A DNA stretch of 64,000 bases, taken from the NCBI RefSeq assembly GCF_003703975.1, contig NZ_QTJY01000002.1:434001-498000 (forward strand), read 5' to 3'. Of this stretch, positions 1 through 64,000 are shown one piece after another. The notes under the pieces were generated by a model. That model was not told the DNA's origin. It was given only the letters and a program-made list of their open reading frames with translations, and did no database searches. This DNA comes from Larkinella soli (GTDB lineage: Bacteria > Bacteroidota > Bacteroidia > Cytophagales > Spirosomataceae). How positions within the stretch are numbered: position 1 is the stretch's first letter; each line of letters begins with the position of its first letter. The position numbers and the translations under genes were made by a program.

Positions 1-1191
1 CAGGGCGGTTTTGAACTGCTCCTTGTCGAGCGGCACCGCGCAGTCGTCCGACGAAAAGTCGGTCACGAGCTTCATGCCTTTCAATTGCAGCCGGTCATTG
101 ACCAGAAACAGCGTCTCCCGGACGGCATCGTTCAGGTCGTTGGGCTGAAGTTCCAGTTCCCGCGGCTTCGAGGAGTTGAGCATTTCGGTGATCAGCTGCC
201 CGATGCGCTCGGCGTTCCGGCGAATGATGCTGAGGTAGAGCGTCAGGCCGGGGTCATCATCAGGCAGGTCTTCCTTCAGCTGTTCCAGCGCCAGATGCAG
301 ATTGGTCAGCGGGTTACGGACCTCATGCGCGATGCTCCGGGCGATCTTGCCCGTCATGCTGAGTTTTTCGGCGATCAGAATGTCACGCTGGGCTTTTTTC
401 TGCTGCGTCACATCCCGAACGATGGCCTGATACCAGGTAATGGCTCCGCTCTTGTCGGTGATGGCAACCGCCGACAGCAGGCAGTCGATTTTCTTCCGGT
501 CCTTGCTGACCAGCACGATTTCCATATCCTTGACCTGCTCCGACTCGGCGATGCGGTCCCGGATCTGATCATAGACCGCCGGGTTCTCAAACAGCTGTCG
601 GATGTCCATCTGCCGCAGTTCATCGATGCCGTAGCCGGTCAGGTTCCGGAACGAAGGATTGATTTCCTGAAAATCGAAATGCCGGTCGGTGACGAAAATG
701 GCGTCGATGGAACGCTCGAACAGCGAGCGGTATTTGTTCTCCTTTTCCGCCACTTCGCCCATGATCTCCGACTGGCGGAGGGCATACCGGATACTGCGTC
801 CGAGCAGCTGCGCGTCGATGCGGCCTTTGACGAGGTAATCGGCCGCTCCCAGCTTCAGGGCCGAATAATCCACTTCCAGATCGTCCTGGCCGGTCAGCAG
901 GATCATGGGAGCCAGACAACCCACCTTGAAGGCTTCCTGGATCAGTTCGATCCCGGTCCGCTCGCCCAGCCGGTAATCGACCAGATAGACGTCGTACTGA
1001 TCGTCGCAGACGCGTTCCAGGGCATCGTCGAATTCACTGACCCAATCGAGCTGGATGTTGGCATTGTCGCGGGTTGAAACCAGGGTTTTCGTCAGAACAA
1101 AATCGTCTTCGTCATCCTCAACCAGAAGCACCCGGATGGTCTTTTCCGGCGCACTATCGGGTTGAGTCGTCTGGTAAGGAAACGGTGTCAA
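1..1191 (-). CDS. Hybrid sensor histidine kinase (receiver-PAS-HisKA), 3' end outside the window
   Basis: Reading the minus strand from about 1190 gives a receiver domain (LLVEDDEDDF, phospho-acceptor Asp in YLVDYRLGERTG), then a PAS domain (DAIFVTDRHFDFQEINPSF), then a HisKA dimerisation helix with the phospho-His motif IAHEVRNPLT. The ATPase domain runs off the window start. It would autophosphorylate and pass phosphate to a partner regulator. No ATG precedes the receiver in frame; a TTG at 1191 is the nearest start and would overlap the upstream receiver gene by 38 bp, suggesting translational coupling. No membrane segment is visible, so it looks cytoplasmic. The start is uncertain; the family call is firm. 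Confidence 0.85.
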   Translation of the reverse strand, partial: MTPFPYQTTQPDSAPEKTIRVLLVEDDEDDFVLTKTLVSTRDNANIQLDWVSEFDDALERVCDDQYDVYLVDYRLGERTGIELIQEAFKVGCLAPMILLTGQDDLEVDYSALKLGAADYLVKGRIDAQLLGRSIRYALRQSEIMGEVAEKENKYRSLFERSIDAIFVTDRHFDFQEINPSFRNLTGYGIDELRQMDIRQLFENPAVYDQIRDRIAESEQVKDMEIVLVSKDRKKIDCLLSAVAITDKSGAITWYQAIVRDVTQQKKAQRDILIAEKLSMTGKIARSIAHEVRNPLTNLHLALEQLKEDLPDDDPGLTLYLSIIRRNAERIGQLITEMLNSSKPRELELQPNDLNDAVRETLFLVNDRLQLKGMKLVTDFSSDDCAVPLDKEQFKTAL

Positions 1192-1612
1192 TCCAGTATT
1201 TCTTTATGGTGGTCGTAATATCCAGCAAAGTTCCAAAATCGAACGGTTTGGAGATATACGAGCTGACCCCCAAATCATAGGTCCGCAGGATATCTTCTTC
1301 GGCCGTAGAGGTCGTCAGAACGACGACCGGGATCTGACGGAATTGTTCGTTCGCCTTAATTTCGCGAAGGGCCTGAATTCCGTTTTTTCGGGGCATATTC
1401 AAATCCAGTATTATCAGGCTGGGACGGGGCGAAGCGGCATACGGTTCGCGCTGATGGAGATAATCCATCAGTTCTTCTCCATCCTCTACAAAACACAACT
1501 GGGCCTGAAGGTTGGATTCGCGAAACGCCTGCTCGAGCAGCATCCGGTCGTCGGCGTCGTCATCAGCAATTAATATACTGGTTTTAGGTTGCTTGCCAGT
1601 CATTCTTCTCAA
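1154..1612 (-). CDS. Single-domain response regulator, Rcp1-like
   Basis: A stand-alone receiver of 152 residues with no output domain. Acidic pocket ADDDADD, phospho-acceptor Asp in LIILDLNMPRKNG, switch Thr in VVLTTS and conserved Lys in YISKPF are all present. The long beta4-alpha4 region and the sequence around LDLNMPRKNG resemble the Rcp1 family that partners phytochrome or PAS kinases. It overlaps the start of the hybrid kinase downstream, so the two probably work as a phosphorelay pair. ATG at 1612; MTGKQP four codons later is an alternative start. Transcription would start in the gap that also holds the inverted repeat at 1793-1819. Confidence 0.88.
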   Translation of the reverse strand: MRRMTGKQPKTSILIADDDADDRMLLEQAFRESNLQAQLCFVEDGEELMDYLHQREPYAASPRPSLIILDLNMPRKNGIQALREIKANEQFRQIPVVVLTTSTAEEDILRTYDLGVSSYISKPFDFGTLLDITTTIKKYWIDTVSLPDDSTR

Positions 1613-1792
1613 TCAGGTTAAATGATACGAAGCACTCGTCAGATTTTCTGTAACGGCTCTATACTCACAAGTTAGTAACAAGATCAAAAACCGTTAGTTT
1701 TTTTCACGGCGAAATGATTAAGTATATACGTTCCAAAACCTGCAATTTAGCCTTATTTTACGTCATCCTCAGCAAAATCTTTCTTGTAATAT

Positions 1793-1819
1793 TCCACACT
1801 CTGTAGAATCCGATCTACA
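1793..1819. promoter_or_regulatory. Candidate activator site: TCCACA-N3-TGTAGA-N6-TCTACA
   Basis: Three half-sites of one hexamer: TCCACA at 1793, TGTAGA at 1802 and TCTACA at 1814. The same hexamer pair recurs at 4803-4828 and 5482-5496. The site lies about 130 bp upstream of a TTGGCAC element at 1930-1936, the geometry of a sigma-54 enhancer. Which protein binds is inference; the NtrC-type regulator at 2675-4114 is the obvious candidate. Confidence 0.45.
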
Positions 1820-1929
1820 CCCTGCTTCAATGCCGACGCCCGATAAATCCAAAATCAGAGGAAATTTCATATATTTATGATCTTGATAATCAGCCACATA
1901 TTACAAAATTCGCTAACCTTCTTCTTGAT

Positions 1930-1945
1930 TTGGCACAAAATTGTT
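1930..1945 (+). promoter_or_regulatory. Weak sigma-54-like promoter ahead of the PorT-type gene
   Basis: TTGGCAC matches the -24 consensus exactly. The downstream TTGTT resembles the -12 element TTGCW but is one base too close, so this is a partial match. A start site near 1955 would give a leader of about 25 nt to the ATG at 1980. Confidence 0.3.
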
Positions 1946-1979
1946 GGTATGCTTTTCATACAACCAACTCTGTTTTCCT

Positions 1980-2609
1980 ATGAAAAGACCGATCAATAAA
2001 CTGTTACTGGCTTCGGCCGTGCTGGGCAGCCTTTTTATTTCGAAAGCGAACGCGCAGACCACTCCCCGGACGGGAATTAAAGGCGGCTTGAACGCCAGCA
2101 CGTTATATCTGAACAACGTGGACGACCGAAACGAACGCATCGGGTTTCATGTAGGCGTATTTACGCAGATACCGGTCGGCGAGTTTTTTGCGGTCCAGCC
2201 GGAGCTTCAATATACGACCAAGGGAGTGTCGGCCCGGTATAACCTTCTGGGCTACGAAGGAAAAAATACTTTCAAACTGAATTATGTCGAACTGCCGGTG
2301 CTGGCAACCTTCAAGCTGGGCAATTCGGTGGATCTGCAGGCCGGTCCTTACGTTTCTTATCTGGCCAACGCCAAGGTTGCGACCGACGGCGATCTGGGCT
2401 CCGGGCTCCGGGACATCAGCCGGGAAAATTTCAATGCATTCGACTACGGGGTGGCCGGAGGTCTGAATATTTACTTCGGATCGGCTTTTCTCGGGCTGCG
2501 CTACGGGCAGGGTCTTCAGCCGGTAGCCAATGACGGCGGGGCACGTTTCCTGCTGGGGAAAGCCAAGAACGCGGTCGGACAGATTTCGCTGGGCTTCTCA
2601 CTGCGGTAA
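1980..2609 (+). CDS. PorT-family outer-membrane beta-barrel protein
   Basis: Protein of 209 residues from the ATG at 1980; an upstream in-frame start at 1941 would put 13 residues before a good signal peptide, so the later start is preferred. The signal peptide ends at NAQ (SKANAQTTP). The mature part has alternating hydrophobic/aromatic strands (GIKGGLNAS, FFAVQPELQYTTKG, LNYVELPVLATFKL, LQAGPYVSYL, FLGLRYGQGL) and ends in LGFSLR, the pattern of small PorT/OMP_b-brl_2 barrels. Function is unknown; such proteins are abundant in Bacteroidota envelopes. The upstream inverted repeat and TGGCAC element suggest activator control. Confidence 0.8.
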   Translation: MKRPINKLLLASAVLGSLFISKANAQTTPRTGIKGGLNASTLYLNNVDDRNERIGFHVGVFTQIPVGEFFAVQPELQYTTKGVSARYNLLGYEGKNTFKLNYVELPVLATFKLGNSVDLQAGPYVSYLANAKVATDGDLGSGLRDISRENFNAFDYGVAGGLNIYFGSAFLGLRYGQGLQPVANDGGARFLLGKAKNAVGQISLGFSLR

Positions 2610-2621
2610 TACCATAAAAAA

Positions 2622-2655
2622 GGGAGACGGCCGTTTCGGTCCCGTCTCCCTCTTC
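2622..2655. terminator. Bidirectional terminator hairpin
   Basis: Perfect 9-bp stem GGGAGACGG (2622-2630) with CCGTCTCCC (2642-2650), flanked by AAAAAA on the left and a pyrimidine-rich tract on the right. It separates the convergent PorT-like and NtrC-like genes and can serve both. Confidence 0.8.
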
Positions 2656-2674
2656 TTCCGCTTCCGGCTCTCCG

Positions 2675-4114
2675 TCAAAGATGAATGTCGTAAGCCTTCA
2701 GTTTGTTATAAAGTGTTTTCCGATCGATATTAAGCACTTCAGCGGCTTTGGTTTTATTATAGCCGGTTTTTTCCAGCACCTTGATGATGGCGGCCCGCTC
2801 GGCGTTCTCGGAAACGGATTTCAGGTTATTGGCCGGCACCGTGGCTGAAACCGGCGAACTGGTATCTTCCGCCAGATAGGCCGGCGAAATAATTTCGAAC
2901 GGCAGACACTCCAGGGTAACGGTGTCTCCCTGCGTCAGCAGCACCGCCCGTTTGATGACGTTCTGGAGTTCGCGCAGGTTTCCGTGCCAGTAATACTCCT
3001 TGAGCTTCTCCTTTACCTCTTCATCAAAGCCGATCACATTCTTTTCCAGCTGGTTATTGGCCAGTTCAAGAAAATGCTCGGCAAAGATCAGAACATCGGC
3101 CTTTCGCTCGCGGAGCGGGACCAGGTCGATCCTGAACTCGTCCAGACGGTGAAAAATATCTTCCCGGAAGCGTCCCTGGCGGACGGCATCACGAAGATCC
3201 TCGTTGGTGGCTACCAGAATCCGGACGTCTACCACAATGTCGGTGTTGCTCCCAATACGCCGAATCCGTCGTTCCTGAAGAACGCGCAGCAGTTTGATCT
3301 GGTTTTCGTAGGAAAGGTTACCGATCTCATCCAGAAACAGCGTGCCGCCGTTGGCTACCTCGAAACTACCGACCTTATCGGCCATGGCCCCGGTAAATGA
3401 GCCTTTGATATGCCCGAACAGTTCACTGCCGGCCAGTTCTTTGGAAAGGGCTCCACAGTCGATGGCCACGAACGGCTTGTCGGCTCGTTTGCTTTTCTGG
3501 TGGATGGCGTTGGCCACGAACTCCTTCCCCGTCCCGGTTTCGCCGGTGATGATCACCGACATGTTGGTCGGGGCGATCAGGTCGATGTGTTTCTGGAGCA
3601 TTTCGGCGGCCCGGCTTTTCCCGAAAATAAACCGCCTTCCACCGGTAATGACGGTCGACGATTTAGCCGTCCGGTTCACGACGGGTTTTACAGGGGTGAC
3701 CACCGGTGCTTCCTCGTCTTCTTCCGAAACCGCCGTCACATTCAGCGACTGGGTTCGGCGGTTGAGCGCGCTTTTGATCGTATAGAGGATTTCGTCTGGA
3801 TACAGCGGTTTGGTTACATAATCATACGCACCGTGCTTTACCGTCTGTACGGCCATCCGGACGTCGGAGTAGCCGGTAATAATGATAACTGCGGTCGACG
3901 AATCGAGGATTTTGATTCGGCGCAGCATTTCAAGCCCGTCAATATCAGGAAGTTTAAAGTCGCATATAACCAGTTCAAACGAATCTTTTCTTAACAGGTT
4001 CAATCCGTCCTCTCCTCGTTGAACAGAAGCCGTCTTATAGCCTTGTTTTGATAAAAACCGTTCCAGAAGCAGGCATATATCCGTGTTATCGTCAACGATT
4101 AGGATTCTTTCCAT
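2675..4114 (-). CDS. NtrC-family sigma-54-dependent response regulator
   Basis: Three domains in 479 residues: receiver (1-120, Asp52 in CDFKLPDIDG, Lys102), AAA+ domain (about 160-390) and a Fis-type helix-turn-helix (about 437-479, NKTKAAEVLNIDRKTLYNK). Walker A is GETGTGKE (191-198), Walker B LFLDEIG (259-265). The sigma-54 contact loop is GSFTGA (238-243) rather than the usual GAFTGA, a tolerated change. It should activate sigma-54 RNA polymerase from distant enhancers once phosphorylated by a nearby kinase. It sits among receivers and a hybrid kinase, and inverted repeats that could be its sites occur at 1.8, 4.8 and 5.5 kb. Confidence 0.95.
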   Translation of the reverse strand: MERILIVDDNTDICLLLERFLSKQGYKTASVQRGEDGLNLLRKDSFELVICDFKLPDIDGLEMLRRIKILDSSTAVIIITGYSDVRMAVQTVKHGAYDYVTKPLYPDEILYTIKSALNRRTQSLNVTAVSEEDEEAPVVTPVKPVVNRTAKSSTVITGGRRFIFGKSRAAEMLQKHIDLIAPTNMSVIITGETGTGKEFVANAIHQKSKRADKPFVAIDCGALSKELAGSELFGHIKGSFTGAMADKVGSFEVANGGTLFLDEIGNLSYENQIKLLRVLQERRIRRIGSNTDIVVDVRILVATNEDLRDAVRQGRFREDIFHRLDEFRIDLVPLRERKADVLIFAEHFLELANNQLEKNVIGFDEEVKEKLKEYYWHGNLRELQNVIKRAVLLTQGDTVTLECLPFEIISPAYLAEDTSSPVSATVPANNLKSVSENAERAAIIKVLEKTGYNKTKAAEVLNIDRKTLYNKLKAYDIHL

Positions 4115-4164
4115 GCTGGGACAGCTACAATGCCCGATTACAATTAACCTGGGTATAAAGTTAA

Positions 4165-4530
4165 TTAAACTTGGATATATTGTAAAGCCTGCTCGACGGT
4201 CTTCCGGTTAAAAGGTTTGCCGATGAAATAGTCGGCTCCTTCCTGGGAAGCGCGCTTCCTTTCGGCGATTCCGTCGAACGCACTGATCATGATCACTTTG
4301 GTTTCATTTCCGTTTGTTCGGATGTAGGAAAGCAATTCGAAGCCTACTCCATCGGGGAGACTGAGATCAAGAAATACGGCATCATAGGTTTGCTGGGCCA
4401 GGCGCTGGCGGCCTTCTTCCAGAAAGTTGGCGCAGGTCGGCTGGTATCCCATTCGTTTCAACAGACCGGAAAGCAGGAGGCAAATATCTGCTTCATCGTC
4501 AACGATGAGAACTCGTTTCGTATTTGTCAT
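4165..4530 (-). CDS. Single-domain response regulator (CheY-like)
   Basis: Receiver of 121 residues with no output domain: pocket IVDDEAD, phospho-acceptor Asp in AVFLDLSLPDG, switch Ser in IMISAFD and Lys in YFIGKPF. An in-frame start at 4587 would add 19 residues lacking any domain; the ATG at 4530 (MTNTKRVLIVDD) begins exactly at the receiver and is preferred. Its ICLLL segment after the pocket is shared with the NtrC-type protein downstream, suggesting the receivers are related by duplication. It lies 50 bp upstream of that gene on the same strand and probably shares its transcript. Confidence 0.88.
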   Translation of the reverse strand: MTNTKRVLIVDDEADICLLLSGLLKRMGYQPTCANFLEEGRQRLAQQTYDAVFLDLSLPDGVGFELLSYIRTNGNETKVIMISAFDGIAERKRASQEGADYFIGKPFNRKTVEQALQYIQV

Positions 4531-4633
4531 ATTTGTAACTACCGGCTGATAACTACCGCCAGTTTGCCAGCCCCGCGTTCTTTCCACGTTTCGGTTCGTT
4601 AGTATCCATTGAATTCATTATATCAAAACATAA

Positions 4634-4650
4634 TACGAAATAATGTGCCT
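4634..4650 (-). promoter_or_regulatory. Sigma-54-like promoter on the minus strand
   Basis: On the minus strand the sequence reads TAGGCACATTATTTCGT: the -24 GGCAC is perfect, the -12 region has TT then CG instead of GC. It lies about 100 bp upstream of the receiver gene starting at 4530 and about 170 bp from the inverted repeat at 4803-4828. This would let the NtrC-type regulator control its own operon. Weak at the -12 side. Confidence 0.35.
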
Positions 4651-4802
4651 AACTCTTCCGGAGAGGGCGTAATTCCCTTCGAAATGCTGTAATAACAATA
4701 AAACCGGCTTCCCAAGGCCGAAAAAGACCCCGGGTCTGATTAAACGGTAGCGTGTTACCGCCAGTTTAAATATTTTCATATTTGCGTAACAGACGTGATT
4801 TT

Positions 4803-4828
4803 TCTACACTTTCCTCTACACCTGTAGA
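4803..4828. promoter_or_regulatory. Candidate activator site: TCTACA-N6-TCTACA-N2-TGTAGA
   Basis: Half-sites at 4803-4808 and 4815-4820 (direct) and 4823-4828 (inverted). It has the same hexamer as the sites at 1793 and 5482. It is placed 140 bp upstream of a plus-strand sigma-54-like element and 170 bp from a minus-strand one, so it could serve both directions. Confidence 0.5.
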
Positions 4829-4958
4829 ACTATCTCCACACCCGGCCCGGTCGCCGGCTGAAGAATCAGGTCGGTGAAAGTATAAATTTTTCCAGAAAGC
4901 ATTTAAAAATCAGGCGTTTATTGTGCTTTTTATTGACACTTTTTCCCTCTCCTGCCTT

Positions 4959-4975
4959 TTGGCATAACTTTTTCA
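4959..4975 (+). promoter_or_regulatory. Sigma-54-like promoter into non-coding DNA
   Basis: TTGGCATAACTTTTTCA differs from the consensus TTGGCACRNNNNTTGCW at two positions and keeps the correct 10-base spacing between GG and the -12 C. The transcript would start near 4986 and meets no gene before the terminator at 5311-5345, so a non-coding product is possible. Confidence 0.45.
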
Positions 4976-5232
4976 TAAATAATAGGCAAAAGCATCTGTC
5001 TCAACGTTACTTTCTGATTGCTCAACGTTATGGGAAACTGCTTTTTAATCTTGCCCTGACACGGATTTCAGTCTGATACCCGGCAAAACCGGGGCCTGAC
5101 AATTTCGGAATCGGCAACGCCATCCACATCGTAAACTGCCTTTCCCGGCAAATGTTCTGAAAGGAACACCCGGTGTGGAGTTTTACCGATGCACATCATT
5201 TAAAAACGCCGTTGGCCTCAGGCTCACTGCGC

Positions 5233-5261
5233 TTGGAGATACTACAAGAGTGGTACGTTTA
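5233..5261 (+). promoter_or_regulatory. Bacteroidota-type promoter for a candidate small RNA
   Basis: TTG at 5233-5235, an 18-base spacer, then TACGTTTA at 5254-5261, one base off the TAnnTTTG -7 box. Start expected near 5268, about 75 nt before the terminator ending at 5345. Confidence 0.4.
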
Positions 5262-5267
5262 GGTTTA

Positions 5268-5345
5268 GGTGGTTTCATTTTAGGTTAAGTACAAGTTACG
5301 GTGGGTACGGAATCCCTGCACCAATTTGAGTGCAGGGATTTTTTG
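5268..5345 (+). ncRNA. Candidate small RNA
   Basis: Promoter-like TTG-N18-TACGTTTA just upstream and a strong intrinsic terminator at the end enclose about 75 nt with no ORF or ribosome site. It belongs to no recognised RNA family. It may instead be the tail of a longer transcript from the sigma-54-like element at 4959. Confidence 0.4.
5311..5345 (+). terminator. Intrinsic terminator
   Basis: Perfect 10-bp stem AATCCCTGCA (5311-5320) with TGCAGGGATT (5331-5340), followed by TTTTG. There is no protein gene upstream within 780 bp on this strand, which is why a small RNA is proposed. Confidence 0.85.
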
Positions 5346-5367
5346 TTTGGGGCCGGGGCGTTTAGCC

Positions 5368-5476
5368 GTTGGGGTGTTCTGGCGATAAAGCGTTTGGGAC
5401 TTGAGGTTACTCCTCCATTACCTGCGCTTCCCAAACGCTCCAACTCCTTGACTCCCCAACTCCAAAACTCCCCAAC
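5368..5476. repeat. Extragenic inverted-repeat element
   Basis: Nested inverted repeats: GTTGGGG (5368-5374) with CCCCAAC (5454-5460, repeated at 5470-5476), and a 10-bp perfect pair GCGTTTGGGA (5390-5399) with TCCCAAACGC (5429-5438). It contains no ORF. It looks like a short mobile-type or REP-like element; copy number is unknown from this window. Confidence 0.5.
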
Positions 5477-5480
5477 TTCT

Positions 5481-5497
5481 TTCTACAATCTGTAGAA
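5481..5497. promoter_or_regulatory. Candidate activator site: perfect palindrome TTCTACA-N3-TGTAGAA
   Basis: Seven-base arms at 5481-5487 and 5491-5497. Same hexamer as the sites at 1793 and 4803, here with the most symmetric form. It lies about 120 bp upstream of the -24-like GG at 5610-5611 before the first YtxH gene. Confidence 0.5.
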
Positions 5498-5607
5498 TTT
5501 GTTCCTCAGCCGGCGTTTCCCGGGCCGGACCACACACAAAGTAAATCTCTGCATAAAACCCTGAAAATAAATAGCTTGTGATCAAAACTATACCCCGCCC
5601 AACAGTA

Positions 5608-5624
5608 CTGGTATGAAATTTTCT
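5608..5624 (+). promoter_or_regulatory. Sigma-54-like promoter for the YtxH genes
   Basis: CTGGTATGAAATTTTCT keeps the GG-N10-xC spacing of sigma-54 promoters, with C-to-T changes in the -24 box and TTTC for TTGC. Start expected near 5635, 50 nt before the ATG at 5684. Moderate match supported by the palindrome upstream. Confidence 0.35.
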
Positions 5625-5683
5625 GTATTGGTTGTGCCCTCAGGGAAGGGCGATCATCGTTCACTTTAACCGTTTTGATCAGC

Positions 5684-5971
5684 ATGAAATCGAACTTCAG
5701 TGGTCTTGTGGTGGCTCTTCTGGCCGGCGCCGTCCTGGGCGTTCTGATGGCCCCACGCAGTGGCAAGGATACCCGCAAGAGAATCACGAACGACACCGAC
5801 AAGTTTCTGAAAGACTTACAGGACACTATTACGTCGGGTTTCGACAGCATCAAGAGTCAGTATGAGGATACCCGGGACAACCTGGCCTCCAAATACAACG
5901 ACGTGGTCGATACGGCTGCCTCGCGTTCCAAAAGCGCCATCGAGCGGACCGAGCGCAATTCAAAATATTAA
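5684..5971 (+). CDS. YtxH domain protein
   Basis: Small protein of 95 residues. It starts with a glycine-rich membrane segment (LVVALLAGAVLGVLMAPRSGKDTR), the hallmark of the YtxH family, followed by a charged amphipathic helix region ending in Ser/Thr/Arg-rich sequence. A TTG three codons upstream is in frame, but the ATG at 5684 is preferred. YtxH proteins are often general-stress genes; function is not established. A paralogue follows 51 bp downstream. The sigma-54-like element and palindrome upstream suggest inducible expression. Confidence 0.8.
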   Translation: MKSNFSGLVVALLAGAVLGVLMAPRSGKDTRKRITNDTDKFLKDLQDTITSGFDSIKSQYEDTRDNLASKYNDVVDTAASRSKSAIERTERNSKY

Positions 5972-6022
5972 TCATAACTTTGTAACACTTCCAGAGTTAC
6001 GAACCTTAAAATCGGAAACACC

Positions 6023-6370
6023 ATGAGAAGCTCAAGAGATTTTCTGTTAGGATTTATTACGGGGATTGCAGCCGGGTTGCTCACCGCCCCCAAAAGTGGC
6101 CGTGAAAGCCGCCAGTGGATTCAGGATGAAGCCAACCGGCGCTCCAAGGATCTCCAGGATCAGTGGAGTAAAGGGGTAGAGCAGGTGAAAACCCAGGTAG
6201 ACCAGGTAAAATCCCAGGTAAACGACTGGACCACCAAGGCGCAGAACGCCGTGCAGGGCAACCAGGGGAATCAACCCAATAAAGACCAGTTCAACTCGAA
6301 CGTCGATAATCTGGCCGACAAAGCTCACGAAGGCGTAGACTCCGCCAAGCAGTCGATCAAAGCAGAATAA
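6023..6370 (+). CDS. YtxH domain protein, paralogue of the upstream gene
   Basis: Protein of 115 residues with the same plan: an N-terminal membrane helix and the motif TAPKSGRESRQW (compare MAPRSGKDTR upstream), then a long helix rich in Gln, Lys and Val with heptad-like repeats (QVKTQVDQVKSQVNDW) and an Asn/Gln linker. It is likely anchored in the inner membrane with a cytoplasmic helical tail. Cotranscribed with the preceding YtxH gene and closed by a very strong terminator. Confidence 0.8.
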   Translation: MRSSRDFLLGFITGIAAGLLTAPKSGRESRQWIQDEANRRSKDLQDQWSKGVEQVKTQVDQVKSQVNDWTTKAQNAVQGNQGNQPNKDQFNSNVDNLADKAHEGVDSAKQSIKAE

Positions 6371-6400
6371 GCAGAAGTCTGATTTACTCAACGTCATGAA

Positions 6401-6438
6401 AAGTGCGGCCCGGCAGGAATGTCGGGCCGCACTTTTTT
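6401..6438 (+). terminator. Strong intrinsic terminator after the YtxH pair
   Basis: Perfect 12-bp stem AAGTGCGGCCCG (6401-6412) with CGGGCCGCACTT (6423-6434), followed by TTTT. Confidence 0.92.
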
Positions 6439-6538
6439 ATGCTGTCCAATAACCCGGAAGCCATCATCCGGGCGTTTTTAACCCGCTTTTAAGAAAAATT
6501 GGCAGCAGAGGCCGCCAGTCACCGGAAAACGCCCGGGA

Positions 6539-6595
6539 TTTAAGCCTCATTTAACAAGGGTTTAACAACCGTTTAACCGGGCCGCCCTAATTTTG
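6539..6595 (+). promoter_or_regulatory. OmpR/PhoB-type operator array and promoter P1
   Basis: Four direct repeats TTTAAG/TTTAAC start at 6539, 6550, 6561 and 6572, an exact 11-bp pitch. The -7 box TAATTTTG begins at 6588, 16 bp after the start of the last repeat. Winged-helix regulators of the OmpR family bind such tandem sites with one subunit per 11 bp, often replacing the -33 element, and no TTG is present here. The same layout recurs at 7026-7082. The regulator at 7299 is the likely binder (inference). A weaker pair of repeats lies at 6477 and 6488. Confidence 0.7.
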
Positions 6596-6619
6596 GAAGG
6601 TCAAAAGCAGTAACCTTCC
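6595..6619 (+). other. Hairpin at the 5' end of the P1 transcript
   Basis: GGAAGGT (6595-6601) pairs perfectly with ACCTTCC (6613-6619), immediately downstream of the -7 box, so it would lie at the very start of the mRNA. It could stabilise the message or overlap a binding site. Confidence 0.4.
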
Positions 6620-6650
6620 AATAACTTTCTAAAATTAATCGCTTATACGT

Positions 6651-6749
6651 ATGGCCCGCAATTATCGTTCTTCCTTTGAGCCGGATGCCTGGCTTCGCCT
6701 GCTGGGTGGCCTTGTGCTGATCATTACGGCCTACAGTTGTGGTGCTTAA
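6651..6749 (+). CDS. Candidate 32-residue membrane peptide
   Basis: ATG at 6651 to TAA at 6747 encodes a 32-residue peptide: a short basic start (MARNYRSSFEP), then a hydrophobic run (LLGGLVLIITAYSCGA) long enough for one membrane segment or a signal-like helix. It lies about 50 nt downstream of the P1 promoter with the phased TTTAAC array, which is the main support for its being real. No homologue is recognised. It could be a regulon target that feeds back on the sensor kinase at 8008, as small membrane peptides do in other two-component systems; that is speculation. Confidence 0.45.
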   Translation: MARNYRSSFEPDAWLRLLGGLVLIITAYSCGA

Positions 6750-6817
6750 GTAAATTTTTGTACGGGGTCGAACCGGCAAGTATTTTTTATCAAAATTTTT
6801 AAGAAATTGAAGTGGTA

Positions 6818-6848
6818 TTGTTCTTGCTGTTAACAAATATTATATTTG
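6818..6848 (+). promoter_or_regulatory. Bacteroidota-type promoter
   Basis: TTG (6818-6820), a 20-base spacer, and a perfect -7 box TATATTTG (6841-6848). It would start an RNA near 6855 that meets the hairpins at 6911-6941 and 6964-6997, so it probably drives a short non-coding RNA or a terminated leader. Confidence 0.65.
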
Positions 6849-6854
6849 CGTAAC

Positions 6855-6998
6855 AATTTGTAGTTACATTGAAAATTGACTCCTTTCACTTTGGTGTAGG
6901 ATAAAGATAAGACAGCCTAAGCCTGAACGGGCGGCTGTTTTTAAATGGTGTGGATATAGTCGGAAAGCTATTCGGGAATGCCCGGATAGCTTTTTTGT
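6855..6998 (+). ncRNA. Candidate small RNA or attenuated leader, copy A
   Basis: It runs from the promoter at 6818-6848 to a T-rich hairpin. Two hairpins end it: ACAGCC pairing with GGCTGT followed by TTTT (6912-6941), then AAGCTAT-CGGG pairing with CCCG-ATAGCTT followed by TTTTTG (6965-6996). Between them is AAATGGTGTGGATA (6943-6956), repeated exactly in copy B at 7170-7183. No ORF of note. It does not match an RNA family I recognise. Confidence 0.45.
6964..6997 (+). terminator. Intrinsic terminator, copy A
   Basis: Stem AAGCTAT plus CGGG with CCCG plus ATAGCTT around an AATG loop, then TTTTTTG. The same AAGCTA...TAGCTT stem, with another loop, appears in copy B. Confidence 0.75.
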
Positions 6999-7025
6999 TT
7001 TCAGGCACGCTGCTTCGTCTTCTGA

Positions 7026-7082
7026 TTTCACCTCATTTTAACCTGTCTTTAACTAAGCTTTAATGTACCAGGGGTATTTTTG
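7026..7082 (+). promoter_or_regulatory. OmpR/PhoB-type operator array and promoter P2
   Basis: Direct repeats TTTCAC, TTTAAC, TTTAAC, TTTAAT start at 7026, 7037, 7048 and 7059, an exact 11-bp pitch. The -7 box TATTTTTG begins at 7075, 16 bp after the start of the last repeat, exactly as in P1. It lies upstream of copy B of the RNA-like element and of the regulator/kinase genes at 7299-9417, implying autoregulation. Confidence 0.7.
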
Positions 7083-7089
7083 ATTCATC

Positions 7090-7230
7090 GAATTTCCGAT
7101 GTGAGTTAGCGAACATCTTACAAAGGGAAGGTTGAACGTCAAGGCAGGTGCTTCATACCATCCGCTTTGAAATGGTGTGGATAGGATGAAAAAAGCTACC
7201 TGGAGTTAGATTCCGGGTAGCTTTTTTGTT
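7090..7230 (+). ncRNA. Candidate leader or small RNA, copy B
   Basis: It runs from P2 to a T-rich hairpin: AAGCTACC (7193-7200) with GGTAGCTT (7216-7223) and a TTTTTG tail. It shares the 14-mer AAATGGTGTGGATA with copy A 227 bp upstream. The terminator lies before the regulator gene, so this is either a separate small RNA or an attenuator that limits read-through into 7299. Confidence 0.45.
7193..7228 (+). terminator. Intrinsic terminator or attenuator, copy B
   Basis: Eight-bp stem AAGCTACC/GGTAGCTT followed by TTTTTG, 70 nt before the response regulator start at 7299. Confidence 0.75.
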
Positions 7231-7298
7231 TATTTGAGTTATATAAAGGAATTTTAATAGATCAGTCTTCATTTTTGGGCAACCACCATTTTACGGTT

Positions 7299-7976
7299 AT
7301 GAAAATCCTGGTAGTGGAAGACGAGCCTAAACTCGCTTCATTCGTTAAGAAAGGGCTGGAAGAACAGTCGCACGAAGTAGACGTCGCCTTCGACGGCCAG
7401 ATTGGAAGAACGATGGCCCTGAGCAACAACTATGACGTTATCGTCCTGGATGTCAACGTCCCGAAAATGAACGGCTTCGATATTGCCCTATCGCTGCGTT
7501 CCGAACACATTAAGACTCCGATTCTGATGCTGACGGCCATGGGTTCGCTCGACAATAAGGTGGCCGGTTTTGAAGCCGGGGCCGACGACTACCTCGTCAA
7601 GCCGTTCGAGTTTCGCGAACTGCTGGCCCGGCTCCGCGCCCTCAGCAAACGCAGCATCGATACCAGTTCGCCGTCCAGCCTCCTGAAGGTGGCCGACCTC
7701 GAACTGGACCTGAACGAAAAGATCGCCCGGCGCGACGGCAAACGGATCGAGCTGACGGCCAAGGAGTTCGCCCTGCTCGAATACCTCATGCGGAACCGGG
7801 GGCGGGTCGTTTCCCGGGTCGATATTGCCGAAAAGGTCTGGGATATCCACTTCGACACCGGAACCAACGTCATCGACGTGTATGTCAACTTCCTGCGGAA
7901 AAAGATCGACAAGGATTTTCCGGTAAAATTGATTCATACGGTAATCGGAATGGGCTACATGCTGAAGGAAGAGTAA
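7299..7976 (+). CDS. OmpR-family response regulator
   Basis: 225 residues: receiver (1-120, pocket VVEDEPK, phospho-Asp51 in VIVLDVNVPKMNG, switch Thr in MLTAMGS, Lys in YLVKPFEF) and a C-terminal winged helix (about 130-225, with ELTAKEFALLEYLMRNRGRV and VDVYVNFLRKKID-type recognition region). An in-frame TTG at 7275 would add eight residues; the ATG at 7299 begins exactly at the receiver strand and is preferred. It is followed 31 bp later by its sensor kinase. The phased TTTAAC array upstream is a natural autoregulatory site. Signal unknown. Confidence 0.95.
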   Translation: MKILVVEDEPKLASFVKKGLEEQSHEVDVAFDGQIGRTMALSNNYDVIVLDVNVPKMNGFDIALSLRSEHIKTPILMLTAMGSLDNKVAGFEAGADDYLVKPFEFRELLARLRALSKRSIDTSSPSSLLKVADLELDLNEKIARRDGKRIELTAKEFALLEYLMRNRGRVVSRVDIAEKVWDIHFDTGTNVIDVYVNFLRKKIDKDFPVKLIHTVIGMGYMLKEE

Positions 7977-8007
7977 GTCTCCCCTCCTCTTTACCCACGG
8001 CCGACCT

Positions 8008-9417
8008 ATGAATATCCGGACCCGACTGACCGTCCTTTTTGCGCTGCTGGTGGGCTCGATCATCCTCCTGTTCTCCCTGACCATCTATTATCTCTTCGAC
8101 CAGTACCGGGAGCGTGAATTTTACGACCGCCTTCACCAGAAAGCCATCACCACCGTCCAGCTGCTGGAAGACGTACCTGAAGTTACCGAAGAGATGCTCC
8201 GCCGGATCGAGGTGAACTATATGGCGCTCTACCGGGGCCACGTGACCATCTACCAGACCGACAACCGCATCCTTTATACTACGGACTCCAAACCGGAGAT
8301 CGTCTCTCCCCAGTTTCTCGAGCAGGTGCGGAACGGTCGGGAAATCTTCCAGCGGAACGGCGAACTTGAAATGCTGGGCGTCCGGTATATCGACCACCGG
8401 AAGCAGGTGCTGGTGGTGGTGGCGACGGCCATCGACCGCTACGGCTTCTCTAAACTTGAATGGCTGCGGGAAATCCTGCTCATCAGCTGGCTGTCCAGTA
8501 TGGTGATCGTGCTGCTGGCCGGCTGGTTTTTTGCCGGAGACGCCCTCAAGCCGGTTTCCGACATCATCGATCAGGTCAACGCCATCTCGGCCACCAACAT
8601 CCATGCCCGGCTGCGGATCGGCCGGGCCAGGGACGAACTGGCCAAACTGGCGGCCACCTTCAACGAAATGCTCAACCGGCTGGAGGATGCGTTCATCCTT
8701 CAGAAAAACTTCGTTTCCCATGCCTCCCACGAGCTGCGTACCCCCCTGACGGTGATGATGGGCCAGGTAGACGTCGCGCTGATGCAGCCCCGCAGCGAAG
8801 CGGAGTACCGGCAGGTGCTGGAGGGCGTTCTGGAAGAAGGAAAAAAGATGAATAACCTTGTCAACGGGCTGCTGGAACTGGCCCACGCCAATTCCGATGC
8901 GGCTACCATTTCCTTCCGGCCGGTCCGGGTCGACGAATTGCTCTGGCACGGCCGCGCCCTCCTGACTCAGAAGAATCCCGAATACCATATCGAAATCGAA
9001 TACGAGCAACTGCCTGAAAATGAAGAAGATCTGATCGTTCTCGGCGAGGAAGCGCTGCTTCAGATGGCCTTCCAGAACCTCATGGAAAACGGGTGCAAAT
9101 ATTCGCACGACCACCGCATCGTGATCACCCTCGTGGCGGAAAACGACCACATCCGGCTGAACTTCACCGACCACGGAACCGGCATACCGCCCGACGACCT
9201 TCCCCACCTCTTCGAACCTTTCTTCCGTTCCGAAATCACCTCCGGCGTGTCGGGCCACGGCATCGGGCTGGCCCTGACCCACCGGATCATCACCATTCAC
9301 AAGGGCCAGATCGACATCGAGTCCACCCTTGGGCAGGGAACTACCGTCCGGGTGGCGCTGCCCGCCCTACAGCCCAGTTCGGCCCGAAAACCGGTTGTGT
9401 ACGAACTCGATAAATAG
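8008..9417 (+). CDS. Membrane sensor histidine kinase, partner of the OmpR-type regulator
   Basis: 469 residues. Two membrane helices (about 8-30 and 153-176) enclose a periplasmic sensor of some 120 residues; then HAMP (about 175-230), HisKA with phospho-His241 in SHASHELRTPLT, and a HATPase domain with N box NLMENGCKYS, G1 FTDHGTGIP, F box LFEPFFRS and G2 GHGIGLAL. It resembles CusS/QseC-type kinases, but no metal-binding motif is evident in the sensor part. It pairs with the regulator at 7299-7976. Downstream is a convergent gene with a GGATCGG/CCGATCC hairpin between. Confidence 0.95.
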   Translation: MNIRTRLTVLFALLVGSIILLFSLTIYYLFDQYREREFYDRLHQKAITTVQLLEDVPEVTEEMLRRIEVNYMALYRGHVTIYQTDNRILYTTDSKPEIVSPQFLEQVRNGREIFQRNGELEMLGVRYIDHRKQVLVVVATAIDRYGFSKLEWLREILLISWLSSMVIVLLAGWFFAGDALKPVSDIIDQVNAISATNIHARLRIGRARDELAKLAATFNEMLNRLEDAFILQKNFVSHASHELRTPLTVMMGQVDVALMQPRSEAEYRQVLEGVLEEGKKMNNLVNGLLELAHANSDAATISFRPVRVDELLWHGRALLTQKNPEYHIEIEYEQLPENEEDLIVLGEEALLQMAFQNLMENGCKYSHDHRIVITLVAENDHIRLNFTDHGTGIPPDDLPHLFEPFFRSEITSGVSGHGIGLALTHRIITIHKGQIDIESTLGQGTTVRVALPALQPSSARKPVVYELDK

Positions 9418-9431
9418 CCGTTCAGTCTGTT

Positions 9432-9454
9432 GGATCGGCCCCCATAACCGATCC
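9432..9454. terminator. Hairpin between convergent genes
   Basis: GGATCGG (9432-9438) pairs with CCGATCC (9448-9454). No T tract, so it is a weak or factor-dependent terminator at best. Confidence 0.4.
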
Positions 9455-9478
9455 GATCATCGACGACCACCCGCTTTG

Positions 9479-9949
9479 TCAATTCCGCTTCAGGACAGCT
9501 TCGAGATCGGCCGGTGAATAGTGGATGTTTTTCAGCGTCTTCTGGTCGGCCGTCCGGTAGACCAGGTATTTCCCCTCCGACTCGACATAGTGGCAGTCGA
9601 CGCCCTTTTCCCGGTAATGCCGGACCGTGGCTTCGGCTTCCTCCACCGACAGGCAAGCCTTGCTGAGGTTGGAGCGCTGGACCTCGTCGAACAGCGCCTT
9701 GAACTGCCCGCCCAGACCAAATTCCAGCACCGCTCCGGACAGCACATACTGAAGGTCGCAGAGCGCGTCGGCAATCCCGACCAGGTCTTTTTCCAGAATG
9801 GCTACCTCCAGTTCCTTCAATTCTTCGGCCAGCAGGGCCACCCGAAGCTGACAGCGGGTTTCAGACGGTATTTCCGGCTTTTCCAGAACCGGGTGATGAA
9901 AGGTACGGTGGAACTCGGCAACGGCGTTCAGTGAATCTGGTGACTGCAT
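9479..9949 (-). CDS. All-alpha NTP pyrophosphohydrolase (MazG/HisE-like)
   Basis: 156 residues. The metal-binding pattern is visible: LAEELKELE in one helix followed about 20 residues later by DALCDLQYV, the EExxE...ExxD arrangement of all-alpha NTP pyrophosphatases. Such enzymes cleave nucleoside triphosphates to monophosphate and pyrophosphate, often for nucleotide-pool cleaning. The C-terminal half (VESEGKYLVYRTADQKT...) is an added domain found in phage- and Bacteroidota-type members. It lies 5 bp upstream of the marC-like gene on the same strand. The substrate is not predictable. Confidence 0.75.
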   Translation of the reverse strand: MQSPDSLNAVAEFHRTFHHPVLEKPEIPSETRCQLRVALLAEELKELEVAILEKDLVGIADALCDLQYVLSGAVLEFGLGGQFKALFDEVQRSNLSKACLSVEEAEATVRHYREKGVDCHYVESEGKYLVYRTADQKTLKNIHYSPADLEAVLKRN

Positions 9950-9954
9950 ATCGG

Positions 9955-10518
9955 TTAAAAGTTATTCTTAAACAGTTTGATGGCGATGGCGAGCAGGATG
10001 ATTCCGAACACCTTTCTCAGGATATTGGTGCCGCCCGGACCCAGCCGGGTTTCGATCCAGGCCGACGATTTCAGCACCACGTAGATCAGGATCAGATTGA
10101 CCAGAATTCCCATCAGGATATTCGAAGTCGCATACTCGGCCTTCAGCGACAGGATGGTAGTCATGGTGCCGGCTCCGGCAATGAGCGGAAAGGCAATCGG
10201 CACGATGTGCGACGCTCCGGCGGTCTGCTGGTCTTCCTTGAAAATATTGCGGCCCAGAATCATTTCCAGCCCGATCAGAAAAATAACGATCGCCCCGGCC
10301 ACGGCAAACGAGGATACGTCGACGCCGAACAGCTTCAGCAGCGACTCGCCCACAAACAGAAATGACACCATCAGCAGGCCCGACGCCAGCGTCGCCTTTT
10401 CGGACTCGATCCGCCCCACCTTCTTCCGGATGTCGATGATCACCGGCAGGGAGCCGACGACGTCGATCACCGAAAACAGAATCAGCGTAACCGATGCGAT
10501 TTCTTTGATATTGAGCAT
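9955..10518 (-). CDS. MarC-family integral membrane protein
   Basis: 187 residues from the ATG at 10518. About six hydrophobic segments (ASVTLILFSVIDVVGSLPVI, ATLASGLLMVSFLFVG, SFAVAGAIVIFLIGLEMIL, HIVPIAFPLIAGAGTMTTIL, MGILVNLILIYVVLKS, VFGIILLAIAIKLF) with the family motifs DVVGSLP and PLIAGAGTM. It is an inner-membrane protein of unknown transport role; the old link to multiple antibiotic resistance has not held up. A longer in-frame reading to 11034 exists but runs antisense-like through the aminotransferase and was rejected. It lies between the aminotransferase and the pyrophosphohydrolase on the same strand. Confidence 0.88.
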   Translation of the reverse strand: MLNIKEIASVTLILFSVIDVVGSLPVIIDIRKKVGRIESEKATLASGLLMVSFLFVGESLLKLFGVDVSSFAVAGAIVIFLIGLEMILGRNIFKEDQQTAGASHIVPIAFPLIAGAGTMTTILSLKAEYATSNILMGILVNLILIYVVLKSSAWIETRLGPGGTNILRKVFGIILLAIAIKLFKNNF

Positions 10519-10532
10519 AATACAGCTACGAC

Positions 10533-11546
10533 TCAGCGGCCGTAGGTTCGTAAAAAATCCTTTAGGACGGTGATCTCGCTTTCGTCGATCGCCGGAAAGT
10601 TGGCAATGCGGAAGGTGGTATTCTTCCAGTCGCCGTAGCCGTTGCCGATCGTGATGCCGGCCCGGAGTGCTTCGGCTTTCACGGCCCGGATGGCCTCTTC
10701 TTCTCCCAGCACGGCGATGACGGTATCCGACCGGTGTTCGGGCTGGTCGATCAGCAGGTTCCACCGGGTTTCCTCTTCGATGAACCGGTACCAGGAGGCC
10801 GCCCGCTGCCGCAGCACCGCATCCACGGTTCCGATGGGCGGCACCTGCTGTAAGACCCTCATCAGCAAATAAATACCGAGACTGTTGGGCGTATAGGGCG
10901 TCTGAAACTTCTCCATGTTTTCGTGGATGAACAGCAGGCTGTTGTAATACTGCCGGTCGCCGATGATCCGGGCCCGTTCCAGGGCCGCCGGCGAATAGAT
11001 CATCAGACCCAGACCGGGCGGCAGCCCAAGGCATTTCTGCACCGAAGCGAACCAGACGTCGGCCAGCCGCCAGTCGAAGGCCAGTCCGCCCAGCGAGGAG
11101 ACGGCATCGACGGCGATCAGGCCCGTAAACTGCTCCCGAAACTGCTTCAGGGTTTCCATGCGGACCTGCGTTCCGTTGGAGGTTTCATTCTGCACCACGC
11201 AAAGGACGTCCGCTTCTCCCGGCATGAGAGCGGGTTTAATCCGGTGGGCGTATTCCATCCATTTTTTCCCGAACGCCCCGCTGTACGGATGCAGGCTGTT
11301 GGCGACGGTCAGCGACTGGGCGACGATCTCCCAGCACTCGGTGGCCGAAGAGACGAAAAAGATGTGGTATTCCTCCGGCACGGCCAGTTTTTCGTGCAGC
11401 AGCCGCAGGGTCTCTTTCACGATGTCCATGAAACCGGAGCTGCGGTGATTCAGACTCACCACCCCCGACAGCACCGCTTCCTGCGCAAAACCGGCCACGG
11501 CAGGATATACCTTCGAAGGACCGGGATAAAATGTGATCATAGCCAA
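10533..11546 (-). CDS. Class V aminotransferase, phosphoserine aminotransferase-like
   Basis: 337 residues. It opens with TFYPGPSKVYP, the SerC/alanine-glyoxylate signature, has VDAVSSLGG around the PLP-stacking region and the Schiff-base Lys in SVQKCLGLPPGLG. Fold-type I PLP enzyme, transferring an amino group from glutamate or alanine to a 2-oxo acid. Bacteroidota SerC proteins share this start, so serine synthesis is likely, but no serA lies beside it and the substrate cannot be fixed from sequence. MITFYPG, two codons in, is an alternative start. It lies 11 bp from aroQ, so it is probably co-transcribed. Confidence 0.8.
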   Translation of the reverse strand: MAMITFYPGPSKVYPAVAGFAQEAVLSGVVSLNHRSSGFMDIVKETLRLLHEKLAVPEEYHIFFVSSATECWEIVAQSLTVANSLHPYSGAFGKKWMEYAHRIKPALMPGEADVLCVVQNETSNGTQVRMETLKQFREQFTGLIAVDAVSSLGGLAFDWRLADVWFASVQKCLGLPPGLGLMIYSPAALERARIIGDRQYYNSLLFIHENMEKFQTPYTPNSLGIYLLMRVLQQVPPIGTVDAVLRQRAASWYRFIEEETRWNLLIDQPEHRSDTVIAVLGEEEAIRAVKAEALRAGITIGNGYGDWKNTTFRIANFPAIDESEITVLKDFLRTYGR

Positions 11547-11557
11547 CTCCTTACCTC

Positions 11558-11986
11558 TTAAACTCCCAGACTCAACAGATACCGCACCGCCAGTTCATAT
11601 CCCATCAGGCCCAGGCCGACGATGACGCCCCTGCACTTAGCCGACAGGTAGCTGTGATGGCGGTAGGTTTCGCGGGCGTGGACGTTGGAAATATGGACCT
11701 CCACGGCCGGCGCCGTTACGGCGGAGAGGGCATCGGCGAGAGCAATGGACGTGTGCGTCAGCGCCCCGGCGTTGATGACGATGCCGTCGACCGAAAACCC
11801 GAGTTCGTGAATCTTGTCGATCAGTTCTCCTTCATGGTTCGACTGAAAATACCGGATCTGAATGTCGGGAAAGACCAGTTCGACGGTTTGAAGGTAGTCG
11901 ACGAACGAGCGGTTTCCGTAGATTTCCGGCTCCCGCTTGCCCAGCAGGTTCAGGTTCGGGCCGTTCAGGATGAGAATTTGTTTCAT
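11558..11986 (-). CDS. aroQ: Type II 3-dehydroquinate dehydratase
   Basis: 142 residues from the ATG at 11986 (MKQILILNGPNLNLLGKREP), the usual start and length for the dodecameric type II enzyme; an upstream in-frame start at 12055 has no support. Catalytic Tyr in EPEIYG, Arg/Glu in the flexible loop, substrate-binding NAGALTHTSIAL, His in VEVHISNVHARE and the closing Ser region are all present. It dehydrates 3-dehydroquinate to 3-dehydroshikimate in aromatic amino acid synthesis. Divergent from the recombinase gene 73 bp away. Confidence 0.96.
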   Translation of the reverse strand: MKQILILNGPNLNLLGKREPEIYGNRSFVDYLQTVELVFPDIQIRYFQSNHEGELIDKIHELGFSVDGIVINAGALTHTSIALADALSAVTAPAVEVHISNVHARETYRHHSYLSAKCRGVIVGLGLMGYELAVRYLLSLGV

Positions 11987-12059
11987 GAGAGGAAGCGGTT
12001 TTCTTTGTAGTTCCAGCGAAGGCCGCAGGGCCGAAACCGCCGGAGCGACCATCACCGGT

Positions 12060-12992
12060 ATGTGGCAAAGTTACATCAACGCATTTAAAAACTACCTGAA
12101 ACTCGAACGCTCGCTGGCCGAAAACTCCGTAGAAGCCTATTTACGGGATGTGGAAAAGCTGCGGGAATATCTGGACCTGAGCGGCCAGTCCACCCCGCCC
12201 GCCCAGGTCTCCGAAGATCAGTTGTTTCAGTATCTCGGTTATCTGACAGAAATGGGGCTTTCGGCTCAATCACAGGCCCGGATGCTCTCCGGACTCAAAG
12301 CCTTCTATAAATTTCTCCTGCTGGAAAACGGCCTTCAGCATGACCCGACCCAGCTGATCGAAGGGCCGAAACTGAGCCGCAAACTGCCCGACACGCTCAG
12401 CTACCCCGAAATCGAGGCCATTCTGAGCGCGGTCGACCTCTCCACCCCCGGCGGCACCCGCGACCGGGCCATGCTGGAAGTGCTCTACGGCTCGGGACTG
12501 CGCGTTTCCGAACTCCTCGACCTGCGGCTGACCAACTGTTATTTCGAAGTGGGATTTATCCGGGTCGTCGGGAAGGGGAATAAAATGCGGCTGGTGCCGA
12601 TCGGAAAGGACGCCGTCAAATTCACCACCATCTACGTCGAACAGGTCCGCAGCCACCTGGAGGTTCAGAAGGACGCCGAAGACGTGATCTTCCTGAACCT
12701 GCGGGGAGGAACGCTGTCGCGGGTGTCGGTCTTCAAGACCATCAAAAAGCTGGCCCTGGAAGCCGGGGTCAAAAAAACCATCAGCCCGCACACCTTCCGG
12801 CATTCATTTGCCACGCACCTCATCGAAGGCGGGGCCGACCTGCGGGCGGTGCAGCAGATGCTGGGCCACGAGTCGATCACGACGACGGAAATTTACACTC
12901 ACCTGGACCGCGACTATCTGAAACAGATCGTCACCGACTTTCATCCGCGTTCCGGGAAGGCCGCCTTCCCTAACCGGCGAACCGGGTCCTGA
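12060..12992 (+). CDS. Tyrosine recombinase XerC/XerD
   Basis: 310 residues from the ATG at 12060 (MWQSYINAFKNYLKLERSL); an in-frame start at 11937 overlaps aroQ and is unlikely. It has an N-terminal SAM-like core-binding domain (1-95) and a catalytic domain with Arg148 (GSGLRVSEL), Lys172 (GKGNKMRLVP), His244-x-x-Arg247 (HTFRHSFA), His270 (LGHESI) and nucleophile Tyr279. Length and stand-alone context, without integrase or transposon neighbours, fit a housekeeping XerD that resolves chromosome dimers at dif with a partner. XerC versus XerD cannot be decided from this sequence alone. Confidence 0.93.
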   Translation: MWQSYINAFKNYLKLERSLAENSVEAYLRDVEKLREYLDLSGQSTPPAQVSEDQLFQYLGYLTEMGLSAQSQARMLSGLKAFYKFLLLENGLQHDPTQLIEGPKLSRKLPDTLSYPEIEAILSAVDLSTPGGTRDRAMLEVLYGSGLRVSELLDLRLTNCYFEVGFIRVVGKGNKMRLVPIGKDAVKFTTIYVEQVRSHLEVQKDAEDVIFLNLRGGTLSRVSVFKTIKKLALEAGVKKTISPHTFRHSFATHLIEGGADLRAVQQMLGHESITTTEIYTHLDRDYLKQIVTDFHPRSGKAAFPNRRTGS

Positions 12993-12999
12993 AGGCGAT

Positions 13000-13581
13000 T
13001 TATTTCGGCAGGAGCACCTTGCAGACGCAGGTGGTTTTAGCCGTCACGGTAGTGGCTTCGTCGACCAGCGCAAAACCGTCTTTGATGCTGTTCCAGAGCT
13101 TGTCGCTGCGCTTGTGATTATTGATCGTCACGATCAGCAGGCCGCCGGGTTTCAGATACTGCGAAAACCGCTGCAGCGTTTTCAGCGGGTGTTTGCTGTA
13201 ATAGATGACCTCGTTGAAGATAATCAGATCGAACGTACCGTCGGGTTCATAAGTGTCCATGTCGCCGACCCGGTAGGTGCATTTTTCATCGGCCTGAGCA
13301 CGGGCGTTCTCGACGGCCACATCCGCAATGTCGAGGCCGACGAACCGCCCGTAATTCTGAGCCTGAAGGCGCTGCTGGAGCAGTCCTTCCCCGCAGCCCA
13401 CTTCCATCACCTCCGGCTGACCGGGTTTCAGGTATTTGACATACCCGACGATGACGCTGAACCGGGCCAGTTCGTCGATGGCTTTCAGCCCATCCCAGAG
13501 ACCCTTATCATACTGGTAATTCCAGCGGTCGCGGTTGATTCGCAGGACTTTGCGTTTAAAGAAAGACGTCAATGCGTTCAT
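13000..13581 (-). CDS. Class I SAM-dependent methyltransferase
   Basis: 193 residues. Rossmann motif I is EVGCGEGLL, motif II acidic residue in FVGLDIADVAVENAR, then YRVGDMDTYEPDGTFDLIIFNEVIYY and LKPGGLLIVTINNH, a complete methyltransferase core of the UbiE/COQ5-like clan. The N-terminus is basic (FFKRKVLRINRDRW). No substrate domain is present. It ends 7 bp from the convergent recombinase gene. A small membrane protein gene lies upstream on the same strand. Confidence 0.85.
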   Translation of the reverse strand: MNALTSFFKRKVLRINRDRWNYQYDKGLWDGLKAIDELARFSVIVGYVKYLKPGQPEVMEVGCGEGLLQQRLQAQNYGRFVGLDIADVAVENARAQADEKCTYRVGDMDTYEPDGTFDLIIFNEVIYYSKHPLKTLQRFSQYLKPGGLLIVTINNHKRSDKLWNSIKDGFALVDEATTVTAKTTCVCKVLLPK

Positions 13582-13624
13582 GGAGACGGGGTTAGGCGCT
13601 CAAAATAGAGATTTTCCGGCAAAC

Positions 13625-13855
13625 TTACCGCCCGGTCGTGTCGGAAGCCCGTTCGTCGAACCGCAGCGTATCGGCCACATCCAGGGCAGTGGAGTCGATG
13701 GCCGTCCCGTCCGGTTCGACCGGCAGGGCCCGTTCGAGCTGCCGCCGTTTGTTCCAGGGGGCCGTGGTGCGCCGGGCCATATCGACGGCGAAGAAGACAA
13801 TGACGGCAGTAAAAATCAGGGCGATGATAAAAAGGACTCGCCGGTTACGATTCAT
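13625..13855 (-). CDS. Small single-pass membrane protein, unknown function
   Basis: 76 residues: basic start MNRNRR, one hydrophobic helix (VLFIIALIFTAVIVFFAVDMA), then a polar C-terminal tail of about 45 residues with Asp/Arg. The stop of the SixA-like gene at 13860 lies 4 bp upstream, so the two are likely co-expressed. No family recognised. Accepted because of the clean membrane helix with positive-inside start and the tight spacing. Confidence 0.6.
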   Translation of the reverse strand: MNRNRRVLFIIALIFTAVIVFFAVDMARRTTAPWNKRRQLERALPVEPDGTAIDSTALDVADTLRFDERASDTTGR

Positions 13856-13859
13856 ACGG

Positions 13860-14360
13860 TTAATCTTTCAGTTGTTTGGGAGACACGACGCTGACCAGCC
13901 GGCCGGTCCGCCCCGATACCTCCGCCCAGCGAAGGTCGTCAAATTCAATGGTTACGGTCGCTCCCTTGCTCAGTGAACCGACGTCGGCATGGGTCAGGAA
14001 CTCGGCGAAATAGGAGATGTCGGGATTGTGCCCGAACAGCATGGCCGACTGCCAGTTCTCGTTCAGGCCGTTGATGGCGGCCATGTAGGCTTTCGGTCCG
14101 CCGTCGAACAGCTTTTCGTCCAGGAGGATCGTTTCGGGGTCGATTTTCAGCTGCTCCGCCACCACCTTGCCCGTGTCGCGGGCCCGGTTGGCCGTGCTGC
14201 TGATCAGACAATCCGGCTGGATACCCTGGGCGGCCAGATGCCGGCCCATTCTCGCGGCCGCCATGATCCCTTCCGGTACCAGATCGCGGTCGTGATCCCG
14301 CTGGAACATCGCCCGGTCCTCGGCCTTGGCGTGACGAACGAGATAAAGCGTTTTTTTCAT
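13860..14360 (-). CDS. SixA-like phosphohistidine phosphatase
   Basis: 166 residues from the ATG at 14360 (MKKTLYLVRHAKAED). RHA motif with the catalytic His in LVRHAKAE, Arg in SSTANRARDTG and second His in MLFGHNPDIS; this is the small SixA branch of the histidine phosphatase superfamily. In E. coli SixA dephosphorylates His-containing phosphotransfer proteins; here the target could be a phosphorelay or PTS-like protein. An in-frame start at 14390 adds ten residues and overlaps the probable promoter zone, so it is not used. Confidence 0.85.
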   Translation of the reverse strand: MKKTLYLVRHAKAEDRAMFQRDHDRDLVPEGIMAAARMGRHLAAQGIQPDCLISSTANRARDTGKVVAEQLKIDPETILLDEKLFDGGPKAYMAAINGLNENWQSAMLFGHNPDISYFAEFLTHADVGSLSKGATVTIEFDDLRWAEVSGRTGRLVSVVSPKQLKD

Positions 14361-14443
14361 TGGAGCGGTTAAGAAACGTGAATTTCCCAAAACTAATCAT
14401 TCTGACAAAAACACTACCGACTTCCGGCCCGGAGTGTTTCATA

Positions 14444-14477
14444 TTGACCCGATAACCCCTGAAATTTCGTATCTTTG
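14444..14477 (+). promoter_or_regulatory. Promoter of prfC
   Basis: TTG (14444-14446), a 23-base spacer and a perfect -7 box TATCTTTG (14470-14477). Start near 14484 gives a leader of about 36 nt to the ATG at 14520, arguing against a longer reading frame from 14475. Confidence 0.7.
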
Positions 14478-14519
14478 CGCTTTGCTGCGGTTTACGGAAA
14501 TCACGGCGTTTTGATAGAT

Positions 14520-16115
14520 ATGAGTACTGTACAGGAAATCAGCCGGCGCCGGACGTTCGCCATCATCAGCCACCCGGATGCCGGGAAAACCACACTGACC
14601 GAGAAACTACTGCTCTTCGGGGGGGCCATCCAGACCGCCGGAGCCGTCAAATCGAACAAGATCAAGAAGTCGGCCACATCCGACTTCATGGAGATCGAAA
14701 AGCAGCGGGGCATCTCCGTGGCGACCTCGGTCATGACCTTTGAATACAACGGTCTTAAAATCAATATCCTCGACACACCGGGTCACAAGGATTTCGCCGA
14801 AGACACCTACCGGACCCTGACGGCCGTGGACAGCGTCATTCTGGTGATCGACTGCGTCAAGGGCGTGGAGGAACAGACCGAACGTCTGATGGAAGTGTGC
14901 CGGATGCGCGACACGCCGGTGATCATCTTCATCAATAAACTCGACCGGGAGGGCCAGAGCCCCTTCGACCTGCTCGACGAACTTGAAAACAAGCTCAACA
15001 TCCGGGTTCGTCCGCTGACCTGGCCCGTCAATATGGGGTCGGATTTTAAGGGCGTTTACAGCCTTTACGACCATACGATGAACTTCTTCCGGGTCAATAA
15101 AACGAGGGTGGAAGAGGATATTCTCGAAATCGACATCAATACGCCGGTTCTGGATCAGAAAGTCGGGGAGCGGGATGCGGCTCAGCTGCGCGAAGACGTC
15201 GAACTGATCGAGGGCGTCTATGACCCCTTCGACCGGCAGAGCTACCTGGGCGGCAAAGTGGCCCCGGTTTTCTTCGGATCGGCCGTCAACAACTTCGGCG
15301 TCAAGGAGTTGCTGGACACCTTCTGTGTCATCTCCCCCGAACCCATCGCCCGGCCGACCGACAAACGCGTCGTGACGCCGGAGGAGAAGCAGTTCAGCGG
15401 CTTCGTCTTCAAGATTCACGCCAACCTCGACCCGCGCCACCGCGACCGGGTCGCCTTCCTGCGCATCTGCTCGGGCAAGTTCGAGCGCAACAAGTTCTAC
15501 CATCATACCCGGCTGGATAAGGACGTGCGTTTCGCCAGCCCGTTCAGCTTCATGGCCGACAGCAAAAGCGTGGTCGAGGAGGGCTTTCCCGGCGATGTGA
15601 TCGGCCTTTACGACACCGGAACGTTCAAGATCGGCGACACGCTGACCGAGGGCGAAGACCTCCAGTATCAGGGCATTCCGAGCTTTTCGCCGGAAATCTT
15701 CAAGGAACTGATCAACACCGACCCGATGAAATCGAAGCAACTGGAAAAAGGCATCCAGCAGCTGACGGACGAGGGGGTTGCCCAGTTGTTCGCGATGCCG
15801 ATCGGAAACCGCAAAATCGTCGGAACGGTGGGAGATCTTCAGTTCGATGTGATTCAATACCGCCTGGAACATGAATACGGGGCCAAATGCCGCTGGGTGT
15901 CGATGCCGATCGCCAGAGCCTGCTGGCTGACGTCCGACGACAAAAAGAAACTGGAAGAATTTATCCGGCTCAAAGGGCTGGCCATCGCCTACGATAAAGA
16001 CGGCAACCCGGTTTTCCTGGCCGAGTCGGAGTGGATCCTGCGCATGAACATGCAGAACAATCCCGACATCCGGTTCCATTTTACCTCCGAATTCAAAACG
16101 GCCATCGAAGCCTGA
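14520..16115 (+). CDS. prfC: Peptide chain release factor 3
   Basis: 531 residues, the normal RF3 length. GTPase motifs: G1 SHPDAGKTT (17-25), G2/switch in [13 protein letters not shown]3 [12 protein letters not shown]4 INKLDREG. The C-terminal RF3 region ([34 protein letters not shown]) separates it from EF-G and TypA. RF3 uses GTP to remove RF1/RF2 from the ribosome after peptide release. The ATG at 14520 is chosen because it sits just downstream of the promoter and gives [20 protein letters not shown], the canonical N-terminus. pepT follows after 16 bp. Confidence 0.97.
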
Positions 16116-16131
16116 TCCGCCCCGGCAGTCT

Positions 16132-17367
16132 ATGCAAACGGTAACCCAGCGGTTTGTCCGCTACGTCCAGATCGATACGCAGTCCGATCCGCACTCGACC
16201 GGCAATCCTTCCACCGAAAAACAGAAGGATCTGGGCCGGCTGCTGGTCGGGGAACTCCATGAAATCGGCATCACCGACGCCGAACTGGATGAATTCGGCT
16301 ATGTCTACGCCACCATTCCGGCCACCAGCGCCAAGCCGAACGTGCCGGTGCTGTGCCTTTGCGCCCACATGGACACGTCGCCGGACGTCACGGGGGCCGG
16401 CGTCAAACCGCTGATTCACCACCAGTGGGACGGCTCCGACATCGTGCTGCCCGACGATCCGACCCAGGTCATCCGCCTGACCGAACATCCGGACCTGAAC
16501 GACCAGATCGGTCATGACATCATCACCGCCAGCGGAACCACCCTGCTCGGGGCCGATAATAAGGCCGGGGTGGCCGAAATCATGGCGGCTGCCGAGTTTT
16601 TGGTCAAACATCCCGAAATTCCGCACGGCGTCATCCGAATTTTGTTTACGCCGGACGAGGAAGTGGGGCGGGGCACCGAAAAGGTGGATATGCAGCGGCT
16701 GGGAGCCGATTTCGGCTATACCATCGACGGCGAAATGCGGGGAACGCTGGAAGACGAGACGTTTTCGGCCGATGCCGTGAAGATCAGCATCCGGGGCGTC
16801 AGCACCCATCCGGGTTTCGGCAAAGGGAAACTGGAAAATGCCCTGAAGGTCGCCGGGGATTTGCTGGCCGCCCTGCCCAAAGATACTCTGTCGCCCGAAA
16901 CGACGGAAGGATACGAAGGCTTCATCCACCCCACGCACCTGCACGGAACGCAGGATCAGGCCGAACTGGGCTTTATCATCCGGGATTTTTCGGTCGGTGG
17001 CCTTCAGGAAAAGGAAGCTTTCCTGAAGCAGCGGCTCGACGAGGTTCTAAGCCGGTATCCGCACTCTACCGCCACCTTTGAGGTGAAGGAGCAATACCGC
17101 AACATGAAAGAAGTGCTCGACCAGCACCCCGCCGTGGTCGAGAATGCCCTCGAAGCCCTGCGCCGGAGCGAACTGACACCCGAACGCCGGAGCATCAGGG
17201 GCGGCACGGACGGCTCACGGCTTTCGTTCATGGGCCTGCCCTGCCCTAACCTCTTCGCCGGTGAACACGCCTTTCACTCCCGTCTGGAATGGGTTTCCGT
17301 ACAGGATATGGAAAAAGCCGTCGAAGTGATCGTAAACCTGGTTCAGGTCTGGGAGGAACGGAGTTAA
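16132..17367 (+). CDS. pepT: Peptidase T (tripeptide aminopeptidase)
   Basis: 411 residues, full length for M20B peptidases. Zinc ligands and catalytic residues: His79 and Asp81 in CAHMDTSPD, bridging Asp in LLGADNKAG, Glu pair in FTPDEEVGRG, Asp in YTIDGE and His in GEHAFHSRLEWV. It removes the N-terminal residue of tripeptides in the cytoplasm. Its stop overlaps the stop of the convergent SDR gene by 4 bp. Likely co-transcribed with prfC. Confidence 0.96.
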   Translation: MQTVTQRFVRYVQIDTQSDPHSTGNPSTEKQKDLGRLLVGELHEIGITDAELDEFGYVYATIPATSAKPNVPVLCLCAHMDTSPDVTGAGVKPLIHHQWDGSDIVLPDDPTQVIRLTEHPDLNDQIGHDIITASGTTLLGADNKAGVAEIMAAAEFLVKHPEIPHGVIRILFTPDEEVGRGTEKVDMQRLGADFGYTIDGEMRGTLEDETFSADAVKISIRGVSTHPGFGKGKLENALKVAGDLLAALPKDTLSPETTEGYEGFIHPTHLHGTQDQAELGFIIRDFSVGGLQEKEAFLKQRLDEVLSRYPHSTATFEVKEQYRNMKEVLDQHPAVVENALEALRRSELTPERRSIRGGTDGSRLSFMGLPCPNLFAGEHAFHSRLEWVSVQDMEKAVEVIVNLVQVWEERS

Positions 17368-18158
17368 ATAATCGACTTCACCACACCCCCATCCACGCGG
17401 ACAGCCGCTCCGTTCGTGGCGGAAGCCAGCGGGCTGGCCAGGTAGACGGCCAGATTGGCCACTTCCTGGGTGGTGGCAAACCGCTGGAGGATGGACGTCG
17501 GCCGGGCATATCGGAAGAAATCTCTCTCCACCTCCTCTACCGGCGCTTTCTGTAAATCAGCCATTCCCTGAATGAATTCGGCCGACCCTTCCGAGAAAGT
17601 CGGTCCGGGGAGGATCGTGTTGACCGTTACGGCGGTGCCCCGGGTCAGCTCGGCCATGCCGCGCGAAACAGCCAGCTGGGCGGTTTTCGTGGTTCCGTAA
17701 TGGATCATTTCCGTCGGAATGAAGATGGCCGATTCGCTGGAAACGAACAGGATACGGCCCCAGTTTGCGGCCAGCATCTTCGGCAGGTAATGGCGGGAAA
17801 GCCGCACCCCGCTCATGACATTCACCTCGAAAAACCGGAACCAGGCTTCATCCGGGATATCCTCAAAACGCTGAGGCTCGAAAATCCCTACGTTGTTGAC
17901 CAGAATATCCACTTCCGGAACTTCCTCCAGTAATCGCCTGATTTCCTCCCCCTTGCCGAAGTCGGCGGCAACCCCGCGCAATCGGGCGTCGGGCAATTCG
18001 GCAGAAATTTCCTGCACGGCGGCATCGATCCGCTCTTTGGTCCGGCCGTTCAGGACGACCTCCGCCCCTTCCCGGGCGAGCGTGCGGGCAATGGCCAGAC
18101 CGATGCCGGCCGTCGAGCCGGTGACGAGGGCGGTCTTTCCGGTTAACTGTAAATCCAT
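17364..18158 (-). CDS. Short-chain dehydrogenase/reductase
   Basis: 264 residues, classical SDR: cofactor motif TGSTAGIG near the start, NNVG, catalytic Ser in FVSSES and YGTTK for the Tyr/Lys pair, then the C-terminal VRVDGGVVKS typical of FabG-like enzymes. An Arg after the glycine motif region (NGRTKERI) suggests NADP(H). Substrate unknown. The gene starts 8 bp after the D-Ala ligase-like gene ends, so the two form an operon. Confidence 0.88.
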   Translation of the reverse strand: MDLQLTGKTALVTGSTAGIGLAIARTLAREGAEVVLNGRTKERIDAAVQEISAELPDARLRGVAADFGKGEEIRRLLEEVPEVDILVNNVGIFEPQRFEDIPDEAWFRFFEVNVMSGVRLSRHYLPKMLAANWGRILFVSSESAIFIPTEMIHYGTTKTAQLAVSRGMAELTRGTAVTVNTILPGPTFSEGSAEFIQGMADLQKAPVEEVERDFFRYARPTSILQRFATTQEVANLAVYLASPLASATNGAAVRVDGGVVKSII

Positions 18159-18166
18159 GGTGTTTT

Positions 18167-19852
18167 TCAGGAATAACGTTCGGTAATGTCGGCTGCCCGC
18201 TCCCGAGTTTCCGCGATCAGCGGATGTATCGGTTTTCCGACCATTTCCAGTACTTCGGTGATCGAATCCTTAAACAGCAGATTCAGGGGCAGAATCTGGC
18301 GTCCGGAGCCGTTTTCAAGCACCACGACGGGTTTAACCACCCCTTGGGCGGAAAGCTGCCCGTAACGGCTTTTTGCGGCCGCCCAGGCGTCCGCGGCTCC
18401 TTCGGCTTCGGCCCTCACTACGATTTCCTCCTGCGCCGGAGTCCGGCTTTTCCGGGCGGCCATGCGGGCATCCAGGTCGGCCAGCTGACGGCGCAGGGTT
18501 TCCGTATCCTTGCCGGTGCGGATCCGTTCCCGCAGCGACTGACGAATCAGGTAGGTGATGGCCTGGGTCACGTTCAGCCCAATCTCGGCCATCTGTTTGA
18601 AGATCAGCGAGGCAGGCGACATTCCGGGGATCGTATTCGGGTCGTGCAGCAGCACGCGGCCCGGCTCCCCGTCGCGGTCGGGCGTCAGAAAGCCGTCGAT
18701 GCGGGCACAGACGTTCATTCCCAGCCGGCGGAACACCTCGGTCACGTTCAGTTGAATCTGCCGGTTATGTTCCAGGGAGGTTTCGACCGGAATCCGTTTG
18801 CGGGTCGTATTCGACTGGTATTTGGATTTGAAATCGAAACTGGTCACGTTATAAACTTCGGTTGGCGGAAGGGCCACGGCGTCGCCGTTTTCGTCCTGAA
18901 TCACCCCGCAGGAGAACTCCTGACCGCTGATGAACTCCTCGAACAGGACCTCATCTTCTGCATGAACCGAAACGAGGAAAACCGGCGCGGCCGAGGCTTC
19001 GGCCAGCGTGTCCAGTTCCTGAACCAGGTCGGCCGGATGAGCGAGGAGATTCCCGGTCTGTTCATTCACGACCGGATAGCCGATGCCGGAATCCAGTTCC
19101 GTAATCTCCTGCGCAAATTCAATTTTTTGCTCCTCCGAATAGCTTTTCCAGACCTCCGGCCGGACCTGAAGCCGGAAAAAGCACTGGTCCACCGCCTGAA
19201 TGAACGCGTCGAGGTGATTGTCACGAACGATCACGACGCCGATGGACGAGCCCTGGTGCGGAGCCTTCACGACGATGGGCAGCCCGAGCAGACTTTGGAG
19301 CGACCCGAACAGCACCGCCTTGTCGGCCTTGTCCCAGGCTTCGCGGCCGAGTACGGAGGTCTTTTTCTCCTGCCCGTTGACGAGGGCGATCAGCTCATTC
19401 TGAAGGATCTTGTTGATGCCGACTGCCGAACCCATCAGGCCAGGGCCGGAATACGGTATTTTGTACCACTCCAGCAGCCCCTGAATGGCGCCGTCCTCGC
19501 AGTCGGGGCCGTGCATCGCCAGAAAAACGAAATCAAAATGGGCTTTGAACTCTTCCGGTTTGATCCGTCGGCCGATCCGGGTGATCTGCCGCTCCAGTTC
19601 TTCGGCCGGAAGTCCGCCCAGCGACTCGATGTACACCCGGAATCGCGGGTCGGTCTGCTCCGGATAAAAATCCCGGATCGACTTTTCATTCAACAACTCC
19701 TCCCGAATCAGAATGAAATTTCCAAGTCCGTCGACGAACACCATGACCGGCTGAAACAGCGACTGATCGAGATGGGTCAGGGCGGTGCGGCCCCCGGCAA
19801 AAGAGACTTCCCGTTCGCGCGACGGGCCACCGAAGAAGATTCCTATTTTCAC
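18167..19852 (-). CDS. D-alanine--D-alanine ligase-family ATP-grasp protein, enlarged
   Basis: 561 residues from a GTG at 19852 (KIGIFFGGPSREREVSFAGG). The start, FLAMHGPDCEDGAIQGLLEW, PYSGPGLMGSAVGINK, VVKAPHQGSSIGV and FEEFISGQEFSCGV are D-Ala ligase/ATP-grasp features, as is the metal-binding end ARIDGFL...NTIPGMSPASLIFKQM. Canonical Ddl is about 310-370 residues; here there are extra internal segments and a C-terminal extension of about 120 residues (from about 440) that is helical and charged. It could make D-Ala-D-Ala or ligate another amino acid pair. A longer start at 19888 falls inside the upstream terminator and is rejected. Confidence 0.82.
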   Translation of the reverse strand: MKIGIFFGGPSREREVSFAGGRTALTHLDQSLFQPVMVFVDGLGNFILIREELLNEKSIRDFYPEQTDPRFRVYIESLGGLPAEELERQITRIGRRIKPEEFKAHFDFVFLAMHGPDCEDGAIQGLLEWYKIPYSGPGLMGSAVGINKILQNELIALVNGQEKKTSVLGREAWDKADKAVLFGSLQSLLGLPIVVKAPHQGSSIGVVIVRDNHLDAFIQAVDQCFFRLQVRPEVWKSYSEEQKIEFAQEITELDSGIGYPVVNEQTGNLLAHPADLVQELDTLAEASAAPVFLVSVHAEDEVLFEEFISGQEFSCGVIQDENGDAVALPPTEVYNVTSFDFKSKYQSNTTRKRIPVETSLEHNRQIQLNVTEVFRRLGMNVCARIDGFLTPDRDGEPGRVLLHDPNTIPGMSPASLIFKQMAEIGLNVTQAITYLIRQSLRERIRTGKDTETLRRQLADLDARMAARKSRTPAQEEIVVRAEAEGAADAWAAAKSRYGQLSAQGVVKPVVVLENGSGRQILPLNLLFKDSITEVLEMVGKPIHPLIAETRERAADITERYS

Positions 19853-19887
19853 AAGTTTAACGGTTTCAAACCGGCCGCAAAGTAACA

Positions 19888-19918
19888 AAAAAGCCGCTCA
19901 CCCGGTGGGCAAGCGGCC
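19888..19918 (-). terminator. Terminator of the NifU-like gene
   Basis: On the minus strand a GC-rich hairpin GCCGCT...AGCGGC (19893-19917) is followed by TTTTTTG (19886-19892). It separates the NifU-like gene from the ATP-grasp gene. Confidence 0.8.
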
Positions 19919-19963
19919 AAAACTCTTTCCTGTCTTCGTATAGAAAGCCTGCGAACGGTGATC

Positions 19964-20227
19964 TCAGAACGCAGGAGACAAATTAACGGCTTCCACCTTC
20001 ACGATCTCGGGCACGGCTTTCAGAATGGCTTCTTCCAGCCCCGCCTTGAACGTCATGGCCGACATCGGACAAGTGCCGCAGGCACCCATCAGTTCCAGCC
20101 GGACGACTTTGTCGTCGGTCACTTCCAGAACCTTCACGTTGCCGCCGTCCGCTTCCAGATAAGGGCGGATCCCGTCCAGTGCCTTCTCGACTTTTTCAAT
20201 CATCATATTGCTGTAGGTAGCTTCCAT
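19964..20227 (-). CDS. NifU C-terminal-domain iron-sulfur protein
   Basis: 87 residues, only the Nfu domain: IRPYLEADGGNVKVLEV and the cluster-binding pair in GACGTCPMS (CxxC). Such proteins carry a 4Fe-4S cluster between two subunits and deliver it to apo-proteins. The Mrp-type ATPase gene lies 146 bp upstream on the same strand, another cluster carrier, so the two likely act in the same maturation path. A hairpin-rich leader (20236-20281) and a TATCTTTA box near 20290 on the minus strand suggest it also has its own promoter. Confidence 0.92.
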   Translation of the reverse strand: MEATYSNMMIEKVEKALDGIRPYLEADGGNVKVLEVTDDKVVRLELMGACGTCPMSAMTFKAGLEEAILKAVPEIVKVEAVNLSPAF

Positions 20228-20373
20228 TCGAATATCAACCGGATTGGTACACGTCGCCGGTCCTGTGGCGCCGGACCGGTTGTAAAGATATAAAATTGTC
20301 CGAACTCAAACTACGCCGATTCGGAGATAAATCTGGATTTTAGCAATCCAGAAGGGCGATTCAGCGTCCCCGG

Positions 20374-21483
20374 TCAGGTTCTCAGAATCTCCACGGGCCG
20401 GGTTTTATCCTGCGTGGCGTTGCGGATGGCGATCTGCTGCGCCAGGGCTTCGGCCGCTGCCCGGAAGGCTTCGTAGGTCAACGGGTCGTTTTCGGTCACC
20501 ACCGGTTTGCCCTCGTCGCCGGCTTCCCGGATGCTCTGCACCAGCGGAATCTGCCCCAGCAGCGGCACATCATATTTATCGGCCAGCTGCTGTCCTCCGC
20601 CTTTTCCAAACAGGTAATATTTGGAATCCGGCAGTTCGGCCGGGGTGAAATACGCCATGTTCTCGACGACGCCCAGGACCGGGACGTTGATCTGCGGCTG
20701 ACGGAACATCGCCAGCCCCTTGGTGGCATCGGCAACGGCAACCTTCTGCGGGGTCGTCACGATGACGGCGCCCGTCACCGGAACGGTCTGGACGAGCGTC
20801 AGGTGAATATCGCTGGTTCCCGGAGGGAGGTCGATCAGCAGGTAGTCGAGTTCTTCCCAGTTCGTATCGGCAAAAAACTGCTTCAGCGCCTGGCTGGCCA
20901 TCGGTCCGCGCCACACCACCGCACTGTCGGGGGGCGTCAGGAAACCGATCGACATGATTTTAATACCGTACTGCCGGATCGGCTGCAGCATATTCTTCCC
21001 GTTGATCTGAGTTACGGCCGGCTGAAGGTCTTCCGCGCCGAACATGACGGGCATCGACGGCCCGTAAATATCGGCGTCGATGATCCCCACCTTTGCACCG
21101 GATTTATGCAGGGCCACCGCGAGATTGGCCGTGACCGTCGACTTACCGACTCCGCCCTTGCCGGACGCAATCGCTATGATGTTCTTCACCCCCGGCAGCA
21201 CCGGCGTGTTGGAACGGGTCGAAGTGACGTCCGCCGTCAGGTTGACGACGACCTGGATGTCGGGGCCGATGTGCGTATGGATAGCGTCGATGCAACGCTT
21301 TCGGATCAGTTCCTTCAGCGGGCAGGCCGGGGTGGTCAACACGACGGTAAAGCGAACCTGACCCACGCCCAGTTCGACGTCTTTCACCATGTTGAGCGAG
21401 ACGAGGTCGCGTTTCAGATCCGGTTCCTCGACGTGCCGGAGGGCGTTCAGGACAGCCTGTTCAGTTAATCTATAGGTAGACAT
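20374..21483 (-). CDS. Mrp/ApbC-type iron-sulfur cluster carrier ATPase
   Basis: 369 residues from the ATG at 21483 (MSTYRLTEQAVLNAL); a reading from 21708 overlaps the GSCFA gene and is discarded. N-terminal MIP18/DUF59 domain (1-90), then a deviant Walker A P-loop ASGKGGVGKST with the extra Lys, DADIYGPSMPVMFG, DLPPGTSDI and VENMAYF. In E. coli and Salmonella the homologue moves Fe-S clusters to targets. It lies 26 bp downstream of the GSCFA gene. The usual CxxC near the C-terminus is not visible in this copy, worth noting because many Mrp proteins bind the cluster there. Confidence 0.92.
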   Translation of the reverse strand: MSTYRLTEQAVLNALRHVEEPDLKRDLVSLNMVKDVELGVGQVRFTVVLTTPACPLKELIRKRCIDAIHTHIGPDIQVVVNLTADVTSTRSNTPVLPGVKNIIAIASGKGGVGKSTVTANLAVALHKSGAKVGIIDADIYGPSMPVMFGAEDLQPAVTQINGKNMLQPIRQYGIKIMSIGFLTPPDSAVVWRGPMASQALKQFFADTNWEELDYLLIDLPPGTSDIHLTLVQTVPVTGAVIVTTPQKVAVADATKGLAMFRQPQINVPVLGVVENMAYFTPAELPDSKYYLFGKGGGQQLADKYDVPLLGQIPLVQSIREAGDEGKPVVTENDPLTYEAFRAAAEALAQQIAIRNATQDKTRPVEILRT

Positions 21484-21509
21484 AGGGTACAAGTCGGTTT
21501 GATGAATGG

Positions 21510-22538
21510 TCAGGCGGCCTGGCTGGCATCCGGGTCGGCGGCATTCAGGGCCGTCAGCTGGCGCTGGATTTCCATGCGTTCCTGGGCGACGTCCACTTTC
21601 GCGGAAACGGTTTCGAGCCGTTTCAGCAGGTCTTCCAGGAACCGCCGGTGCGAAACCGATCCTTCGTGAAGCGGCCGGTGAGCCATTGCCCGGCGGATGT
21701 TCTGCCATTCGGGAATGAATCCGCGAAGTTCGTTATCAAACGCGCTTTCGGCAAATTTTTGAAAAATATAGTCTTCCGCCACGGCGTTCGGATGGATCAG
21801 GTCGGCATCGTAAAACCGGTAATCCCGAAGGTCATCCATCATGATCTCGTACGCCGGAAAATAATGCACATGGTCCTGCCAGACCGTCAGTTCGTGGCTC
21901 ACGGTCCGCAGCAGCGATTTGCTGACCTGATTCAGGGGCAGCGAGTCTTTGGTATGCCGAACCGGGCTGACCGTCAGCAGAATCCGAAGATTCGGATTGA
22001 ACCGTTTCAGTTTCCGGACCAGGCCGGTCATCGTATCCTGAATATGTTCGTAGGTATACAGGTATTTCTCAAACAGGAAGCCCGGCATCTTATGACAGTT
22101 GGCCACCACCTTCCCGGTTTCGATATGGCGGTAAACCATAGCCGTACCGAGCGTCAGCAGCAGCCAGTCGGCCTTCTGCAGGGCTTGGCCGGTATCCAGC
22201 AGCCGCTCCTGCAGCCGTTCGTGCAGTTCCTGCCGGCTTCGTCCCCACAGCGAGGAGTGGAAATCATAGTGAAACCAGAGTCCGTCGCGTTCCAGAAACA
22301 GGTCGGGATCTGGTTCGGCCGGGCGGCCGGAAGCGGCTTCGGCGACCGTCAGCAGCAGTTTTGAAATGGAAATCGGATTGAACAGCGTCCCGAACGGGTT
22401 GTTCAGAACCTCTACCTTGTTCTCGGACAGACGGCGCCCCATCCCCTCGGCAAAACAGGAGCCGACGGAGACAATGCGCGAATCGGTTTGGATCAGGGCC
22501 GGCAATTTTTCCGGCGTCAGTTCAGTACGAAAGTGCAT
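21510..22538 (-). CDS. GSCFA domain protein
   Basis: 342 residues. The family-naming motif VSVGSCFAEGMG lies near residue 25, followed by NNPFGTLFNPISI and, further on, LTVSPVRHTKD and DADLIHPNAVAEDYIF, which fit an SGNH-hydrolase-like fold (Ser in GSCFA, catalytic His in IHPN). Common in Bacteroidota; activity is unproven, though an esterase-type reaction on surface glycans is a fair guess. It heads the transcript that continues into the Mrp gene. Confidence 0.9.
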   Translation of the reverse strand: MHFRTELTPEKLPALIQTDSRIVSVGSCFAEGMGRRLSENKVEVLNNPFGTLFNPISISKLLLTVAEAASGRPAEPDPDLFLERDGLWFHYDFHSSLWGRSRQELHERLQERLLDTGQALQKADWLLLTLGTAMVYRHIETGKVVANCHKMPGFLFEKYLYTYEHIQDTMTGLVRKLKRFNPNLRILLTVSPVRHTKDSLPLNQVSKSLLRTVSHELTVWQDHVHYFPAYEIMMDDLRDYRFYDADLIHPNAVAEDYIFQKFAESAFDNELRGFIPEWQNIRRAMAHRPLHEGSVSHRRFLEDLLKRLETVSAKVDVAQERMEIQRQLTALNAADPDASQAA

Positions 22539-22549
22539 ACCTGAATAAC

Positions 22550-22580
22550 AAAAAAGCGGTCCGGAAAACTCCGGACCGCC
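22550..22580 (-). terminator. Terminator of the rpsF-rpsR-rplI operon
   Basis: Perfect 10-bp stem GCGGTCCGGA (22556-22565) with TCCGGACCGC (22570-22579), AAAC loop; on the minus strand it is followed by TTTTTT (22550-22555). Confidence 0.92.
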
Positions 22581-22620
22581 CTGATTTATTTTTCAGTTTA
22601 ACCAATTAATCGTCAAGCGA

Positions 22621-23061
22621 TTACTCGGCTACTACTTCAAACTTGATCGGGTGCTTCACTTCCTTGTGCAGGTCGAGTGTCGCGTTGTAGGTACCCAGTA
22701 CTTTGACCTCGTCGATCGTGATTTTTTTCCGGTCGATTTCGAAGCCTTTTTCTTTCAGCGCGTCGGCGACCTGGGTGTTGGTTACCCGGCCGAAGATCTT
22801 ACCGCTCTCACCGGCTTTGGCCGGGATGGTCAGCGTCATTTCTCCGATCGATTCGGCGATAGCCAGCGCGTCGTTTTTAATCTTCTCGACTTTGTGAGCG
22901 GCCTGACGGATGTTCTCGGCAACAATTTTTTTGTTGGATTCCGTTGCCATGACGGCGAAGCCCTGCGGAATCAGGTAGTTACGGCCGTAGCCCGGTTTTA
23001 CGTCAACGACGTCGTTCTTGTAACCCAGGCCGGCGATATCGGTTTTGAGAATAATTTGCAT
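22621..23061 (-). CDS. rplI: Ribosomal protein bL9
   Basis: 146 residues, standard length. N-terminal MQIILKTDIAGLGYKNDVVDVKPGYGRNYLIPQG is the classic L9 signature; the long connecting helix and C-terminal domain (KIFGRVTNTQVADALKEKG) follow. Part of the 50S subunit, binding 23S rRNA near the L1 stalk. Third gene of rpsF-rpsR-rplI, the usual bacterial order. Confidence 0.98.
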   Translation of the reverse strand: MQIILKTDIAGLGYKNDVVDVKPGYGRNYLIPQGFAVMATESNKKIVAENIRQAAHKVEKIKNDALAIAESIGEMTLTIPAKAGESGKIFGRVTNTQVADALKEKGFEIDRKKITIDEVKVLGTYNATLDLHKEVKHPIKFEVVAE

Positions 23062-23074
23062 GGTTGGGAATGAC

Positions 23075-23326
23075 TTATTTCAATGAATCGCCTACGTAGG
23101 GCAGCAACGCCAGGTGGCGGGCCCGCTTCACCGCCTGACCAACTTTCCGCTGGTATTTCAGGCTTGTACCCGTAATCCGCCGGGGCAGAATCTTGCCCTG
23201 CTCGTTGAGCAGTTTCAGCAAGAAGTTGGGGTCTTTATAATCGATGTATTTGATACCGGACCGTTTGAAACGGCAGTATTTCTTCCGGTTTTCGTTTTTG
23301 CTGACGGGTTCGTTCTGCAGACTCAT
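23075..23326 (-). CDS. rpsR: Ribosomal protein bS18
   Basis: 83 residues. Core signature [35 protein letters not shown] and ending [10 protein letters not shown]. It binds 16S rRNA together with S6, encoded immediately upstream (2-bp gap). The zinc-type Cys is reduced to a single Cys (KKYCRFKR). Confidence 0.98.
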
Positions 23327-23328
23327 GA

Positions 23329-23712
23329 TTAATTGGCCTCCTCTCCTGCTTTTTCGGTTTGCTGTTTACTTTTTCCAAGCTGGCCTTTCCGACGGCGCTC
23401 GTTGTAAGCAATCGCGTGCTTATCGAGAACGGTGGTAAGGTGACGCATGATGCGTTCGTCCCGGCGATACTCGACGTCGAGTGCTTCCGGTACCCGGGTT
23501 TCGGATTTGAATTCAAACAGGAAGTAGTACCCGGTATTCTTGTGCTGAATCGGATAGGCCAGTTTCCGCAGGCCCATGGCTTCTTCGTGAACAAGTTCCG
23601 CGCCGTTATCTACAAGCACTTTGCGAAACTTGTCGACAGTGTCCTTCATCTGGGATTCAGATAAAACGGGAGTTAAGATGAACACCGTCTCATAGTTCTT
23701 GGTGAACTGCAT
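23329..23712 (-). CDS. rpsF: Ribosomal protein bS6
   Basis: 127 residues. Begins [14 protein letters not shown] and contains [23 protein letters not shown] and DERIMRHLT, all S6 hallmarks. The C-terminal tail is charged ([17 protein letters not shown]), common in Bacteroidota. First gene of the operon, just downstream of a TAATTTTG promoter box. Confidence 0.98.
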
Positions 23713-23753
23713 GACAATTGTGTTAAATGGATAATTGATTCAAAATGAGGTCG

Positions 23754-23761
23754 CAAAATTA
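23754..23761 (-). promoter_or_regulatory. -7 box of the rpsF operon
   Basis: On the minus strand TAATTTTG, a perfect TAnnTTTG box, about 40 bp upstream of the rpsF ATG. The -33 side is T-rich without a clear TTG at the expected distance. Confidence 0.6.
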
Positions 23762-23799
23762 ACACTTTTTGCGCAATGAGAAAAATGAAACGGAGAAAA

Positions 23800-23823
23800 A
23801 ATAAAGCAGCCGACCCCGGCTGC
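23800..23823 (-). terminator. Terminator of the coiled-coil protein gene
   Basis: GCAGCCG (23806-23812) pairs with CGGCTGC (23817-23823); on the minus strand it is followed by TTTATTTTTT. Confidence 0.85.
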
Positions 23824-23852
23824 TTCCTCCTGTCGGTATATCAACCGGCTCT

Positions 23853-24797
23853 TTATTTCACCGTGAACTCGCCCTGCCCGATTTTAAACCCTTCGGAATA
23901 CAGTTCGATGCTGTGCGTGCCCTCCTTGAAGGGCAGGCTCCCACGGCCGTAGATAAAGGAAACTTCCTGGCCGTCATTGGTATAAGTGATGGGTTGTTTG
24001 GCGGTATAGACCATCTCCTGCCCGTTGTAGATGAACTGCCCGGAACCGGTAGCCATGTCGGCAATGACCGCCCCGCTGGGGTCCAGAATCCGCATGAAAA
24101 TCTCTTTCTCGTTCTGCTCGGTCAGCGGGTTGGTCGACAGCCGGAAGGTTACCTTCACCTTATCAATGCGCTTCGCCCGGTATTTACCGCCCTCGCTCTC
24201 CTTCCCGCGCCGGTTGATGGCGGTCACGTTCAGGTTCTCGGCCTTCAGGGCCGCGGCAATGGTGACTTTCTCGGTCAGTTCGCGGTTCTTTTCGGAATAG
24301 GTGCTGACGGTATCGGCCAGCGCCTGTCGTTCGTTCTTGAGCGTCGTATTTTCTTCGGTCAGGGTCTGGTTCTGCGAGGTCAGCACGCTGTTTTCCTCCT
24401 TGAGCTGCGCAATCTCCCGGTCTTTGGCGCTGAGCAGACTGACATAGTTCCGGATTTTGGCTTCGTATTTTCGGGCGTCGAAGGCGGCTACGTTGCGCAG
24501 ATTTCGCTTGTCGGCCTCCAGTTGCTCCTTTACTTTCAGCAGGGAATCGACCCGCCCGCCCAGCGACTGGATTTCGGAAATTTTAGCGTCCAGCTGGGCG
24601 GAAATCGAGTCCAGCCGGACTTTGGTCGCCATCACCTCCTGGGTCTTATCGGCCAGAGCCGTCTGCTGGACGCGGTTGGTCTGACGTTCCTGGTAATAGA
24701 AGTAAAGAAGCAGCAGGTTCAGCGCAGCCAGAATCCCCAAAGCCACAAGCAGGTAATTCTTTCGGTTGTTCCTTCGGTCCTGATTATAAGACTCCAT
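23853..24797 (-). CDS. Membrane-anchored coiled-coil protein, unknown function
   Basis: 314 residues: short basic N-terminus, one membrane helix (YLLVALGILAALNLLLLYFYY, about 15-35), a long coiled coil (about 40-190, repeated Leu heptads and Gln/Glu/Lys), then a C-terminal beta-rich domain (about 200-314, KRIDKVKVTFRLSTNPLTEQNEKEIFMRILDP... ending in GQGEFTVK). The C-terminal domain looks like an immunoglobulin-type fold. Topology would place coil and domain in the periplasm. Seen widely in Cytophagales as a hypothetical protein. Monocistronic, with its own terminator. Confidence 0.75.
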   Translation of the reverse strand: MESYNQDRRNNRKNYLLVALGILAALNLLLLYFYYQERQTNRVQQTALADKTQEVMATKVRLDSISAQLDAKISEIQSLGGRVDSLLKVKEQLEADKRNLRNVAAFDARKYEAKIRNYVSLLSAKDREIAQLKEENSVLTSQNQTLTEENTTLKNERQALADTVSTYSEKNRELTEKVTIAAALKAENLNVTAINRRGKESEGGKYRAKRIDKVKVTFRLSTNPLTEQNEKEIFMRILDPSGAVIADMATGSGQFIYNGQEMVYTAKQPITYTNDGQEVSFIYGRGSLPFKEGTHSIELYSEGFKIGQGEFTVK

Positions 24798-24900
24798 GGG
24801 TGGTGAGACAGTGGTTTATTATCGTTATTTGCCGTAAAGTAATAGTTTCCGTTCCGTTTTTCAATCGGTTCCAGTTTAATCTTGGAATATTTCAGAGAGC

Positions 24901-25563
24901 ATGACCATTGCCGCCAGCATCCGCCAGATCGAATCCCGGCTTCAGGGCCGGGCCAAACTGATCGCCGTCACGAAAACCAAACCGGTCGACCTCCTGAAGC
25001 AGGCGTACGACGCCGGCTGCCGCCGTTTCGGGGAAAACAAGGTGCAGGAAATGACGGAAAAACAGCCGCAGCTTCCGGCCGACCTCGAATGGCACCTGAT
25101 CGGCCACCTACAGACCAACAAGGTAAAACAAATCGCTTCCTTCGTCACCCTGATCCATTCGGTCGACAGCCTGCGCCTGTTGCAGGAAATCAATAAACAG
25201 GCCGCCAAAGCCGGACGCGTCATCGACTGCCTCCTGCAGATTCACATTGCGCAGGAAGAAACCAAATTCGGGCTCGACGCCACGGAAGCGGAATCACTGC
25301 TGAACGGCCCGGAACTGGAAGCCCTGGCGAACGTCCGGATCGTGGGCCTGATGGGCATGGCAACCAATACCGACGACGAGCCGCAGATCCGCAGGGAATT
25401 CAGAGGGCTGAAACAGCTTTTCGACCACCTGAGCGGTATTCGAAAACCGAATGTGCAGTTTTCGGAGCTTTCCATGGGAATGAGCGGAGATTATTTGTTG
25501 GCCGTCGAAGAAGGAAGTACGATGGTTCGCGTCGGAAGTGCGATATTTGGAGCGAGAAACTAA
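24901..25563 (+). CDS. YggS/PROSC-family PLP homeostasis protein
   Basis: 220 residues, full length. PLP Lys in LIAVTKTKPVD, FGENKVQEM, EWHLIGHLQTNK, IHSVDS, LLQIHIAQEETKFG and SELSMGMSGDYLLAVEEGSTMVRVGSAIFG are the family signatures of this alanine-racemase-like barrel. It binds PLP and balances vitamin B6 and amino acid pools rather than catalysing a known reaction. First gene of a plus-strand series with 2-3 bp gaps. Confidence 0.96.
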   Translation: MTIAASIRQIESRLQGRAKLIAVTKTKPVDLLKQAYDAGCRRFGENKVQEMTEKQPQLPADLEWHLIGHLQTNKVKQIASFVTLIHSVDSLRLLQEINKQAAKAGRVIDCLLQIHIAQEETKFGLDATEAESLLNGPELEALANVRIVGLMGMATNTDDEPQIRREFRGLKQLFDHLSGIRKPNVQFSELSMGMSGDYLLAVEEGSTMVRVGSAIFGARN

Positions 25564-25566
25564 GCT

Positions 25567-25953
25567 ATGTATAAATTCTTCATTCAGGCCGGGGCCGTGC
25601 TGGGCTTTCTGGGGGTGGCCCTGGGGGCCTTCGGCGCCCACGCCCTGCGGGCTTCGCTCGAAGCCGCCGGCCGTTTTGATACGTTTGAAACGGCCGTGAA
25701 ATACCAGTTCTACCACGCGCTGGCGCTGGTGCTGATCGGCGTGCTGCTGCAGGCGCCGGCCACTCCGGCAGACGGCGCCCGGTTTTACTCCTGGGCCGGC
25801 TATGCGTATCTTTTCGGGGTCATCATCTTCAGCGGATCGCTCTACGCCATTTGTTTTACGGGAATTACCAAATTCGGTGCCGTGGCCCCCATCGGCGGCC
25901 TGCTGATGCTGGCCGGCTGGGCCCTGCTGCTAATCGGCTGTCTGAAAAGCTAA
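25567..25953 (+). CDS. DUF423 family membrane protein
   Basis: 128 residues with four hydrophobic helices and the family motif GALGAFGAHAL-like sequence (LGVALGAFGAHALRASL), then YQFYHALALVLIGVLL and ITKFGAVAPIGGLLMLAGWALL. An integral membrane protein of unknown role found across bacteria (YgdD in E. coli). It starts 3 bp after the yggS-like gene and ends 2 bp before the cytochrome gene. Confidence 0.92.
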   Translation: MYKFFIQAGAVLGFLGVALGAFGAHALRASLEAAGRFDTFETAVKYQFYHALALVLIGVLLQAPATPADGARFYSWAGYAYLFGVIIFSGSLYAICFTGITKFGAVAPIGGLLMLAGWALLLIGCLKS

Positions 25954-25955
25954 GG

Positions 25956-26375
25956 ATGAGAACCATAAAAATCGCACTGTTCCTTTCCTCCCTCGCCGTC
26001 GGACTGCTCAGTCTGTCGGCGCTGAGGCCGTCCGAAACCGGGCCGGTGACCCACCCGGCGGGTCGGCGGGCATCCGTGGCCGATTCGGTCCGGCATGATC
26101 CCAATACCGGGCTGGTCGTCGATGAACGGCTGAATCTGGTCATCGCTCATTGCACGGCCTGCCATTCCAGCAAGCTGATCCTGCAAAACCGCTTCACCCG
26201 CGACGGCTGGAAACAGAAGATCCGCTGGATGCAGCAGACGCAGAAACTCTGGGATCTGGGCGAATCCGAACCGGCGGTGCTGGATTACCTGGTGACCCAC
26301 TACGGCCCGGAGAAGAAGACGTTCGACGGACGGCGGAAGCCCCTGTCTTCCGTGAAATGGTATCAATTACAGTAA
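25956..26375 (+). CDS. Small exported c-type monoheme cytochrome
   Basis: 139 residues from the ATG at 25956 (MRTIKIALFLSSLAVGLLSL); the signal or anchor helix covers residues 5-22. One heme-binding motif CTACH near residue 66, with a distal Met available in the RWMQQTQKLWDLGE region. It resembles the cytochrome subunit of sulfite-dehydrogenase-type systems, but no catalytic partner is adjacent. Probably a periplasmic electron carrier. The longer frame from 25851 overlaps DUF423 and is not used. Confidence 0.85.
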   Translation: MRTIKIALFLSSLAVGLLSLSALRPSETGPVTHPAGRRASVADSVRHDPNTGLVVDERLNLVIAHCTACHSSKLILQNRFTRDGWKQKIRWMQQTQKLWDLGESEPAVLDYLVTHYGPEKKTFDGRRKPLSSVKWYQLQ

Positions 26376-26405
26376 AATTCGGCGCACCGGTTCCTGCGGT
26401 AAACC

Positions 26406-27116
26406 ATGAAAAAGAACGCGTACCAATACCTGTTTGCGGAAGATGCGCTCTTCCAGGTTCCGGAACCTGAGCCGGTGCACCGGGCCGTCGTTGCCGAAAA
26501 GTCACCGGAACCCGTGCCGGTGCTGATTCCCGAACCGGAAGAAATTCAGGAACGGCCCGTTGCGGAATTACTCCCCGAGCCGGACCTGCCGGAGGAACCG
26601 GTGGAACTGGTGCTGCTTGACGACCCGGAGCCCGAACCGGTGGCCCTCATCACGGAGCCGGTCGAAATGCCGCCGGTCGGAACGGGTTCCAATGAACCGG
26701 TATCGGTCACCCCGGAACCGGCCGCCCCGCCGACCGTTAAAACACCGCCCACCGAGCCCAAACAGAAAGTGCTGATTCTGATCGACGAAGAACTCCAGCC
26801 CAGCGAGCAGATTTTCCTCGATAAGGTGCTGAAGGCGATCCATCTCAGCCTGGAGGAAGTCGACCTGATGAACCTGGCGGGTTCCGGTCTGATGGACTTC
26901 CATGCGGTGTTCGAAAATAAGTCCATCCATCATTTCATCTCGTTCGGGGTGCCGTTCAAAACCGTCCACCTCGATATCCACCTGAACCGTTACGAACCTC
27001 TGCGGCTGTTCGGTATTACCTTCCTGCTGGCCGACCCGCTTTCTGCCCTCGAAGCCGATCAGAAGCTGAAACGGAAGTTATGGCTGGTCCTGCAAAAGCT
27101 GTTTTTGAATCCGTAA
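26406..27116 (+). CDS. Pro/Glu-rich protein with a possible HolD-like C-terminal domain
   Basis: 236 residues in two parts. Residues 15-115 are a low-complexity linker of Pro-Glu-Pro repeats. Residues 118-236 form a compact alpha/beta domain: KVLILIDEELQPSEQIFLDK, VLKAIHLSLEEVDLMNL, then LRLFGITFLLADPLSALEAD and a final KLKRKLWLVLQKLF helix. The order and spacing recall E. coli DNA polymerase III psi (HolD): a strand before a loading helix, SPxxVxxL, then an LxxP-xLxxL segment and a Trp-containing helix. This is my own visual comparison, not a database result. An acidic linker before a HolD-like domain would fit a clamp-loader accessory. Confidence 0.55.
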   Translation: MKKNAYQYLFAEDALFQVPEPEPVHRAVVAEKSPEPVPVLIPEPEEIQERPVAELLPEPDLPEEPVELVLLDDPEPEPVALITEPVEMPPVGTGSNEPVSVTPEPAAPPTVKTPPTEPKQKVLILIDEELQPSEQIFLDKVLKAIHLSLEEVDLMNLAGSGLMDFHAVFENKSIHHFISFGVPFKTVHLDIHLNRYEPLRLFGITFLLADPLSALEADQKLKRKLWLVLQKLFLNP

Positions 27117-27185
27117 AACCCCGATTTTTTAGTACATTGCGCCGACCGCTTCATTCGTTTATTTTCTCATTTTTGTCGTTCTCCC

Positions 27186-28526
27186 ATGACGGAACCTCCA
27201 GAAGGCTCCCGGGCGACTGTTGCCCGGCCCGGCCTGCGTAAAGTGATCACCACCGCCCAACTCTGGTCGATTGCGGTGGGCATGGTGATTTCGGGTGAGT
27301 ATTTCGGCTGGAACTACGGCTGGGCGGCCGCGGGCACCATCGGTTTTCTGATTGCCACGCTGCTGGTTACGGTCCTGTATATCACCTTCATCTTCAGCTA
27401 TACCGAGCTGACCACCTCCATTCCGGATGCGGGCGGACCCTTCACCTATGCCTTCCGTGCTTTCGGGCCGACGGGGGCTTTCATCGCCGGGTTTGCCACC
27501 CTCATCGACTTTCTGATGGCTCCGCCGGCCATTGCAGCCGCGCTGGGGGCCTACGCCCATTTTCTCAACCCGGACCTCCCGGTGTTGTGGGTAGCAACGG
27601 CCTCATACTTCGTTTTCATCACCATCAACATTCTGGGAATCAAGGAGTCGGCCAACTTTTCGATGGTCATTACGGTGCTCTCGGTTCTGGAACTGATCGT
27701 CTTTATGGCTCTGGTTGCCCCCTCTTACCGGACGGCCAATTTCGTGGCTCATAACGAGTCGTTCGGTGTGGAGGGTATCTTTGCCGCTCTGCCCTTCGCC
27801 ATCTGGTTTTACCTCGCCATCGAAGGCGTCGCCATGGTGGCGGAGGAGGTGAAGGACCCGAAGAAGACCATCCCGCGCGGCTATCTGCTCAGCATCGGCA
27901 CCCTGGTGGTGCTGGCGGTCGGAACCATGCTGCTCACCGGCGGGGTGGGCGACTGGCGACTGCTCAGCGAAATCGACTATCCCCTGCCCGAAACGCTGGC
28001 GATGGTGCTGGGCCGCAACAGCCCCTGGTCGAAAATCTTCGCCAGCCTCGGCCTGTTCGGGCTGATTGCCTCCTTCCACTGCAACACCATCGGCTATTCC
28101 CGGCAAATCTATGCCCTGGCCCGCAGCGGCTACCTGCCGGAATTTCTGGCGGACGTCAACCGACGGTTTCAGACCCCGCACTGGGCGCTCATCGTCGGCG
28201 GTGGGGTCGGTTTCGTGGCCCTTTTCTCCGGAACGACCGGCGAAATCATCATTCTTTCCGCCCTCGGCGCCGTGGCGATGTACATCAGCAGCCTGCTGAG
28301 CCTGTTTGCCCTCCGCCGGAAGGAACCTGCCCTCGAACGGCCCTTCGTAGCGCCCGGGTACCCGTATGTTCCCCTGACCGCCCTGATCCTGTCGTTGGTC
28401 TGCCTGATCGCCATCGTGTATTACAATCCGTGGCTCAGCCTCATCTTTGCCGGTTTGCTGGCGGTCTGTCTGCTTCTTTTCCGGATCATCGGCGTGCGGC
28501 CGGTCGATTCGCCCGCGGCCGGATAG
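27186..28526 (+). CDS. APC-family amino acid/ethanolamine permease
   Basis: 446 residues with about twelve membrane helices. The N-terminal WSIAVGMVISGEYFGWNYGW, the LTTSIPDAGGPFTYAFRAFGPTGAF segment and IEGVAMVAEEVKDPKKTIPRGYL match the ethanolamine permease (Eat) subgroup of the APC superfamily. No ethanolamine ammonia-lyase genes lie nearby, so the substrate is tentative. It lies 69 bp downstream of the Pro/Glu-rich gene. Confidence 0.88.
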   Translation: MTEPPEGSRATVARPGLRKVITTAQLWSIAVGMVISGEYFGWNYGWAAAGTIGFLIATLLVTVLYITFIFSYTELTTSIPDAGGPFTYAFRAFGPTGAFIAGFATLIDFLMAPPAIAAALGAYAHFLNPDLPVLWVATASYFVFITINILGIKESANFSMVITVLSVLELIVFMALVAPSYRTANFVAHNESFGVEGIFAALPFAIWFYLAIEGVAMVAEEVKDPKKTIPRGYLLSIGTLVVLAVGTMLLTGGVGDWRLLSEIDYPLPETLAMVLGRNSPWSKIFASLGLFGLIASFHCNTIGYSRQIYALARSGYLPEFLADVNRRFQTPHWALIVGGGVGFVALFSGTTGEIIILSALGAVAMYISSLLSLFALRRKEPALERPFVAPGYPYVPLTALILSLVCLIAIVYYNPWLSLIFAGLLAVCLLLFRIIGVRPVDSPAAG

Positions 28527-28639
28527 GGAAAAACCACCCTGAACCGTCGAACCTTTCAAAAAGCGGGCTTGTTAAGCAATAATACCGCTACCCACCGAGT
28601 TTTTACCAGTACATTCTTTTGCAGGAATACCGTTCGGAT

Positions 28640-29719
28640 ATGACCTTTTTTGAACGACTGATTCACCGGCTCCGGCCCACACCCCGCCCTCCCGACCCGA
28701 CGACAGAGCCGGCCTCTTCGTTGCCGGATCCGGCATTGCCGGAAAGCCGGCCGGCATCCGAACGGTTTGAAGCGTTTGTGCCGGAAGTGGAAACGGCGGA
28801 ACCGCTGCCCGACTGGCTGGAGGATGAAAACCTGCTGCGGGATGAAGGCGTTCTTTTCGGCCTGTCGGAATCCCGGGCGGAAGAAAAGGTAGCGGTGATC
28901 CGGATGTATTTCCAGCGGCAGACCGCCCGGCTGGAGCAGGAGGTGGAGCATTACCGCGAGCGCATCGGCGAACTGAACCTGTTCATTGAACAGAAGGAAA
29001 ACCGAATCGTCGAGTTAGGCCGGAAAACGGAGGAACTGCAAAACCGCCGGCCGGAGGGCGAACACCAGCTGCCGCGCACCGTGGCCGGGCTGGTCCTTTC
29101 GGGGGCCATGTGCCTCGGAAATTATTTCCTGATCGAAGAAACCATGCGGCCGGTTTTTCAGGAAAGCCGCCTGATTTCCATCGGCGTTTTTCTCGCCGGA
29201 ATGTTCAGTCTGTACGGTCGGACTTCGATGTTCCACGATACCGGCTCGCGGGTGAACGTACGGCGGGTTCTGGAGGAAGCCGGCCTGCCGGTGGCGGCCT
29301 CGGTATTTATCTTTATTCAGGCTCTGCAGACCCAGCCCGTTTCCAGAGCGGTCGGTGTTTTCGTATTTACGCTCTTTCTGTTCCTGCTGGCCGGAAAGCT
29401 GCTCCTGGGCACGCTGACGCTCCTTCGGAACGATCTCCGGTTTCGCAGTCAGGAGAAAAAGCTTGAAAAAGAGCGGGAAATTAAAACAGAAGCCTGGGAA
29501 AAAGAGATGTATCAATTGACGGGCGAGATCGACGGCCTGCGGGTGCGGAAGTGGCAGGTACTGCCGCATCTGAACCGGGCCGAAGCGGAACTGCACCGGA
29601 TCATCGCCCGGCGGGAAATGCTGATCAGCATTTTCGAAAGTGAATTCAATCTGGCCCGCAGCCTGCGCGACCGGCTGAGCGACAGCCAGAAACGGTCGAT
29701 CCAGGACCGGGGCCTTTAA
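28640..29719 (+). CDS. Membrane protein with coiled coils, unknown function (first of a pair)
   Basis: 359 residues from the ATG at 28640. Proline-rich N-terminus (residues 13-45), an acidic section, a coiled coil (about 95-140), four membrane helices (about 148-250: TVAGLVLSGAMCLGNYF, LISIGVFLAGMFSLYG, VAASVFIFIQALQ, FVFTLFLFLLAGKLLLG), then a second coiled coil (about 265-350). No family recognised. The following gene has the same general design, so they may form one membrane complex. Confidence 0.7.
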   Translation: MTFFERLIHRLRPTPRPPDPTTEPASSLPDPALPESRPASERFEAFVPEVETAEPLPDWLEDENLLRDEGVLFGLSESRAEEKVAVIRMYFQRQTARLEQEVEHYRERIGELNLFIEQKENRIVELGRKTEELQNRRPEGEHQLPRTVAGLVLSGAMCLGNYFLIEETMRPVFQESRLISIGVFLAGMFSLYGRTSMFHDTGSRVNVRRVLEEAGLPVAASVFIFIQALQTQPVSRAVGVFVFTLFLFLLAGKLLLGTLTLLRNDLRFRSQEKKLEKEREIKTEAWEKEMYQLTGEIDGLRVRKWQVLPHLNRAEAELHRIIARREMLISIFESEFNLARSLRDRLSDSQKRSIQDRGL

Positions 29720-29779
29720 ACGATAAAACCTGAATCTATGCATCGAAGAGTTACTTCAACAAGTAAACTCAGATTGTAA

Positions 29780-31201
29780 ATGAACGAGCAACCGCAGCCA
29801 ACGAACAGCCAGGATTTCCAGCATGGTTACACCAGCGGAATCGAGGGCGTTGACCGCCAGACCTATGAAGGCTATCTGTCCAGCCAGACCAGCGACGAAT
29901 GGATCAGCGAACGGGTAGAGGATAAACGGCAGGAAATCCGGCAGATCGACCAGCAGCTGGCCGACAGCACGGCGCAACGGCGTTCGGCTTTCGACCGTCT
30001 TCAGGAACACAATATGCAGGCAACCCTGGCCGGCAAACAGGCCGAACAGCTGGAAGCCGATCTCCATACGATCGACCAGGAACGCGAAAGCCTGAAAGAA
30101 CGCCGGCGGAAGGCCAGCCCCGACTATTCGCTGTTTGCGGGTCTGCTCTTTCTGGCCGCCGGGATCTCCTTCGTGGTCGGTGACCTGATCATCTCGCACG
30201 AAATTGTGGCTTATGCTCTGAACATCCGTAACAACGTGGAAGCCTGGATGTTTGCGGTCGGTCTGGCCATGGTGTCCATCCTGCTGAAACCGGTATACGA
30301 CCGGCTGGTCGAGGAACCGTATCTGACCAAAGCCTCCCCCGAAGCCGTCCGGCGCTATGGCTGGTTCAAAACCGGGATGGCGGTGCTTTCGATTGTTACT
30401 CTGCTCATTCTGGGCTGGTTCCGCTACGAAGCCTACCGCACCGACAAGCTGAAGGAAGCGATCAACAAGAGCATCAAAAACATGCAGCTGAACGCGACGC
30501 CCCTGGATCCGGCCAATCCGAATCCGGTAGCCGATCAGCGCATTCTGCAGAAAATCGAACAGCAGCTGGCGCAGTCCGACGAACTGAACCTGCAACTGGT
30601 CAATAGCCCCTGGGCGTTGCTGTCCTTCGTGATGAGCGGGATTCTGTTTGCCCTGGCCGGGGCGGTTTGTCTGGGCATTTCGCTCCCCGTGCTGCAAAGT
30701 TTCTGGTTCCGCTGGCTTCAGGTCGATCCGAAGCTGTGGCGGCTGCGCCGTCGCCGGAAACGGGCGGATAAGCAGCTGCGGGCGGTTCAGCAGGAACTGG
30801 CAAAGCAGCTGACCCAGAAAAGCATCCTCGAAAACGAACTGGAGGTGTATCCCAACCCCGAAGAACTGCGCCGTCGGAAAGATACGCTGAATGCGGACAT
30901 CGACCGGCTGCTGGAAGACGCCAAGCTGGCCCGCACCGACAGCCGGATCGCTTCGTTCAACGACGGGTACGAGAAAGGGCAGGCGGCCCGGCAGGCCATG
31001 ACCGAAGAGGAATACAACCAGTTCCGGAACGGCTATTTCACGACTTCGAACCTCGCCACCAAAGCCCGCTCCTCTGCCGACCGGGCCAACCCCGAGAAGC
31101 CGAACACGAACGGCAACCGCCCGAAACCCAACGGACTCCGGCCCCACCAGGCCGTCCGAAAATACCTCTCCGACGGCTTCGAGCGCGACGAAGACCTCTG
31201 A
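29780..31201 (+). CDS. Membrane protein with coiled coils, unknown function (second of a pair)
   Basis: 473 residues. N-terminal HGYTSGIEGVDRQTYEGYL motif, coiled coil (about 45-110), membrane helices near 120-140, 155-172, 197-213 and 275-297, a basic stretch (LRRRRKRADKQ) and a second coiled coil (about 320-385). Close to the C-terminus FNDGYEKGQAARQAMTEEEYNQFRNGYF echoes the N-terminal HGYTSG...YEGYLS pattern, an internal repeat of a DGY/NGY motif. Unknown function; probably works with the protein encoded 60 bp upstream. Ends at a perfect bidirectional terminator. Confidence 0.7.
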   Translation: MNEQPQPTNSQDFQHGYTSGIEGVDRQTYEGYLSSQTSDEWISERVEDKRQEIRQIDQQLADSTAQRRSAFDRLQEHNMQATLAGKQAEQLEADLHTIDQERESLKERRRKASPDYSLFAGLLFLAAGISFVVGDLIISHEIVAYALNIRNNVEAWMFAVGLAMVSILLKPVYDRLVEEPYLTKASPEAVRRYGWFKTGMAVLSIVTLLILGWFRYEAYRTDKLKEAINKSIKNMQLNATPLDPANPNPVADQRILQKIEQQLAQSDELNLQLVNSPWALLSFVMSGILFALAGAVCLGISLPVLQSFWFRWLQVDPKLWRLRRRRKRADKQLRAVQQELAKQLTQKSILENELEVYPNPEELRRRKDTLNADIDRLLEDAKLARTDSRIASFNDGYEKGQAARQAMTEEEYNQFRNGYFTTSNLATKARSSADRANPEKPNTNGNRPKPNGLRPHQAVRKYLSDGFERDEDL

Positions 31202-31242
31202 AAAGCGAAGGCCCCGATCAGTGATCGGGGCCTTCGCTCTTT
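31201..31242. terminator. Bidirectional intrinsic terminator
   Basis: Perfect 16-bp stem GCGAAGGCCCCGATCA (31205-31220) with TGATCGGGGCCTTCGC (31222-31237), AAAA on the left and CTCTTTT on the right. Separates convergent genes. Confidence 0.95.
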
Positions 31243-31255
31243 TGAGGAAAACCGG

Positions 31256-32029
31256 TTACTGAATCGGAGAATAATCCGTGGCTTTCATATAGACGGATTC
31301 CACTTTCGTCGTCAGCGGGCCGTTCTTTTCCGAGTCGGCTTTGGCTTTGACCCAGTTGGGGTCCTTGCGGAACTCATCGAAGTGTTTTTTGCCCTCTGCT
31401 TCGCTGGGATGGGCCAGAATATAAACCAGCTTCGACTGGCCGGACTCATCGGGCTGGGTCGTCAGCCAGTAACCCACATTGGTCATGCCGTGTTTGGTGA
31501 ACAGATCGAGCGTATGGTTACGGAAACGGGCCACCAGGTCGTTCAGCTTTCCGGGTGCAGGCGAATACGTCCGGAGTTCGAACACGCGGCCGGACTTTCT
31601 GGAAGCCTCGATTTTCGGGGAAATGTCGGCTTCGGTCATAAAGATCTGGTCGACTTTGGCTACGATCTTTCCGTTGGCTTCGGTCTTAGCCACGACTTCC
31701 TTCCAGGCCGGATCGCTGCCGAACGCCTTCCAGGAGGCATCCCGGGCTTCGCGGCTGGGATAAGACAGGATGTAAATCAATTCCTTGCGGGTCGTGTCGG
31801 TCGGTATCCAGTAACCGATGTTGGTCATTCCATGCTTCTCAAAAATTTTAGTGGTATACTGCCGGAACCGGTCGACGATCGCGTCGAAGTTGCCGGGGGT
31901 CGGGTGATAAATCCGGACTTCATAAAGCCGCGACGGATCGGCCTTCGGGGCCGGTTTTCCGCCCGGATCGGCCTGTGAGGAACCCAGCACGGAGACAAGA
32001 AGGGTAAGGGCCAGAAGAGTACGCTTCAT
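31256..32029 (-). CDS. Exported tandem NIPSNAP-domain protein
   Basis: 257 residues: signal peptide (MKRTLLALTLLVSVLGSSQA), then two similar alpha+beta-barrel (ferredoxin-like) NIPSNAP domains. The repeats align clearly: YEVRIYHPTPGNFDAIVDRF with FELRTYSPAPGKLNDLVARF, and KHGMTNIGYW with KHGMTNVGYW. NIPSNAP proteins have no settled bacterial function; export to the periplasm is unusual compared with the cytoplasmic or mitochondrial members. A perfect -7 box TAATTTTG lies on the minus strand at 32055-32062. Confidence 0.85.
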   Translation of the reverse strand: MKRTLLALTLLVSVLGSSQADPGGKPAPKADPSRLYEVRIYHPTPGNFDAIVDRFRQYTTKIFEKHGMTNIGYWIPTDTTRKELIYILSYPSREARDASWKAFGSDPAWKEVVAKTEANGKIVAKVDQIFMTEADISPKIEASRKSGRVFELRTYSPAPGKLNDLVARFRNHTLDLFTKHGMTNVGYWLTTQPDESGQSKLVYILAHPSEAEGKKHFDEFRKDPNWVKAKADSEKNGPLTTKVESVYMKATDYSPIQ

Positions 32030-32054
32030 TCGGGTAAAGGATTTAGTTAAGTCA

Positions 32055-32062
32055 CAAAATTA
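32055..32062 (-). promoter_or_regulatory. -7 box of the NIPSNAP gene
   Basis: TAATTTTG on the minus strand, about 26 bp upstream of the ATG at 32029. No convincing TTG at the -33 distance. Confidence 0.5.
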
Positions 32063-32191
32063 ACGACAGATTCCTCAGAAGCCTACAGATTCGGAAGGAT
32101 TTGATCGTATTACTTTTTATTTCGGTAACTGCTTTCCTCTCCAATTAAAAATTATATTTACGAATTATTCGCCGTATATAATTTTGATTTT

Positions 32192-33154
32192 ATGCTGAGT
32201 CGCGTTGCCAATTCCATTTACTGGATGAACCGCTACATCGAACGGGCCGACAATTATGCCCGCTTCATGAGCGTCAATTTTAACCTTACCCTGGACCTGC
32301 CGCCCAACGTCGACGAACAATGGGAGCCGCTGCTGATCGCCACGGCCGATAACTTTCTGTTCTACAACCACTATCAGGAACCAACCCGCGAAAACGTCAT
32401 CGATTTCATGACCTTCGACAAGCGGAACCCCAACTCGATCGTCAGTTGTCTGAACAACGCCCGCGAGAACGCCCGGACCGTCCGGGAGAGCATTTCGAAA
32501 GAGATGTGGGAGAATATCAACGAGTTATACCTGCGGGTCCGGGACCGGTCTCCCAACGTCGAATGGAATCTGAACGGCCTTCAGGAATTTCTGAACGACG
32601 TGAAAAGCGGCTGTCAGCAGTTCTACGGGATCATCGACTGCACCATCACCCGCAACGAGGGCTGGCACTTCGGTCGGGTGGGACGCTTTCTGGAACGCGC
32701 CGACAAAACCTCCCGCTTCCTGGACGTCAAGTACTTCACGCTCCTTCCCGACTCCGACGCCGTCGGTTCGACGCTCGATCTGATGATCTGGACGGCCGTG
32801 CTGAAATCGGCCAGCGCCTACAACATGTACCGGCAGCAATACCGGATGCTGAACCCCTCGACCATCGTCGAATTCCTGATTCTCGACAAACTCTTTCCGC
32901 GATCGGTGGCCCACTGCATCCGCCAGGCCGAACTGTCGCTCTACGAGATCTCCGGCAACGCCATCACCAACGGTTTCAAGAACGACGCTGAAAAAGCCCT
33001 CAGCAAACTGCGTTCCGAAATTGAATTCACCGAAACCGCCGACCTCTTCAAAACCGGCCTTCACCAATACCTCGACCGCTTCCAGACCCGTACCAACGAA
33101 GTCGGCGAAGCCATCTACGAGACGTACTTCGGGTTGAAACCGGTAGAAGTTTAA
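32192..33154 (+). CDS. Alpha-E domain protein
   Basis: 320 residues, all helical, with the family signatures MLSRVANSIYWMNRYIERADNYAR at the start and HFGRVGRFLERADKTSRFLDVKYF later. Elsewhere this family is usually encoded with a circularly permuted ATP-grasp protein and a transglutaminase-like protease, in a suspected peptide-ligation pathway; neither partner lies beside it here. A TAATTTTG box (32177-32184) sits only about 7 bp before the ATG, so if it is the promoter the mRNA is nearly leaderless. Confidence 0.92.
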   Translation: MLSRVANSIYWMNRYIERADNYARFMSVNFNLTLDLPPNVDEQWEPLLIATADNFLFYNHYQEPTRENVIDFMTFDKRNPNSIVSCLNNARENARTVRESISKEMWENINELYLRVRDRSPNVEWNLNGLQEFLNDVKSGCQQFYGIIDCTITRNEGWHFGRVGRFLERADKTSRFLDVKYFTLLPDSDAVGSTLDLMIWTAVLKSASAYNMYRQQYRMLNPSTIVEFLILDKLFPRSVAHCIRQAELSLYEISGNAITNGFKNDAEKALSKLRSEIEFTETADLFKTGLHQYLDRFQTRTNEVGEAIYETYFGLKPVEV

Positions 33155-33245
33155 TTGTTGGATTGTTGAATTGTTGAATGAAGCTTCGCAATGCGAAGAA
33201 TGGCAGCGCCAATTCAATCACTCAACAATTCAACAACTCAATCAT
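33153..33245. repeat. Extragenic inverted-repeat element
   Basis: Long imperfect arms built from TTGTTGAA units (33155-33182) pair with TTCAACAA units (33213-33240), around an inner hairpin CTTCGC-AAT-GCGAAG (33184-33198). It fills the gap between two convergent genes and could fold as one structure that also ends transcription. Likely a REP- or MITE-like element. Confidence 0.55.
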
Positions 33246-34009
33246 TTAAAAAAGGGCAGCGTCAAGCCGACATAGGCCATGGATGCGGTGTTGCGGAAGC
33301 GGTCGTTGCCGTCGATGAGGTTTTTGTTGGAGGCCCGCATTTCCGTGGTAATCCACTGGTAGGCGACCCGAAGGCCGACCCGCCGGGTTACCTGGAGCCG
33401 GACATAGACTTCGGTCGCCAGCGTTCCGTAATCATTGTCGCCGAGCAGGCGCAGATTCAGCGTCTGGGGCTTGGCGCGCTGGCCCGGACTGGACCGGAAG
33501 GTCACCGTATCCTTTTCAGTATTGGATTTCGTAATTTCATACTGCCCGCTGGAGGAAATATACCGCGCGGTGCGGTTCTTGCCGAAGCTGAGACCCAGAA
33601 TATCGGCGCTGCCACCCACCTCGACCGGTCCCACCCGGATCTGCGCCCGCAGGCCCAGGTTCAGAGAGGTACCCGTCACCCAATCGTACCGCAGGGTATC
33701 GAGATTCTCGGGGATCAGGGGGGCGGAGAGAGCCGGAAAACCGGTTTTTCCGCGCGACAGTTTGGCCGGTGCGGTGATGTAATTCAGGTTGTCCCCGTAA
33801 AAAGCCGAGCCTTTGATGGTCCAGCCCACCGAAAAAATCCGGTTCGCATCCAGATTCAGTAATTCGTAGTAAGTAATCGAAGGAACGGTATAATCGGTTT
33901 TGAAGCCGGCCCCCACATCGATTCCGCTGCTGATGCGGGTGGATACGCTGGATTGAGAAAAAGCGAAAAAGGAAATCAGGACCAGAACGGTCGTCAACAG
34001 AATTCTCAT
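33242..34009 (-). CDS. Outer-membrane beta-barrel protein, unknown function
   Basis: 255 residues with a signal peptide ending near FAFSQS. Alternating strands (DVGAGFKTDYTVPSITYYELL, LNLGLRAQIRVGPVEVGGSADILGL, VGLRVAYQWITTEMRAS) and C-terminal ...SMAYVGLTLPFFK ending in Phe-Lys fit a Bacteroidota barrel. No close family recognised. Its stop codon lies at the edge of the inverted-repeat element. Confidence 0.65.
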   Translation of the reverse strand: MRILLTTVLVLISFFAFSQSSVSTRISSGIDVGAGFKTDYTVPSITYYELLNLDANRIFSVGWTIKGSAFYGDNLNYITAPAKLSRGKTGFPALSAPLIPENLDTLRYDWVTGTSLNLGLRAQIRVGPVEVGGSADILGLSFGKNRTARYISSSGQYEITKSNTEKDTVTFRSSPGQRAKPQTLNLRLLGDNDYGTLATEVYVRLQVTRRVGLRVAYQWITTEMRASNKNLIDGNDRFRNTASMAYVGLTLPFFK

Positions 34010-34093
34010 ACGGTAGCTTTTACTTTGCGTTACAAAGTAAATTAAAAAAATGGAAAGCCGGACGTTTAATCGATACGCCGGCCCTCCCCCTTA

Positions 34094-36112
34094 TCAATTG
34101 GTCTGAATTTTAAATACCACGGCCCCCAGGGGCGGGATGGTCACCAGTATGGAATTGGGCCGTCCGTGCCATTCCTCCGGCTGGGAGGCCAGCGGTTCCG
34201 GATTGCTGAGACCGCTTCCGAAGAACTCCTTGCCGTCGCTGTTGAAGACCTCGGTCCAGGTGCCGGCCGACGGAACGCCAATCCGGTAGTCGGAGCGGGG
34301 TACGGGCGTCATATTCAGTACGATGATGGCCTGTTCCCTGGTTCGGGTCCCTTTCCGGGCATAGATGAGAATGCTGTTTTCCCGGTCCATGGTATCGATC
34401 CACTCGAAGCCTTCGGGCGCGAAGTTCAGTTCGTGCAGGGCCGGCTCGTTCCGGTAGAGCCGGTTGAGGGCTTTGACACACTCGGCCATGCCCTTGTGGG
34501 GAGCGTAGTCGAGCAGATGCCAGTCCAAGCTGCCGGAGAACTTCCATTCGGACGTCTGCCCGAACTCCCCGCCCATAAACAGCAGTTTGGTGCCGGGGTG
34601 CGTGAACATATACGTGAACAGCAGCCGAAGGTTGGCGAAACGCTGCCACTCGTCGCCCGGCATTTTACTGATCAGCGACTTTTTCCCATAAACCACCTCG
34701 TCGTGCGAAAGCGGCAGCATGAAGTTCTCCGAGAAGGCATAGACGGTGCTGAATGTCAGTTCGTCCTGGTGCCAGCGCCGGTAGTACGCGTCGCGCCCGA
34801 AGTACCGGAGCGTGTCGTTCATCCAGCCCATCATCCATTTCATGCCGAACCCCAGACCCCCGGTGTAGGCCGGCCGGGAAACGCCCGGAAAGGCGGTCGA
34901 TTCCTCGGCGATGGTCTGTACCTCCGGAAATTCGCGGTACACCGACTCGTTCAGTTCCTTGAACAGGGAAATGGTTTCGAGATTCTCGCGTCCGCCGAAG
35001 ATGTTCGGCTCCCATTCGCCGTGGTTTCGCGAATAATCGAGGTAAAGCATGGAAGCCACCGCATCGACCCGCAGTCCGTCGATATGGTAGCGGTCGAGCC
35101 AGAAATGGGCGTTGCTGAGCAGAAACGACCGAACCTCGTTCCGACCGTAGTTGAAGATATAACTTTTCCAGTCGGGGTGGTAGCCTTTCCGCATATCGGG
35201 GTGCTCGTACAGGTGGGAACCGTCGAACTCGTACAGGCCGTGCGCGTCGCCGGGGAAGTGTGAAGGGACCCAGTCGAGATAAACGCCGATGTTTTCGTGA
35301 TGCAGGCGTTCGATCAGCGTCATGAAGTCCTGCGGGGTTCCGAACCGGCTGGTCGGGGCGAAATACCCGGTAATCTGGTAGCCCCAGGAGGGGGAATACG
35401 GGTGTTCCATGACGGGCATGAATTCCACGTGCGTAAAGCCCATTTCCTTCACGTAGGGAACCAGCGCGTCGGCCACCTCCCCGTAGGAAAGCTGGCGTTC
35501 GGGGTCCGACGGGTCGCGACGCCATGAGGCCAGGTGGACCTCATAGACGGAAATGGCTTTGTTGAGCGCGTTGAACTTGCCCCGGTTTCTCATCCAGTAG
35601 TCGTCCTTCCATTCGTACCAGGTATCCCAGACGACGGAAGCCGTTTTGGGCGGGGTTTCCCACCAGAGCGCGTAGGGGTCGCCCTTTTCGAGTTCCCGGC
35701 CGCCTTCATGCGTGATGGCGTATTTATAGACCTCTCCCCGGCCGATGTCGGGAATGAAACCCTCCCAGATGCCCGAACTGTCCCAGCGCACGTTCAGGGG
35801 ATGGCTCCCCTTGTTCCAGCCGTTGAAATTCCCGATGACCGATACATACCGGGCCGACGGTGCCCAGACGGCAAAGTACGTGCCGACGACGCCGTTGAGC
35901 TCGACGACGTGCGAACCGAGTTTATCGTAGAGCCGGGTGTGCTTTCCGGCCCGGAACAGATAGATGTCAAATTCAGTCAGCCGGCTGTAGCCTGAGACGG
36001 CCGCATCGGCCGAAGGCCCGGCGGGTGTGTTTTCCACCTGCGGAGTTACTTCCTGCTTTCCTGTCTGCACTTCAGTAGGATTCAAATTCTGGGTTGTCGT
36101 GCGTTTCGCCAT
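34094..36112 (-). CDS. glgB: 1,4-alpha-glucan branching enzyme
   Basis: 672 residues, GH13_9. An N-terminal CBM48 (VSVIGNFNGWNKGSHPL), the catalytic barrel with nucleophile Asp in DGLRVDAVASMLYLDY, acid/base Glu in TIAEESTAFPGVS and LPLSHDEVVYGKKSL, then a C-terminal beta domain (IIVLNMTPVPRSDYRIGVP). It forms alpha-1,6 branches in the glucan that GlgE elongates. Last gene of the glgE-maltokinase-glgB unit, 93 bp after the kinase. The N-terminal 40 residues (Thr/Gln/Pro-rich) are an extra tail. Confidence 0.96.
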   Translation of the reverse strand: MAKRTTTQNLNPTEVQTGKQEVTPQVENTPAGPSADAAVSGYSRLTEFDIYLFRAGKHTRLYDKLGSHVVELNGVVGTYFAVWAPSARYVSVIGNFNGWNKGSHPLNVRWDSSGIWEGFIPDIGRGEVYKYAITHEGGRELEKGDPYALWWETPPKTASVVWDTWYEWKDDYWMRNRGKFNALNKAISVYEVHLASWRRDPSDPERQLSYGEVADALVPYVKEMGFTHVEFMPVMEHPYSPSWGYQITGYFAPTSRFGTPQDFMTLIERLHHENIGVYLDWVPSHFPGDAHGLYEFDGSHLYEHPDMRKGYHPDWKSYIFNYGRNEVRSFLLSNAHFWLDRYHIDGLRVDAVASMLYLDYSRNHGEWEPNIFGGRENLETISLFKELNESVYREFPEVQTIAEESTAFPGVSRPAYTGGLGFGMKWMMGWMNDTLRYFGRDAYYRRWHQDELTFSTVYAFSENFMLPLSHDEVVYGKKSLISKMPGDEWQRFANLRLLFTYMFTHPGTKLLFMGGEFGQTSEWKFSGSLDWHLLDYAPHKGMAECVKALNRLYRNEPALHELNFAPEGFEWIDTMDRENSILIYARKGTRTREQAIIVLNMTPVPRSDYRIGVPSAGTWTEVFNSDGKEFFGSGLSNPEPLASQPEEWHGRPNSILVTIPPLGAVVFKIQTN

Positions 36113-36205
36113 AAGTCAGCCTGGTCAGATTAGCGCCGGAAATATAGAGAAATTTTTACCAGCGGCTAAGTATGTCGCTCCCTATCCGGGAGCGTTTCCG
36201 TTCAG

Positions 36206-37915
36206 TTATTCTTTTTTCGTCTGCAATAACCCCATCGGCAGGGGAGAAATGTTCTCATCGGCGTTCGGGTCGCCGGAGCGGATCTTCTCGATCTCACGGA
36301 TGACGTCGACGATTCCCTTCAGCGGAATGTTCACCCAGGCCGGCCGGTAGCTGATCTCATACCCGAGCTCATACACCGCCTTTTCGAGCAGGTAGACCAG
36401 CAGCAGGAAGTTGACCTCGCTGCTGTCGCCGAACAGGGGATGCGGATTGCCGAATACGTCCAGATACGCGTCCATGTAGGTATCCCGGATCAGTTTGAAC
36501 CAGCGGTCGGACACCCGCTGGAGGTGATCCGGCTCGATGCCCTCCGTTTCGCGGCTGTTGAACAGCTTGGCGCAAACGGCGTAGTGATAGGACCGGATCA
36601 TCCCGGCCACGTCCTTCAGGGGCGAATGCTTGATCTTCCGCTCGGCAATGCTGCTTTCCGGCTCTCCCTCGAAATCGATGATGATGAAGTCCTGCCCGGT
36701 CGCCAGCACCTGCCCGAGGTGATAATCCCCGTGAATCCGGATACGGGCCGACTTCAACGGCCGCTTCCGGAAATCGTCGATGAAGGCGTCGATCATTTCC
36801 TTGGCCTCCATGAACACCCAGGCCAGCCGCTGCGCCAGCGGCTCGAGCTTCGTATAATTGTCGATGAGGAGGTTATACCGGCGTTCGAGCAGGTTCTCCA
36901 CCCTCCGGATCATGAACTCCCGGTATTCTTCCGAAAAGGGTTCGGGGGCAAACGCCGGCCCGGCCTCGGGTTTATAGAGCGCCAGGTGCATCTGCCCGCT
37001 GCGTTTTCCCAGCAGTTCGACCATATCGAAGACATCCTCCCGGACCGAAAACATCCGGTTCGGAACGGCATACAGAAAATCGTTGAGGTAATCGCCGGTC
37101 AGCGCCCAGCTGTCTTTCTGGTTCTCGACCATCAGCTGCATCATGCCCAGGGTGATCTCCGGCCGCTGCTCCGGGCCGGCCGCATCGCGGTGCCACACCA
37201 GGCTTCCCGCGTAGGCAGGAATATGGGCAAAATGGCCGGTTTCGGTCAGAAAGCTGACCATATCTACCTCCGGGTTCGTCTCCTGAAAGAGCTTCCGGTA
37301 CAGTTTCATGAAATACTTCTCCCCGCCGGGCCGCGTTTCCGTGGCCCCCGGTCCGAAGACCAGCGCCGAATTGCTGGAATCCACCGGCAGCACCCGGTTC
37401 AGAACCGGCCCTTCGCCGTCTTCTTCCGCCAGCCCCTTCCCGCGGTGAAACACCAGTTGTCCGGCTTCCTGAGGGAGCGTATGCTGCCCGGCCAGACCCT
37501 CGAACAGCGCCAGCCGAAAGGGTTCGAAGTATATGCCGTCGACCAGTTGGCCGCTCTGTCCGCCGAAGGCAGCCGGTGCAATGATTCCTTTCGGCGGAAT
37601 CTCCTCCCCCGACGGACCCGACCGGTCGGGGATGAACGCCAGCGGAAGCTGATAGTTTTCGGTTTCTCCGTCGGCATACCGGACGCCGACGATCAGCAGA
37701 TACGCCTTTCCACCCGCTTCCCCGGGCAGCGGAATTTCGTGAATGACCCGAATCGCGAAATGATCCTGCTGGCGGGCTTTACCGGCAAACCACCGGCAGC
37801 CATTGATGTAGGGCGGCAATACCGCCGTCTCCAGCAGGCGAATGACGGTTTTATCCTCTTTCAGGTCGGGCCAGTCGTGGGAGCTTGTCAGGCCAGGTAC
37901 AATCAGATCGTTCAT
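36206..37915 (-). CDS. Maltokinase (maltose-1-phosphate forming)
   Basis: 569 residues from the ATG at 37915 (MNDLIVPGLTSSHDW; a start at 37924 adds three residues). N-terminal CRWFAGKARQ motif is diagnostic of maltokinase/Pep2, and the kinase core has catalytic HGDYHLGQVLATGQ and metal-binding IIIDFEGEP. It phosphorylates maltose to alpha-maltose-1-phosphate, the GlgE substrate. Often fused to trehalose synthase (TreS); here it is a free protein. glgE ends 30 bp upstream. Confidence 0.93.
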   Translation of the reverse strand: MNDLIVPGLTSSHDWPDLKEDKTVIRLLETAVLPPYINGCRWFAGKARQQDHFAIRVIHEIPLPGEAGGKAYLLIVGVRYADGETENYQLPLAFIPDRSGPSGEEIPPKGIIAPAAFGGQSGQLVDGIYFEPFRLALFEGLAGQHTLPQEAGQLVFHRGKGLAEEDGEGPVLNRVLPVDSSNSALVFGPGATETRPGGEKYFMKLYRKLFQETNPEVDMVSFLTETGHFAHIPAYAGSLVWHRDAAGPEQRPEITLGMMQLMVENQKDSWALTGDYLNDFLYAVPNRMFSVREDVFDMVELLGKRSGQMHLALYKPEAGPAFAPEPFSEEYREFMIRRVENLLERRYNLLIDNYTKLEPLAQRLAWVFMEAKEMIDAFIDDFRKRPLKSARIRIHGDYHLGQVLATGQDFIIIDFEGEPESSIAERKIKHSPLKDVAGMIRSYHYAVCAKLFNSRETEGIEPDHLQRVSDRWFKLIRDTYMDAYLDVFGNPHPLFGDSSEVNFLLLVYLLEKAVYELGYEISYRPAWVNIPLKGIVDVIREIEKIRSGDPNADENISPLPMGLLQTKKE

Positions 37916-37945
37916 GGGTATCATTCGGAAACGGGTAAACGGATA

Positions 37946-39946
37946 CTATCGCTCGATCTTCAGCAGGTGCATCGGCAGCATGTTAGGATCGAGTTCGACG
38001 TAATTCCACTGGCCCCGCCACGTATACTGCGCCCCGGTCAGCAGGTCCCTTACCTGATAGGTCTGATCATCGCCGATGCCCAGCTGCCAGGTCGGCACCT
38101 GCACCATGCCCGCCCGACGGCCGTAGGCATCCAGGTTGACCACCATCAGCAGCTGATTGTCACCCGAAACTTTCAGGTAAGCCATCAGGGCATCGTCGTC
38201 GATCCGGCAGAGGGTCAGGTTGTTCGTCGCCTGGAGCGCCGGATTCTCGTGCCGGATGCGGTTTACGAGCGAAATCAGGTAGATCAGCTTGTTGGTCTGG
38301 TTCCAGTCCCAGGACCGGACCTCGTATTTTTCCGAATTCAGGTACTCCTCCTTGCCCGGAATAGGCACGTGCTCCATCAGTTCGAACGAGGGACCGAAGA
38401 TGCCGTAATTGGAAACCAGCGTAGCCGCCAGGAAATACCGGATCAGGAATTGCGGCTCGTGGCCAGGCTGAAGGATAGACGGGTTGATGTCGTGCGTGGT
38501 TGGCCAGAAGTTCGGGCGGTAATAGTACTTCATCTCCGACTGGGTCAGCTCCCGCATATATTCCTCCAGCTCATACTTGTTGTTTCGCCATGTATAGTAG
38601 GTATACGACTGCTGGAAACCGCGTTTGGCCAGTTGCTGCATCACCTTCGGCTTCGTGAAGGCTTCGGCCAGGAAGATCATGTCGGGATACTGCTTCCGGA
38701 CCTCCCCGATGACCCACTCCCAGAACTGGAACGGCTTCGTGTGCGGGTTGTCGACCCGGACCATCCGCACACCCCACGAAGCCCAGGTCAGCAGAATTTC
38801 CTTCAATTCCTGCCACAGGCCCGGCCAGGCTTCGGTTTCGAAGTTGATCGGGTAGATGTCCTGGTATTTCTTCGGCGGGTTTTCGGCATACTGAATGGTG
38901 CCGTCGGGCCGTTTCTTGAACCATTCCGGGTGTTCCTTCGCCCAGGGGTGGTCCGGCGAACACTGGATGGCGAGGTCCATGGCGACTTCCATGCCGTAGT
39001 TGGCCGCAATGGCGATCAGATGTTTGAAGTCGTCGAGCGTCCCGAGGTCGGGGTGAATGGCGGTGTGGCCGCCCAGTTCCGAGCCGATGCCGTACGGAAC
39101 GCCGGGTTCGCCGGGCTGCGCCACCACGTTGTTGTTCCTGCCCTTCCGGAACGCCATGCCGATGGGATGGATCGGCGGCAGGTACAGCACGTCGAAGCCC
39201 ATACCCGATATTCGCGGCAGCAGTTTTTCGACATCCCGGAAGGTGCCGTGCCGCCCCGGCTCCTGGGAAGCCGAGCGTGGAAACAGACAATACCAGGTGC
39301 TGAAACCGGCGCGGGGCCGGTCGACGGCCACCACCAGTTCCCGGGCATACCGCGCGACGTGTTTCCGTTCCGGGTAGCGGTTCAGCAGTTCCGTGAAATA
39401 GTCGCTCTGGGCCACCCGGATCGCTTCGTCGTACTGGTTTTCGTCCTGAAACAGCCCCGCGATCCATTCCAGCCCCTGCCGGTCTTCGCCTTCGGCTTTT
39501 TCGGTCATACCCCGAACCAGCACCAGCCCGGCCAGCAGTTCACTGGTCACCCGCTGCCCGTCCCGGATTTTCAGGGAAATTTCGTGCTGCCACGAAGCGA
39601 TATGATCGGCCCAGCCTTCGATCGTGTAGAGATAGTTGCCCTCTTTTTCAATAGGAAAGGAGGCCCCCCAGCGGTCGTTGATGATGAATTTCATGGGCAC
39701 CTCGCTCCAGGCGGCCTCGTCGGCGTGTCGGTAGAGCAGCCGGGCCGCCACCTTATCATGCCCGTCCAGAAAGATATCGGCTTCTACGGCAATGGTTTCA
39801 CCCGGCACCGCCTTGATGGGAAACCGGCCGCCGTCGATTTCGGGAACAACTTTTTCGATGACCACCCGGATCTGTCCGTCGACCGGCATTCCGGCGGGTC
39901 TCTTTACGGTCTTCTTACGGTTTGCGGATACTGCTGGTGTATTCAT
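37946..39946 (-). CDS. glgE: Alpha-1,4-glucan:maltose-1-phosphate maltosyltransferase
   Basis: 666 residues, GH13_3. N-terminal domain with RVVIEKVVPEIDGGRFPIK and PGETIAVEADIFLDGHD, the catalytic barrel with YLPPIHPIG, nucleophile Asp in MVRVDNPHTKPF and acid/base Glu in FLAEAFTKPKVM, and the C-terminal beta domain. It transfers maltosyl units from maltose-1-phosphate to the glucan non-reducing end. First gene of the unit with maltokinase and glgB. treS is absent from the window, so maltose-1-phosphate supply must come from a distant TreS or a GlgM route. Confidence 0.96.
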   Translation of the reverse strand: MNTPAVSANRKKTVKRPAGMPVDGQIRVVIEKVVPEIDGGRFPIKAVPGETIAVEADIFLDGHDKVAARLLYRHADEAAWSEVPMKFIINDRWGASFPIEKEGNYLYTIEGWADHIASWQHEISLKIRDGQRVTSELLAGLVLVRGMTEKAEGEDRQGLEWIAGLFQDENQYDEAIRVAQSDYFTELLNRYPERKHVARYARELVVAVDRPRAGFSTWYCLFPRSASQEPGRHGTFRDVEKLLPRISGMGFDVLYLPPIHPIGMAFRKGRNNNVVAQPGEPGVPYGIGSELGGHTAIHPDLGTLDDFKHLIAIAANYGMEVAMDLAIQCSPDHPWAKEHPEWFKKRPDGTIQYAENPPKKYQDIYPINFETEAWPGLWQELKEILLTWASWGVRMVRVDNPHTKPFQFWEWVIGEVRKQYPDMIFLAEAFTKPKVMQQLAKRGFQQSYTYYTWRNNKYELEEYMRELTQSEMKYYYRPNFWPTTHDINPSILQPGHEPQFLIRYFLAATLVSNYGIFGPSFELMEHVPIPGKEEYLNSEKYEVRSWDWNQTNKLIYLISLVNRIRHENPALQATNNLTLCRIDDDALMAYLKVSGDNQLLMVVNLDAYGRRAGMVQVPTWQLGIGDDQTYQVRDLLTGAQYTWRGQWNYVELDPNMLPMHLLKIER

Positions 39947-40285
39947 AGATATGCGATGGCATCATAGGGTAGTTAAACACCTAAAGAAAGAAACTATTGC
40001 CTACATGTTAAAATAAGCCCTGCAATTAAATGTTGTAAAAAATCGGTGAATATGATGGTACGAGCCTAAGAAGTATAAGTACGTGCCGGTTGCCTAAACT
40101 ACGTGATTTTCAGATTAGGTGCTTTCTCTCTACAATTTTTCCTTTCCATTCTCCAATTTTGGTAAGACAGTTTGATTCCCTTCGATAACCCGCTTTTTAT
40201 GGAACAGGCGGCCCGTCCGATCCGGACAGGCCGGTAAATGCAGCTCACTGACCCAGGTCGAGCAATTTTTTAAATCCTTTTCCAT
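39947..40285. other. Divergent gap between glgE and the RiPP-like operon
   Basis: 339 bp, AT-rich from 39960 to 40200. Promoters for both directions must lie here. A near-match CAATTTTG at 40153-40160 could be a -7 box for the right-hand operon; no perfect TAnnTTTG was found. A 12-codon ORF at 40199 (MEQAARPIRTGR) is probably chance. Confidence 0.4.
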
Positions 40286-41050
40286 ATGGCCAAACAATCA
40301 AAGTACGAGTTCGACGAATGGGTCAGTTCCGTGCGACCTGACCCCCGCAACACCGAGCAGATTACCCTGCTGCAGGGCTTCCTCGGTCCTTCCTCGGAGG
40401 AAGGGCACGTCCGGGTCTATTCCGACGAAACGCTCAGCAACTTTGTTGAGATTCCGGATGAAGCCATCCTCTACGCGCTGAAACTGACCGCCGAGGAGTC
40501 GCCACTGGGCGGCAGCAAGCTCTGGATCCAGTCCGGCGCCATTCTCACCTACGGCGATCCGAAGGCCGCTGCCCGGCCCAAATCGACCTTCCTCGAAGGC
40601 GACATCATGCAGCAGTACGGAGCCTTCGGACCGGCGGCCGGCCCGGGAATTCAGCCGCAGGCGGCTTCCGTGCCGCAACTGATCTGCGCCCAGCCTCTGA
40701 CCCGGCAATCGGTCTGCATCATCTGCTTCAACACGGTGAATCAGATAGCGACCTGCTACCGGACCATCTGTAACCAGGGAACCTGTCTGATTTCGGCCTG
40801 TAGCCCCCGGGTTTCCTGTTACCGGACGATCTGCCAGAACCTGACCTGCGTCAGAACCCTGTGCGGGCCGGCCTCCTGCCTGCCGATCCTCTGTGGAGTA
40901 GGCGGCTGTGGCGGCATCTCCCAGATCAATCCGGAATCGCTGGCCTGCGGGCCGATCGGCGGACCCATCGGACCGGCCGTACAGGGTGCCCAGCCCGATA
41001 CCACCCAGTTCGGCGGCTATTACGGGACGTTCAATCCGTATATGTACTGA
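40286..41050 (+). CDS. Cys-rich RiPP precursor-like protein with C-x4 repeats
   Basis: 254 residues. A leader-like domain (about 9-95) contains VRPDPRNTEQITLLQGF, RVYSDETLSNFVEIPDEAI and SPLGGSKLWIQSGAIL. A Gly/Ala/Pro spacer (about 111-128) precedes a core (134-208) with 14 Cys; from Cys157 they fall at 157, 162, 167, 172, 178, 183, 188, 193, 198, 203, 208, a five-residue pitch with one six-residue step. The first eight repeats each carry Thr or Ser one or two residues before the next Cys (CYRTI, CNQGT, CLISA, CQNLT). CYRTI recurs at 157 and 178, showing duplication of a 20-21-residue unit. The tail is Gly/Tyr-rich with Cys221. Followed by kinase, HopA1 and LanC genes, so it is read as the substrate. 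Other options: a structural Cys-rich or beta-solenoid protein. Confidence 0.75.
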   Translation: MAKQSKYEFDEWVSSVRPDPRNTEQITLLQGFLGPSSEEGHVRVYSDETLSNFVEIPDEAILYALKLTAEESPLGGSKLWIQSGAILTYGDPKAAARPKSTFLEGDIMQQYGAFGPAAGPGIQPQAASVPQLICAQPLTRQSVCIICFNTVNQIATCYRTICNQGTCLISACSPRVSCYRTICQNLTCVRTLCGPASCLPILCGVGGCGGISQINPESLACGPIGGPIGPAVQGAQPDTTQFGGYYGTFNPYMY

Positions 41051-41056
41051 GAATCC

Positions 41057-41085
41057 GTCGCCGGGAGTACCAGCCTCCCGGCGAC
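41057..41085 (+). promoter_or_regulatory. Intercistronic hairpin after the precursor gene
   Basis: Perfect 11-bp stem GTCGCCGGGAG (41057-41067) with CTCCCGGCGAC (41075-41085), 6 bp after the precursor stop and with no T tract. Such hairpins between a RiPP precursor and its enzymes commonly protect or partly terminate the message so that precursor is made in excess; that role here is inference. Confidence 0.65.
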
Positions 41086-41101
41086 AAAAACCGCTACCCC
41101 T

Positions 41102-42235
41102 ATGCTTCTAACCGGCTTCAACCTTGCTCACTATCTGATGGATAAGGGGTACCTCTCCCCCGACGAAATTCTGGACGGCACCTACACCGCCCACCCGACT
41201 TCCAGCCGGAACACCAACTTCCTGATCAACCGGGATACCGGGTCGGAAGGTCTTTTCGTCAAGCAGGTGCAGGCCTGGGACCAGGAGAAGATCCTGACGC
41301 TTCGCTCGGAGGCCACCTGCTACTGGCTGGCCAACCAGGAGGATGAGTATGCGCAACTCAAGGCCTTTCTGCCCCGGTTTATCGAATTCGACCAACCGAA
41401 CCATATCCTCATCACCGGGGCCGTTCCGGATGCGATCAGCCTGAACGACTTTTACCTCCGGGAACGGCAGTTTCCGCCGATGCTCGCCGTTCAGCAGGCC
41501 GAACTGCTCTGCTCCTTCCATAAGGATCTGGCCCGCTCCGTGCGCGACCGGCCCAGCTTTCGTCTGTTCCGACGCCAGCCGCCGACGGTTTTCCATTGGA
41601 GTGCGTCCGGATTTTCCACCTACGGTGGAACGAAAAGCCTGGCCGAACAGCAGATGATTCAGCTCATCACCCGGAACAGCGACTATACGGAACGGATGGC
41701 GGCCGTGCGTGACCAGTGGGAAACCTCCAGCCTCATCCACGGCGACATCAAACCGGCCAATTTTCTGGTGGTCGGCATTCCGGTGGTCGGCATTCCGGTG
41801 GGCGGCAGCTCTATAAAAACCGGCCGTTTCGACCTGCGGCTGATCGACTGGGAAACGGCCGACATCGGCGATCCCTGCTGGGATGTGGCCGCCGTTTTTC
41901 AGAGTTACCTGTTCTACTGGATTTATCACGAACCCGCTGCCGATCAGACCGGCCCGAATCCCTTTATCGACCCCTGCTTTTCGCTCGAAGCCATGCAGCC
42001 CTCCATGCAGATGTTCTGGAAAACGTATGCCCGGAACATGGACTGGTCGGTCGAGGAGGCCCGGGATAACCTGAAAAAGACGGTCGGCTACTGCGCTATG
42101 AAGCTGATTCATACCTGTTTCGAATCCATCCAGCAACTGCCGGGCATGCCGCTCCACAGTGCCCGGATGCTGCAGCTGAGCCTGAATATGCTGACTGCCC
42201 CCGAAGTTGCCGCCTATGAACTGTTTGGCCTCTAA
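41102..42235 (+). CDS. Aminoglycoside-phosphotransferase-like kinase of the RiPP-like operon
   Basis: 377 residues with a protein-kinase-like fold of the APH type. An ATP-binding Lys is likely Lys54 (GLFVKQVQ); catalytic loop IHGDIKPANF (212-221, Asp215, Asn220) and metal-binding LIDWE (247-251, Asp249) are intact, then GDPCWDVAAVF. In class V lanthipeptide and thioamitide clusters an APH-like kinase phosphorylates Ser/Thr of the precursor before a HopA1-family lyase acts. Right after the catalytic loop is a perfect 15-bp tandem duplication (41768-41797, residues VVGIP twice). 51 bp after the precursor gene, 15 bp before the HopA1 gene. Confidence 0.85.
   Translation: MLLTGFNLAHYLMDKGYLSPDEILDGTYTAHPTSSRNTNFLINRDTGSEGLFVKQVQAWDQEKILTLRSEATCYWLANQEDEYAQLKAFLPRFIEFDQPNHILITGAVPDAISLNDFYLRERQFPPMLAVQQAELLCSFHKDLARSVRDRPSFRLFRRQPPTVFHWSASGFSTYGGTKSLAEQQMIQLITRNSDYTERMAAVRDQWETSSLIHGDIKPANFLVVGIPVVGIPVGGSSIKTGRFDLRLIDWETADIGDPCWDVAAVFQSYLFYWIYHEPAADQTGPNPFIDPCFSLEAMQPSMQMFWKTYARNMDWSVEEARDNLKKTVGYCAMKLIHTCFESIQQLPGMPLHSARMLQLSLNMLTAPEVAAYELFGL
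41768..41797 (+). repeat. 15-bp perfect tandem repeat inside the kinase gene
   Basis: GTGGTCGGCATTCCG occurs twice in tandem, encoding VVGIP-VVGIP just after the catalytic loop and before the metal-binding Asp. In-frame, so copy-number change would lengthen or shorten a loop by five residues. Confidence 0.85.
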
Positions 42236-42250
42236 CCCCGCCCTTCCCTG

Positions 42251-43234
42251 ATGGAAACCCTGTACGACACCCAGCTCCGGATGATGATGGAAGGCATCCG
42301 GATCGACCCCGAACAGCGCCGGATCACGGTCGCCGGGGAGACTGAACCGTTCCCCTATCAGCCTGAGAACCTGAGGTCTACCCTCAGCGGTATTCTGTAC
42401 CGGTATTTTTACAATGCCGCCGGCCGGACCGACGCCCCGGCCTATTCCGCTCCCGATGCCTCGCTGGTGGAAGCCTTGAGCCGGAACAATCGAACCCCCG
42501 AAGCCTTCGACGCGCCCTGGACGGTCGAAACGGTCGATACGTCCGGAACTGTCTATGCCGCCAAAGGCAACCTGAAACGGATGGTATTTGCGGGCGAGTT
42601 CGTTTACGACACCTCCAAACGCGGTCCGGCGCAACCCGGCGACCGGCTTCGTCTGCTGATGCATTCCGAAAACCGGGAGGGGCATAGCGGCTATTATTAC
42701 GCCTTTGGGCGGACGCCCGGCGAAGAGGGAACGGCCCTCCAGACCCGCCTTTACTTCAACGTTACCCCGGAGGGCTGCCTCCGGCTGGTCGACTGGCTGA
42801 CCGCGACGCTCAACCACCGGCACATCCCGTTTCAGTTCAAATGCCTGAATCATCCGGACCTGTTCGAACGATCCGACACGGCGGTTCTGTATTTACAGAA
42901 GCCGTATGTCAACGCCGTCCTGGACCTGCTGACGGAAGCCTACGACGAGTTTCAGCCGTTTCTGCGCCGGCCGGTGCCGATGTTTACCCTCCCGCTGGCC
43001 CCCGGCATCGCCTTTGCCGAGAGCCCGCCCAACCCCGGTGAGAGTTTTGGGACGAGCCGCTGCGGCCTCATTGCCCAGGGCATCGCGGAAGCCGTAGAAG
43101 CCGGCAAAGAAGCCGGGGCGTATGAAACGGCCGTCAAAACCGTCTTCGATCAGGTCGGCCTGTCGACCGAACAGCCATACCGAAATCCGCGCTCGCAGTA
43201 TCCCTTTGTTTTCCCGATCTTTTCTGCCGAATAA
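42251..43234 (+). CDS. HopA1-family protein, candidate phospho-Ser/Thr lyase
   Basis: 327 residues. The central and C-terminal parts carry the family pattern: LYFNVTPEGCLRLVDWLT, IPFQFKCLNHP, ERSDTAVLYL, and LPLAPGIAFAESPPNPGESFGTSRCGLIAQGI. HopA1 was named for a Pseudomonas type III effector; bacterial biosynthetic members act as lyases with an APH-like kinase to make dehydroalanine and dehydrobutyrine in class V lanthipeptides and thioamitides. No secretion system is present here, and the neighbours (kinase upstream, LanC downstream) support the biosynthetic role. The LanC-like gene starts 4 bp later. Confidence 0.85.
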   Translation: METLYDTQLRMMMEGIRIDPEQRRITVAGETEPFPYQPENLRSTLSGILYRYFYNAAGRTDAPAYSAPDASLVEALSRNNRTPEAFDAPWTVETVDTSGTVYAAKGNLKRMVFAGEFVYDTSKRGPAQPGDRLRLLMHSENREGHSGYYYAFGRTPGEEGTALQTRLYFNVTPEGCLRLVDWLTATLNHRHIPFQFKCLNHPDLFERSDTAVLYLQKPYVNAVLDLLTEAYDEFQPFLRRPVPMFTLPLAPGIAFAESPPNPGESFGTSRCGLIAQGIAEAVEAGKEAGAYETAVKTVFDQVGLSTEQPYRNPRSQYPFVFPIFSAE

Positions 43235-43238
43235 ACCG

Positions 43239-44519
43239 ATGGAAACCCTCCTGACCACTTCCCCCAAACCCATCGCTCCTGCTCCCGGAGAGAATTCCTT
43301 TTTGGAAACGGCCGCCGACATCGGCCGGCTGATCTGCCGGGACGCCATCTGGCATCGCTCCCGGTGCAATTTCCTGACATCCATCAACGATCCGGCCTAC
43401 GACTATCCCCGCCCCTATTTCAAGGCTCTGGAAGCCGACTTTTATTCCGGCTCGGCGGGCGTGGCCTTCTTTCTGGCGGCACTTTACCGGGCCGCCCCCG
43501 ACCGGCAGCTTCGGAAAACCGCTCTGGGCATCCTTCAGACGACGCTGGATAATGCCCGGCGGATCGCCCCGCCCTCCGTATTAGGATTCTTCACCGGCTG
43601 GACCGGGATCGCCTGGGTGGCCATTCAGGCCGGGCGGTGGCTGGGCGAAGAAGAACCCATTGTCCGGGGGCTCCAACTGCTGCATTCGGTCGCGACGCTC
43701 GACCTGGAGCAAACCGGAATGGATGTGGTCGACGGAGCCGCCGGGGTCATTCCGGTCCTGCGGCAGGTTGAAGCCGGCTACCCGGAGCAAAATCGGCGGG
43801 ATTTCGTGATCCGGCTGGCCGACCATCTCCTTTCCACCGCCGAACGCTCCCCGGCCGGATGGTCCTGGAAAACGGTGACCGGGGGAAACCACCGCAACCT
43901 GACCGGGTTCGCCCACGGCGTGGCCGGCATCGTCAACGCGCTGCTGGAAGCCGCCGACCTGACCGGGAGCGCCGTTTACCGGGAAGCGGCTTTCGAGGGA
44001 TTGCGGTATGAGAACACCTGGTTTCTGCCTGCGGAACAAAACTGGCCCGACTTTCGGATGGGCACCCAGGCGCCGTCGAACCCGATGGCGGTGGAAGCAC
44101 CGGCCTGTTCCTGTGCCTGGTGTCATGGTGCCCCCGGCATTGCCCTTTCCCGGCTCCGGGGTTTTGAACTGACCGGCGACAAAACCCTGCTGACGGAAGC
44201 GGAAACGGCGGTCCGGACGACTGCCCGCCAGCTGACCTGGGAGCAGCAGATGAACTTTTCCCAGTGTCACGGCCTGGCCGGTAATGCCGATGTGCTGCTC
44301 GAAGCCTCGGCGATTCTTCAGGAACCGGCGTGGCGCGAAAAGGCCGAAGCAACCGGCCGAATGGGCCAGGAGCGGTTTGCCCGCACCGGCCTGTGGGCCA
44401 ACGGTCTGTACAATGACTTCCAGATTCCGGACTTTATGCTCGGCCTGTCGGGAACAGGTTATTTTTACCTCCGGCTTTTCCGGCCGGAATCCTTCCGGTC
44501 GGTATTGCTGCTGCGGTAA
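43239..44519 (+). CDS. LanC-like lanthionine cyclase
   Basis: 426 residues from the ATG at 43239 (METLLTTSPKPIAPAPGENS); an in-frame start at 43122 would overlap the HopA1 gene and is rejected. An alpha/alpha toroid with the repeated glycine motifs FYSGSAGVAFFL, GFFTGWTGIAWVA, GFAHGVAGIVNALL and GLSGTGYFYLRL. Zinc ligands are Cys295 (WCHGAPG), Cys343 and His344 (SQCHGLAG); His226 in GFAHG matches the cyclase active-site region. It should add Cys thiols to dehydrated Ser/Thr in the precursor at 40286. Last gene of the operon; no exporter or leader peptidase follows. Confidence 0.9.
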   Translation: METLLTTSPKPIAPAPGENSFLETAADIGRLICRDAIWHRSRCNFLTSINDPAYDYPRPYFKALEADFYSGSAGVAFFLAALYRAAPDRQLRKTALGILQTTLDNARRIAPPSVLGFFTGWTGIAWVAIQAGRWLGEEEPIVRGLQLLHSVATLDLEQTGMDVVDGAAGVIPVLRQVEAGYPEQNRRDFVIRLADHLLSTAERSPAGWSWKTVTGGNHRNLTGFAHGVAGIVNALLEAADLTGSAVYREAAFEGLRYENTWFLPAEQNWPDFRMGTQAPSNPMAVEAPACSCAWCHGAPGIALSRLRGFELTGDKTLLTEAETAVRTTARQLTWEQQMNFSQCHGLAGNADVLLEASAILQEPAWREKAEATGRMGQERFARTGLWANGLYNDFQIPDFMLGLSGTGYFYLRLFRPESFRSVLLLR

Positions 44520-44539
44520 CCCACCGGGTCGGGCTTCGA

Positions 44540-45688
44540 TCATGGGCCGGCCGGTTCGGCAATCCGGATATAATCGGCATTCGGTTTGGAATGGACCCCG
44601 AAGCGGTAGGTGAAACCGGCGACCGGATGGAAGTCTTTCCGGGACCGATAGTTGCCCACTTCCAGCAGCAGGCCGTACCGTCCGCCGAAATGGTACCGAA
44701 CCCCGGCATAGGCATTCGGGAAGGCTTCCTGAATAATGAGAATGGTCCGATGATGGAGAGTGCCGTAACTGAGGCCGAAACCGACGTAATAGTCGAAGGG
44801 ATCAGCCGCAAAATGATACAGCAGCCGGAGCCCGACGGAATGAGTCCGGCTTTTCCCCCCGGCCGAAGCGCAATAGATAAATCCGTGACTGATTTGTTGG
44901 TCGAGGAGTCGGGTACGGCGGTCGTAGGCGATCATCCCGCTGAAGATATTACCGAGATACAGCCCCGCCAGAGCGACGGAAGAAGAGTCGATCCGGAAGG
45001 CGCTTCGTTTCAGATTGGTAGTGAACCGGTTTTTAAGAAACGGCTCGTCCTTTCCGTACGAATCCGATAAGCCATACCGAAGGCTCAGATCGACCGAATG
45101 ATTGAAAAACCGGGCCGTCTCTCCCGTCCGGCCGAAGGGCGCCATCTGGAGGTAATGGTTCAGGCCCCGGCTATACCCCAGCTCGACACTCAGCCGGCGG
45201 TTAGGGCTGAATCTGACTTGCGGACGAATGGACACCACTCGCTTCGACGGCAGGTAATGATCATTGTTAGGCTTTTGATTCAGATTGATTACCTGATGAT
45301 CGGCCAGAAACCGGAACCGAAAGCCCATCGACGCCGACAGGTGTCGGCTGAGGGTATACCTTCCGTATGGCTCGATCCCGAGGTACTGAAAACGGTTTTT
45401 CGTCAGAACCCGATGGTCTAGCGTACTGTTGACTTGCTCCAGGAGGTTCACGGTGACCGAATTCCCATACGTAAAACGAGTCAAACTGCTGCGTTCCAGA
45501 CTGAATCCGGCCCAGTAATCATAGGCAATATCAAAGCCTAGCCAGACGGGTCGGTGAAAGGGCGTGTTAATGGTGTGGGTCGTCTGGTGCGGAAACCCAC
45601 CCCCTGCCGATGCGCTCCAGCGGACTTTACGCTGGGCGCATACCGGCAGGGTGATCGCCCACAGAAGAAAAACGAAGGCGGCTTTCAC
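44540..45688 (-). CDS. Outer-membrane barrel-like protein, unknown function
   Basis: 382 residues: signal peptide MKAAFVFLLWAITLPVCAQ, then many alternating strands (FLADHQVINLNQ, VSIRPQVRFSPNRRLSVELGYSRGLNHY, HSVGLRLLYHF, YGLLLEVGNYRSR, VAGFTYRFGV) rich in Tyr and Arg. The overall look is a barrel of twelve or more strands, but the C-terminus extends past the last strand (HSKPNADYIRIAEPAGP). Convergent with the LanC-like gene, 20 bp apart, so not obviously part of that operon. 21 bp downstream of the lipoprotein gene. Confidence 0.65.
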   Translation of the reverse strand: MKAAFVFLLWAITLPVCAQRKVRWSASAGGGFPHQTTHTINTPFHRPVWLGFDIAYDYWAGFSLERSSLTRFTYGNSVTVNLLEQVNSTLDHRVLTKNRFQYLGIEPYGRYTLSRHLSASMGFRFRFLADHQVINLNQKPNNDHYLPSKRVVSIRPQVRFSPNRRLSVELGYSRGLNHYLQMAPFGRTGETARFFNHSVDLSLRYGLSDSYGKDEPFLKNRFTTNLKRSAFRIDSSSVALAGLYLGNIFSGMIAYDRRTRLLDQQISHGFIYCASAGGKSRTHSVGLRLLYHFAADPFDYYVGFGLSYGTLHHRTILIIQEAFPNAYAGVRYHFGGRYGLLLEVGNYRSRKDFHPVAGFTYRFGVHSKPNADYIRIAEPAGP

Positions 45689-45709
45689 GAGAGGTCAGGA
45701 GATCTCGGG

Positions 45710-46777
45710 TTAACAGTCCATGGAAAGCCGGAGCGTGGGAATATCATTGTTCTGATAGAAGCCGTTCCCCGAAAAATTGAAGTAACTTACCCAGTATTTG
45801 GTCTGGTAATCCGTCAGATTAAAAAATACCTGCTGGGTGCCTGTAAAATCGATCCCTTCCCAGTTGTTGCTGTAGGTAAAATTGCAGGGCGGGAAATAGC
45901 TGATAAGGGGCGGATTCTTCGGAATGGTGAAGGTAAGTGTGAATTGAGAGGACAGGGTTTGGCGGGTCCGGTAGGAAAACCAACCAAAAGGGCCTTTTTG
46001 CTGGGCTACGCCTTTGGCATAGGGCGTCACATACAAATTGTACAGGTTTTCTCCAATTTTGACCCGATAAGTCGATGCAAAAACCTCGAGTCTGATCCTC
46101 ACGTTGCCGTCGACCTGGTATTTTACGATTCCGTAATGGCAGGCCGACCGGCGTCCGTTTTTGTGGTTGGATTTTCGTTTATACCGCTCGACCACGTCCG
46201 ACACCTCGTTTCGTTTGTTTTTATCCCCGTCGAGGATAATCCGCTGTTCCTCATCGTCGAAGTAGTAGAGCATTTTGCCGACATAGACCAGATTTTCTTC
46301 ATTCAGCAGGGCAGCGATGCGGAGATCCGAATTGGAATACCTGAAACCGGCCTCCGCATCGGTGCTGACCATGCCGCCGAATTCCTTTACAAGGTCATCG
46401 TACCGTTTTTTGTCTTTTTTCCGGGCGGCCTCCCCGATCCGGGCGTTAAAATCCTGGAACTTCATCAGCAGGGATTCGAACCCGGCCTTTTCGGCAAACC
46501 TGATCCGATCGGCCACCGACAGTTTTGCCATACTGTCCAGCGTTCGGACGAAAGCATCTCCGTCTCTGAAATGCAGCATCCCCTGCCGAACCTCGAACGC
46601 CCCTTTGATGCTTTCATCACTCCTGTTTTTCCCCCATTTCGTCTCGTAGTCTTTTCTGGCTCTGTCGTCGGCAGACGTAACTTCACTGGGAGTGACCGAC
46701 GATTTTTTCTGGGCTTCATGGCTGCAGGCCTGCCCTAAAAGGATTGCACTGATAATCGTAAGCAGTTTCGCTTTCAT
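45710..46777 (-). CDS. Putative lipoprotein, unknown function
   Basis: 355 residues. A lipoprotein signal with lipobox (ISAILLGQACSHE) is followed by a charged helical region (about 25-135) and a C-terminal beta-rich domain (about 190-355, with FASTYRVKIGENLYNLYVTPYAKG and WVSYFNFSGNGFYQ). Base composition is lower in GC than its neighbours and its Lys/Asn use is higher, which may mean recent acquisition. Cotranscribed with the barrel gene downstream. No family recognised. A 7-bp-arm palindrome lies 77 bp upstream. Confidence 0.65.
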   Translation of the reverse strand: MKAKLLTIISAILLGQACSHEAQKKSSVTPSEVTSADDRARKDYETKWGKNRSDESIKGAFEVRQGMLHFRDGDAFVRTLDSMAKLSVADRIRFAEKAGFESLLMKFQDFNARIGEAARKKDKKRYDDLVKEFGGMVSTDAEAGFRYSNSDLRIAALLNEENLVYVGKMLYYFDDEEQRIILDGDKNKRNEVSDVVERYKRKSNHKNGRRSACHYGIVKYQVDGNVRIRLEVFASTYRVKIGENLYNLYVTPYAKGVAQQKGPFGWFSYRTRQTLSSQFTLTFTIPKNPPLISYFPPCNFTYSNNWEGIDFTGTQQVFFNLTDYQTKYWVSYFNFSGNGFYQNNDIPTLRLSMDC

Positions 46778-46853
46778 CGAAATGACTGGCGGATAGGTTG
46801 AAAATCGTGAAAACTGTTTTACGGGTCAGCTACAAGTACTATTTTCAATTATA

Positions 46854-46869
46854 TGTTTGTGTACAAACA
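46854..46869. promoter_or_regulatory. Palindrome TGTTTGT-N2-ACAAACA upstream of the lipoprotein gene
   Basis: Perfect 7-bp arms around GT. It lies 77 bp upstream of the ATG at 46777 in an AT-rich promoter zone, a plausible operator for a dimeric regulator. No regulator is assigned. Confidence 0.4.
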
Positions 46870-47007
46870 ATGATTGGCAATAATATAATCTTTCTGAATA
46901 CCGGGCAAGCCGGAGTCCGATAATTTTAATTCCACCTTTGCTTAAGTTGCCTGAATTAGAGGAATTAAAACTATTTGTCTATCAAACTTCTACAAATAGT
47001 AACCTTT

Positions 47008-48222
47008 TTATTCGTGGGCCGGAGGAGTCTTTGCCCCTTCGAACCGGGAGGTTTCCGGGTGAAACGTCTGCCAGGAATGCCAGAATTCCTGGGAAGCGGA
47101 CAGGGCGGTCAACTTCCGGCCTACGAGTTCTCCTTCCATACAGACGCCCTGCCGGTTCCAGAGCGACCCGGTTTCGGCATCCCGGAAAGTATCGGTTCCG
47201 GCCGGGGCAAACGTCAGGGTTCGGCCGTCTACCTCCCGGTTCCAGACGTGAAAGGACGCGCTGTCGGCCGCGACCATCAGCACCAGCGGCCGGCCGCCCA
47301 ACCGGTCGTTCGTGATTTTACGGTCGAGAAGCCGGTTCCAGTCATAGGCCCGGGCGGCCCGGTTCTGCACCACTCCGACGACCCATGATTTCCGTTTCCA
47401 CGACAGACTGTCGCGTCGGGTCAGCTCGCCTTTCGACTTCCCCTTATCGAAGGGGTCCATGCCCTTGTAGTCTTTGTTGAAGGTAGTATCGGGCTGAAGG
47501 ACCAGGGTTTCAGGGTGTTGTTCGGCCCAGGCGGCCAGCGTCATATGCTCCGCCGGAAGGTCCGGCAGGGTCTGGCCTTTCAGCGGCCCGACGACGGCCT
47601 CGCCGTTCACCTGCCGCCACCAGCTGCCGGTGGTCCGGTCTTCGAACATGGCGTTGAAGTGGTCCATTCCCACCAGCCGGAACGTTTCGGGCCGGCCGTT
47701 CACCAGCGGTCGGAACACCCGTCCGGTCCGGCAAACGGTGCAGTAAGTGATCATGACCGGCTCCCCTCCCACCGTGTCGCGCACCTGATGGTGGTAGCCG
47801 ATCAGCTGAATCGGATAAGCCCGGGCCTGGCCGTTCAGCAGCAGCCCCAGCACCAGTTTGTGGCCCGGAATCTTATTGGCTTTCATCGGCGCCAGCCGTA
47901 CCGTGCGCGGCTGATGAAAGATCTTCTCCGCCAGAAACTGGAAGTTAAACAGGTAGAAAACCGCCCCGTAGCCGGCCAGCAGCACCAGCACGAGCGCCTT
48001 CCTGAGCTTCGGTCCCCGCTCGGCCAGCAGCCGGTAGGTCGGCCAGAGGAGCAGCATCCCGCCGACGATTCGCAGCCAGAAAATATTCTGATGGATCCAG
48101 TAGGCCGGCGTAATGGTTTCGCTCTCCTGGCTTCCCGGAAACGGCATGATGAAATACACTTTGGCCACTTCCAGGGCCGCCAGGAGCAGGATTCCGGGGA
48201 TAAATAGCAGCAGCTTGTTCAT
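47008..48222 (-). CDS. DUF3179 membrane-anchored protein
   Basis: 404 residues from the ATG at 48222 (MNKLLLFIPGILLLAALEVAK). Three N-terminal membrane helices (about 4-25, 48-64 and 73-93), then the DUF3179 domain with VMITYCTVCRTGRVFRP, DHFNAMFEDRTTGSWWRQVNGEAVVGPL and the C-terminal GRTLTFAP and TGSLWNRQG. Two conserved Cys in YCTVCRTG. Function unknown in general. Upstream of it, on the same strand, is the PAP2/haloperoxidase-like gene, separated by a strong hairpin. Confidence 0.85.
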   Translation of the reverse strand: MNKLLLFIPGILLLAALEVAKVYFIMPFPGSQESETITPAYWIHQNIFWLRIVGGMLLLWPTYRLLAERGPKLRKALVLVLLAGYGAVFYLFNFQFLAEKIFHQPRTVRLAPMKANKIPGHKLVLGLLLNGQARAYPIQLIGYHHQVRDTVGGEPVMITYCTVCRTGRVFRPLVNGRPETFRLVGMDHFNAMFEDRTTGSWWRQVNGEAVVGPLKGQTLPDLPAEHMTLAAWAEQHPETLVLQPDTTFNKDYKGMDPFDKGKSKGELTRRDSLSWKRKSWVVGVVQNRAARAYDWNRLLDRKITNDRLGGRPLVLMVAADSASFHVWNREVDGRTLTFAPAGTDTFRDAETGSLWNRQGVCMEGELVGRKLTALSASQEFWHSWQTFHPETSRFEGAKTPPAHE

Positions 48223-48293
48223 GATGGGCCGGGAGATAAGGGTCATCGGCCGTATAGCCGTATTCGGCGATTCGGGCGTATCGGTAACGTTCC

Positions 48294-48324
48294 GGATTCC
48301 CAGGCCGAAACGGCCTGGGAATCC
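48294..48324. terminator. Strong hairpin between the haloperoxidase-like and DUF3179 genes
   Basis: Perfect 13-bp stem GGATTCCCAGGCC (48294-48306) with GGCCTGGGAATCC (48312-48324), GAAAC loop. No T tract on the minus strand, so termination may be partial. Confidence 0.6.
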
Positions 48325-48348
48325 GTTTGGGAGATCACATTCGGTCTT

Positions 48349-49896
48349 TTAGAGTCCCGAGCCGTCCGCCTTGCCGCGGGCCACCGCATAGTCGCCGATG
48401 GCTACCCCGCATTTCAGGCCCGCTTCGCAGTCGAAGCGAAAATGGATCAGGCCGTACATCCGGGACGTTGAAGCTTCCTGCGCCATCTTATCGAAGGAAC
48501 CGGCTTTGTCCGGGAATACATAACCCAGTACCCGGGCCGCAGCCCCTGAAAACGTCGAGTGACCGGACGTGTAGGACGGGAAGTTGGGCAGCCCCACCGA
48601 GGTTTTCAGGCCAAATTGCTGCGGACGGGGGTAATAGTAATAGAATTTGGTATCCCAGCAGCAGATGCCTGCGTCCATCTGACTGGTCCCGAGCAGGGCC
48701 AGCGTCCGGGCGGTGCGTACCTCGCTGAATTTGGCGTCGTGGGCGGCATTGACGGCCGTCCGGAACCAGTGTCCGGGGGGCGTGTAGCTTCCGGCGCCGT
48801 CGGACCAGTAGTTGGCAATGCGGGCCTGCTCCCGGGTCTGGTTCTTCTGAATGTCCTTCAGTTCATCCAGCGCCTTTTTGAAGTCGGGGCTATCGAGCGC
48901 CGGCGGAGGTCCCGGGCGCAGTTTGATCATGGTTTCACGATCGAAGTTCCAGGTCTGCACGGCACCGTAGTTCGGCAGCATGGGCGGCCGCTTCGGGCTT
49001 TCCTGGCTGATCCAGACTTCCGTCAGCCCGAGCAGTTTGGCCTTTTCGATCATTCCGGCGGTCAGGGCCTGGTTGTTGGCCGTGCTCATTCCGTCGGCCC
49101 GGGCCCTGCCCATCACTTTGGCGGCTACGGCCGTCCCGAGGTCGGCACCGGCGGTCAGGTCGCTTTCCACGTTCATGCCCGCCCAGAGCCGGCTTTCACG
49201 ATGCTCTTTCATTTTGGCTTCCAGAAAAGGCACCTCGCCGGGGAACATGGCCTTCAGCACGGTGAACGAAGCGGCTGCCACCACGGCGTCTTCCGAGGGA
49301 TACGACGGCAGACCCGATACCGGCAAAACCGCCTGAATACCCGAGTCGACTTTGGAAGGTGCTTCCCGACGGTATTTGAACTTGTAATTCCAGGCCGCCA
49401 CCAGGGCGTCATACTGCGCCACGCTCAGGTAGGCCAGCGCCCGGGCGGTATAGGGCGGGTTGGCAAACGGAAACTTCGGATCGGCCAGCGGGTTGTTGGC
49501 ATCCGGCACCGGATACTTTCCTTCGGCATTGGAAGCCGGGGGAATGTTGTACCGGGCGGCCAGCTCACGGGCGATCTCGTTCCAGCGGTATACGGCGCCG
49601 GCGCCCCAGTACGAAATGGCGTCGCGCTGGACACCCGTCAGACCGGCCATCTTCTGTTTCAATGCGCTCAGTTCGGCCTTGTATTCGGCGGAGGTGACGG
49701 CTTTGGGTTCCGGCAACGCCACCTCGGAAGAACCGGTCAGGACGTAGGGTTTCCAGGCGCCGGCTTTTTCATCCAGATTACCCGGAGAATAGGCCTGACG
49801 TTCAGGCTCATCGATGGATTTGTCACAGGAAACGACCAGCGCTCCGGCGCCCGCCAGAAGGGCAGGAAGAAGTATGAAGGAGATATATTTTTTCAC
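48349..49896 (-). CDS. Vanadium-haloperoxidase/PAP2-like lipoprotein
   Basis: 515 residues from a GTG at 49896 (KKYISFILLPALLAGAGALV), with a lipobox ending at ...VVSC. All three PAP2-superfamily motifs are present near the C-terminus: K-x6-RP in KFYYYYPRP, PSYTSGH, and SR-x5-H-x3-D in SRMYGLIHFRFD. The length and long helical N-terminal half fit the vanadium-dependent haloperoxidase-like branch rather than a small lipid phosphatase. It could bind vanadate and act as halide peroxidase, or phosphate and act as phosphatase; motif alone cannot decide. Upstream are two barrel genes on the same strand. Confidence 0.85.
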   Translation of the reverse strand: MKKYISFILLPALLAGAGALVVSCDKSIDEPERQAYSPGNLDEKAGAWKPYVLTGSSEVALPEPKAVTSAEYKAELSALKQKMAGLTGVQRDAISYWGAGAVYRWNEIARELAARYNIPPASNAEGKYPVPDANNPLADPKFPFANPPYTARALAYLSVAQYDALVAAWNYKFKYRREAPSKVDSGIQAVLPVSGLPSYPSEDAVVAAASFTVLKAMFPGEVPFLEAKMKEHRESRLWAGMNVESDLTAGADLGTAVAAKVMGRARADGMSTANNQALTAGMIEKAKLLGLTEVWISQESPKRPPMLPNYGAVQTWNFDRETMIKLRPGPPPALDSPDFKKALDELKDIQKNQTREQARIANYWSDGAGSYTPPGHWFRTAVNAAHDAKFSEVRTARTLALLGTSQMDAGICCWDTKFYYYYPRPQQFGLKTSVGLPNFPSYTSGHSTFSGAAARVLGYVFPDKAGSFDKMAQEASTSRMYGLIHFRFDCEAGLKCGVAIGDYAVARGKADGSGL

Positions 49897-49908
49897 GGTG
49901 AGTCCCAA

Positions 49909-50799
49909 TTACAGTTTAAACAGATACAGTACGCCAACCTGGTAGCTGGTGCTTTGTCCTACATTCCGTCCGCCGACGACGTATCCGACCCGGGCGCTGA
50001 GCCCGATGTTGCGGGGTTGCACCTTCCCGTACCAGCCGACCGAGGTGGCCTGCATATTATTGGTCGGGAAGGGCATGTCGTTCCGGCGGATATGATCGCC
50101 ACTCGTGCAGGCGGTCCGTTCGACCCAGACTTCGGTCTGCCACATCTTCCGCAGAATTCCGAGACGACCGCCCAGATCGAAGGCGTTGGGCATCCGGACC
50201 TCATCCGTATTGTACAACCGGTCGTTGGCCTGGTAGGCGTCGCGGTCGAGTTTGATGTTGCTCCGCCAGATGTAGCTGCCGTGGCCCGTCACGTACAGGC
50301 CCGTGGCCGGGTGTTTGTAGTTGGCCACCAGCCGCCCCATGGCGGTGCGGCACTGCAGGCCGATCGACATCGGCAGAAAATCCGGCACGTAGTTGCCGAC
50401 CGGCAGGGAAGCCCCGGCAACGGCATTCAGCGAAAATCCTTTCCAGGCTACCACTTTGTATTTCAGCCACCCGGACAGGTCCTGGAACCCTTTCTGGCCC
50501 ATCAGGTTACCGGCCGAGGTTTGAGTCCAGACGTAGGGCAGAGCCAGAATCACGTTCAGGCGGTTGGTGATCCCGATCGCGGGCATCAGCATGACGTTCT
50601 GGGTCGTGTGCGTGCCGATATTCAGATTTTCGCGCTTCAGGGAGTTTTCCCAGTACTGGTCCCAGGTGCTGCGGCCATACATACCCGCGACGCAGACGGA
50701 GCCTTTGCCCATATAAATGGCGTCGTGGGGCATCTGGGCGCGTGCTGCCAGCGGCAGCAACAGGGCAATAGCTACAAGGTATCGAATGGATTGATTCAT
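49909..50799 (-). CDS. Outer-membrane transporter-like barrel protein
   Basis: 296 residues: signal peptide MNQSIRYLVAIALLLPLAARAQ, then amphipathic strands (NRLNVILALPYVWTQT, FSLNAVAGASLPVGNYV, LGGRLGILRKMWQTEVWVERT, IGLSARVGYVVGG) and a C-terminus ...YQVGVLYLFKL. LPVGNYVPDFLPMSIGLQCR is the sort of motif seen in FadL/phenol-degradation-type meta-pathway barrels. The next gene downstream, 12 bp away, is the haloperoxidase-like lipoprotein, so the two may be one unit. Confidence 0.7.
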   Translation of the reverse strand: MNQSIRYLVAIALLLPLAARAQMPHDAIYMGKGSVCVAGMYGRSTWDQYWENSLKRENLNIGTHTTQNVMLMPAIGITNRLNVILALPYVWTQTSAGNLMGQKGFQDLSGWLKYKVVAWKGFSLNAVAGASLPVGNYVPDFLPMSIGLQCRTAMGRLVANYKHPATGLYVTGHGSYIWRSNIKLDRDAYQANDRLYNTDEVRMPNAFDLGGRLGILRKMWQTEVWVERTACTSGDHIRRNDMPFPTNNMQATSVGWYGKVQPRNIGLSARVGYVVGGRNVGQSTSYQVGVLYLFKL

Positions 50800-50890
50800 T
50801 TCCGTTTACAAGAAAAGGTAGGTAACGGAGGGGCTTTCTTCGGCCCCTCCTTTCGGCAGATAGCGGTAAATGGCTGAGGCAACGCGATTT

Positions 50891-52012
50891 TCAGAACCAG
50901 CGGCTCAGTGAGACGGAGATCAGGTAATCGGCGAAGGCGGCATCCCCGTGGCGCTGGCCGGTGGGGTCCTGGAGGTCGGAGTAGCTCTTGATCCGGTTGC
51001 GGTAGAGGGCGACCGGAACGGTGACGGCCCCGGAGAACTTACCCCGCATGTAGGACAGACCCGGCTCGACCGAAACGATATAACCCGGACGACGGAAGCC
51101 TTTGCTGCCGCCGAAGGCGTCATGGGCCGGAACCCCCTCCACGCGACCGCCGAGCATGACGGCCAGACCCGGTATGAAGTGGAGCGACTGGCTCAGTCCG
51201 ACGCGGGCCGCAAACTGGTCGGCCACGGAGAATTTACCGGTGATCGGGTCCTGGGTCGTGGCTTCCGGGCTCCGGACGACGTTGTTCGTTTCGCGGGGAT
51301 TAAACAGGTAATACCCGTTAAAATAAGCGGTCAGGTGGCTGGTCAGCTGGGCGTACCCCTGCCCTTCCAGGCTGAAGCCGACTCCGCCGTCACCAAGCTG
51401 GATGGACTGGTCTACGGGCTTGTTGATGACGTAATCCCGCTTCTCCTTGTCGAGCTTGTGGAAATCGCCTTTCACGCCCGGGTTGCCGGTCGGAAGTTTG
51501 ATGCCGGCGCCGATCGCCATGTTGAATTTAGGCAGCTTCACCGGGTTGATGAGCCAGTAATTCCCGGAAATCCGGAGATCGCCGATGCCCTGGGAATAGG
51601 TATGAAACCGCTTCTGCTCCGGGTTGGCCGAGACGGCGTTACCGTAGTGTTCATAGAGCGACGAACGGTCGTTGTACTGGATCGGCAGATTGACCGAAAA
51701 GGATAGCCGTGGGGAGGCCAGATAGGTGATGCCCAGATCGACGGCGTGCGAAAGGTTGATCACCTCGGTATTCTGTTCGAGTCGTTCCTTCTGCTCGACG
51801 TCGCCCTTGTAATGCCGGAACGACCGGAAGTAGCGGTACCCCATGTTTACCTGCCAGTGGCCGGCCCGCTGTTTGAAGAAGTCGGCCGAAGAGACCGTTC
51901 CCGGTGCCGCACTGCTCATGTGCCGAACGGCCACGCAGCCCTGGGCCGACGCCTGGGTATAGAGAATGGTCAGGCATAAACCTGCCAGTAAAAACCGGTA
52001 AATCGTTTTCAT
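50891..52012 (-). CDS. Outer-membrane barrel protein, transporter-like
   Basis: 373 residues: signal peptide ending AQGCVAVRH, then regular strands, including HWQVNMGYRYFRSFRHYKG, SPRLSFSVNLPIQYNDRSS, IGAGIKLPTGNPG and AAFADYLISVSLSRWF at the end, with the typical terminal Phe of outer-membrane barrels. It shares the GxxLPxGN-type strand with the barrel encoded downstream, so the two may be related paralogues. No metal or sugar motif recognised. A hairpin (50827-50850) lies between the two genes. Confidence 0.7.
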   Translation of the reverse strand: MKTIYRFLLAGLCLTILYTQASAQGCVAVRHMSSAAPGTVSSADFFKQRAGHWQVNMGYRYFRSFRHYKGDVEQKERLEQNTEVINLSHAVDLGITYLASPRLSFSVNLPIQYNDRSSLYEHYGNAVSANPEQKRFHTYSQGIGDLRISGNYWLINPVKLPKFNMAIGAGIKLPTGNPGVKGDFHKLDKEKRDYVINKPVDQSIQLGDGGVGFSLEGQGYAQLTSHLTAYFNGYYLFNPRETNNVVRSPEATTQDPITGKFSVADQFAARVGLSQSLHFIPGLAVMLGGRVEGVPAHDAFGGSKGFRRPGYIVSVEPGLSYMRGKFSGAVTVPVALYRNRIKSYSDLQDPTGQRHGDAAFADYLISVSLSRWF

Positions 52013-52125
52013 CTTTAATCTTGACTTATCCTGAAAAAGAAACCTTGAGATTGATTAGGTAGAATACACCAGTCCTCTACGATTTCATGGAATCATAGGA
52101 CCCGGAGCAGGGATAAAGCAGGAAA

Positions 52126-52674
52126 TCAAAGAGAATTTTCGGGGGGAGGGGAAAATACCGGCAGATACCGGGTCATCAGGTGCGAGGCCATGGTGGGAAA
52201 CCGTCCCTTTTCCGTCCAGTCGAATAAAAAGAACCAGACGCAGGTACGGGTAGTCGGAAAGTACTCTTTCAGAAGGAGTTTCAGAAGATTATTGGCTTTC
52301 CTGGCCGACTCGGAGGTGCTTCCGGCAAACTGTTCCTTCACAAAAGAAAGCAGATCCTTCTGCCAGAAGGATTTCGCCTTATTGACGTAGCCCGTGATGT
52401 GCAGGGTATCGCCGGAAACGTCCAGATTGACGATTTCATAAAAGCTGCCCCGGTATTTGAAGCCCTCCTGTTTCTGCTGGGTCAGAATGGCTTCGTTCGG
52501 GTGTTTCTGAAGCGGAATATGAAACTCGACCATGTGGTCGACCGACGAAAAAACGGTCAGCCGTTCGGACAATTCGTGCTGTTCCTGCCACCGGACGCTC
52601 AGGAGCACCAGCAGAGGCCCCAGCATCTGGTAAAGCAACAGAACGAATAAACCGAAGGAAATAAGCCGTTTCAC
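52126..52674 (-). CDS. Membrane-anchored protein, unknown function
   Basis: 182 residues from a GTG at 52674 (KRLISFGLFVLLLYQMLGPL). A TTG at 52692 is also in frame, but the promoter box at 52701-52708 would start the RNA only a few bases before it, so the GTG is preferred. One N-terminal membrane helix (about 2-25), then a mixed domain with a His/Phe-rich strand (DHMVEFHIPLQKHP) and YEIVNLDVSGDTLHITGYVNK. First gene of the minus-strand series that continues into the two barrels. No family recognised. Confidence 0.6.
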   Translation of the reverse strand: MKRLISFGLFVLLLYQMLGPLLVLLSVRWQEQHELSERLTVFSSVDHMVEFHIPLQKHPNEAILTQQKQEGFKYRGSFYEIVNLDVSGDTLHITGYVNKAKSFWQKDLLSFVKEQFAGSTSESARKANNLLKLLLKEYFPTTRTCVWFFLFDWTEKGRFPTMASHLMTRYLPVFSPPPENSL

Positions 52675-52700
52675 AAACCGTCTCTTTGACAAAAATTACT

Positions 52701-52730
52701 CAAATATAGGCATTACTTAAAATGTTTCAA
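52701..52730 (-). promoter_or_regulatory. Promoter of the 52.1-52.7 kb gene
   Basis: On the minus strand TTG (52728-52730), a 19-base spacer and a perfect -7 box TATATTTG (52701-52708). It is among the best matches in the window. Confidence 0.7.
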
Positions 52731-52765
52731 CTTCTTCACCACAATTTAATGTTAGCTCTGGCCGC

Positions 52766-54229
52766 TCAGGCCGCCACCGGCTGGGCCACGGTGGTTTTCC
52801 GGGAAACCGCCCAGAGGCCGAGATACGTAAACAGCCCATTGAGAACCAGCCGCTCGAAGCCGAACTGGTAGCCGTTGAACCACTCGGCCGAGTGGTTGTT
52901 CACATAGAGCGTCAGAAGGGGCGAAGCCAGGCAGATGAAGGGCACCCAGCCGTCGCGGACGGGCCGCTTCGTAAACAGACCGAAGGCATACAGGCCCAGC
53001 AGCGGCCCGTAGGTGTACCCCGCCAGGTCGAAGACCGCCGTGATGACGTCCTGGCTGTTCAGGCGGTTAAAGAGGATGATGACTACATAAAACAGCACCG
53101 AGAACCCGATGTGTACCCAGTGTTTGATCCGGGCCCGCTCCGTTTCCGGGCGGTTTTCGACGTTCATGAAGTCAATGCAGAACGAGGTGGTCAGGGCCGT
53201 CAGGGCCGAGTCGGAACTGGCGTAGGTGGCGGCCGTGATGCCCAGCAGGAAGGTGATCCCGACGACCATCCCGAAATGGTTCAGGGCCAGCATCGGGTAC
53301 AGATCGTCGGTTTTGGCCGGGATGGCGATGCCTTTCGTATTGGCATAGACGTACAGCAGCGTACCGAGCGACAGGAACAGAAAGTTGACGAACGTCAGCG
53401 TGATCGTGAACCAGAACATATTCTTCTGGGCTTCGCCGATGTTCTTGCAGGTCAGGTTTTTCTGCATCAGGTCCTGGTCCAGGCCGGTCATGACGATGGC
53501 GATGAACGCGCCGGAGATAAACTGCTTGAAGAAGTTTTTCGGATCGTTGGCGTCCCAGAAGAATATCTGGGAATAACTGCTGTTCCGGACGGTGGAAACC
53601 ATCTCCCCGAACGAAAAGCCCAGCTGTCGGGAGATCAGAAAAATGGTCAGGATGACGGCCGTCACCAGAAAAGTAGTCTGGAGGGTATCAGTGACGATGA
53701 TGGTTTTGACGCCCCCTTTGAAGGTATACAGCCAGATGAGCAGGATCGTAATGGCGACCGACACCTCGAACGGCACGCCGAAGCTGTTGAAAATGGCAAT
53801 CTGAAGGACACCCGCAGCTACGTACAGCCGCACGGCCGAACCGACCGTCCGTGCCAGCAGGAAGAACCCCGCCCCGGCTTTATACGACCAGAATCCAAAC
53901 CGCTTTTCCAGATACCCGTAGATCGAAATCAGGTTCATCCGGTAATAGAGCGGCATCAGCACCGTTCCGATCACATAATAGCCGACGATGTAGCCCAGCA
54001 CCACCTGGAAGTAGGAAAAGGCCTTGGGGCCGACCGCGCCGGGCACCGAGATGAAGGTGACGCCCGACAGTGAGGTGCCGATCATGGCGAAGGCCACCAG
54101 GTACCAGGGCGACTGCCGGTTGGCCGTAAAAAACGTATTCGTGTCGGCCCCCCGGGACGTGTACCAGGAAACCAGGATCAGCATACCGAAGTAGGCGATC
54201 AGAATGGCTAAGGCAATATTGGGATTCAT
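52766..54229 (-). CDS. Sodium:solute symporter family transporter
   Basis: 487 residues, about 13 membrane helices, SSS family. Opening NIALAILIAYFGMLILVSWYTSRGADTNTFF and RQSPWYLVAFAMIGTSLSGVTFISVPG are typical; GLDQDLMQKNLTCKN in the middle is the SSS loop signature. Substrate cannot be read (sugar, sialic acid, amino acid and others use this family). Divergent from clpS. No metabolic partner gene adjacent. Confidence 0.9.
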   Translation of the reverse strand: MNPNIALAILIAYFGMLILVSWYTSRGADTNTFFTANRQSPWYLVAFAMIGTSLSGVTFISVPGAVGPKAFSYFQVVLGYIVGYYVIGTVLMPLYYRMNLISIYGYLEKRFGFWSYKAGAGFFLLARTVGSAVRLYVAAGVLQIAIFNSFGVPFEVSVAITILLIWLYTFKGGVKTIIVTDTLQTTFLVTAVILTIFLISRQLGFSFGEMVSTVRNSSYSQIFFWDANDPKNFFKQFISGAFIAIVMTGLDQDLMQKNLTCKNIGEAQKNMFWFTITLTFVNFLFLSLGTLLYVYANTKGIAIPAKTDDLYPMLALNHFGMVVGITFLLGITAATYASSDSALTALTTSFCIDFMNVENRPETERARIKHWVHIGFSVLFYVVIILFNRLNSQDVITAVFDLAGYTYGPLLGLYAFGLFTKRPVRDGWVPFICLASPLLTLYVNNHSAEWFNGYQFGFERLVLNGLFTYLGLWAVSRKTTVAQPVAA

Positions 54230-54308
54230 TCGGTTACAGGCAACTTTTTAGTCCGCAGCCCGGTTGTTTAAATGGTGGTTACGGCTTCCGAAAACCGCCG
54301 GAATTTCG

Positions 54309-54316
54309 TAAATTTG
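54309..54316 (+). promoter_or_regulatory. -7 box of clpS-recR
   Basis: TAAATTTG, a perfect TAnnTTTG match, 26 bp before the clpS ATG. The -33 side shows only TTC at a 22-base spacing. Confidence 0.55.
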
Positions 54317-54341
54317 CTAAACAAACAAGAATTTTCGTGGA

Positions 54342-54620
54342 ATGCAACCGTTCGAGGAAAACGACGTAGAGGTGCTGGAAGAAGTCGTTGACATCGACCT
54401 CTATAGCCTGGTGGTCTTCAATGACGAAGTCAATACGTTCGACTACGTGATCAACACGCTTATGGAAGTCTGTGAGCACTCTCCCGAGCAGGCGGAGCAA
54501 TGTACCCTCATTATCCATTACAAGGGCAAGTGCGCCGTCAAGAATGGTTCCTGGGAAGAACTTGTCCCCAAACGAAATGAAATCTGCCGGCGCGGCATCT
54601 CCGCCGAGGTCCTGAAATAG
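54342..54620 (+). CDS. clpS: ClpS adaptor of ClpAP/ClpCP
   Basis: 92 residues. N-end-rule pocket signatures YSLVVFNDEVNTFDYVINTL, EVCEHSPEQAEQCTLIIHYKGKC and the C-terminal VLK are all present. It delivers proteins with destabilising N-terminal residues to the Clp ATPase. The N-terminal acidic extension (EENDVEVLEEVVDID) is typical of Bacteroidota ClpS. recR starts 35 bp downstream. Confidence 0.96.
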   Translation: MQPFEENDVEVLEEVVDIDLYSLVVFNDEVNTFDYVINTLMEVCEHSPEQAEQCTLIIHYKGKCAVKNGSWEELVPKRNEICRRGISAEVLK

Positions 54621-54655
54621 GCCTTCATCATTCACCATCAAACAACCGATTCACC

Positions 54656-55267
54656 TTGGAGTTTCCTTCCAAACTGATAGAAGACGCGGTCAACGAGGTG
54701 GCCAAACTGCCGGGGATCGGCAAGAAAACCGCCCTGCGGCTGGTTCTTCACCTCCTGAAACGCGACGAAGAACAAACCCAGCGTCTGGCCGAAACGCTGG
54801 TGGCCATGCGCGGGCAGGTCAAGCACTGCCGCAAATGCCACAACCTTTCGGATCATGACGTGTGCAGCATCTGCGCCAGCCACAAACGGGATCATTCGCT
54901 GATCTGCGTCGTGGAAGATACCCGCGACGTACTGGCCATCGAGAATACCGCCCAGTACAAAGGCCTTTACCATGTTCTGGGCGGTATCATCTCCCCCATC
55001 GAAGGCATCGGCCCCGGCGAACTTCACATCGAATCGCTGGTCGATCGCCTGCGCAACCCCGAAGGCGATCCTGTGAAAGAGGTAATTCTGGCTCTCAGCC
55101 CGACCATGGAAGGTGATACGACGGCCTTTTATCTCCAGAAAAAGCTGCGGCCTCTTCAGATCCGGATATCGACCATCGCCCGCGGTGTACCCATCGGCGG
55201 TGACCTCGAATATGCCGACGAAGTAACGCTCGGACGCAGTATCCTGAGCCGGGTTGCCTACGAATAA
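54656..55267 (+). CDS. recR: Recombination protein RecR
   Basis: 203 residues, normal length. N-terminal helix-hairpin-helix LPGIGKKTALRLVLHLL, a zinc finger with CRKC and CSIC, and a Toprim domain with ICVVEDTRDVLAIENT and LSPTMEGDTTAFYL. With RecF/RecO it loads RecA at gaps. The only in-frame start before the conserved MEFPSKLIEDAV is a TTG at 54656; no ATG or GTG lies upstream in frame. Followed by a strong terminator. Confidence 0.97.
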   Translation: MEFPSKLIEDAVNEVAKLPGIGKKTALRLVLHLLKRDEEQTQRLAETLVAMRGQVKHCRKCHNLSDHDVCSICASHKRDHSLICVVEDTRDVLAIENTAQYKGLYHVLGGIISPIEGIGPGELHIESLVDRLRNPEGDPVKEVILALSPTMEGDTTAFYLQKKLRPLQIRISTIARGVPIGGDLEYADEVTLGRSILSRVAYE

Positions 55268-55285
55268 CCGGCAAAAACACAGTTC

Positions 55286-55316
55286 GCCCGCAGACCAACG
55301 GTTTGCGGGCTTTTTT
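55286..55316 (+). terminator. Terminator of clpS-recR
   Basis: GCCCGCA (55286-55292) pairs with TGCGGGC (55304-55310), followed by TTTTTTG. Confidence 0.92.
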
Positions 55317-55381
55317 GTGAAGGGCCGGCTTGCCTTCCTCGCCTTCCGTCGGTACCTTTCCTGACCCTGAACAACCGACGC

Positions 55382-56911
55382 ATGAAGAAGTACGCCCTTT
55401 CGCTCCTGTTTTTCGCTTTTTTTCTATCTCCCGTCACGTTTGCCCAGACCCCCCCGGCCTTCCTCACCGACAGCCTCGATGCCTACATCGCCCGGGGCAT
55501 GAAGGAATGGGAAATACCGGGTCTGGCCGTCGCCGTCGTCAAGGACGGTAAAGTGGTGGTTTCCAAAGGTTACGGCGTACGGGAAGCCGGAAAGTCCGAA
55601 CTCGTCGATGAGAACACCCTGTTCCTGATTGCCTCCAACACCAAACTGTTTACCGGAACGGCCCTGGCGACGCTGGAAGAAGAGAAAAAACTTTCGCTCA
55701 ACGACAGGGTAACCCGCTATCTGCCCGGCTATGCGCTCTACGACCCCCATGCCACCCAGTTAGTAACCCTCCGCGACCTGCTCTGCCACCGCCTGGGAAC
55801 CAAGACGTTCCAGGGTGACTTCACGTTCTGGGACAGCAACCTGAGCCGCGCCGAAGTGATCCGGCGGATGCGGCTGCTCAAACCGACGGGGCAGTTCCGG
55901 CAGGATTACGGCTACTGCAATTCCGGTTTCGTCACGGCCGGAGAGGTGCTGGCGAAAGTGACGGGGCAACCGTGGGAACAATACGTCGAAAGGCAGATTC
56001 TGAAGCCGCTGGGTATGACCAACACCTACATGCTCACGTCCGGCGTCGCCGACCGTCCCAACGTCGCCCGGCCGTATACGACCAGTTTCGGTCCGCTGAA
56101 CCGCATTCCCTACGACAACGTCGACAATCTCGGCCCGGCGGGCAGCATGGTTTCCTGCGTGAAGGACCTCACCAAATGGCTCCTGATGCAGCTCGACAGC
56201 GGGCGGTACGAAGGAAAGCGGATTCTGCCCTGGTCGGTGATTCAGAAAACCCGCGACGGTAACATTCTGGTCAACAGCCGGGCTTCCCGTCGGTATCCGA
56301 CCCACTTCGCGGCCTACGGTCTGGGGGTGTTCATGACCGACTATAACGGAAAACAGGTCTATTGGCACACCGGCGGAGCGTTCGGTTTCGTGACGAACAC
56401 CTGCTTCGTTCCGGAGGCCGGTTTGGGCATTTCCATCCTGACCAACCAGGACAACCAGAGTTTTTTCGAGGCCCTGCGGTATCAGATTCTGGATGCTTAT
56501 TTGAACGTGCCGTATACCGACCGGAGCCGGACGGCCCGGGCCCTGACGCTGCCCCAGATCAAAGAGGAGAAGGAGCAGGTGGCGGCATTACAGGAACGCG
56601 TGGCCCGCAAAAAGCGGCCTTCGCGGCCCCTGGCGGCCTATGCCGGCACCTACGGCAACGAACTGTACGGCACCATCCGGATTTCGACGGAGGGAGACGC
56701 CTTAAAAGTTACTTTCGAAAATCACCCGACCCTGACCGCCCGGCTCGACTACATGGACGGAGAGGAGTTCCGGTTGACCTATTCGAATCAGGCGTTCGGC
56801 ATCTTCCCGGCCAAATTCACCACCGGCGGAAATGCGGTTGAAGCGGTTGAAATCAAAGCCAGCGACTTCGTCGAGTACGACCCCTACACCTTTACCAAAA
56901 CCGGAAAATGA
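55382..56911 (+). CDS. Exported serine hydrolase, beta-lactamase class C/esterase type
   Basis: 509 residues: signal peptide ending TFAQ, then a penicillin-binding-protein-like domain with nucleophile motif Ser85-Asn-Thr-Lys88 (IASNTKLF), Tyr178-Cys-Asn180 (YGYCNSGF) and HTGGAFGF in the KTG position. A C-terminal domain (about 415-509, AYAGTYGNELYGTIRI...) matches the DUF3471-type extension. Such proteins are mostly esterases or D-aminopeptidase-like, not true beta-lactamases. Its stop codon abuts the stop of the convergent cytochrome gene with no gap. Confidence 0.9.
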   Translation: MKKYALSLLFFAFFLSPVTFAQTPPAFLTDSLDAYIARGMKEWEIPGLAVAVVKDGKVVVSKGYGVREAGKSELVDENTLFLIASNTKLFTGTALATLEEEKKLSLNDRVTRYLPGYALYDPHATQLVTLRDLLCHRLGTKTFQGDFTFWDSNLSRAEVIRRMRLLKPTGQFRQDYGYCNSGFVTAGEVLAKVTGQPWEQYVERQILKPLGMTNTYMLTSGVADRPNVARPYTTSFGPLNRIPYDNVDNLGPAGSMVSCVKDLTKWLLMQLDSGRYEGKRILPWSVIQKTRDGNILVNSRASRRYPTHFAAYGLGVFMTDYNGKQVYWHTGGAFGFVTNTCFVPEAGLGISILTNQDNQSFFEALRYQILDAYLNVPYTDRSRTARALTLPQIKEEKEQVAALQERVARKKRPSRPLAAYAGTYGNELYGTIRISTEGDALKVTFENHPTLTARLDYMDGEEFRLTYSNQAFGIFPAKFTTGGNAVEAVEIKASDFVEYDPYTFTKTGK

Positions 56912-57877
56912 TCACTGCCCGAAACCGGAGGCAATCTCTACCTTGTGTTTCGAGGGTTTGACCGTTTTGAGGTAATCATAGATGGCGCCCAGATCGTCCT
57001 CGGTCATTCCGGCATACATCGACCAGGGCATGACGGTATTGAACCCTTTACCGGTTTCGGGGGCGTTGAACGAGGCCGGGTCATAGGTTTTAAATCGGCG
57101 GATAAAATCCTGGCGGGTCCAGGAGCCGATGCCGGTTTCGGGGTCGGGGGTGATGTTGGCGGTGCGGAGGGTTCCGTTCGCCAGCCGGATTTCGTTGCCC
57201 CCGGCGAAGGGAGCTTTTTTCACCAGTCCGCCCATCGTCCGCCGGGTATGGCAGTCGGCACAGCCCGCCATCGTGACCAGATAACGGCCGTATTCGACGG
57301 TATTGCGGGCCTCCGGCCGGGGCTGGAAATGCGCCTTGTGGGGCATCATCTTCATGGCCAGCCGGATGGGACCGGCGGGTTTTGAGGCCGGCACCGGGTT
57401 GTTCACCGGCTCCAGGGTCCGGAGATAGGCCACGATGGCTTTGGCGTCGGATTCATCCATTCTTCCGTAATTCAGGTAGGGCATCAGCGGAAACAGCGGC
57501 TTTCCGTTCTTCGACACGCCCGTGGTCATGGCCAGCAGCACCTCCGAATCCGACCAGTCCTTCAGCGCGAAAGGCGTTATATTTTTGGCGTAATAAGTGC
57601 CGGGAAGGCCGAAATTCTTTCCAAACTCCTCGCCCCCGCCCCCCAGCGTTCCGGGCACCAGCGGCCCCGCCAGCCGCGTGTAGTCGCGTCGGGAATGGCA
57701 GTCCATACAGACCGCCACATGGTTGGCGAGATACCGCCCCCGCTCCATCCGGGCGGGTGAGTTTTCCAAGGATATGGTTTGAATCCGGCCGGTTTGGGGG
57801 GAATAGGCTTTCGGACGAACGCAGCAGGCAAGAACGACCGGCAGAGCAAACGCCGTCAGAAGAAAGATTCGGTTCAT
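56912..57877 (-). CDS. Exported diheme c-type cytochrome
   Basis: 321 residues from the ATG at 57877 (MNRIFLLTAFALPVVLACC), a signal with a possible lipobox LACC. Two heme sites: CMDCH near residue 58 and CADCH near residue 201. Two cytochrome c modules with ARMERGRYLANHVAVCMDCHS and NTVEYGRYLVTMAGCADCHT, so the halves are internally related. This is the alcohol/gluconate-dehydrogenase cytochrome subunit type, but no dehydrogenase lies beside it. Likely periplasmic electron carrier anchored to the membrane. Confidence 0.88.
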   Translation of the reverse strand: MNRIFLLTAFALPVVLACCVRPKAYSPQTGRIQTISLENSPARMERGRYLANHVAVCMDCHSRRDYTRLAGPLVPGTLGGGGEEFGKNFGLPGTYYAKNITPFALKDWSDSEVLLAMTTGVSKNGKPLFPLMPYLNYGRMDESDAKAIVAYLRTLEPVNNPVPASKPAGPIRLAMKMMPHKAHFQPRPEARNTVEYGRYLVTMAGCADCHTRRTMGGLVKKAPFAGGNEIRLANGTLRTANITPDPETGIGSWTRQDFIRRFKTYDPASFNAPETGKGFNTVMPWSMYAGMTEDDLGAIYDYLKTVKPSKHKVEIASGFGQ

Positions 57878-58138
57878 TGGATCAGGTTGTTGTTTACCGC
57901 AATCAGGAGGCCCAAAGATAGACAATGGCGCTGCTCCGACGGCAGAGAGGCCCTTTGCTTTGAGTAAACGGAAAGCCGCCGGGCGAGTACCATTTTCTTC
58001 GCTTCCTGAATTCCGGCGATTCTGCTTCCGTACGGGCGTAATTTCACGGAAAAACTCGCTTTATTTGCCTTACTGAAAACCGCACACCCGCAAACGGTTT
58101 TCCATCGAACCGACCATTTACATTAAACCATTCAGAAC

Positions 58139-58849
58139 ATGAATCGCAGTGAGTTTTTAAAACTGGCATTTGGTAGCGCCCTGAGCCTGAAAGCCCTTCA
58201 GTCGTCCGCCTTCGGGGCACCTTCCCAGGCCGAAGGCCCGTTCAAGTTACCGCCCCTACCCTATGACTCTGGTGCCCTGGAACCCTATATCGACAAGCAG
58301 ACGATGGAAATCCACCACGGGAAACACCATAAGGCGTATGTCGATAACCTCAACAAGGCCGTCTCCGGCGGGGCCATGGCCTCACTCTCGATCGATGAAC
58401 TGGTGAGAAAAATTGACGCCGGCACCCCAGCGGCCATCCGCAACAACGGGGGCGGCCACTGGAACCATACGTTTTTCTGGAACATCCTGGGCGCGGGCTC
58501 CGGCAAACAGCCGTCCGGCAACCTGGCCGAGGCCCTCAATAAAAAATACGGCTCCTTCGACAAGTTCAAGGAGGAATTCGGCAAGGCGGCCGCCGGTCGT
58601 TTCGGCTCCGGCTGGGCGTGGCTGATCGTCAGCGGCCGCGACGTGGATATCGTCTCGACACCGAACCAGGACAACCCCCTGATGGCCCTGGCCGAGAAGA
58701 AAGGCACGCCGGTGCTGGGCCTCGACGTTTGGGAACACGCCTACTATCTGAAATACCAGAACCGCCGTCCGGAATACGTAACCGCCTTCTGGAACGTCGT
58801 CAACTGGAACAAAGTCAACGAGTTATACAATGCCGCCGTGAAGGCTTGA
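58139..58849 (+). CDS. Exported Fe/Mn superoxide dismutase
   Basis: 236 residues. Unlike housekeeping SODs it starts with about 30 extra residues ([20 protein letters not shown]...) resembling an export signal. The SOD core has metal ligands in [27 protein letters not shown] and [20 protein letters not shown]. Converts superoxide to peroxide outside the cytoplasm. Iron versus manganese is not obvious. The N-terminus has a single Arg, so Tat export is not supported by a twin-Arg motif. Confidence 0.93.
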
Positions 58850-58857
58850 CGGGAGGC

Positions 58858-58964
58858 TGAACCACCCCCCTGCCCCCTCCTTACCAAGGAGGGGGTGGCT
58901 TCGCCGGTTTTGAATCTGGCAGCGCACTCCCCTCCTTGACAAGGAGGGGGTCGGGGGTGGTTCA
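58858..58964. repeat. Extragenic inverted-repeat element
   Basis: Terminal arms TGAACCACCCCC (58858-58869) and GGGGGTGGTTCA (58953-58964) are inverted copies; inside are CCCCCTCCTT-ACC-AAGGAGGGGG and CCCCTCCTT-GAC-AAGGAGGGGG, each a hairpin. No ORF. It looks like a small non-autonomous repeat between the SOD and oxygenase genes and may stop transcription. Confidence 0.6.
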
Positions 58965-59021
58965 CCTTTTTCTCTAAATTACTATCTTCGCGCCCAGAAA
59001 TTGCAAACGACATCAACAACC

Positions 59022-59978
59022 ATGAGTGACATTCTGTATGATGAAATTCCGTCCCTCGATCTGGCGGATTTTACGTCGGGTGACCCGGAGCGGAAAGCGA
59101 AATTTGTGCAGGACCTGGGGGCCGCCTTCAATAACATCGGTTTCGTAGCGATCAAAAACCACGGCCTTACCGGGGACCTGACCACCCGGCTTTATGATTC
59201 GGTTAAAACGTTTTTCCAGGCCGAGGATGCCGTAAAACAGAAGTATGAATTTCCTGAACTGCACGGCCAGCGCGGGTATGTCGGCAAGAATAAGGAAACC
59301 GCCAAGGGCTTCAAGGTGGCTGACCTGAAGGAGTTTTACCATGTCGGACAACCCGAGCCGATCGACGGCATGCCGGAGAACGTTTTTCCGGAAGAATTTC
59401 CGCAGTTCCGGGAAGACACCCTCACCACCTACCGGACGCTGGAGAACGCCGGCCGTCAGTTGCTCCGGGCCATCGCCCTTTACCTCGGCCTCCCGGAAGA
59501 CTATTTTGAAGATAAGGTGGATCACGGCGACAGCATACTGCGGGCCATCCACTACTTCCCGCTGAACCCCGACCTCGTGCCCGAAGGCGCCGTCCGTGCG
59601 GCCGCCCACGGCGACATCAATCTGATCACCCTGCTGATGGGAGCCAGTGCGGAAGGGCTGGAGGTGCTTCGTCGCGACGGCAAGTGGATTCCCATTACCG
59701 CCCTGCCCGACCAGGTGATCGTCAACGTCGGCGATATGCTCGACCGGCTGACGAACCACAAGCTGAAATCGACCATTCACCGGGTCGTCAACCCGCCCCG
59801 GGAGAAGATGAACAGCCCCCGGTATTCGATTCCGTTTTTCATGCATCCCCGGGGCGACATGGACCTGACCTCCCTCGAAAGCTGCATCACCCAGGAATCC
59901 CCGCAACTTTACGAAAACCTGACCGCCGGACAATTCCTCGACGAACGGCTGCGGGAACTGGGCCTGAAGAAAAGCTGA
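59022..59978 (+). CDS. Isopenicillin-N-synthase-like 2-oxoglutarate/Fe(II) oxygenase
   Basis: 318 residues from the ATG at 59022 (MSDILYDEIPSLDLADF). N-terminal DIOX_N part with NNIGFVAIKNHG, then the double-stranded beta-helix with Fe ligands His and Asp in AAHGDINLITLL, His in STIHRVV, and Arg in RYSIPFF for the cosubstrate. The family covers IPNS, ethylene-forming and many 2OG enzymes; no peptide synthetase lies nearby, so the substrate is open. It starts about 58 bp after the repeat element. Confidence 0.9.
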   Translation: MSDILYDEIPSLDLADFTSGDPERKAKFVQDLGAAFNNIGFVAIKNHGLTGDLTTRLYDSVKTFFQAEDAVKQKYEFPELHGQRGYVGKNKETAKGFKVADLKEFYHVGQPEPIDGMPENVFPEEFPQFREDTLTTYRTLENAGRQLLRAIALYLGLPEDYFEDKVDHGDSILRAIHYFPLNPDLVPEGAVRAAAHGDINLITLLMGASAEGLEVLRRDGKWIPITALPDQVIVNVGDMLDRLTNHKLKSTIHRVVNPPREKMNSPRYSIPFFMHPRGDMDLTSLESCITQESPQLYENLTAGQFLDERLRELGLKKS

Positions 59979-60155
59979 ATCGTTCGTTTTAAGGCTGAAC
60001 AGGGCGGAGAGAGGTTGGAGGAGACCGGCAGGGCCGAATACTCAACGGTTTGAATGACAAGTTCAATCGAACCGTTTGTGTTGGTATTTTCGGATGCGTA
60101 TATTGCTGCAACCAACGGCCTCTCTGCCTGAAAGCCTACCGTCTGAAAAAAACGT

Positions 60156-61367
60156 ATGGCATCCTACCTCCCCACTCTGCCTCCCATCGCACCGGTTCGG
60201 CGCATACGTTACCTTATTTTCCTGAAAGACGTTCTGATCCTGGCCCTGACCACCTTCGGCGGGCCGCAGGTGCACCTGGCGATGATGCTCGACCGGCTCG
60301 TGACGCTCCGGCGGTATGTGACCGAAGCCGAACTGATGGAGCTGAACGCGCTCTGCCAGATTCTGCCCGGTCCTACCTCCACTCAAACTATCACGGCGGT
60401 CGGTTTCAAGATCGGCGGGCCGAATCTGGCCTATCTGACGGTCCTGATCTGGGCGCTGCCGAGTGTGCTGATCATGCTGGCCGTCGCCCTGGCCATGTAC
60501 TACATCGAGCAGCGTTCGATCTCGCTGGGCTTTACCCGCTTCATTCAGCCGATGGCGGTGGGATTTCTGATCGTGGCCGGTTACCGCATCGCCCGGAAGG
60601 TGATTCGGAACCAGATGGGGCTGGTGCTGGCGGTCATTTCCGTCCTGGCCGCCTACGCCTTCCCTTCCCCTTACATTACACCCATCGTGATCGTAGCCGG
60701 CGGGCTGGCGACCGCGTTCAGCTACCGGAAGCAGGAGATGATGGAGAAAACCCCCATCCGGATTCAGTGGGCCAACTTCTTTCTGTGGCTGGGCGTCCTG
60801 ATCGGCGCGGCCATCCTCGGGGCGGTCACCAAATCGCTGCCCGTGCGGCTCTTCGAGAACTTTTACCGCAACGGCAGCCTGGTGTTCGGGGGTGGGCAGG
60901 TGCTGACGCCCATGCTATACAACGAGTTCGTCGAATTCAAACGGTATCTGACTCCGCAGGAATTCCTGTCGGGGCTGGCCATCGTCCAGGCGACGCCGGG
61001 ACCGGTATTTTCATTTGCCTCCTACATCGGCGCCCTGGCGATGCGGGATGACGGGGTGAGCGGCCAGATTCTCGGCGGCTTCATGGCGACGGCCGGTATC
61101 TTCCTGCCCGGTACGTTTCTGATCTTCTTCGTGTACCGGTTCTGGAATCAGCTGAAACGGTACCGGGCCGTTCGGGCGTCGCTGGAGGGCATCAATGCCG
61201 CCAGCACCGGGCTGACGGCTGCGGCCGCCATTTCCCTATTTCAGCCCATGTCGACCAACTGGATTTCGGTGCTGGTCGTCGTCACGACGATCCTCCTGCT
61301 GGAATACAGCAAAATACCGCCTTACGTGCTGATTCTGGGCGGGTTATTCGCCGGCTTCCTTTTCTGA
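60156..61367 (+). CDS. Chromate transporter (ChrA-type)
   Basis: 403 residues with two homologous CHR domains of about five to six helices each. The first has ALTTFGGPQVHLAMM and CQILPGPTSTQT, the second LVFGGGQVLTPMLYNEF and VQATPGPVFSFASYIGAL, the paired GGxxxH/PGP motifs of the family. Such proteins extrude chromate in exchange for sulfate, although many homologues have no shown resistance role. Convergent with the ABC exporter 5 bp away. No chrB-like regulator adjacent. Confidence 0.92.
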   Translation: MASYLPTLPPIAPVRRIRYLIFLKDVLILALTTFGGPQVHLAMMLDRLVTLRRYVTEAELMELNALCQILPGPTSTQTITAVGFKIGGPNLAYLTVLIWALPSVLIMLAVALAMYYIEQRSISLGFTRFIQPMAVGFLIVAGYRIARKVIRNQMGLVLAVISVLAAYAFPSPYITPIVIVAGGLATAFSYRKQEMMEKTPIRIQWANFFLWLGVLIGAAILGAVTKSLPVRLFENFYRNGSLVFGGGQVLTPMLYNEFVEFKRYLTPQEFLSGLAIVQATPGPVFSFASYIGALAMRDDGVSGQILGGFMATAGIFLPGTFLIFFVYRFWNQLKRYRAVRASLEGINAASTGLTAAAAISLFQPMSTNWISVLVVVTTILLLEYSKIPPYVLILGGLFAGFLF

Positions 61368-61372
61368 CTCCC

Positions 61373-63235
61373 TTACTGATAGCCCCGGGCCTGCAACTGA
61401 AACAGTTCGGCATACCGGCCGTCCTTTTCGAGCAGCTCGCTGTGGCTGCCGATTTCGAGCAGGTTACCACCTTCCAGCACCAGAATCCGGTCAGCCATCC
61501 GAACCGTCGAGAACCGGTGGGAGATGATCACCGACGTTTTTCCTTCCGTCAGACGGGCAAACCGCTGAAAGACTTCGTATTCGGCCCGGGCGTCCAGCGC
61601 AGCCGTCGGTTCGTCGAGGATGAGCACCTGCGCGTCGCGCATATAGGCCCGGGCCAGCGCCACTTTCTGCCACTCCCCCCCCGACAACTCCACGCCCTTT
61701 CCGAAACTTCGGCCCAACTGCTGCTCATAGCCGCCTTCCAGCTTGGCGATGACGGAATCGGCCAGACTGCGTTCCGCCGAGGTCACGATCCGGGGCTGAT
61801 TGGTCCGCTCATCGATGTCCCCGACGGCGATGTTGATACCGGCGGACATCTTGAACCGGACATAATCCTGAAAGATCACACTCACGTTCCGACGCAGATC
61901 GAGAAGGTCGTAATCTCTCAGGTCGTGACCGTCGAGCAGGATACGCCCCTCCGTCGGGTCATACAGCCGCGCCAGCAGCTTGACCAGGGTGGTTTTGCCG
62001 GCCCCGTTCTCACCCACCAACGCCAGCTTTTCGCCGGGAGCGAGGGTAAAACTCAGGTTGCGAAGCGCCCAGCGATGGCTGTTGGTGTATTTGAAACCGA
62101 CATCCTCAAAGACGAAGCCCTGCCGGATTTTTTCAGGAAACCGCAACGGCTTTGTCGGAGAGTGAATGAGAGGCCGGATCTGGAAAAAATCGAACAAATC
62201 CTGAAGATAAACGGCTTCCTGGGTCAGGCTGCTGAACTGGAGAAGGATGCCCTCCATCGAGGCCCGCAGCTGCCGGAAGGAACCGGCCAGAAAGGTAAGA
62301 TCCCCGATGGAGATGGAACCGCTGATGGCGCGGGCCACGATCCAGAGGTAGGCGCCGTAATAACCGGCCGTACCGACCGCCGTCAGAACCGTTCCCCAGC
62401 CGGCCCGCCGGATCGAGAGTGCCCGGTTTTTCAGGTAATATTGCCACGAAAGCGTCCGGAAGCGATCGACCAGAAAATCCGACAACCCGAAGATTTTCAC
62501 CTCCTTGGCCGTTTCGTCCGATGCGCCGACGAACCTCAGGTAGTCCAGCTCACGCCGTTCGGGGGTCCAGCTTCGGGAGAGGGAATAGCTTTGCTGGTTG
62601 AAGTAATTGTCGCCGATGAAGGCGGGCGTGACGGCCAGCAGTAACAGGACCAGAAGCCAGGGGTTGAATACTGCCAGACCGGCCGCAAGGAACCCGATCG
62701 AGATGATTTCCTGTGCCTGATTGAACACCCCGGAAAGCAGAAAGGACCGGCCGGTGGTCTGTCGGCGCGCCCGTTCGAGCTTGTCGTAAAAGGTGGCGTC
62801 CTCAAACTGTTCGAGGTCGAGGGTGGCCGCATGTTCCATCAGCCGGACGGACGTCCGGTTCGTGACAAGATCGCCCAGGAGGCCGTCGAGGAGGCTGGTC
62901 AGCCGCCCCAGCGCGGTCGAAAGAATCGCCAGGGCGAATTCGGCTCCTACCAGCAACCACAGGTAGTTCGTATCGGCTTCGGCACCGGCCGGCCGGCCGG
63001 TGGCCAGCCGCACGACTTCGTCGATCACCAGTTTCCCGATATAAAGCGTAAGGGCCGGTATGGCGGCCCGGACCAGTCTTACGAGAGCGTTGCCGATAAA
63101 CAAACCCGGAGAAGCCTGCCAGACCATCCTGAAGAAGGCCGGCAGGTTGGAAAGGGCGCTTAGCCGGTCGCGCCAGTTCAGTGTTTTTTCAGTATTATTT
63201 TCAGATGGATTAGCTGGTTTTGAAGACTTTGCCAT
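61373..63235 (-). CDS. ABC exporter, fused permease and ATPase
   Basis: 620 residues from the ATG at 63235 (63241 adds two residues). Six-helix membrane domain (about 45-345) and ATPase domain with Walker A GENGAGKTTLVK, signature ELSGGEWQKVALARAY, Walker B QVLILDEPTAALDA and switch His in VIISHRFSTVR. Half-transporter of the MsbA/lipid or peptide-export type that works as a dimer. The substrate is unknown; it is not next to the RiPP-like operon (18 kb away), but is one candidate exporter. Confidence 0.93.
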   Translation of the reverse strand: MAKSSKPANPSENNTEKTLNWRDRLSALSNLPAFFRMVWQASPGLFIGNALVRLVRAAIPALTLYIGKLVIDEVVRLATGRPAGAEADTNYLWLLVGAEFALAILSTALGRLTSLLDGLLGDLVTNRTSVRLMEHAATLDLEQFEDATFYDKLERARRQTTGRSFLLSGVFNQAQEIISIGFLAAGLAVFNPWLLVLLLLAVTPAFIGDNYFNQQSYSLSRSWTPERRELDYLRFVGASDETAKEVKIFGLSDFLVDRFRTLSWQYYLKNRALSIRRAGWGTVLTAVGTAGYYGAYLWIVARAISGSISIGDLTFLAGSFRQLRASMEGILLQFSSLTQEAVYLQDLFDFFQIRPLIHSPTKPLRFPEKIRQGFVFEDVGFKYTNSHRWALRNLSFTLAPGEKLALVGENGAGKTTLVKLLARLYDPTEGRILLDGHDLRDYDLLDLRRNVSVIFQDYVRFKMSAGINIAVGDIDERTNQPRIVTSAERSLADSVIAKLEGGYEQQLGRSFGKGVELSGGEWQKVALARAYMRDAQVLILDEPTAALDARAEYEVFQRFARLTEGKTSVIISHRFSTVRMADRILVLEGGNLLEIGSHSELLEKDGRYAELFQLQARGYQ

Positions 63236-63372
63236 ATCCACAGTACAAGCCCGAAATTATTTTGGTTCATAGATGAGATTTAATTCCCATTTAATAGGAA
63301 AGTCGGGGAAGGGGTGCAATTTAGGATCAATGAAAGTTTTAGGAATACAAACCTGATGAGGATCCCTCAGCT

Positions 63373-63885
63373 ATGAAAGAGAATTCATTTGCCTCCGCTT
63401 TTGAACGATTCGCCAATAAAGTCACCAAACTGGCCGGAAGTTCAACCGCCTTTTTCATTGCCTTACTTACGGTCATTGTATGGCTGGCCTGCGGGCCTAT
63501 TTTTCACTACTCCGACACCTGGCAGCTGGTGATCAATACCGGTACGACCATTATCACCTTCCTGATGGTTTTTCTCATTCAGAAGAGCCAGAATAAAGAC
63601 TCGATGGCGATTCAGCTGAAACTGAATGAGTTGCTGGCCTCCCAGGACGGTGCCAGCAACCGCCTGCTCAACATTGAAGACTTATCCGAGGAAGAGCTTA
63701 TCGCGCTGCACCGTTATTTCCAGATTCTGGTGCAGAAGGCCAGAAAGGACGACAACATTACGGCCTCCCACTCCATCGAGGAAGCGGAGGAGCGGCATGA
63801 AGAAAAGATGATCGACCATCAGAAAGACAAAGCCCGGCGGCATCAGAAAACCAAAACCGCGGGAGCCGGTCAGATCAGCCGGTAG
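63373..63885 (+). CDS. Low-affinity iron permease-family protein
   Basis: 170 residues. Two membrane helices (about 24-45, AFFIALLTVIVWLACGPIF, and 54-71, VINTGTTIITFLMVFLIQKS), then SQNKDSMAIQLKLNELLASQ, the family-typical segment of Fet4-type low-affinity iron permease domain proteins, and a charged helical tail rich in Lys, His and Glu. Iron transport by bacterial members is not well shown. Its stop overlaps the 3' end of the convergent truncated gene by 11 bp. Confidence 0.85.
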   Translation: MKENSFASAFERFANKVTKLAGSSTAFFIALLTVIVWLACGPIFHYSDTWQLVINTGTTIITFLMVFLIQKSQNKDSMAIQLKLNELLASQDGASNRLLNIEDLSEEELIALHRYFQILVQKARKDDNITASHSIEEAEERHEEKMIDHQKDKARRHQKTKTAGAGQISR

Positions 63886-64000
63886 TTCCGGTATTCTCCG
63901 ATGCGCCGGCCGGTCAGGTTCTCGATCACCTTCAGGACCCGGTTTTTTGGGGAAAGCCTTTTCTGCCGGATGTCGAAGTCGAATTGCCAGTCCATGCGCC
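63875..64000 (-). CDS. 3' end of an unidentified gene, cut by the window edge
   Basis: The minus strand reads open from the window end to a TGA at 63875-63877. The visible part includes DWQFDFDIRQKRLSP, KNRVLKVIENLTG and RRIGEYRNYRLI at the C-terminus. Its codon use fits the rest of the window, but too little is present to assign a family. Confidence 0.5.

What the first reader, a model, noticed from the sequence alone, without database searches (positions are those of the whole stretch)
40286..44519. Class V-like lanthipeptide operon in Bacteroidota: Cys-rich precursor, APH-like kinase, HopA1 lyase, LanC
Four plus-strand genes with gaps of 51, 15 and 4 bp encode a leader-plus-Cys-rich-core protein, an APH-like kinase with intact HGDIKPAN and IDWE motifs, a HopA1-family protein and a LanC-like cyclase with intact Cys295/Cys343/His344 zinc ligands. 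In actinobacterial class V lanthipeptides and thioamitides, an APH-like kinase plus HopA1 lyase carry out Ser/Thr dehydration. A LanC alongside would complete lanthionine formation. The very large substrate (254 residues) and Bacteroidota host are not what I know from characterised class V systems, so this may be a new family.
Basis: partly seen in the sequence, partly recalled or inferred. Interest (0 to 1): 0.92.

Follow-up and report, generated by a model that had tools for sequence, protein, structure and literature searches.

The report
Giant-precursor lanthipeptide operon in Bacteroidota
Four neighbouring genes appear to make an unusually large cysteine-rich protein and tie its cysteines into sulfur bridges with known antibiotic-type chemistry, and relatives carry precursors with many repeated modules that length-limited surveys would pass over.

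Summary
In detail: at 40286-44519 four plus-strand genes with gaps of 51, 15 and 4 bp encode a Cys-rich 254-aa protein (A), an APH-type kinase (K), a HopA1-family protein (X) and a LanC (C). K and X match the two subunits of the solved class V dehydratase LxmK-LxmY; catalytic residues of all three enzymes are intact and conserved. This enzyme set is already described as class Vb (LanK+LanY+LanC), so the enzymology is known. New here is the substrate: a ~112-residue Cys-free N-terminal domain plus a core with matched Cys and Ser/Thr (15:15). Relatives in Spirosoma, Hymenobacter, other Bacteroidia and one Deinococcus plasmid have precursors of 189-578 aa with up to 46 Cys, some built of repeated modules with Gln-rich linkers. 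A protease gene precedes the precursor in 12 of 15 assessable Bacteroidota loci (not the window). All 17 examined Bacteroidota loci with a LanC have a Cys-rich precursor (zinc motif visible in 16; one LanC is cut by a contig end); 12 of 12 examined kinase-HopA1 loci without a zinc-motif LanC lack one. Most likely a class Vb-like system making large or multi-core thioether peptides. No product has been shown.

The parts
40286..41050 (+). A: Cys-rich precursor protein, 254 aa
   Evidence: 44-53% identity to homologues in 7 genomes of genus g33, Spirosoma; one copy in its genome
40286..40621 (+). N-terminal Cys-free leader domain (residues 1-112), ends in conserved RPKSTFLEGDIMQQY
   Evidence: alignments A6, A10; profile matches in Deinococcus (25.7 bits) and G1179 (26.0 bits); modest-confidence all-beta model
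40685..40948 (+). Cys-rich core (residues 134-221): 15 Cys, 15 Ser+Thr, 1 Asp/Glu
   Evidence: non-random Cys to Ser/Thr spacing in 11 related cores
40988..41047 (+). conserved C-terminal tail (residues 235-254), ...QPDTTQFGGYYGTFNPYMY
41102..42235 (+). K: APH-type kinase (LanK/LxmK-like)
   Evidence: PF01636; PDB 9dk1 chain A E 2.5e-5, not the best hit; NCBIfam LxmK 49.8 bits, below its 315-bit cut-off; K54, E70, D215, N220, D249 invariant in 12 of 12
42251..43234 (+). X: HopA1-family phospho-Ser/Thr lyase (LanY-like)
   Evidence: PF17914 E 1.2e-36; PDB 9dk1 chain B E 1.3e-10, best hit; R166, K197, R207, Y214 invariant in 12 of 12
43239..44519 (+). C: LanC cyclase with Cys295, Cys343, His344 and His226
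   Evidence: PF05147 E 1.1e-56; LicM2 6st5 E 9.9e-26; residues invariant in 7 of 7

Best explanation
A class Vb-like lanthipeptide operon with an unusually large precursor. Inferred steps: the N-terminal domain of A docks on the K-X complex; K phosphorylates Ser/Thr in the Cys-rich core; X eliminates phosphate to give Dha/Dhb; zinc-bound C adds Cys thiols to these, giving (methyl)lanthionines, at most about 15 in the window's core. A protease (subtilase, pro-kumamolisin type or metzincin-like in relatives; encoded elsewhere or absent in the window) then removes leader and tail, and in relatives with repeated modules cuts at the linkers to release many peptides. Shown here: gene order, homology, intact active sites, co-occurrence, purifying selection in one species pair. 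Not shown: any modification, cleavage, export or activity.
For: K and X match the two chains of the class V dehydratase LxmKY, PDB 9dk1 (identity of the entry from a passage of PMC12141560). CaoY residues shown by mutagenesis (R187, K219, R229) and conserved Y236 (PMC9486802) align by spacing with R166, K197, R207, Y214 (31/10/7 against 32/10/7), invariant in 12 of 12. LanC zinc ligands invariant in 7 of 7. A-K-X-C adjacent in all 9 genomes of 222 that have the leader (C cut in G046). All 17 examined Bacteroidota K-X-LanC loci have a Cys-rich ORF before K, zinc motif visible in 16; 12 of 12 examined K-X loci without a zinc motif have none. Cys and Ser+Thr are about equal in the nine single-core members (15:15, 12:12, 12:13, 12:12, 11:12, 11:11, 12:17, 12:15, 12:11). 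Leaders have no Cys (9 of 9). dN/dS of the core is 0.10 (one pair). Protease gene directly upstream in 12 of 15 assessable loci.
Against: No experiment. K scores far below the LxmK equivalog cut-off (49.8 against 315 bits), so orthology is not claimed. The window has no adjacent protease (339 bp to the GlgE gene) and its genome gave only a 32% match to one relative's subtilase. No transporter was recognised among the genes scanned beside the operon, and no signal-peptide predictor was run, so maturation and export are open. Ser+Thr exceed Cys clearly in the multi-module precursors (26:53, 44:79, 31:59, 46:82, 16:51). G429, G377, G938 precursors lack a detectable leader domain, so recognition must differ. 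AlphaFold of full-length A is uninformative (pLDDT 38.8).
Confidence: 0.8

Rival explanations
1. The modified protein is not cut into small peptides but stays as one large thioether-crosslinked structural or surface protein.
For: Size, repeats and Cys density recall structural proteins (a keratin profile is the only Pfam match, insignificant: best E 0.56); window, L137 and L141 show no adjacent protease; a regular 10-residue repeat in Hymenobacter BT188, seen by eye.
Against: A protease gene lies directly upstream in 12 of 15 assessable loci; Gln-rich linkers (QQAQAQ, LQANAQ) punctuate the modules of G938 and G1179; flanking motifs recur between the three cores of G046.
Confidence: 0.3
2. K and X form a signalling pair (phosphorylation plus irreversible phosphate elimination) and the Cys-rich protein is incidental.
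For: Other K-X loci in the same family sit beside genes that look like TPR sensor kinases and NarL-type regulators (by eye) with small, Cys-poor proteins.
Against: Those loci lack a zinc-motif LanC and a Cys-rich gene (12 of 12), while all 17 loci with a LanC have a Cys-rich gene.
Confidence: 0.1
3. A is an ordinary disulfide-rich protein and K-X-C modify another substrate.
For: High Cys content alone would suit disulfides.
Against: A is the neighbour of K-X-C in 9 of 9 genomes of the family that have it; Ser/Thr count tracks Cys count in single-core members; LanC enzymes activate Cys thiols; the precursor families differ in sequence but all are Cys-rich.
Confidence: 0.07

Closest known systems
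Class Vb lanthipeptides (SmoA with a LanC cyclase; Pei et al. 2022, paper not held, known to me from passages of PMC12328550, PMC10676316 and PMC12291118)
   Same: APH kinase + HopA1 lyase + LanC
   Different: PMC12328550 says class V is known only from actinobacteria; here Bacteroidota and Deinococcota, precursors of 189-578 aa, a leader domain of about 100 residues and, in relatives, repeated cores
Class Va: cacaoidin CaoK/CaoY, lexapeptide LxmK/LxmY (PMC9486802; PDB 9dk1)
   Same: Dehydratase pair, conserved lyase residues
   Different: Va uses LanX/LanD and AviMeCys and no LanC (passage of PMC12291118); short leader
Deinococcus sp. QL22 plasmid NZ_CP097150.1 locus
   Same: Related leader domain, kinase, HopA1, LanC; S8 peptidase beside it
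   Different: HopA1 and LanC fused; 189-aa precursor with 5 Cys, not in PLSDB's gene table (which is incomplete)
Class II LanM cyclase domain (LicM2, 6st5)
   Same: C is nearest to LanM-type LanC domains (TIGR03897 263.7 bits, cut-off 304; 6st5 best PDB hit)
   Different: No LanM dehydratase domain in C

Membership tests
Class V lanthipeptide (LanK + LanY) | APH-family kinase with intact catalytic residues | tested here: met
Class V lanthipeptide (LanK + LanY) | HopA1-family lyase with Arg/Lys/Arg/Tyr set | tested here: met
Class V lanthipeptide (LanK + LanY) | NCBIfam LxmK equivalog score above cut-off | tested here: not met
   49.8 of 315 bits, so not filed as an LxmK orthologue. Kinases of the Aliiroseovarius and Rhizobium K-X-LanC loci also fall below it (77.9 and 95.6)
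Class Vb | Zinc LanC in the cluster | tested here: met
Class Vb | (Me)Lan crosslinks in the product | not testable with these tools
   needs mass spectrometry
Class V lanthipeptide | Precursor under about 110 aa with short leader, as mined so far | tested here: not met
   254 aa; PMC9486802 collected only ORFs shorter than 110 residues.
Class Va | LanD decarboxylase and LanX, no LanC | tested here: not met
   LanC present; no decarboxylase or second kinase-like gene beside the operon among the 16 genes scanned between 34094 and 56911, apart from a maltokinase-like gene at 36206-37924
Classes I-IV | LanB, LanM, LanKC or LanL enzyme | tested here: not met
   only C matches, to the cyclase parts of LanM, LanL and LanKC profiles, each below cut-off; the rest of the genome was not searched for such enzymes

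The most novel reading that the evidence does not exclude
A family of giant lanthionine proteins in Bacteroidota and Deinococcota: a folded N-terminal recognition domain (lost or replaced in some) followed by one to about a dozen crosslinked modules, either released by a swappable dedicated protease as a library of peptides from one gene or kept as a thioether-knotted polymer.
Probability: 0.5. Interest if true: 0.82.

Novelty: new variant of a known kind. Interest (0 to 1): 0.68.

Why it matters
Lanthipeptide mining has capped precursor length at 100, 110 or 120 residues (passages of PMC11251773, PMC9486802 and PMC7268733), so precursors of 189-578 residues next to a LanC would be missed by construction in those surveys. 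If the chemistry holds, one gene can encode ten or more ring systems, class V-type enzymes act well outside actinobacteria, and a domain of about 100 residues replaces the usual short leader. The prediction is directly testable by co-expression and mass spectrometry.

Tried and rejected
Rejected: homology of the A leader to the small proteins of the Cys-free K-X loci, which I thought I saw by eye. Profile comparison gave nothing (hhalign probabilities 0.24 and 0.12 percent; HMM scores at shuffle level). Fold of the leader: the model is all-beta with pLDDT about 80 over residues 31-80 (64.6 overall), but no PDB match reached E 0.001 (best E 0.53). Full-length A: no usable model. No HopA1 relative found in viral contigs. 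No match of A in plasmids. PF05453 (Toxin_6) and PF08852 hits on the G938 precursor had no stretch passing on its own and are put down to Cys-rich or repetitive composition. Promoter and terminator scans gave nothing usable (promoter-like sites 4 against a mean of 1.3 in shuffles, terminator-like 4 against 4.8).

Limits of the counts: one search found HopA1 matches in 44 of 222 genomes; I fetched wider regions for 20 of them and had the window, so 21 of 44 were examined; the other 23 (best E 8.7e-18 or weaker) and second matches in G046, G172, G122 and G171 were not. All new genomes (2; 4; 2) were examined; one of these four, G961, is the BT188 genome already seen as L052. Of 14 plasmid records I opened 6. 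Genome samples of order, phylum and class were drawn evenly from larger groups, and the genome search scored only part of the first-look candidates in several genomes. The cores in the spacing test are related to each other, so its shuffle frequencies overstate significance. The start codons of the G1179 and G377 precursors are my choice. The automatic Cys scan ranks other-frame ORFs above the precursor in L127 and L137; those two precursors were taken.

Full report
What is there. Four plus-strand genes at 40286-44519, gaps 51, 15 and 4 bp. Upstream on the other strand, 339 bp from A, is a GlgE gene, with a maltokinase-like and a branching-enzyme-like gene behind it; downstream on the other strand are genes of unknown function. 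A is 254 aa with no Pfam or NCBIfam match at E 1. K, X and C match APH, HopA1 and LANC_like.

Enzymes. The profile of X matches PDB 9dk1 chain B (E 1.3e-10) and the P. syringae HopA1 structure 4rsx (E 0.00054); the profile of K matches 9dk1 chain A (E 2.5e-5), third after a choline kinase (1.9e-8) and capreomycin phosphotransferase (8.6e-6). PMC12141560 (passage) identifies 9DK1 as the lexapeptide dehydratase LxmKY. PMC9486802 (parts 1-3 of 5 read) shows that CaoK phosphorylates and CaoY eliminates, that K219A abolishes and R187A nearly abolishes elimination and that R229Q impairs it. By spacing and the HMM alignment these correspond to K197, R166 and R207, with Y214 for Y236; all four are invariant in 12 of 12 sequences and in the Aliiroseovarius, Deinococcus, Rhizobium, Pseudonocardia and Tolypothrix proteins. 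C keeps Cys295, Cys343, His344 and His226 in 7 of 7; its best PDB hit is LicM2.

The precursor family. In the family of the window, 9 of 222 genomes have the leader profile: the window genome, seven genomes of genus g33 and G046; all nine have A, K, X and C adjacent in that order, with C cut by the contig end in G046. Three g33 contigs have the lengths of named Spirosoma records, so I take g33 as Spirosoma. A is single-copy in the window's genome. Samples of the order (4 of 390) and phylum (1 of 395, the window itself) show it is rare. The N-terminal residues carry no Cys in the nine precursors tested and end in a conserved FLEGD motif; the tail QPDTTQxGGYYGTFNPYMY is conserved; the core between varies but keeps Cys. 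From first to last Cys the window has 15 Cys, 15 Ser+Thr and one acidic residue; eight other single-core members (one lacking its N-terminus, two nearly identical to each other) have 11-12 Cys, 11-17 Ser+Thr and no acidic residue. The match does not hold in the multi-module precursors, where Ser+Thr exceed Cys (26:53, 44:79, 31:59, 46:82, 16:51). Ser/Thr sit non-randomly relative to Cys (enriched at -6, -5, +3, +4; depleted at +1, -3, -4, related sequences). In the close pair G184/G185 dN/dS is 0.08 (leader), 0.10 (core), 0.06, 0.11 and 0.12 (K, X, C).

Larger relatives. G046 has 535 aa with three cores flanked by recurring spacers. G429, G377 and G938, of genus g47 (Hymenobacter, by G961), have 511, 426 and 550 aa with 44, 31 and 46 Cys and no detected leader domain. 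G933, same genus, has about 267 aa with seven WTxGCTFSE-type repeats, resembling by eye the three-repeat 80-aa protein at the Aliiroseovarius locus. In that genus 6 of 120 genomes have the HopA1 match. G1179, in another family of the class, has 578 aa and 39 Cys: a leader that matches the A profile (26.0 bits against 4.2 for the best of 500 shuffles) followed by modules such as IPTVPVVSCVTCTGIPIVCSQAP with Gln-rich linkers. G1166 has a partial one at a contig start; these two are the only new ones among 232 genomes of the class sample. An ORF of 189 aa on the Deinococcus sp. QL22 plasmid, absent from PLSDB's incomplete gene table, lies before its kinase and matches the leader profile (25.7 bits; best of 220 shuffles 7.0). 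So the domain crosses phyla and joins the single-core and multi-module forms.

Co-occurrence. In Bacteroidota I examined 17 loci with K, X and a LanC (window, L031-L038, L052, L126, L127, L134, L136, L137, L140, L141): 17 of 17 have a Cys-rich ORF before K (cut by a contig end in L037 and L140, broken over frames in L136). Both halves of the zinc motif are visible in 16; in L038 the LanC is cut before them. Of the 12 K-X loci L039-L050 none has the motif anywhere in the fetched 9-18 kb: eight have no LanC match and four a partial LanC-like tail without it. None has a Cys-rich ORF that looks like a precursor; the highest counts there, 8 in L039 and 9 in L045, are short ORFs overlapping other genes. 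This linked presence and absence is the strongest comparative argument for thioether chemistry.

Proteases. Directly before A, same strand: subtilase in L034, L036, L038, L052, L136 and G205, a different subtilase in G200 (L124), a pro-kumamolisin-type protein in L126, L127 and L134, and a protein with a HELGHxxxxxH motif in G185 and, 98% identical, G184 (metzincin-like is my reading; no Pfam match). That is 12 of 15. None in the window, L137 (an AraC-type regulator) and L141 (metal-transport genes); not assessable in L032 and L140 (contig ends). The Deinococcus locus has an S8 peptidase after the LanC. Different protease types in one position suggest that leader or linker cleavage is the shared need. 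The window may use a protease encoded elsewhere; its genome gave only a 32% match to the L036 subtilase.

Location. The operon lies next to GlgE in the window genome and in six of the seven g33 genomes (G184, G185, G200, G205, G210, G215; the G209 contig ends too early), while 8 of 8 siblings of the window's genus have GlgE without A, K, X or C in the fetched flank: old location with loss, or transfer by flanking recombination; not resolved.

What is known. Class Vb (LanK, LanY, LanC) is described in PMC12291118, PMC12328550 and PMC10676316 (passages only); the original paper is not held. PMC12328550 says class V has been found only in actinobacteria, though PMC9486802 already lists cyanobacterial candidates. 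Searches for lanthipeptide with HopA1, LanC, Bacteroidetes, Bacteroidota, Spirosoma, Hymenobacter or multicore showed no listed paper on such precursors; I judged this from listings and the passages named, within an open-licence library, and did not open most listed papers. Hence: known enzyme class, new precursor variant.

Noticed in passing
L039-L050 (genomes G172, G122, G171, G042, G163, G139, G110, G143, G109, G039, G102, G127): APH kinase plus HopA1 protein, without zinc LanC and Cys-rich gene, beside genes that look like TPR sensor kinases, NarL-type regulators and a small Cys-poor protein (by eye): possibly a regulatory system built on phosphorylation and phosphate elimination.
   Followed up: partly
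L044, L045, L046, L049: HopA1 proteins with a weak, partial LanC-like tail that lacks the zinc motif (E 1.4e-7 to 1.6e-4).
   Followed up: partly
L084 4596-8291; L080 4092-7836; L081 4102-7731: K-X-LanC sets on plasmids of Aliiroseovarius, Rhizobium and Pseudonocardia (HopA1 and LanC fused in the last two) with 80-101 aa Cys-bearing neighbours.
   Followed up: partly
L136 (G946): A, K and C are each split over two frames while X is whole: decaying copy or sequencing indels. Not mended.
   Followed up: no
L052 13217-14340: In Hymenobacter sp. BT188 the operon is followed by a ParA-type ATPase gene, which may mean a plasmid.
   Followed up: partly
window 48349-50799; L031 8991-13940: PAP2-superfamily genes (haloperoxidase-like, recalled) paired with a 296-303 aa protein, conserved and partly duplicated beside the operon in Spirosoma.
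   Followed up: no
L034 10773-11225, L036 11791-12276, L136 11852-12211: Small protein before the subtilase that resembles a protease pro-domain (by eye); possible inhibitor.
   Followed up: no
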